A stretch of DNA of 20,404 nucleotides from positions 1 through 20,404 of the IMG/VR virus record IMGVR_UViG_3300048997_000492; one strand, given 5' to 3'. Numbering within the stretch: the first letter of the stretch is position 1; every line of letters starts with the position of its first letter. Shown one piece after another: positions 1 to 20,404 of the stretch. A program made the position numbers and the translations under genes. The notes below the pieces were generated by a model. The model made no database searches, was not told the origin of the DNA, and saw only the letters and a program-made list of their open reading frames with translations. Source of the DNA: a virus.

Positions 1-14
1 TCACCTAGTGAGCA

Positions 15-168
15 CTAGCGTGACGAGCACTGTGGGAAGTCGGTCTCGAGCCTGCAGGGCGTGTTGTTGCCGTGGCAGCCGGTCGTTGTCGGCTCTATGA
101 TCTCCTGGTCGAGCACGCCGTTCGCGGCGTTGTAGTGGAACGTTGAGGTCCGCGTAATCGTCGAACCA
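15..168 (-). pseudogene. RHS-repeat-like protein fragment
   Basis: On the minus strand one frame reads TSTFHYNAANGVLDQEI followed by EPTTTGCHGNNTPCRLETDF and then a stop at 17-15. The pattern of an aromatic FHYNA strand, VLDQE, then LETDF resembles RHS/YD-repeat proteins, whose repeats run like (L)xTxYxYDxxGNR. The piece has neither a start nor a complete repeat and loses the expected pattern after LETDF. It abuts the broken iscS copy at about base 169 in a different frame. I infer a remnant of a larger RHS gene or a chimeric join. The family call rests on pattern recognition only. Confidence 0.4.
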
Positions 169-459
169 AGTAATGATGTGATTGCCGCGGCGATTGGACG
201 ATCGCGTTACGCCCTGAAGCGCAAGGTTGTTCGCTTCGGTGGCGCCGGACGTGAAGATGATCTCTTGCGGGCGGGCGCCGATAAGAGCGGCGACCTCCGC
301 GCGCGCCTCCTCGACCGCCGCCGCAGCCCGCCGCCCCGCGAAATGCTCAGAATGCGGATTGCCGACGGCATTTGCTTCCAGGAACGGCAACAAGGCATCG
401 CGCACGCGTGGGTCGGTGGGCGTGGTGGCTTGGTTGTCGAGATAAATCGAATCGGACAT
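169..459 (-). pseudogene. iscS: cysteine desulfurase, N-terminal fragment (truncated)
   Basis: Cysteine desulfurases use pyridoxal phosphate to take sulfur from cysteine for iron-sulfur cluster assembly. The fragment begins SIYLDNQATTPTDPRV, the usual N-terminus, and continues through NPHSEHFAGRRA and IFTSGATEANNLALQG, where the conserved GATEANN loop contacts the cofactor. Homology stops after NRRGNHIIT. Family members continue with a TEHxxVL-type segment containing a cofactor-stacking histidine, but here the frame reads WFDDYADL and then unrelated sequence to a stop at base 1. About 97 of roughly 380-400 residues remain, and the catalytic lysine and cysteine regions are absent, so it cannot be functional. 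The ATG at 459 is preceded by AAGGTGGG, a good ribosome-binding site. The GTG at 465 is a less likely start. Confidence 0.8.
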
Positions 460-627
460 TCCCACCTTCTTGGCTAAGAAAAGTGATGATCAAACAGCGC
501 CTCAAACGCAAGTGTTCTTTTTACGTTCTGGTGCTGCCAGCCGCCCTATGAGCCGGCGGCGCGCCGAATCCGCCAAACACGCGCGCTGCTATCCTATCGT
601 AGCCCGCGCTACTAGGCAAATTTCTAA

Positions 628-657
628 TTGACCAATAGCCTTTTTTTCTGATAGATA
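628..657 (+). promoter_or_regulatory. putative sigma70-type promoter for the ATPase gene
   Basis: TTGACC (628-633), an 18-base spacer and TAGATA (652-657) lie in a locally AT-rich stretch just upstream of the GTG start at 685. The segment from about 600 to 670 is the most AT-rich part of this left end. The rest of 470-684 shows no convincing gene. The prediction is by eye. Confidence 0.4.
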
Positions 658-684
658 ATAGCTCTTTTTCCGAGAGCGCCAGAC

Positions 685-1980
685 GTGGAAATCATCCCCC
701 GACATTTGACCGCCAGGGTTCAAGATTCTCTCCGGACGACGCGTGTCGTCAATCTCGTCGGTCCGCGTCAGACGGGAAAGACCACAATGGTCCGCGACAT
801 GGTGGCTGCGAGTCGCTTTCTCGATCTCGACGACGAAAGTCTCCTCGGATCGCTTGCAATGGATCCCTTTGGCCAGCTCAGCACCCTACTGGGTGAAGCC
901 AGCGACTCTGGGCTGCCTATCGTCATCGACGAGGTCCAGCGGTTGCCGCAGATAACGTTGGCGTTGAAGCGAATCGTCGATCGCGATCGCCGACCGGGCC
1001 AATTCGTCCTCACAGGCTCCTCCGACATCTTCACAATGCCGAAGGCGCTGGACACTCTTGCCGGCCGCGTATCCACGTTAACGCTGCGGCCGCTTAGCGC
1101 CGCGGAAATCATGCGGGTGGGACCCTGCGGGTTGCTTGACGCCGTCGGAGATGACCCGGAACTGATTGCAGAGAGATTGCCGGCCCCAGTTCCGTTTCGA
1201 CGCTCCGACGCGATCGACTTGCTTGTGCGCGGCGGCTTTCCCGAGATTCGACCATTGCCGGACCGGGACCGAATGGCCCGCTACGAATCGTATGTTGGCA
1301 GTATCGTGGAGCGTGATGTCGCGCCTGTCGCCGAGGTCCGAAGGCCGGACACCTTGCGTCGTCTGATCAACCAACTGGCCCATCGCACGGGGGAAGAACT
1401 CAACGTCAGCAGTCTGTGCAGCGCCTTGGGCGCGCGCAAGGAAACCGTAACGACCTACCTCGACGTTCTTTCGCGTCTCGGTATCGTGCATCGGCTCGGC
1501 GCTTGGAAGGCCTCCGGCGCACGCAAGGAGGTTCGGTCTCCGAAGTTGCATTTCATGGACACTGGTTGCGCGACCGCACTGCGGGGCGAAGATTCCGCGA
1601 GCTTCGGGTTTGGCGCCGATCCTGTAGCGCTCGGTCACGTCCTGGAGAGTTTTGTTTTCTGCGAGCTCGAAAAGTCTCTTCCGTTTCTCAGCCGACGCTG
1701 GGAGCTCTATCATTGGCGCTTTGCGCCGCGCGAGATTGACATTGTCGCGCAGGCGCCGGGCCGCATCCTCGCGCTGTTCGAGATGAAGGCCTCCACGACG
1801 GTTGCCGCGGACGACTTCCGTCATGTCGACTGGTTTCTCAAGGATGGTCCAGGCAAGTCCTACAAGGGATCGGCCTTCGTCGTTTATCTGGGCGACCAAG
1901 TCCTGTCATTCGGGCCGGGGCGCTTGGCCTTGCCCCTCTCCATGTTCTGGTCGTTTCCGGCCGAGGGGACCAAGGCATGA
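685..1980 (+). CDS. AAA-family ATPase with DUF4143 domain
   Basis: This 431-residue protein has a Walker A motif GPRQTGKTT (residues 26-34), a Walker B motif IVIDEVQ (79-85) and a sensor-like LTGSSD (109-114). This is the AAA_14 arrangement seen in DUF4143 proteins. The C-terminal half carries a winged-helix-like region and then REIDIVAQ...ALFEMKAS, whose D...ExK spacing resembles the PD-(D/E)xK-like fold of this family. Members are widespread in bacteria and archaea and usually lack an assigned role, so ATP hydrolysis is the only safe statement. It starts with GTG at 685 behind a weak GAGAG site. It is followed by a small gene and a serine recombinase on the same strand, so it may travel with that mobile module. 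Full length appears normal. Confidence 0.85.
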   Translation: MEIIPRHLTARVQDSLRTTRVVNLVGPRQTGKTTMVRDMVAASRFLDLDDESLLGSLAMDPFGQLSTLLGEASDSGLPIVIDEVQRLPQITLALKRIVDRDRRPGQFVLTGSSDIFTMPKALDTLAGRVSTLTLRPLSAAEIMRVGPCGLLDAVGDDPELIAERLPAPVPFRRSDAIDLLVRGGFPEIRPLPDRDRMARYESYVGSIVERDVAPVAEVRRPDTLRRLINQLAHRTGEELNVSSLCSALGARKETVTTYLDVLSRLGIVHRLGAWKASGARKEVRSPKLHFMDTGCATALRGEDSASFGFGADPVALGHVLESFVFCELEKSLPFLSRRWELYHWRFAPREIDIVAQAPGRILALFEMKASTTVAADDFRHVDWFLKDGPGKSYKGSAFVVYLGDQVLSFGPGRLALPLSMFWSFPAEGTKA

Positions 1981-2089
1981 GCGCGATCCAGCCCAGGACG
2001 AGACTTGGTCGGCCTGTGCCGCGTCGTGGCGGGCTGTGGCGCAGAGGTCGGCTATTCTGTTTCTCGCCGCGTTGGGCGATGCTGCGCGC

Positions 2090-2338
2090 ATGTCCGGGCA
2101 ACGTTCCCTCCGCCGTGAAGGCTCGTTTGCGCGCGCCAAACTCGGCGTGCTTCCGGACGACCTGTATGTCCAGGGCGAGCCGTGGCCGCGCGCCGGGCGG
2201 CCGTTCCGGCACGACCCTTCCAAGTGGACCGTCACCGACGACTGGCCGGACCACGTCCCGGTCAATCCCGCCGAGATTGCGGTCTTCGAAGCGTGGTTCG
2301 CTGATCTGCTCGACGAATTGTTGGGGCAGCGCGAATGA
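2090..2338 (+). CDS. small hypothetical protein upstream of serine recombinase
   Basis: The frame reads as a compact 82-residue protein beginning MSGQRSLRREGSFARA, with tryptophan- and proline-rich middle sequence (KWTVTDDWPDHVPVNP) and an acidic helical end, FEAWFADLLDELLGQRE. It ends 18 bases before the recombinase start, which suggests co-transcription. I do not recognise a family. The start is uncertain: ATG at 2090 has no strong ribosome-binding site, and the frame stays open upstream with a GTG at 2036. A competing frame opening at ATG 1977 overlaps the ATPase stop but has an arginine/serine-rich, non-protein-like composition. A role accessory to the recombinase is inferred from position only. 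Confidence 0.5.
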   Translation: MSGQRSLRREGSFARAKLGVLPDDLYVQGEPWPRAGRPFRHDPSKWTVTDDWPDHVPVNPAEIAVFEAWFADLLDELLGQRE

Positions 2339-2356
2339 CTTGAGGAGACATCTGCC

Positions 2357-4006
2357 ATGACCGTGCCGTTGCGCGCCGCCCTTTACCTGCGCGTCTCGAC
2401 GGCGCGGCAGGCCGAACATGATGTCTCTATTCCCGACCAACGCCGGCAAGGCGAAGCCTACTGCAAGGCGCGCGGCTATGACCTCGTCGAGACGTATGTC
2501 GAGCCCGGCGCCTCCGCCACGAACGACCGCCGCCCCGAGTTCCAGCGGATGATCGAAGCCGGTACGAGCAAGCCTGCGTCCTTCAACCTTGTTGTCGTCC
2601 ACAGCTTCTCGCGCTTCTTCCGCGACCATTTCGAACTCGAATTCTATGTCCGGAAACTCGCGAAGAACGGGGTGAAGCTGGTCTCGATCACCCAGGAAAT
2701 GGGTGACGACCCGATGCACGTCATGATGCGGCAGATCATGGCGCTGTTCGATGAATATCAGTCCAAGGAGAATGCCAAGCACGTCCTTCGGGCCTTGAAG
2801 GAGAACGCCCGCCAAGGCTTCTGGAACGGATCTCTGCCGCCGATCGGCTATCGCGTCGTGGCGGCAGAACAGCGCGGCGCCAAGGTGAAGAAGAAGCTTG
2901 AAATCGACCCGCTCCACGCCGACACCGTGCGCCTGATCTATCGACTTGCGCTCGAAGGCAACGGCGCCTCGGGACCGATGGGCGTGAAAAACATCGTCAC
3001 ATGGCTCAACGGCCAGCGCATTTTCACTCACGACGGCGGGCGTTGGGGCATCGGACAGGTCCATCGCGTCCTGACGCGGACCACCTACATCGGTCGCCAT
3101 GAATTCAACAAGCGGGCGAAGACGAAGGAATTGAAGCCGGTCAGCGAAATCGTTGCCGTCGAGGTGCCGCCTCTGATCGATCAGGCGACGTTTGATGCGG
3201 TGCAGGCGCATCTGCGCTCGCGTAATCCGAAGGTAACGCCCGCTCGCGTCGTAAGTGGTCCGACACTGCTGACGGGAATCTGCTTTTGCGCCCGCTGCGG
3301 CGGCGCCATGACGCTCAGGACCGGCAAGAGCAACCGCTACCGGTACTACACCTGCTCGATCAAAGCCCGACAGGGTGAGACAGGATGTACCGGCCGGTCC
3401 ATCCCCATGGCGAGGCTGGACAGCCTTGTTGCGGAGCATATTGCCGATCGGCTGCTCCAGCCGGCCCGGCTGGAAGAGATATTGGCGGTCGTTTTGGATC
3501 ACCGCCAAGAGCGCGCCGAGCGGAGGCGCGAGAATATTGGCGAACTCAACAGACGTGCCGCCGAAACGGAGCTGCGCCTGAAGAGGCTGTACGATGCCAT
3601 CGAATCCGGTGTCGCCGACCTGGAGGATCCCGCGCTGAAGGAGCGGATCGCCGGTCTGAAGGCCATCCGGGATCAGGCGAAAGCCGATGCCGAGCGCGCC
3701 CAGGCCGCGCTGGAAGGCGTCGGCCAGGAGGCGATCACGCCGGCAATGGTCAGGAAGCTCGCCGCTGTTGCCCGCGATCGTATGACGATCGAAGGGGGCG
3801 GTTACCGGCGGGATCACCTGCGGGCGCTTGCCCAGCGGGTCGAGGTCGGTGACCGCGAGGTCCGCATCATGGGGTCGAAAGCCGACCTTCTACGGACCCT
3901 GACCGCCGCCGCCGGCGTAAAATCGGCGGCCGGCGGCGTTCGCAGTTCTGTTCTGAGTTGGCGGATGGGGTGTCCGTTCGGTCGGGCTGCTAAATCAAGT
4001 GGTTAG
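2357..4006 (+). CDS. large serine recombinase / integrase
   Basis: Large serine recombinases cut and rejoin DNA at attachment sites through a covalent phosphoserine link. The 549-residue protein starts with the resolvase domain: ALYLRVSTARQ places the catalytic serine at residue 14 and its partner arginine at 12, with the further arginine-bearing segment VVHSFSRFFRD. A Recombinase domain follows, then a zinc-ribbon segment (CFCARCGG...YYTCS...GETGC, about residues 309-345). After that comes an arginine/glutamate-rich predicted coiled coil (about 375-455), as in integrase-type members. ATG 2357 is preceded by GAGGAG. No tyrosine integrase is present, so this is the best candidate for integrating the phage to its right, although it could belong to a separate element. 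The last ~20 residues look atypical. Confidence 0.93.
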   Translation: MTVPLRAALYLRVSTARQAEHDVSIPDQRRQGEAYCKARGYDLVETYVEPGASATNDRRPEFQRMIEAGTSKPASFNLVVVHSFSRFFRDHFELEFYVRKLAKNGVKLVSITQEMGDDPMHVMMRQIMALFDEYQSKENAKHVLRALKENARQGFWNGSLPPIGYRVVAAEQRGAKVKKKLEIDPLHADTVRLIYRLALEGNGASGPMGVKNIVTWLNGQRIFTHDGGRWGIGQVHRVLTRTTYIGRHEFNKRAKTKELKPVSEIVAVEVPPLIDQATFDAVQAHLRSRNPKVTPARVVSGPTLLTGICFCARCGGAMTLRTGKSNRYRYYTCSIKARQGETGCTGRSIPMARLDSLVAEHIADRLLQPARLEEILAVVLDHRQERAERRRENIGELNRRAAETELRLKRLYDAIESGVADLEDPALKERIAGLKAIRDQAKADAERAQAALEGVGQEAITPAMVRKLAAVARDRMTIEGGGYRRDHLRALAQRVEVGDREVRIMGSKADLLRTLTAAAGVKSAAGGVRSSVLSWRMGCPFGRAAKSSG

Positions 4007-4097
4007 CGGCGGTTGGCGGATTGATCCCACAAAACATCCTACAGGGCTGGCTAGGGCATTGATGCTGCGGGTGTTTTCGTGATGGATCGATCCGGGT

Positions 4098-4191
4098 CTT
4101 CCTCGGCCGGGGTGACCGTTCGCCGGCTGCTCAGCGTTCCAGGATGGGAACACCGGCGAACGGCGCCTGCTTAGCAGGCCGGCCGAGGAAG
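4098..4191. other. three-stem self-complementary element between convergent genes
   Basis: Three perfect or near-perfect stems nest here. An outer 13-bp stem pairs 4098-4110 (CTTCCTCGGCCGG) with 4179-4191. A second 11-bp stem pairs 4116-4126 (CCGTTCGCCGG) with 4153-4163, with an inner GTTCC/GGAAC pair at 4136-4140 and 4147-4151. A third, GCCTGC-TTA-GCAGGC hairpin lies at 4165-4179 and shares its last base with the outer stem. The element sits two bases past the minus-strand stop codon at 4194 and 91 bases after the recombinase. No U-tract follows on either strand, so it is not a textbook intrinsic terminator. It could be a bidirectional transcription barrier, a structured RNA, or part of an attachment site. 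Confidence 0.6.
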
Positions 4192-4193
4192 CT

Positions 4194-4388
4194 CTAGGTG
4201 GCTGACCGCTCGCCGTTGGCGACCCGGTCGAGGTGCCCCGCGATGGCGTGTTGCGCGACGCAGGCAATTTCGCTCATCGCCAGCACCAGCTGGGGATCGT
4301 GCCGGGCGGCAGGTGGAAACGGATGCGGCGACAGCGCGATGACCTTGATCGCGTTGAGGAGGGTCAGCAGTCCGATGTCATCGATCAT
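4194..4388 (-). CDS. small hypothetical protein, last gene of minus-strand cassette
   Basis: This 64-residue protein begins MIDDIGLLTLLNAIKVIALS and contains a proline-rich loop (PHPFPPAARHDPQ) and then a helix, LVLAMSEIACVAQHAIAGHLDRV. It looks helical and moderately hydrophobic but has no clear membrane segment. The ATG at 4388 lies inside the end of the upstream gene, an 11-base overlap typical of a compact phage operon. Its stop at 4196-4194 directly abuts the structured element. I do not recognise a family. Base composition matches the phage-like region to the right. Confidence 0.6.
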   Translation of the reverse strand: MIDDIGLLTLLNAIKVIALSPHPFPPAARHDPQLVLAMSEIACVAQHAIAGHLDRVANGERSAT

Positions 4389-4623
4389 GATGAGGCTCCC
4401 GCTTCCAGCCGCGCAGCGCGTGGGCGATCTCGGCGCGCACTTCGGCCTCGGTGGCGATCGTGATCCGCTGGTTGTGGTGCCGGCCCTTGAGGAGCTTCTG
4501 GCCGCGCGCCTTCTCGGCGTCGTCGGCGACGACGATGCGGATCGGCATCGTGCCGTTCGACATCCGGCAATCGTAGAGGATGCGTTCGAGCAGCTTGTCG
4601 ACGGCGGCCGATTTCTCAGGCAT
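4378..4623 (-). CDS. small hypothetical protein
   Basis: This 81-residue protein begins MPEKSAAVDKLLERILYDCRM. It is followed by a beta-like stretch MPIRIVVADDAEKARGQKLL and a C-terminal helix, EAEVRAEIAHALRGWKRE. It is charged and soluble, with no recognised domain. ATG 4623 was chosen over an upstream in-frame ATG at 4683, because the upstream extension reads as arginine-rich out-of-frame sequence inside the previous gene. It lies nine bases downstream of that gene's stop. Confidence 0.6.
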   Translation of the reverse strand: MPEKSAAVDKLLERILYDCRMSNGTMPIRIVVADDAEKARGQKLLKGRHHNQRITIATEAEVRAEIAHALRGWKREPHHDR

Positions 4624-4631
4624 CGCCACGC

Positions 4632-4904
4632 CTAGGCCTTTCCGGAGCGTTCGTGTTCGGGCGCGGTCGTCGGAGCGTTCCATGTCGGTTGAATTCCGGT
4701 GATACCTTTAATGATCGCGCCGACAGCGCCGGTCATCAGCTCCATGAACCGCTGTTTGCAGGCGCGATCGTTGGCGATGCTCATCCTGAGAGAACCGAGC
4801 AGGATCGCTCCCTCCATCGTGCCCTGCTCGGCGTAATAGGCATTCCAGAACTCGCCTTCCTCGCGCAGCGCCAGTCGGCCGATCGCCCGCGGTGGCGCCG
4901 TCAC
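4632..4904 (-). CDS. small hypothetical protein
   Basis: The 90-residue frame reads ALREEGEFWNAYYAEQGTM, then EGAILLGSLRMSIANDRACK and FMELMTGAVGAIIKGITGI. This looks like a real helical protein with two moderately hydrophobic helices. A longer frame reaches 5090, but its extension overlaps the upstream gene and is arginine-rich. The GTG at 4904 overlaps the upstream TGA in a four-base GTGA junction, the same coupling used elsewhere in this phage, so I chose it. No family was recognised. Confidence 0.6.
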   Translation of the reverse strand: MTAPPRAIGRLALREEGEFWNAYYAEQGTMEGAILLGSLRMSIANDRACKQRFMELMTGAVGAIIKGITGIQPTWNAPTTAPEHERSGKA

Positions 4905-5158
4905 GGCAACTCTTCCAGGGTTGCCGTGCTCGCGAAGCACACCAGGCGAACCGCACAGCCGCTGCGCCGCACCTCCTCGGCATAGGGACGCAGCGCTGCG
5001 ATGCGCGCCATGTCGGCGCCGACCAGCGGCATCGCCAGCCAGCCTATCGTGGCGGCGGCGACACCTTCGCTGCCGTCTGGTTGGGTGCACACCCAGGCGT
5101 AGACCCGCTCGATCTTCTGTCCGGGGCGCAACGGCGTGAGCACGCTCATGTCAGGCAT
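4901..5158 (-). CDS. small hypothetical protein
   Basis: This 85-residue protein begins MPDMSVLTPLRPGQKIERVYAWVCTQ and continues with a beta-rich stretch and a C-terminal RRSGCAVRLVCFASTATLEEL. The strands and short helix suggest a small alpha/beta fold, but I do not recognise the family. ATG 5158 lies inside the last codons of the upstream gene (8-base overlap). The 3' end overlaps the next gene by four bases. Confidence 0.6.
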   Translation of the reverse strand: MPDMSVLTPLRPGQKIERVYAWVCTQPDGSEGVAAATIGWLAMPLVGADMARIAALRPYAEEVRRSGCAVRLVCFASTATLEELP

Positions 5159-5378
5159 CGTGCCGGCGGCGCGCGGGGCGCGTGGTCAGGTTGATGCCTT
5201 CGAGATGGGCCTGGAGACAGACCGGGTAGTCCGACGGGCTGAGCCGGCTCAGCGAGAAGCTGAAGCCGGCGCCGAGGATCGCGCAGATTTCGCGATGGGC
5301 GAAACCCCGCGCCTCGAGCCGATCGTGGATTTGCTGCGCCTCGACCAACAGGCGCTTGAGGTCGGGGGGATCGAACAT
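5151..5378 (-). CDS. small hypothetical protein, first gene of minus-strand cassette
   Basis: This 75-residue protein begins MFDPPDLKRLLVEAQQIHDRLEARGFAHREICAIL. A long N-terminal helix is followed by a serine-rich segment (GAGFSFSLSRLSPSDYPVCL) and a basic tail. It is the first gene of a five-gene overlapping cluster reading left. Its promoter must lie in 5379-5520, where a TATATG hexamer (minus strand, 5424-5419) could serve as a -10 box beside the parS-like palindrome. No homologous family was recognised. Confidence 0.6.
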   Translation of the reverse strand: MFDPPDLKRLLVEAQQIHDRLEARGFAHREICAILGAGFSFSLSRLSPSDYPVCLQAHLEGINLTTRPARRRHDA

Positions 5379-5402
5379 TGCCGGGCTGCTCCGTGAGGGC
5401 GA

Positions 5403-5418
5403 TGTTTCACGTGAAACG
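5403..5418. promoter_or_regulatory. parS-like palindrome (candidate ParB or repressor site)
   Basis: TGTTTCACGTGAAACG matches the widely conserved chromosomal parS consensus TGTTTCACGTGAAACA at 15 of 16 positions. Bases 5404-5417 form a perfect 14-bp palindrome. It lies in the short divergent region between a minus-strand gene start (5378) and a plus-strand gene start (5521). It also overlaps a weak plus-strand promoter candidate (TTTCAC at 5405-5410, TAATCC at 5429-5434). No ParB gene is visible, so binding by host ParB is an inference. A phage regulator operator is the alternative. Confidence 0.55.
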
Positions 5419-5520
5419 CATATAGAGGTAATCCGGCACGCAAATTACTCCCAGCAGGGGTTAGCGGGCAAGCGGCGAATTGTGCAACGCTCGCGCGCGA
5501 GCGATCGGGAGAAGTCGCGG

Positions 5521-5796
5521 ATGGACGAGGGGGAGCGGTGGCCCAATCTGCGCGCCGCCGAGGAGGAGATCAGCCGCGAGAACGGCAGCGACGCGGGGCG
5601 CTGGCTGACCGCCGGCCTCGCCGCCGGCGGCGTCGTGCTGGCGTTCATCAACGAAACCGCGCTCGCCGGCGCGGTGCTGGCGCTGATCGCGGTCGTCAGC
5701 CTCGGGACGATCTACCAGCAGCGGCGCCGGCTGCGCCGCGCGTTCGACGAGGATCGGCGCGCCGGCGGGCACGCCACGGACGATGATCCGGGCTAG
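5521..5796 (+). CDS. small membrane protein, two predicted transmembrane segments
   Basis: The 91-residue protein has a charged N-terminus (MDEGERWPNLRAAEEEIS) and two hydrophobic segments, roughly residues 28-43 (LTAGLAAGGVVLAFI) and 47-63 (LAGAVLALIAVVSLGTI). It ends with an arginine-rich, acidic tail (QQRRRLRRAFDED). It probably sits in the inner membrane with its positive tail in the cytoplasm. ATG 5521 has GGGAGA upstream. The 3' end overlaps the convergent repressor gene by four bases, and both stop codons come from one CTAG tetramer. A superinfection-exclusion or lysogeny-accessory role is conceivable from position, but no family was recognised. Confidence 0.6.
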   Translation: MDEGERWPNLRAAEEEISRENGSDAGRWLTAGLAAGGVVLAFINETALAGAVLALIAVVSLGTIYQQRRRLRRAFDEDRRAGGHATDDDPG

Positions 5797-6617
5797 CCGG
5801 TGACCAGCTCGACGATGCCGATGATGACGGCCTGGTCCTCGGAACGGGCGCGGTATTCGATCGTCGGTTTTTGCGGGATGAACGACAAGGTGCGCTCGCT
5901 GAGGCCGCGCAGCCGGCGCGAACCCTCCTGGATCGTCGGATTGTGCGGAATGCGCCGGTTGGTGCTGACCGTCGACAACGTGATGTCGCCCATCTGGTTC
6001 TGATCGACAAAGCCGAACAGCACCTCGCGCGTGATCCCGTCGCCGCCGAGCTCGCCGTCGAGAAAGCGCACCAGGATGCGCTGCAAGCGCGGCAGCACGG
6101 TAGGCTCCGCCGGATCGATCGGCCGGACGAAGATCATCGCTCCCTTGCGGAAGAGCTTGTCGGCGCTGTCGTCGTCGAGCTCGGCGACAAAGCATTCCTC
6201 GGGTTTGGCGAGCGGCTTTGGCGCGCCCTCGTATTCGTCGCCGGCGAGGTCGAAATTATCGCGCCGGCCTTCGCGTTCCTGGGCCGCGACGATCAGCTTG
6301 ATCGGCAGCGCCATGCCGGTCGCGCGCTTGAACAACTCATTGAACGGAACGCCGAGATGCGGCGCGATCTGCCGCGCGCGCTTTTCGCCGAGCGGCCGAT
6401 CGCCGCGTTCGAGAGCCCCATAATAGCTGTTGCTGATGCCGACCAGGCGGGCGAACTGGCGCTGGGTCAGCTGCGTCCGGCTCTCGCGCAGCTCCTTCAG
6501 GCGGTTTTCGTAGGACCGCTGTCTGCCCGGCTCGGCCTTGCGTCCGGACTGTTTGCGCGCCGGCGCGGTGCGGTCCGCGGGCGGCAGTTTCCGGGCGATT
6601 TGCGCGATCCGAGCCAT
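5793..6617 (-). CDS. CI-like phage repressor, HTH plus S24-like C-terminal domain
   Basis: This 274-residue protein has an HTH_3/XRE-like domain at about residues 40-95 (RLKELRESR...LTQRQFARLVGISNSYYGALERGDR). The C-terminal domain resembles LexA/CI (S24) proteins: ECFVAELDDDSADKLFRKGAMIFV aligns with the usual xDDSM-type serine segment (serine 151). In the place where a catalytic lysine is expected the sequence reads GITREVLFG, with arginine. It faces away from a small Cro-like gene, the classic arrangement of a lysogeny switch. ATG 6617 was chosen because the longer frame to 6692 would begin upstream of the predicted promoter. No strong ribosome-binding site precedes it. Confidence 0.8.
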   Translation of the reverse strand: MARIAQIARKLPPADRTAPARKQSGRKAEPGRQRSYENRLKELRESRTQLTQRQFARLVGISNSYYGALERGDRPLGEKRARQIAPHLGVPFNELFKRATGMALPIKLIVAAQEREGRRDNFDLAGDEYEGAPKPLAKPEECFVAELDDDSADKLFRKGAMIFVRPIDPAEPTVLPRLQRILVRFLDGELGGDGITREVLFGFVDQNQMGDITLSTVSTNRRIPHNPTIQEGSRRLRGLSERTLSFIPQKPTIEYRARSEDQAVIIGIVELVTG

Positions 6618-6664
6618 GCCCGGAAATATGACCGCGCCGGCAACTCGCGGATTTGCTCGCGGGG

Positions 6665-6692
6665 CATATAACACCCTTGCACATTCGCTCAA
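6665..6692 (-). promoter_or_regulatory. putative repressor promoter (leftward)
   Basis: On the minus strand, TTGAGC (6692-6687), a 16-base spacer and TATATG (6670-6665) form a plausible sigma70 promoter about 48 bases upstream of the repressor ATG. It overlaps the rightward promoter, as expected for mutually exclusive lysogeny-switch promoters. Confidence 0.45.
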
Positions 6693-6705
6693 ATGGAGGT
6701 AATTG
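6677..6705 (+). promoter_or_regulatory. putative early rightward promoter
   Basis: TTGCAC (6677-6682), a 17-base spacer and TAATTG (6700-6705) precede the Cro-like gene. The -10 box lies within GAGGTAAT (6696-6703). That word recurs as GAGGTAAT at 5425-5432 and as GAGGTAA at 6742-6748, so it may mark operators. The predicted start of transcription falls near 6712. Confidence 0.45.
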
Positions 6706-6710
6706 CCAAT

Positions 6711-6757
6711 CCACCATATGTTGTGACCCTGTTCTCTTTTAGAGGTAAATATGGTGG
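6711..6757. repeat. 9-bp inverted repeat spanning the cro-like start codon
   Basis: CCACCATAT (6711-6719) is exactly complementary to ATATGGTGG (6749-6757), with 29 bases between them. The right arm contains the ATG start codon at 6751. If transcription begins near 6712, the left arm would form the extreme 5' end of the mRNA and could hide the start codon. As DNA it could instead be a widely spaced operator pair. Confidence 0.5.
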
Positions 6758-7047
6758 AAAGAGGGCTTACCCTTGACGAATGGCGGTTGCGCCAGGGGCT
6801 CAGCTATCGCGCGCTAGGCACGCTGCTCGGCTGCCAGGTCAATATCGCCTTCGCCTATTGCCAGGAGCCCGGAACCAAGGGGTTCAAGCGGCCGGGCGAC
6901 GACCGCATGGACCGCATCTTTGTCATCAGCAACGGCGAGGTCTGGCCGAACAGCTTTTATAAGCTGCCGAAGCTGATCCGGAAGTTCGATCCGAAGCAGC
7001 CGGAGCTGGCGATCGAGCACCACCGCGCACCGGAGCACGCGTCGTGA
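6751..7047 (+). CDS. Cro-like HTH protein, first early gene
   Basis: This 98-residue protein has an N-terminal helix-turn-helix pattern (LTLDEWRLRQGLSYRALGTLLGCQ, residues 6-29) typical of small phage regulators. The middle reads RPGDDRMDRIFVISNGEVWPNSFY, similar to Cro-type proteins that name-check plant-like xxRIxxxTxGEVxPxDFY motifs. It lies divergent to the CI-like gene with overlapping promoters between them, so a Cro-like antagonist of the repressor is the most likely role. ATG 6751 follows AGAGGTAA. The C-terminal charged tail is not recognised. Confidence 0.7.
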   Translation: MVERGLTLDEWRLRQGLSYRALGTLLGCQVNIAFAYCQEPGTKGFKRPGDDRMDRIFVISNGEVWPNSFYKLPKLIRKFDPKQPELAIEHHRAPEHAS

Positions 7048-7310
7048 TCGGACCCGCGGCGGCGCGGGCGCGAACGCATGGTGATTTTGCCAAGACCGCG
7101 GTGCTCTCCGATGCGCTGAAGGAAGTGCTGCGCGCCGATCCGCGCTGGCCGACGCTGGCGGTGCGGCATCGCGAGGCGCTGGCGCAGATCGCGGTCAACA
7201 TGGCCCGCATCGTCTGCGGCAACTCGGATCACCCCGGCCACTGGCATCATATCGCTGATTACGCCGCGCTCGGCGCCAGCGAGGGCGAGCCCGAGGGCGG
7301 GACGCGATGA
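7044..7310 (+). CDS. DUF6378-like phage protein
   Basis: The 88-residue protein reads ARTHGDFAKTAVLSDALKEVL, then REALAQIAVNMARIVCGN and HPGHWHHIADYAAL. The combination THGDF, REALxxIAxxxARIxxGN and HWxxIADYAAL matches my memory of DUF6378, a short phage family of unknown function, often close to replication genes. The GTG at 7044 overlaps the previous stop as GTGA. The conserved histidine/aspartate pattern near the end could be a catalytic or metal site, but that is speculation. Confidence 0.7.
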   Translation: MIGPAAARARTHGDFAKTAVLSDALKEVLRADPRWPTLAVRHREALAQIAVNMARIVCGNSDHPGHWHHIADYAALGASEGEPEGGTR

Positions 7311-7612
7311 CGCTCGAGCTCGAGCTCCGCATCGCCTCGCTGCGCGCCGGGCTGGCGTTCGCCGGCAAGGCGCACCGCAAGGTGATCCAGGCGATGATCG
7401 ATGCGCTGAGTGTCGAAACTGCACCCTCACCCGTCATCCCGGCGGTTGCCGGGATGCCACCCTCTCCCGCGGTGCAGGAGAGGGGCGGGGCCGCAGCGAG
7501 GTCGGCGGTGTGGCTGACCGAGGGCATCGAGACTGCACTGTCGATCGCACTGCTGACCGGCGGCAGCGCCGACCCGACGCTCTATCCGCCCGGCCTCGCG
7601 GTGCCGTGGTGA
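7307..7612 (+). CDS. composite small protein with REP-derived and Toprim-derived segments
   Basis: This 101-residue frame begins with a normal-looking helix (MTLELELRIASLRAG...AHRKVIQAMIDALSVE). It then passes through a proline-rich stretch encoded by a double hairpin (SPVIPAVAGMPPSPAVQERG) and a segment SAVWLTEGIETALSIALLTG that nearly repeats residues of the downstream Toprim gene (SAVWLTEGIEDGLSIALLTG). It ends DPTLYPPGLAVPW. The gene overlaps both neighbours by four bases (ATGA at 7307, GTGA at 7609), so the operon structure has been kept. The N-terminal ~35 residues probably represent the original protein, with the rest acquired by insertion and recombination. No enzyme activity is expected from the isolated Toprim strip. 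Confidence 0.55.
   Translation: MTLELELRIASLRAGLAFAGKAHRKVIQAMIDALSVETAPSPVIPAVAGMPPSPAVQERGGAAARSAVWLTEGIETALSIALLTGGSADPTLYPPGLAVPW
7435..7484. repeat. REP-like double hairpin inside coding sequence
   Basis: CATCCCGGC (7435-7443) pairs perfectly with GCCGGGATG (7448-7456) around GGTT. Next to it CCCTCTCC (7460-7467) pairs with GGAGAGGG (7477-7484). Two adjacent GC-rich hairpins of this type are typical of repetitive extragenic palindromes in alphaproteobacterial genomes, normally between genes. Here they are translated in frame. Confidence 0.6.
7501..7564 (+). repeat. partial direct duplication of Toprim gene segment (copy 1; copy 2 at 8397-8460)
   Basis: Bases 7501-7524 are identical to 8397-8420, and 7525-7564 match 8421-8460 with nine differences by hand count (55 of 64 identical overall). 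Both copies are read in the same phase and encode SAVWLTEGIE..LSIALLTGG. Copy 2 lies in the intact Toprim gene; copy 1 is an isolated strip in the preceding gene. Confidence 0.8.
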
Positions 7613-8775
7613 GCGCCGCGCCCGCCTCGAATGTGCGGCGGCTGGTGCCGATGGCCGACATTGTCGGCGGGCTGGCGGTGCGGATCGAGAGTTTGACGCG
7701 CGAATTGTTGCCGCGCGGGCGGCGCGAGGGGCACGAGTGGAGCGTCGGCTCGCTCGCCGGCGAGCCGGGATCGTCGATGAAGGTGCATCTCGGCGGGCTC
7801 AAATCCGGGTTGTGGCACGATTGGGCATCGGGCGCCGGCGGCGATGCGCTCGACCTGGTCGCCGATGTGCTGTTCCGCGGCGACAAGAAGCTCGCGGTCC
7901 GTTGGGCGCTGACGTGGCTCGGGTACCAGTCGGGCGAGGCGCCGGTTGCGTTGAAGAAAGACGTGGATGCCCGGGCCGCGCCCGGGCAAGGGGATGAGGA
8001 AGAGGCGCGGCGGCGCGGGGCGGCGTTCCGGATGTGGCTCAGCGCGCAGGCCGCGCTGAAGGGCACGGCGGCCGAGCTTTATCTGCTGGGGCGCGGCATC
8101 GATCTGGCCGAGCTCGGGCGCCAGCCGCGGGCGCTCCGGTTTCACCCGCATCTGTGGAACGAACGCTCGCAGCGCCACTGGCCGGCGCTGGTCGCCGGGA
8201 TCAATCGCGCCGACCCGGGCGGCAGCCGGCAGGTCGCGGTGCATCGCACCTGGCTGACCCCGGACGGCATGAAGGCGCCGATCGCCGACGATGCCGGCAA
8301 GAGCGAAGCCAAGCTCAGCTATGGCTCGTATCGCGGCGGGTACATCCCGATCTGGCGCGGCGCCGGCGGCAAATCGCTGAAGGACGCGGCCGCGGGGTCG
8401 GCGGTGTGGCTGACCGAGGGGATCGAGGACGGCCTCTCGATCGCGCTCCTGACCGGCGGCGCCGAGCGCGTGTTGGCGACGGTCAGCCTCTCGAACATGG
8501 GGTCGCTCGCGCTGCCGCCGGCGATCGCCACGGTGGTCATCGCGGCGCAGAACGACCCGTGGTGGAGCGACAAGACCGAGCGCGGCCACGGCGCCGCCAA
8601 GGGGCTCGATCGGGCGATCCGGCATTTCCAGGGCGAGGGGCGCGAGGTGCGGCTGTGGCGGCCGCCGGCGTCGTCGCACGGGGGGGCGCACGGGGCGGCC
8701 GGCGAGGCGTCGGGGAAGGACGCCAACGATTACTTGCGGCAATTGGCAAGCGAAGGGGGAAACAAATGCGCGTGA
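7609..8775 (+). CDS. Toprim-domain primase-like protein
   Basis: The protein has 388 residues from the GTG at 7609, which overlaps the previous TGA. The N-terminal part (VHLGGLKSGLWHDWASGAGGDALDLV) resembles the fold after the zinc finger in DnaG-like phage primases, but no CHC2 cysteine set is visible. A middle region follows, including LRFHPHLWNE. The C-terminal Toprim domain has AVWLTEGIEDGLS with the conserved glutamate, and VVIAAQNDPWW where DxD is usual; here the first acidic residue is Gln. It ends with KDANDYLRQL, common to Toprim_3 phage proteins. The likely role is primer synthesis at the phage fork, upstream of the helicase. A REP-like palindrome encodes part of residues 120-127. 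Confidence 0.8.
   Translation: MSAAPASNVRRLVPMADIVGGLAVRIESLTRELLPRGRREGHEWSVGSLAGEPGSSMKVHLGGLKSGLWHDWASGAGGDALDLVADVLFRGDKKLAVRWALTWLGYQSGEAPVALKKDVDARAAPGQGDEEEARRRGAAFRMWLSAQAALKGTAAELYLLGRGIDLAELGRQPRALRFHPHLWNERSQRHWPALVAGINRADPGGSRQVAVHRTWLTPDGMKAPIADDAGKSEAKLSYGSYRGGYIPIWRGAGGKSLKDAAAGSAVWLTEGIEDGLSIALLTGGAERVLATVSLSNMGSLALPPAIATVVIAAQNDPWWSDKTERGHGAAKGLDRAIRHFQGEGREVRLWRPPASSHGGAHGAAGEASGKDANDYLRQLASEGGNKCA
7968..7988. repeat. REP-like palindrome embedded in primase-like gene
   Basis: TGCCCGGGC (7968-7976) and GCCCGGGCA (7980-7988) form a perfect 9-bp hairpin with a three-base loop, preceded by GTGGA. The word resembles the common alphaproteobacterial REP core. It is translated as part of a polar linker (DARAAPGQGDEEEA) between the N-terminal and middle regions of the primase-like protein. 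Confidence 0.5.
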
Positions 8776-8996
8776 ATGTGTATGCCGAAGAACTGACCGA
8801 AGACGTCGAAATCGTCACCAAGCGCTCCGGCGACAAACTGTTCTACGGGCTGCGGTTTCACTCGGCGATGCATCAGCACCTGATGCCGCCCTTGAACCGC
8901 GACGACGACACCTCCGGGGTGACGTTCTGGAGCGACGATATGGACCGGCTGCGCGCGCTGTTGCGGCGCGGGGCGCAGGCGACGGCGGGGCTGTGA
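8766..8996 (+). CDS. small hypothetical protein
   Basis: This 76-residue protein begins MRVNVYAEELTEDVEIVTKR, followed by KLFYGLRFHSAMHQHL and DTSGVTFWSDDMDRLRALLRRG. It looks like a small beta-rich protein with a C-terminal helix. Similar short proteins with an N-terminal MRVNVYAEEL are, to my recollection, common among phage early genes but have no assigned function. ATG 8766 overlaps the primase end by ten bases. Its stop overlaps the next start. Confidence 0.65.
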   Translation: MRVNVYAEELTEDVEIVTKRSGDKLFYGLRFHSAMHQHLMPPLNRDDDTSGVTFWSDDMDRLRALLRRGAQATAGL

Positions 8997-9517
8997 TGAG
9001 CGAGTGGCAATTCCCGCTGCGCCGCGGCAACAGCCCCGACCCGGCGAAAGGCGCCTGCCTCCTCGACGCGGTGTCGTGGATCGAGTACGGCCGGCTCGGC
9101 GACCACCCGCTATGCGTCGACGATGAATTGGCCGATTACGGGAGGTCGCTCAACGACTGGCTCCCCTTTGGAGCGCGCCAGGGGCTGCGCGAATACATCC
9201 CGCTGTTGGCCGGCACTGCCGGCGACCTGCACCTGTCATTCGCCCGAGGCGAGTTCATCGTCACTCGTGCGATGGAGATCGCCGTCGCGGCGGGGCTCAA
9301 GCTGCGCCATCACCGGGTCAGGTTCCATCCGATCGCGGCCTACGAATACGCATTGATGATGATCGGCAACTACGCCGAGCGCGAGCGGCTGATCTTCCAG
9401 CCGGCGATCGCGCTGCTCGGCGAGGCGATCGCGCTCGGCGCGCGCACGGCGCCGCCGGTGCCGGACGCGGAGATCGAGGCGGCCGTGCTGCGCTTCAGGC
9501 TGGCGCAGGCCGCCTGA
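8996..9517 (+). CDS. hypothetical protein with GACLLDAVSWI..DHPLCVD motif
   Basis: This 173-residue protein starts MSEWQFPLRRGNSPDPAKGACLLDAVSWIEYGRLGDHPLCVDDELA. The arrangement of a GAC(x)nA(x)3E segment followed by DHPxCV resembles a broadly distributed uncharacterised family in actinobacteria and phages. The rest is helical (LREYIPLLAGTAGD, ALMMIGNYAERERL, EIEAAVLRFRLAQ). It is soluble and lacks catalytic signatures I know. The ATG at 8996 shares its A with the preceding TGA; a GTG at 8993 is also possible. Its place among primase and helicase genes suggests an early function. Confidence 0.65.
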   Translation: MSEWQFPLRRGNSPDPAKGACLLDAVSWIEYGRLGDHPLCVDDELADYGRSLNDWLPFGARQGLREYIPLLAGTAGDLHLSFARGEFIVTRAMEIAVAAGLKLRHHRVRFHPIAAYEYALMMIGNYAERERLIFQPAIALLGEAIALGARTAPPVPDAEIEAAVLRFRLAQAA

Positions 9518-9520
9518 GCG

Positions 9521-9934
9521 ATGGCGAAGCCTTCTCTTTATGCCGGCGCTGGCCCGTCGCTTTTCGAGGCGATAAAGCAGCTCGCCGATCGCGACCCCTT
9601 CAGCGTTGTGGCGATTGGCGACATAGCGGCTGAGCGCCTTCGCCAGATCGAGCAGGAGGGCTGGACGCCCGCGCACGACGATGAGGAACACAAGAGCGGC
9701 GATCTGGCCTTGGCCGCAGCAGCGTATGCCAAAGCGCCACACACGCATCGCCGGCGGGATGCTCCGAGGCCAGCATGGTGGCCCTGGCACAACGACTGGT
9801 GGAAGCCGCGATCAAAGCACCGGAACTGTGTAAGGGCCGGAGCGCTGATTGTAGCGGAGCTCGCGCGCTGGGGCCGGAGCGCCACTGCAACGAAAAGTGG
9901 CGACAGCGCGGCTGACCGCAAGAGCACGGCATGA
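9521..9934 (+). CDS. conserved phage-type hypothetical protein
   Basis: The 137-residue protein has VAIGDIAAERLRQIEQEGWTP, then HDDEEHKSGDLALAAAAYA, a tryptophan cluster PAWWPWHNDWWKP and CVRAGALIVAELARW. This set (AERxRQIExEGWT, HDD, WPW...WWKP, RAGALIxAE) recurs in many phages and bacteria and has no known function to me. Codon use is less GC-biased than its neighbours: 16 of the first ~61 codons end in A or T. It precedes the helicase with a four-base ATGA overlap. The N-terminal 30 residues are a variable extension. Confidence 0.65.
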   Translation: MAKPSLYAGAGPSLFEAIKQLADRDPFSVVAIGDIAAERLRQIEQEGWTPAHDDEEHKSGDLALAAAAYAKAPHTHRRRDAPRPAWWPWHNDWWKPRSKHRNCVRAGALIVAELARWGRSATATKSGDSAADRKSTA

Positions 9935-11754
9935 AGAGCGCCAACATTGTCTCGCTGAAGGATGCCGCCAAGGTGCCGGCGGCGCCGGCGGCGCCGGCCG
10001 GGGATGGCGGCGACGGCGATGTCGGGCATGGGAGCGGGCCGCCGCCGGGGTTGCCGGTCGATTGCCCGGTGATGCCGTTGGGCATGTCGGCCGACGGGCG
10101 CAATTTCTACTATCTCGATGCCGGGCAGCGCCTCGTCGTCAAGCAGGAGAAGGAGCATTCGCGGCTCGGAATCCTGGGGCTCTTCAATCATCGCTGGCAG
10201 GTGTTGCAGGATTACTGGCCGCGCCTCACCAAGGTCAAAGACGAGAAGACCGGCGAAGTTGATTACATCGCGACCGGCTGGAAACCCGAGCGCGCCGCCG
10301 AGGAGCTGATCGCCGAGTGCGGCCGGCGCGGCACCCTGAACGTCGCCGACCGGGTGCGCGGGCCGGGCGCCTGGCGCGCCCCGGACGGCGCCCTCATTCT
10401 CCACTGCGGCGACCGGGTGCTGGTCGGCGGCCAGTGGGTCAAGCCGGGCGAGATCGCAGTGCCGGGCGCGCCGTCGGGCACGATCTATCCGGCGCACGCC
10501 CCGACCCCGGTCCCGGCCGACAGTTTCGCCGCCGGCGGGTCGCACGGACCGGCGGCCGAGGCGCTGGAATTGTTCCGCGGTTGGCAATGGAAACAGCCCG
10601 AATTGGGCCCGCATCTGCTGTTGGGCGCGCTCGGCGCAGCGAAGCTCGGCGGCGCCTTGCGCTGGCGCCCGACGATCTGGCTAACGGGCGAGCTCGGCAG
10701 CGGCAAATCGACGTTGTTCGAGTACCTGGCCGCGCTGTGCGGCGAGGGCGGGGTGCATCTGACCGTCGATACGACGCCGGCCGGGGTGTGGCAGCGCACG
10801 CGGCATTCCTCGCATCCGGTGATGATCGACGAGGCCGAGGCCGAGAACGATCCGCGGCGCATGTCGGGCATGATCAAGCTGGCGCGCGCCGCGTCGTCGG
10901 GCGGCGTCGTCTATCGCGGCGGCAGCGAGCACGCGGCGGTCGAATTCCAGATCAAGGGGTGCTTTGTCTTCGGCTCGATCCTGTTGCCGGGGCTCAGCCC
11001 GCAGGACCGCTCGCGGATCACCGTGCTCGAGCTCGCGCCGCTGACCGGGATCAAGCCGCCGGTCATCTCGGCCTTGAAGCTGAAGGCGATGGGCGAGGCG
11101 TTGACGCGCCGCCTGGTCGACGGCTGGCCGCGTCTCAACGAGACGTTCGAGCGCTACCGCGAGGCGCTGGCCGAGGCCGGGCACCGGGCGCGCGGCGCCG
11201 ACCAGTACGGCATCCTGTTGGCCTGCGCCGACCTCCTGCTGTTCGACCACAACGAGGCGACCAGCGACGAACTGGACCGCTGGTGCGAGCTGTTGCCGCC
11301 CGAACCCGATGCGGCGCGCGACCATCAGAATTGCGTCGCGCATCTGATGACGGCGGCGATCGACCCGTATCGCGGCGGCGGCAGGCGGACGATATCGCAA
11401 TGGCTGGTCGACGCGATCTCCGGCGATCCCGACCAGCCGGCGACCGCCAACCGCGTGTTGGAGACCTATGGGCTCAGCGTCGAGATCGAGTCCGCACCCG
11501 GCTGGGTGCTCGGCCAGCCGCCGCTGACCCCGCTGCGCTGGCTCTACGTCGCCAACACCCATCGCGGCCTCGCACAGCTGTTCGAAGGCTCGCACTGGGC
11601 CGGGCAATCGGGCACGTCGAGCCCATGGGTGCAGGCGCTGCGGCGGGTGCCCTATGCCGTCGCGACCGAAAAAATGCGGTTCGCCGGGTACGGCGCGCGC
11701 GCCACCAAGCTGCCGCTCGATTACTTGCTCAAGGGCTGCGAGGGCAGCGAATGA
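9931..11754 (+). CDS. phage replicative helicase-like ATPase (DUF927/D5-like)
   Basis: The 607-residue protein has an N-terminal low-complexity Ala/Pro/Gly stretch (residues 15-48). A region resembling the substrate/primase-linked part of DUF927 proteins follows (60-200), then an ATPase core. That core has Walker A GELGSGKST (253-261), Walker B VMIDEAEAE (297-304), and downstream helices with GCFVFGSILLPGLSPQDRSRI, in which Q/D-R-S-R probably includes sensor and finger arginines. Such proteins unwind DNA at phage and mobile-element forks, usually paired with a primase like the Toprim protein upstream. It is the last gene of the early operon and is followed by an iteron-like noncoding region. 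The family call (DUF927 versus other D5-like) is uncertain. Confidence 0.75.
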   Translation: MKSANIVSLKDAAKVPAAPAAPAGDGGDGDVGHGSGPPPGLPVDCPVMPLGMSADGRNFYYLDAGQRLVVKQEKEHSRLGILGLFNHRWQVLQDYWPRLTKVKDEKTGEVDYIATGWKPERAAEELIAECGRRGTLNVADRVRGPGAWRAPDGALILHCGDRVLVGGQWVKPGEIAVPGAPSGTIYPAHAPTPVPADSFAAGGSHGPAAEALELFRGWQWKQPELGPHLLLGALGAAKLGGALRWRPTIWLTGELGSGKSTLFEYLAALCGEGGVHLTVDTTPAGVWQRTRHSSHPVMIDEAEAENDPRRMSGMIKLARAASSGGVVYRGGSEHAAVEFQIKGCFVFGSILLPGLSPQDRSRITVLELAPLTGIKPPVISALKLKAMGEALTRRLVDGWPRLNETFERYREALAEAGHRARGADQYGILLACADLLLFDHNEATSDELDRWCELLPPEPDAARDHQNCVAHLMTAAIDPYRGGGRRTISQWLVDAISGDPDQPATANRVLETYGLSVEIESAPGWVLGQPPLTPLRWLYVANTHRGLAQLFEGSHWAGQSGTSSPWVQALRRVPYAVATEKMRFAGYGARATKLPLDYLLKGCEGSE

Positions 11755-11864
11755 CGGCTGGCATGACTGTAGGCACCACTATGGGTATTTGGCGCGGCCG
11801 CATCGTTGACTGTCGCCCACACCCATTAGGTGACTATCAGGTCCCGCACGCGAGGGTTGAAACT

Positions 11865-12124
11865 GCCACGCTGTTGCCACGCTGTTGCCACGCTCAAAAG
11901 GGGAACGCGTGGCAGGGATTGTGGTGGTTCGTCAACGGGTTAGGGAAGGTGCCACGCTTGCCACGCCGAAAACGAGCCCCTAATGAACCGCGCGAGAGCG
12001 GGCGGGCGCGCACATCATGGGGATACCGTGGCAACCGTGGCACCGTGGCACTATACAAATCTCTCTTTACGATCAGAGAGATAGATTGCCACGGTAAGTG
12101 CCACGCTGTCGCAGCGAGCGTGGC
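11865..12124. repeat. GCCACG iteron-like array, candidate origin or regulator region
   Basis: GCCACG begins at 11865, 11876, 11887, 11951, 11960, 12088 and 12100, and its complement CGTGGC at 11908, 12027, 12036, 12044 and 12119: twelve copies in 260 bases. The first three form tandem 11-bp units (GCCACGCTGTT twice, then GCCACGCTCAA), about one helical turn each. An AT-rich stretch with an 8-bp hairpin lies within (12052-12085). The array fills most of the only gap longer than 300 bases in the window (11755-12178), between the helicase and packaging genes. The layout resembles an iteron-type origin or a cooperative binding region. Confidence 0.65.
12059..12082. repeat. 8-bp inverted repeat in AT-rich stretch
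   Basis: ATCTCTCT (12059-12066) is complementary to AGAGAGAT (12075-12082) across an eight-base loop. It lies in the least GC-rich part of the noncoding region, between clusters of inverted and direct GCCACG motifs, and could be a DNA-unwinding element or promoter-associated operator. No clear sigma70 pair was found next to it. Confidence 0.4.
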
Positions 12125-12178
12125 AGCGCGCGAGGCCGCCCGGCCGGAGGCTGAGAACCGAAAAACAAACCGGGCGAT

Positions 12179-12715
12179 ATGCTGATGGCCGGGGAACAGA
12201 CGGCGATCGCCGAGGTGCTGGCGGCAGAGGGCGGCACGATCGGTGGCGGGCTTGAGCCGGAGCTCGATCTGTTCGCTGCGCCGAAGACGGCGGAGGGCCA
12301 GCGCAAGGGCGGCCAGATGGCGCCGCTGAAGGGTCCGGGGCGGCCGGCCGGGGTCAAGAACAAGCGTACCCTGCGCGACGTCGAGATCCTCTTGGGCACG
12401 CATCTCGACCCGCGCGCCAAGGCGCTGTGGATCGTCGAGCAGCACCCGGCCGACCTCGCGGCGCTGTGGCACTGCAAGGTGTTCGAGGCGGCCCAGGAGC
12501 AGCGGCTGTGGGCATTGGGCGTGCTGCCGTATGTCGCGGCGCGGATCACGCCCGAGATCATCGACAACCGCCAGGTCATCCACCTGCATTTCAACCCGGT
12601 CGCGGAGGGCGGCGCGGCGGCGGCGAGCGGCGCGATCCGGGTGCTGGAGGCCGCCGATTACGAGGTGGTGGCGGATATACCCTCCGCCGCAACCGATGCG
12701 AATTCAGGGGGTTGA
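12179..12715 (+). CDS. possible terminase small subunit or packaging-linked protein
   Basis: The 178-residue protein contains a basic GPGRPAGVKNKRTLRDVEILL (about residues 50-70), a pattern common near the N-terminus of phage small terminase-like or DNA-binding proteins (KGxGRPxGxxNKxT). A helical region HLDPRAKALWIVEQHPADLAALWHCKVF and EQRLWALGVLPYVAARITPEIID follow, with a variable tail. It is the first gene of the packaging operon, two genes upstream of the large terminase. Recognition of foreign or own DNA ends is inferred from position. ATG 12179 and ATG 12185 are both possible starts; neither has a strong ribosome-binding site. Confidence 0.5.
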   Translation: MLMAGEQTAIAEVLAAEGGTIGGGLEPELDLFAAPKTAEGQRKGGQMAPLKGPGRPAGVKNKRTLRDVEILLGTHLDPRAKALWIVEQHPADLAALWHCKVFEAAQEQRLWALGVLPYVAARITPEIIDNRQVIHLHFNPVAEGGAAAASGAIRVLEAADYEVVADIPSAATDANSGG

Positions 12716-12718
12716 GCG

Positions 12719-12958
12719 ATGACGGTCGAGGCATCCTACAAACCGTCACACAGAGCGAGCGTCCGCATCCCGTTCCGCGAGCGCGTCACGTGCACGCTGG
12801 GCGAGGCGATCGAGGCGACCGGGATCAGCCGCTCGCACCTCTACCGGCTGCGCGCCGCCGGCCGGGTCGAGACCGTGATGGTCGACGGGCGGCGGCTGTG
12901 GCGGGTGCGCTCGCTGCTCGCCCTGGTCGGGGACGCCGGCGCCGGGGACGCGCCGTGA
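12719..12958 (+). CDS. small HTH (excisionase/MerR-like) DNA-binding protein
   Basis: In this 79-residue protein the core reads TCTLGEAIEATGISRSHLYRLRAAGRVETVMVDGRRLWRVRSLLALV. This is a winged-helix pattern of the excisionase/HTH_17 type, with recognition helix SRSHLYRL and a wing ending in a V-DGRRLWR strand. Such small proteins act as excisionases, transcription factors or small terminase partners. Its location directly before the packaging genes makes a DNA-end recognition or late regulatory role plausible. ATG 12719 lies three bases after the previous stop, behind GGGGG. Confidence 0.75.
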   Translation: MTVEASYKPSHRASVRIPFRERVTCTLGEAIEATGISRSHLYRLRAAGRVETVMVDGRRLWRVRSLLALVGDAGAGDAP

Positions 12959-13110
12959 GCCGCGATCTAGGGGGGGTACCCCCGGTTTCGACGGCCGACC
13001 ACCCCATCTGCCCCTGTCGGTGTGCTTTGATCGCCGGCTGGGAGTTTGGCTCGAAAGCGGAAAAGGGGATCCAGCCGTCGCGGGTCGGGGCGGGGAGCGC
13101 CGGGGCATGA
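12955..13110 (+). CDS. possible tiny protein bridging HTH and terminase genes
   Basis: A 51-residue frame starts at GTG 12955, overlapping the previous TGA as GTGA. It ends at TGA 13108-13110, overlapping the terminase ATG 13107 as ATGA. It reads VSRDLGGVPPVSTADHPICPCRC and then ALIAGWEFGSKAEKGI. The cysteine trio CPCRC could bind metal. Flanking four-base overlaps on both sides match the coupling of neighbouring genes, which is the main support. A G-run/C-run palindrome (12972-12983) lies inside. No family was recognised; it could also be an untranslated spacer holding a packaging site. Confidence 0.4.
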   Translation: MSRDLGGVPPVSTADHPICPCRCALIAGWEFGSKAEKGIQPSRVGAGSAGA

Positions 13111-14654
13111 CCGATCTCAACTGGCGGCCGCCGGGACCGATTTCGGCGCAGTTCCTCGCCTCGCGCGCCGAGATGGCCATCATCAACGGCCCGGTCGGGT
13201 CGGGGAAGACGACGACGAATTTCTTTTTCCACCTCGGCAAGGCGCAGCAGCAGCGGCCGTCGCGCGGCCGGCTGATCCGCCTCCGCGGCGAGCGCGCCGA
13301 TCGGCCGCTGCGGCGCTACTGGCTGACCGTGCTGCGCGACGATTACCGCCAGCTGTGGCGCTCGACGATCCCCTCCTGGCAGCAGCACTTCCCGGCCGAA
13401 GAGGGCTGGAGCGGCGCGGTCAACGCGCCGGCGCGGCATCGGATCATCTTTCCGATGGACGACGGGACCGCAGTCGAATTCACCGCCGAATTCGTCGCGC
13501 TCGGCGACAACGACATCGAGGAGTTCATGCGCGGCTACCAGCCGACCTCGTTCTTCCTCAACGAGATCGACACGCTGCACCCCGATGTCCGAAAGCATGC
13601 CGGGTTTCGCGTCGGGCGGTTTCCGCCGCGCAGCGAGGTCGAGCTCGACTGGTACGGCATCACCGGCGACTGCAACGCGCCGATCATCGACGGCGAATTC
13701 TACAACAGCGTGTTTATCGGACGCCCAGCCGGGACCGAGCTCTACCGCCTGCCGGGCGGGCTCGATCCCGGCGCGGAGAATTTGCAGAACCTGCCGGAAG
13801 GGTATTACGAGCGGCAGATCCGCTCGATCGCCGACCCGTATCTGGTCCGCCGGATGGTGCACAACCAGCCGAGCCCGTCGCGCTCGGGCAAGCCGGTGCA
13901 CGACGATTTCAACGATTTCCTGCATGTCGCGCCGGCGGACATCGCGCCGGTCGCCGGGCTGCCGCTGATGGTCGGGTACGATGCCGGGCTCGACCCGGCG
14001 GCGGCGATCGGCCAGAAGCTCGGCAACGGGCGCTGGAACATCATCGACGAGCTGGTCAGCCCGCACGGCACCGGCGCGGTGCACTTCGCGCGGCTTGTCA
14101 ACGAATTCCTCCTTGAGCGCTATCCGCAATGGCACTCGATCCCGCTGCTGCCGCAGCTCGGGATCCACCTGGCCGATCCGGCGATGCATCTGCGCCCGGG
14201 CAACATCCGCGCCTGGTGCGATCCGGCGGCGACCTATGGCGGCGACACCAACAGCGCGGCCGAGGCCGACCGCACCTGGTGCGAGCTGGTCGCCTACCAC
14301 ACCGGGATCCGCATCTCGCCGGCGCCGACCAACAACACGACCGAGCGGCGCGCCGGGTTGCAGCGCGTCTTGACCCTGATGCCCGACGGCAAGCCGGCCT
14401 TCGCGCTCAGCCCTCGCTGCAAGATGATCCGGGCGGGACTTGCCGGCCAGTTCCGCTATCGCCGGATGCAGATCGCCCGCGAGGAGCGCTACGCCGACGA
14501 GGTCGACAAGAACGTCCACAGCCATGTGTGCGAGGCGCTCGAGTACCTGATGCTCGGCGGCGGCGAAGGCGCCGAGGTGCACGAGCGCCGCCAGCGCGGC
14601 TGGGACACGCGCTCCCTGCCGCGGCAAGCACAAGACGATTGGAGGTTGGGGTGA
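13107..14654 (+). CDS. phage terminase large subunit
   Basis: The large terminase is the ATP-driven motor and nuclease that packages DNA into capsids through the portal. The 515-residue protein has Walker A GPVGSGKTT (residues 28-36), a Walker B-like segment TSFFLNEID (147-155) and a nuclease domain opening with LMVGYDAGLDPAAAIGQ (D292). It closes with YADEVDKNVHSHVCEALEYL, like the HxxDALxYL ending of this family. ATG 13107 follows a GGGGAGCGC-type site. Length is normal. It lies upstream of a portal of the podovirus head-to-tail connecting type. The packaging strategy (cos or pac) cannot be read from this sequence. Confidence 0.9.
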   Translation: MTDLNWRPPGPISAQFLASRAEMAIINGPVGSGKTTTNFFFHLGKAQQQRPSRGRLIRLRGERADRPLRRYWLTVLRDDYRQLWRSTIPSWQQHFPAEEGWSGAVNAPARHRIIFPMDDGTAVEFTAEFVALGDNDIEEFMRGYQPTSFFLNEIDTLHPDVRKHAGFRVGRFPPRSEVELDWYGITGDCNAPIIDGEFYNSVFIGRPAGTELYRLPGGLDPGAENLQNLPEGYYERQIRSIADPYLVRRMVHNQPSPSRSGKPVHDDFNDFLHVAPADIAPVAGLPLMVGYDAGLDPAAAIGQKLGNGRWNIIDELVSPHGTGAVHFARLVNEFLLERYPQWHSIPLLPQLGIHLADPAMHLRPGNIRAWCDPAATYGGDTNSAAEADRTWCELVAYHTGIRISPAPTNNTTERRAGLQRVLTLMPDGKPAFALSPRCKMIRAGLAGQFRYRRMQIAREERYADEVDKNVHSHVCEALEYLMLGGGEGAEVHERRQRGWDTRSLPRQAQDDWRLG

Positions 14655-14842
14655 AGTCGGAATTTCGGATCTCGGATGCAAATGAGGTCGAATGCACTTT
14701 AACCATCACAATGAAGCTCCGAGCTTTCCGTGACTTACGCGACCGCCTTCAAGGACAAAACTACCCGGAACATCGCCTTCGTGACGTGATCTTTGAGTTG
14801 ATACGTCAGGCTGAAAGCAAGTTCACGGTTGAACCAAAATGA
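14651..14842 (+). CDS. small hypothetical protein with low-GC3 codon use
   Basis: This 63-residue protein begins VKSEFRISDANEVECTLTITMKL and ends DVIFELIRQAESKFTVEP. It looks like a small beta-strand-plus-helix fold. GTG 14651 follows GGAGG and overlaps the terminase stop (GTGA). By hand count 30 of 63 codons end in A or T, against about 7 of the first 36 in the portal gene, so it was probably acquired separately (a moron). No family was recognised. Confidence 0.65.
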   Translation: MKSEFRISDANEVECTLTITMKLRAFRDLRDRLQGQNYPEHRLRDVIFELIRQAESKFTVEPK

Positions 14843-15087
14843 GCAACCGCGCGGGGCACCTTTCGGCGGCGGAGCAGGCTGATTTGGGGCGGGTCGCGCG
14901 GGCGATGCATGAGGCCGGCGGGCTGTGGAAACAGATCGCCGAGGAGCTCGGGCTGGGCGAGCGCCAGATGCGCCGCTGCGCGCGGCGCGCGCGTCTAATG
15001 ACCGCAAATAGCCTGGTAATGACCGCTCACGCCGATTGCAATCCGGCGTGCGATGCCGCGACAACGGCGGCGGCGATTGTACGGTGA
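14839..15087 (+). CDS. small HTH-containing protein
   Basis: This 82-residue protein reads MSNRAGHLSAAEQADLGRVARAM and then GGLWKQIAEELGLGERQMRRCARRARL, a helix-turn-helix of the sigma-region-4/transposase type. A variable alanine/cysteine-containing tail follows. ATG 14839 overlaps the previous TGA. It could be a late regulator, but position alone supports this. A hairpin terminator candidate follows the stop. Confidence 0.6.
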   Translation: MSNRAGHLSAAEQADLGRVARAMHEAGGLWKQIAEELGLGERQMRRCARRARLMTANSLVMTAHADCNPACDAATTAAAIVR

Positions 15088-15117
15088 CGTACCATCGGCG
15101 TTTCCTTCCGAACTTGC

Positions 15118-15148
15118 GGCCGGGCGGATCGTCGCTCGGCCGGCTTTT
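15118..15148 (+). terminator. putative intrinsic terminator upstream of structural genes
   Basis: GGCCGGGCG (15118-15126) pairs with CGCTCGGCC (15133-15141), nine pairs including one G-U, around the loop GATCGT. After three bases TTTT (15145-15148) follows. It lies in the 78-base gap between a small HTH gene and the next coding region, whose own ribosome-binding site GGAGA follows at about 15154. It may separate packaging from morphogenesis transcripts. Confidence 0.45.
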
Positions 15149-15165
15149 CTCCCGGAGATTGCATC

Positions 15166-15468
15166 ATGTCGCACGTTGTTCGCTACCGGGTCCCCGCTTC
15201 TCATCACGCCGAGACGGTCAGGGGCGAACAGACGCTGCGCGGCAGCATCTACCACCACGAGCGCACCGAATTCACCGGGCTCGTCACCCACAGCCATGAG
15301 GACGGCACGCACGACATCGTGATCTTTCCGCCCGACAAGGCGCCGCAGCATGTCGAGCGGGTCGCCGCCGGCGAGGGCGACGGGACGCTGAGCTTCACCG
15401 GCGACGAGGAGCCGAAACCCGGCCGGCCGGAGAAGCGAGGCCGAAACGGCGCGGCGGGCGAGAGCTGA
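15166..15468 (+). CDS. small hypothetical protein, histidine-rich
   Basis: This 100-residue protein begins MSHVVRYRVPASHHAETVRG. The middle part, SIYHHERTEFTGLVTHSHEDGTHDIVIFPP, is rich in histidines and reads as beta strands. The tail is charged and glycine/proline-rich (EPKPGRPEKRGRNG) and probably disordered. It follows GGAGA with good spacing and opens the group of small genes between terminase and portal. No family was recognised; the alternating H/D strand suggests metal binding or a small structural protein. Confidence 0.6.
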   Translation: MSHVVRYRVPASHHAETVRGEQTLRGSIYHHERTEFTGLVTHSHEDGTHDIVIFPPDKAPQHVERVAAGEGDGTLSFTGDEEPKPGRPEKRGRNGAAGES

Positions 15469-15479
15469 GGGCCGCGCCG

Positions 15480-15779
15480 ATGCGCGCCCGCCCGCTCGAC
15501 GATCTGTTCTGCGACGGTTGCGAGTTTTCCTATCCGCGGCATGAGGATGCGGCGATGGCGGCGCAGGCCGAGCGCGCCGGGCACCCGGTCGCCCCGCTGC
15601 ACTGCCGGCGCTTTCCCGAGCCGGTCGCCAAGCACAAGCACGAAAGCTGCGGCGAGCACAGCGGCGCGATCGCCGAGCGCAACGGCGCCCTCGCCGTGAT
15701 GATGGCGATCGCGATCGAGGAGCAGCTGCGCGACAAGGAAGGCGACATCCCGATCGCCGGGCCGCTCGGGAGAGGGTGA
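15480..15779 (+). CDS. small cysteine-containing hypothetical protein
   Basis: This 99-residue protein begins MRARPLDDLFCDGCEFSYPRHED and continues PLHCRRFPEP...HESCGEHSGAI. The CxxC pair, the single cysteine and CxxH suggest a zinc-binding site. The C-terminal half is a helix (ALAVMMAIAIEEQLRD). ATG 15480 lies eleven bases after the previous stop with no strong ribosome-binding site. A structural or DNA-binding role is possible; the family is unknown. Confidence 0.55.
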   Translation: MRARPLDDLFCDGCEFSYPRHEDAAMAAQAERAGHPVAPLHCRRFPEPVAKHKHESCGEHSGAIAERNGALAVMMAIAIEEQLRDKEGDIPIAGPLGRG

Positions 15780-16108
15780 TGGCCGACACGCTGGGCACCC
15801 GCACGCGGCAATCGTTCCAGAAGGAACGCATCGACCAGGGTGACCACACGCGGTTTCACACCCGCGATCTCGGCATGACCAAGCTGGTCACCGCCTCGAT
15901 CACCTTTGGCGGCGGCAATGCAACCGGCGCCAACGGCACCTTCACCGGCACCTTCATCGTCGGCGACCCGGTGCTGATCGAGGGCGCCAACCTCAACAAT
16001 TCGTACTTCATCGTGACCGCGCTCGACGCGGTCAACGCGGCGTTCCTGACCCTCGACCCGCCGCCCCAGGCCGAAGGGCCGATCACCGTCACCCTGAGAA
16101 CGCCATGA
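15779..16108 (+). CDS. small beta-rich hypothetical (virion-like) protein
   Basis: The 109-residue protein reads VTASITFGGGNATGANGTFTG, FIVGDPVLIEGANLNNSYFIV and FLTLDPPPQAEGPITVTLRT. Strand-rich, glycine/asparagine-rich sequence with few helices is typical of virion decoration or fibre-like proteins. The N-terminal MADTLGTRTRQSFQKE is charged. The ATG overlaps the previous stop (ATGA). The family is not recognised. Confidence 0.6.
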   Translation: MADTLGTRTRQSFQKERIDQGDHTRFHTRDLGMTKLVTASITFGGGNATGANGTFTGTFIVGDPVLIEGANLNNSYFIVTALDAVNAAFLTLDPPPQAEGPITVTLRTP

Positions 16109-16269
16109 GCGCCGCATCGCGCGACGAGGCGCACCACTGGTGGATCCTGTTGACCGACGACGGCCGCCATGTGCTGCCGCAGGCGCAGACCTTCACCGAG
16201 CGCGCCCCGGCCGAGCGGGCGCAGCTGCGCCGCGCCGGCTCGCGCCTCAAGCACATCGTGACGCCATGA
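16105..16269 (+). CDS. 54-residue hypothetical protein
   Basis: The frame reads MSAASRDEAHHWWILLTDDG, then RHVLPQAQTFTERAPAERAQ and LRRAGSRLKHIVTP. It starts with an ATGA overlap on the previous stop and ends with another ATGA overlap. Coding is supported by these junctions and by ordinary codon bias. An amphipathic helix is likely; no family was recognised. Confidence 0.55.
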   Translation: MSAASRDEAHHWWILLTDDGRHVLPQAQTFTERAPAERAQLRRAGSRLKHIVTP

Positions 16270-16415
16270 GCCGCAATTTCGGGCTGGCGCGGCCGCTGAT
16301 GCCGGAGATCCCGGCGGCCAACGACAACACACCGCTTCCGGTCCTGGTGTGGCTGATAATCGGGTTTGTCGGCGGCACGCTGATCGGCGTCCTCGCCGCG
16401 ACGGTCGGCGGCTGA
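16266..16415 (+). CDS. 49-residue single-pass membrane protein
   Basis: The frame begins MSRNFGLARPLMPEIPAAND and ends LPVLVWLIIGFVGGTLIGVL with AATVGG after it. One hydrophobic segment (about residues 26-46) with a GxxxG-like packing motif makes it a short membrane peptide, conceivably holin- or antiholin-like, but size and position alone do not prove that. ATG 16266 overlaps the previous stop. Confidence 0.55.
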   Translation: MSRNFGLARPLMPEIPAANDNTPLPVLVWLIIGFVGGTLIGVLAATVGG

Positions 16416-16418
16416 GCG

Positions 16419-16823
16419 ATGACGTTCGATCTCCTCGGCGCGTTCTATGCGGCCTGCCCCGGGATCGTGCTGACCCGCGACATCGACAGCGCGCTGCACG
16501 CCGCCGCCGGCGCCGGTTCGCTCACGGGCGCGCAGATCCTGACGATTGTCCTGCCGCTGGTGCCGGAAGGGAACCCGCCGCAATACACGCGCGGGAGCCC
16601 GCCGGCGGTGCCGGTGCTGATGCCGAACGCGACCCCGATCTTTGCCGCGGCGCTGCCGCCGCAGCCGAATGTCGCGATCCCGATCGACGGCGGGTCGAAC
16701 CCGGGGACCGGCACGGTGCTGACCTTCGCCAAGGGCCTCAAGCGCTTTGCCGACAGCAATCCCGAGGCGCTCGACGGCTGGTCGATCGAGCGCGAGCAGG
16801 CCGATGGGGCGCTCAGTGGCTGA
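16419..16823 (+). CDS. hypothetical protein preceding portal
   Basis: This 134-residue protein starts MTFDLLGAFYAACPGIVLTRDID. It is rich in proline and alanine in its middle (NPPQYTRGSPPAVPVLMPNATPIFAAALPP) and ends with a helix, KGLKRFADSNPEALDGWSIE. Ordered segments at both ends and a proline-rich loop suggest an extended virion or assembly protein. The start follows the previous stop by three bases. The 3' end overlaps the portal start (GTG at 16816 lies inside it). The family is unknown. Confidence 0.55.
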   Translation: MTFDLLGAFYAACPGIVLTRDIDSALHAAAGAGSLTGAQILTIVLPLVPEGNPPQYTRGSPPAVPVLMPNATPIFAAALPPQPNVAIPIDGGSNPGTGTVLTFAKGLKRFADSNPEALDGWSIEREQADGALSG

Positions 16824-18489
16824 CCCGCTCGCCAGTGAGGTCATCAAGGACTGGGAGCGCTATGACGGCGAGCGCGGCACCTGGAAATCGCATTGCCAGA
16901 AGGTTGCGCTGTACCTCGATCCCGACCGGGCGGATTTCACCACCGAGAACTCGCCCGGCCAGAAGCGGATGCAGTACGTGTTCGACGCGTCGCCGCTGTT
17001 CGCGCATGAGGTCGGAGCGGTCGGGCTGCATTCGAGCCTGACCAGCGACACGATGCCGTGGTTTTCGACGGTGCCGGACAACGAGCGATTAGCCGCCGAC
17101 GGCGACGTGCGGGCCTGGTTTGCCGCCGCCGACGCCGCCGATTACGCGGTCTTCAACAATCCCGAGCGCAATTTCGCGACGCAGAGCCACCAGGTCTATC
17201 TCGACCTCCTGGGGTATGGCGGGGCGGCGATGGGCCTCCTCGACGGCCGCACCGGCGCGCTCTTCACCAACCGGCACCTGGCCGAATGCTGCTTTGCCGA
17301 AAACGAGGAGGACCGCGTCGACCAGCTGTCGCGGCGCTGGCAATGGACAGCCAAGCAGGCGGTCGACCAGTGGCAGGGCGCGGCCGGCGACAAGGCCAAC
17401 AAGGCGGTCGCCGACGGCAAGGACAACGAGAAATTCTGGTTTCACCACCGGGTGAAGCCGCGCGCCCAGGCCAAGCGCGATCCGCTGCGCGCCGACGGCA
17501 AGCACAAGCCGTTCGAGAGCGTCTATGTCGCCGAGGCCGACCAGATCGTGATTTCGGAGGGCGGCTTCGACGGGTTCCCCTATCTGTGCCCGCGCCTCTC
17601 GAAACGCACCGTGCAGGACGTGATGGGGCGCGGCCGCGGCTTCATGATGCTGCCCGACATCAAGATGCTGAACAGCCTCGCGCGCGAGGTCATCTTCGGC
17701 GTCGAGATCGCGAACCGGCCGCCGATGCAGCTGCCGGATGACGGCTACATCGTGCCGATCAAGCAGGTGCCCGGCAGCCTCAATTATTACCGCGCCGGGC
17801 TGCGCCCGACCGACCGCATCGGACCGATCCTGACCGGCGCCAATCCGCCGATCGGCCTCGATTTCATGACCCGGCTCGAAACCAAGATCGAGCGCGGGTT
17901 CTTCAACAACCTGCTGGTGACCCCGGCCGATCCGGACGATCCGGCCTCGGCCGGCAAGGGGGTGACCGCGACCTTTACCGCGCGCCAGCAGCAGCAGGAG
18001 ACGCGCCAGCTGTCGGCGATCAACGCACGGCTCAACGCCGAATGGACCGCGCCCCTGGTCGAGCGGATGCGGGCGATGAACTGGCGCAAATCGGTCGCGA
18101 TGCGGTTCGGCCCGGGCTCCCCCTATCCGCCGCCGCCGCCGCAGCTTTCGGGGATGCGCTGGCACAGCGAGTTCAAATCGCCGATCGCCTTGGCGCAGCG
18201 CGCCGCCGAGATGACCGCAATCGACCAGCTCTGGCAGCGCCAGCTGCTGATGCGCCAGATCGACCCGGAAGGCCCCTTGATCCTCGACAGCGAGGCGACA
18301 TTGCGGCTCGAAGCGCGCGACCTCAACGCGCCGCCCGAGATCCTCAAATCGCCGCGGGTGCTCCAGGCCGAAGCGGCGCTGAAGGCCCAGATGGCGCAGC
18401 AGCAGCACCAGGCGCAGATCGCCGAACAGGGCACCGGCGCCGTCGCCAACCTCGCCGGCGCGCAGGCACAGATGCAGAGGGCCGCGTGA
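16816..18489 (+). CDS. phage head-to-tail connecting (portal) protein
   Basis: The 557-residue protein matches the podovirus head-to-tail connecting family in pattern. The N-terminal SEVIKDWERYDGERGTWKSH is followed by QYVFDASPLFAHEVGAVGL, then LTSDTMPWFSTVP (like the conserved S/AxxPWFxL). Later there is FDGFPYLCPRL and ARPPMQLPDDGY-like segments near the channel region, and a glutamine-rich C-terminus (AQMAQQQHQAQ). The portal forms the twelve-fold ring at one capsid vertex through which the terminase packages DNA. GTG 16816 gives MADPLASE-type ends; an ATG at 16804 is the alternative. Family resemblance is by eye. Confidence 0.85.
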   Translation: MADPLASEVIKDWERYDGERGTWKSHCQKVALYLDPDRADFTTENSPGQKRMQYVFDASPLFAHEVGAVGLHSSLTSDTMPWFSTVPDNERLAADGDVRAWFAAADAADYAVFNNPERNFATQSHQVYLDLLGYGGAAMGLLDGRTGALFTNRHLAECCFAENEEDRVDQLSRRWQWTAKQAVDQWQGAAGDKANKAVADGKDNEKFWFHHRVKPRAQAKRDPLRADGKHKPFESVYVAEADQIVISEGGFDGFPYLCPRLSKRTVQDVMGRGRGFMMLPDIKMLNSLAREVIFGVEIANRPPMQLPDDGYIVPIKQVPGSLNYYRAGLRPTDRIGPILTGANPPIGLDFMTRLETKIERGFFNNLLVTPADPDDPASAGKGVTATFTARQQQQETRQLSAINARLNAEWTAPLVERMRAMNWRKSVAMRFGPGSPYPPPPPQLSGMRWHSEFKSPIALAQRAAEMTAIDQLWQRQLLMRQIDPEGPLILDSEATLRLEARDLNAPPEILKSPRVLQAEAALKAQMAQQQHQAQIAEQGTGAVANLAGAQAQMQRAA

Positions 18490-18674
18490 CTACCGACGAG
18501 CGAGAATTGCTGTTGCTCATGGCAGATAGCGTTCGGCTAACGCTGCGTCTATCCCCGGTCGCGCCAGGCCAAGAGCACAAGGCTGACCTGCGGCCTGGTA
18601 TCGCGGAATTGCGCGAAAACGACAAACGCATCGGCGAGTTGATCGCCGTGTGTCGGCGGGGAGAAGAAGTATGA
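18486..18674 (+). CDS. small hypothetical protein with low-GC3 codon use
   Basis: This 62-residue protein begins VTTDERELLLLMADSVRLTLRL and ends AELRENDKRIGELIAVCRRGEEV. It is helical and charged. The GTG start overlaps the portal stop. 22 of 62 codons end in A or T by hand count, more than in the flanking genes, so it may be a late insertion like the gene at 14651. No family was recognised. Confidence 0.6.
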   Translation: MTTDERELLLLMADSVRLTLRLSPVAPGQEHKADLRPGIAELRENDKRIGELIAVCRRGEEV

Positions 18675-19285
18675 AACTCGCCGATCTTCAGCTTGCGACG
18701 GAATTGCAGGCCGCCTTGGCGCGGCTCGACAGCATCCCCCCTGGCTGTGCGCTCCTCGAGGCGAACGGGCTCGACCTCGAGCTGACCGCCGCCGAGCTCG
18801 CCTCGTTTATCGCGTGGCGCCGCGCCGAATTGCACCGGCAATTGCGGGCGCTCGGCGTCGAACCGGAGGGAGGTGATCAAGAGCAGGGATCAGGGATCGG
18901 GGATCAGGGATCAAGCGAGAGCCCGCGGCAGGCCGCGGTTCCCGCCGTCGCATCGCCGCGCCAGGTTGCGACCAGCCGGGCCGTGGCGATGCGGATGGCG
19001 ACCGAGCGGGTGTTGCAGGGGCCGATCGAGGACCTCGCGAACGGGCTGATCGACCAGAAGAAATTCGACGAGTTCGCCAACCGCCGGCACGCCCAGATCC
19101 ACGACCTGGCCGATGCGCTGATGCGCGGCGAGGAGGGCCATGGCGTGTGCCAGTTTCACGCCGGGCTCGGCCAGTGCGGCGCGCCGGCGACGACGGTTAT
19201 CGACGGCCTCCCCTACTGCGAGACGCACTCGGCTGAGGCGCCGCGGCGAGAGCGGCCGAGCTTCCTCAGGATGCTGGGAAGATGA
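18671..19285 (+). CDS. two-part hypothetical protein with zinc-knuckle-like tail
   Basis: The 204-residue protein has an N-terminal helical part (ADLQLATELQAALARLDSIP...FIAWRRAELHRQLRALG, to about residue 66), then a linker encoded by four tandem 7-bp units (GDQEQGSGIGDQGSSE). The C-terminal part includes TERVLQGPIEDLANGLIDQKKFDEFANRRH and a zinc-binding-like CQFHAGLGQCGAP...LPYCETHS. The heptamer repeat is not a multiple of three, so gain or loss of one unit would shift the frame. ATG 18671 overlaps the previous stop (ATGA). The family is unknown; a role in assembly is inferred from its place after the portal. Confidence 0.6.
   Translation: MKLADLQLATELQAALARLDSIPPGCALLEANGLDLELTAAELASFIAWRRAELHRQLRALGVEPEGGDQEQGSGIGDQGSSESPRQAAVPAVASPRQVATSRAVAMRMATERVLQGPIEDLANGLIDQKKFDEFANRRHAQIHDLADALMRGEEGHGVCQFHAGLGQCGAPATTVIDGLPYCETHSAEAPRRERPSFLRMLGR
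18886..18913 (+). repeat. four tandem 7-bp GGGATC(A/G) units in coding sequence
   Basis: GGGATCA, GGGATCG, GGGATCA and GGGATCA run consecutively. Because 7 is not divisible by 3, slipped-strand change of one unit would frameshift the host gene at its linker, leaving an N-terminal fragment of about 75 residues. Confidence 0.75.
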
Positions 19286-19722
19286 GCACGCCCGAGCATC
19301 CGCATCTGCTGCGCCGCGAATTGGAGCGGGGCGCCGGCGGCCAGTATGTGCCGGCGCGGTTTGCCCAGATGCGATGCGACGGGGCGATGGCGCGCTGTGC
19401 GCTGCCGCCCGAGCGCGCACCGCGCATCGTCGTGCCGGCGCGGCCGTTCCTGCCGTGGGGACCGCAGCCGCTCCGGATGTGGACGACGCTCCATTACTGC
19501 GAGCGCCACAAGCACGAATGCACCGTCGAGACCGCGCTCGGCGACCGCGACAAGGCTCAGCTGGAACAGATCGCCGGCCGCAAATGGAGCCAAGAATACC
19601 GGCCGGATTTCGACATGGCGCGGATCGAGTGGATCCTGGTGACGACGCCGGAATACCGCAAGTTCCTCGAAAAGATCGAACTCGGCATCGTGCACTCGCG
19701 CCAGGGAGTACCGGTGCTGTGA
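19282..19722 (+). CDS. hypothetical protein with zinc-binding-like cysteines
   Basis: The 146-residue protein contains MRCDGAMARCALPPE and TLHYCERHKHECTVE, whose CX(n)C...YCxxH pattern mirrors the last part of the preceding protein. A C-terminal helix region reads PEYRKFLEKIELGIV. It starts at ATG 19282, overlapping the previous TGA. I do not recognise a family, but two neighbouring genes with a shared YCxxH signature suggest related domains. Confidence 0.55.
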   Translation: MSTPEHPHLLRRELERGAGGQYVPARFAQMRCDGAMARCALPPERAPRIVVPARPFLPWGPQPLRMWTTLHYCERHKHECTVETALGDRDKAQLEQIAGRKWSQEYRPDFDMARIEWILVTTPEYRKFLEKIELGIVHSRQGVPVL

Positions 19723-20054
19723 GATCGACGATGCGCGATTTCTTCACCACCGGGATGATCCGCCAGGCCTTCCCGCAATTGCAGCGCCGGCTCGAACTGG
19801 CGAACGCCTACCAGCATCTGTTCGCCGACCACAATTTCGACGGCCAGCTGGTGCTGCGCGACGTGATCCACCAGTCCGGCATCCTCGAGGTCGCGCACGA
19901 TCCGGGCGACAGCCGGTTCTATGACGGCAAGCGGGCGATCGGCCTCCACGTGCTGCATCAGCTGCGCTGGTCCGCCGGCGAATTGATGCGGCTCGGCGAG
20001 GAGGTGACCTACGAGCAGCTGCTCGGCCGCGCCCGCAACCAGGGAGAGGGCTGA
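19719..20054 (+). CDS. Bbp19-like phage protein
   Basis: From the GTG at 19719 (overlapping the previous stop) the 111-residue protein reads VRSTMRDFFTTGMIRQAFPQ, then FDGQLVLRDVIHQSGILEV, SRFYDGKRAIGLHVLHQLRW. The GQxVLxDLxxxxGI...G+R(A/S)xxLxxLxxL pattern matches Bbp19-type proteins of podoviruses such as Bordetella phage BPP-1. These are small proteins encoded near the head/tail genes, of unclear function. An internal ATG at 19731 is an alternative start. A virion or assembly role is inferred from neighbours. Confidence 0.65.
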   Translation: MRSTMRDFFTTGMIRQAFPQLQRRLELANAYQHLFADHNFDGQLVLRDVIHQSGILEVAHDPGDSRFYDGKRAIGLHVLHQLRWSAGELMRLGEEVTYEQLLGRARNQGEG

Positions 20055-20404
20055 TGCGCTTCCCGACCGCGCTGGCCCTGCTCCTCGCGCTGACCCTGAC
20101 CGGGCCGGCCGCGCCGCAGGGGATTTCGGGCGGCGGCACCGGTGGCGGCGGCGGCGGCTCGCCGACCGGCGCCGCGAGCGGCGATCTTTCGGGCTCGTAT
20201 CCGGGGCCGGCCGTCGCCAAAGTCGGCGGCAACGCGTTGGCGACCGGCGGGGCCCTGACCTTCGCCAATCTGGCGACGACGAACCAGCTGCTCTATGCGA
20301 CTTCGGCGAACAATGTCGGCGGGCTCGCGACGGCGAATAACGGCGTCCTGGTGACCTCGGGCGCCGGGCTGCCCTCGATCTCCTCGACCCTGCCAAGCGG
20401 CGTC
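20054..20404 (+). CDS. tail-fibre-like repeat protein, N-terminal part (cut by window end)
   Basis: 117 residues are visible. They begin MRFPTALALLLALTLTGPAA, which looks like a signal peptide, followed by a glycine-rich linker and GAASGDLSGSYPGPAVAKVGG, a sequence typical of phage tail-fibre/collar proteins (GDLSGxYPxPxVxKxxG). ANNGVLVTSGAGLPSISSTL then follows, also common in large beta-repeat tail or adhesin proteins. The ATG overlaps the previous stop. A phage fibre would not normally carry a signal peptide, so secretion or a merely hydrophobic virion-anchoring segment is an open choice. The gene continues beyond the window. Confidence 0.75.
   Translation, partial: MRFPTALALLLALTLTGPAAPQGISGGGTGGGGGGSPTGAASGDLSGSYPGPAVAKVGGNALATGGALTFANLATTNQLLYATSANNVGGLATANNGVLVTSGAGLPSISSTLPSGV

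Follow-up and report, generated by a model that had tools for sequence, protein, structure and literature searches.

The window analysed here, a 20.4 kb virus record, carries on its forward strand the gene for a Toprim primase (DUF7146 plus Toprim_3, PHROG 35358; 7510-8775), the probable partner of a 607-aa helicase (PHROG 21086; 9931-11754), followed by a putative small terminase subunit gene, terS (12179-12715), and the gene for the large terminase subunit, TerL (13020-14654). TerL is 34% identical to TerL of phage BcepC6B; terS was assigned from its position upstream of TerL, and homologues were recovered in 32 loci with an iterated profile. In Pfam, no family matched the helicase, TerS or TerL significantly. 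The ATP-binding core of the helicase has Walker A (residues ~253-260), Walker B (297-303) and a QDRSR arginine-finger-like motif, and a C-terminal DNA-binding-like domain spans residues ~456-600 (11299-11751, forward strand).

At the left end of the window, positions 1-465 (reverse strand) encode, as read from the translation, the N-terminal portion of a protein resembling cysteine desulfurase, a resemblance that ends further in, and a large serine recombinase is encoded at 2357-4006. Together these may mark a prophage attachment site within a host gene. A 431-aa ORF that looks like a DUF4143-type AAA ATPase (685-1980, forward strand) lies between this possible host flank and the recombinase.

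The gap between the helicase gene and terS is occupied by twelve TGCCACG sites within 11864-12125, seven in forward and five in reverse orientation. The original prediction had described twelve GCCACG hexamers, seven direct and five inverted, in 260 bases directly after the helicase gene, with the first three units 11 bp apart and an AT-rich hairpin among them, and every element of this description was borne out. The hexamers start at 11865, 11876, 11887, 11951, 11960, 12088 and 12100 on the forward strand and at 11908, 12027, 12036, 12044 and 12119 on the reverse strand, and all 12 copies in 11865-12124 are enclosed by the TGCCACG heptamer. The array begins 110 bp past the helicase stop codon, and its first three sites (11864, 11875 and 11886) are indeed 11 bp apart, other close spacings being 8, 9 and 12 bp.

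Across the 20.4 kb window, GCCACG occurs 25 times compared with a chance expectation of 26.7 ± 5.3, so the signal of the array lies in its clustering. In 200 simulated windows (second-order Markov), the maximum number of copies of any 7-mer per 262 bp averaged 4.5 and never exceeded 6, compared with 12 in the window; for 6-mers, the window again reached 12, against at most 9 in the simulations. The GC skew of the window showed no turning point at the array, and its cumulative maximum fell at 15782.

The twelve sites are arranged six on each side of a centre at ~11996, with successive spacings of 11, 11, 22, 42 and 9 bp on the left, 68 bp across the centre, and 9, 8, 43, 12 and 20 bp on the right. 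The left outer cluster (11864-11914) consists of sites at 11864(+), 11875(+), 11886(+) and 11908(-), which lie at offsets of -129, -118, -107 and -85 from the centre. It is followed by a left gap (11915-11949; 43% AT against a window mean of 33%) and by a left inner tandem pair (11950-11965, forward strand), whose centre-facing sites at 11950 and 11959 are 9 bp apart. The inner pairs converge on a central spacer (11966-12026; 68 bp site to site) that is not AT-rich. Beyond it lie a right inner group (12027-12050, reverse strand) of centre-facing sites at 12027, 12036 and 12044, a right gap (12051-12086), which is 67% AT and contains the hairpin ATCTCTCT/AGAGAGAT at ~12059-12082, and a right outer cluster (12087-12125) with sites at 12087(+), 12099(+) and 12119(-).

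A single-protein search of viral_contigs and genome_contigs gave no close relatives; an alignment-based search found them. A profile of three helicases led to sphingomonad prophages and viral contigs, and genome searches added more. When these loci were scanned for clustered repeats without a preset motif, a comparable array of one short repeat was present in 45 of ~55 helicase-bearing loci, usually downstream of the helicase and within 0-5 kb of it. The primase was present in all 42 analysed loci, and in distant ones it is fused to the helicase. Distant carriers include Bdellovibrio phage phi1422, Acinetobacter Acjo_20, Serratia MQ-4, Synechococcus S-H1, Bordetella PBb002, a human-gut phage and an Atlantibacter plasmid; in 7 of the 9 published genomes of such carriers, no other repeat cluster was as strong as the array. 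It accompanies the helicase in alpha-, gamma-, Bdellovibrio and cyanobacterial phages. A few phages lack the adjacency to the helicase (in Bordetella PBb002 the two are ~8 kb apart), and in Acjo_20 the array precedes the helicase. The Atlantibacter plasmid, pLH84-a-B, carries the primase-helicase together with the array, and no further replication initiator is annotated on it. The Phaeobacter phage-plasmid pP11_f also carries repA/repB genes, so the proposed array origin need not be its maintenance origin. Beside the replication module of pP11_f, a LuxR-type regulator and an acyl-homoserine-lactone synthase are encoded (locus L112, 36445-37718).

The original prediction had named conservation in close relatives as a check, and the outcome was divided: the repeat motif was not conserved, whereas the architecture was. 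TGCCACG in the window is replaced, depending on the lineage, by CGTTACC, GGTTCT, GGTTCCA, TGTTACC, TGCTACG, GGTTACC, GTTCCCA, CTTCCCA, ACCTAAC, CGTAACG, TATTATG and others, with 21 different repeat seeds among the 37 loci that have a defined centre. Read towards the centre, many of these repeats resemble a G-T-T-(A/C)-C skeleton, and we infer that they may have been altered by one or two bases per step. An architecture that is kept while the motif changes fits an initiator and an origin that co-evolve.

This architecture is a dyad. Arrays were aligned on the gap between converging sites, and across the 37 loci and 21 seeds the sites lie at about ±36, ±44, ±88, ±100, ±112 and ±132 bp from the centre. 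The order is that of a mirror, with an outer cluster, an AT-rich gap, an inner pair and a 70-90 bp centre, followed by the inverted counterpart. The two sites of each inner pair, ~36 and 44 bp from the centre, are 8-9 bp apart and face inwards; the outer sites at ~88, 100 and 112 bp face outwards, and the far sites at ~132 bp face inwards again. The inner pattern partly follows from the definition of the centre, but the outer sites do not, and these were strongly oriented on the right (70 forward vs 2 reverse) and also on the left (56 reverse vs 22 forward). After removal of the two defining sites, 50% of sites had a mirror partner, compared with 19% under random placement and a mean of 30% under the best null. 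In Bdellovibrio phage phi1422 the mirror is exact, with 6+6 sites spaced 9,10,15,63,8|90|8,63,15,10,9. Twelve was the commonest site count (14 of 45 loci), and the cleanest cases split 6+6.

On both sides of the centre, the AT excess is highest in the gap that separates inner from outer sites, with family means of up to +0.18 in the left gap and ~+0.3 in the right gap, where it is greatest. On sequence grounds, the right gap of the window (12051-12086) is the best candidate for an unwinding element. AT-richness, not a hairpin, is general across the arrays; besides the window, only a few relatives (L019, L063, L064 and L065) had a hairpin, and it was rejected as a defining element. A second array in one relative (L014, ~1326-1510) was also rejected, since its 13 GGCTAC copies all lie on one strand and resemble a microsatellite-like short tandem repeat.

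In four helicase loci (L068, L080, L081 and L083), the flanking DNA, roughly 6-18 kb to each side, contained no array, and a search of these loci with a geometry template gave background-level matches only. They form a chromosomal helicase subgroup, two members of which have an in-frame TGA in the helicase; these two stop-bearing loci may have decayed.

The AlphaFold2 model of the helicase has a mean pLDDT of 80.6 with a confident core. Its best matches among solved folds were the SaPI5 primase-helicase (Z 15.3) and SCCmec Cch (5dgk, Z 14.5), with Foldseek E values for the two of 2e-8 to 1e-6 and VIA Z scores of 14.5-15.3; further matches were PriRep1, poxvirus D5/E5 and MCM. Identity to the solved folds is ~10%, which indicates fold kinship and not close homology, and a helicase profile found no relative at useful E among the sequences of solved structures (PDB). 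Modelled alone, the C-terminal domain reached a pLDDT of 84.5, and its fold matches were weak (TcpK winged helix 5vfy, Z 6.0 over 96 residues; PriRep1, Z 3.3; Foldseek not significant).

The similarity of repeats between loci was then compared with that of the helicase C-terminal domain, the rest of the helicase, the primase, TerS and TerL in 42 loci. Repeat similarity correlated with the C-terminal domain (r 0.42), and the correlation persisted when the rest of the helicase was controlled for (partial r 0.30) and likewise with control for TerS, TerL or the primase (r 0.68, 0.64 and 0.40), each with a Mantel P of 0.0005, a value that is optimistic because the sequences are related and not independent. 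Conversely, given the C-terminal domain, nothing was left for the rest of the helicase (r -0.07), TerS (-0.03), TerL (0.03) or the primase (-0.16). When pairs were grouped by overall distance, the C-terminal region correlated best among near pairs (0.79), and among middle-distance pairs it gave 0.42-0.43, compared with 0.01-0.04 for the others. When mutual information with repeat class was computed column by column along the helicase, no specific reader residue emerged and specificity was not pinned to the C-terminal domain; the best columns were clade markers scattered over the protein. Taken together, the spelling of the repeat apparently changes in step with the C-terminal domain, which makes this domain the putative reader of the repeat.

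These correlations bear on the possibility that the array is a pac or cos packaging site bound by the small terminase subunit. Its position would suit this reading, as terS starts 53 bp downstream of the array and the same order, with the array directly upstream of terS, is found in most sphingomonad relatives. However, TerS did not track the repeat once the C-terminal domain was taken into account, while the converse correlation was strong. In Acjo_20, moreover, the array is ~4 kb from terS across the map ends, on the far side of other genes, and mirror symmetry suits bidirectional initiation more than one-way packaging. Five terminase relatives without this helicase also had no such array in the DNA examined, which covered only BcepC6B completely. 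A packaging site is hence improbable. In BcepC6B, seven CTACCC copies in both orientations adjoin the integrase gene (25.2-25.5 kb; locus L110, ~3201-3550); they are perhaps arm-type sites of the integrase.

A second alternative is an operator array, at which a repressor or activator would govern the late operon; the S24-like/HTH protein (5793-6692) or the small HTH protein (12719-12958) could fill this role, and repeats in both orientations upstream of late genes would be in keeping with it. A layout of ~260 bp with two AT-rich gaps, however, far exceeds usual operators, and arrays also occur in phages and plasmids with different regulators and downstream genes. The repeat, furthermore, tracks the helicase in a comparison that covered the helicase, primase, TerS and TerL. 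We give this alternative only a slim chance. A parS-like partition site, or a recombination or regulatory repeat unconnected to replication initiation, is highly improbable: iteron-like arrays can act as centromeres, but no ParA/ParB-like gene was recognised among the window proteins scanned, and the partition genes of Phaeobacter pP11_f are located away from its array.

The array at 11864-12125 is thus very probably an iteron replication origin, with the helicase as its putatively self-loading initiator and the C-terminal domain as the proposed reader of TGCCACG. The original prediction had left the choice between an initiator-bound origin and a cooperative regulatory region, and between the helicase and small HTH proteins as the binder. 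Of these options, the origin and the helicase gained support from the association of the array with the helicase, from co-variation with the C-terminal domain beyond that with the rest of the helicase, the primase, TerS and TerL, and from the fold match to the self-loading initiator helicases of SaPI and SCCmec. The roles of the array as origin, of the helicase as initiator and of the AT-rich gaps as opening sites are assigned because of the analogy with SaPI and PICI elements. In the mechanism that we propose, the helicase encoded upstream would act as a self-loading initiator, and its C-terminal domain would read the iterons, six per side of the spacer at ~11996. Two helicase assemblies, presumably hexamers placed head to head, would be loaded, one per half; the AT-rich gap at 12051-12086, and possibly the left gap as well, would open; and the Toprim primase (7510-8775) would prime the strands. 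Six iterons per half suggest one for each subunit of two hexamers; binding, hexamer number, melting site and replication start are all inferred.

An initiator helicase paired with an iteron origin is a known kind of replicon. In SaPIs, the C-terminal domain of Rep helicases binds iterons directly downstream of the gene, apparently as two hexamers (PMC7581432), and PICI segments made up of primase, helicase and origin replicate autonomously, with two iteron sets flanking AT-rich DNA (PMC6092414). The window resembles these systems in gene order, the genes for primase and initiator helicase coming first and the proposed origin lying immediately 3' of the latter, in having short iterons in two sets together with AT-rich DNA, and in the helicase fold class. 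Unlike in PICIs, where the iteron sets flank one AT-rich region, each half is split here, with the AT-rich gaps inside it and a centre that is not AT-rich; the primase is of Toprim type, whereas SaPI primases are archaeo-eukaryotic (PMC7581432). SCCmec Cch/Cch2 likewise share the helicase fold, and in Cch2 the C-terminal domain binds to direct repeats that follow the gene, but the putative Cch2 origin has only three iterons and no reported dyad layout (PMC7581432). The carriers described here also differ from satellites in that they appear to be complete phages, equipped with terminase and structural genes of their own: TerL is encoded in the window, and portal, capsid and tail genes are present in relatives. 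With packaging and capsid genes of its own, the element is not a PICI, although its replicon would work like that of one.

Phage P4 alpha with ori/crr, mentioned in PMC6092414, is similar in combining a helicase initiator with a cognate iteron site; it differs in that its alpha protein is a fusion and its sites are two and lie apart. The origins of SV40 large T antigen and papillomavirus E1 load two helicase hexamers at paired inverted recognition sites, as is proposed here, but with far fewer sites than the window array and with a DNA-binding domain that is N-terminal (PMC7581432).

What appears to be new is the carrier phage family, the strict dyad layout and the rewired repeats, and no earlier description of such arrays in such phages was found in the open-access literature. 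A broader proposal, which we put forward tentatively and at somewhat less than even confidence, is that these arrays form a widespread class of phage origin in which a fixed 2 x 6 dyad places two head-to-head hexamers, one subunit per iteron. Alpha-, gamma-, Bdellovibrio and cyanobacterial phages would all retain the scaffold, and the iterons would be rewritten stepwise with the C-terminal domain, giving each phage a private specificity of replication.

The arrays offer a natural series of initiator-origin co-evolution, in which one architecture carries more than 20 repeat spellings, each with its own helicase. How initiators switch recognition sequence and yet keep their origin thereby becomes approachable by domain swaps. 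The finding would also provide a simple rule for locating origins in unannotated phage genomes, and ordinary phages, both temperate and lytic, would share an origin organisation that has been described as restricted to phage satellites. The private iterons, finally, suggest that co-resident prophages may avoid cross-firing of each other's origins.
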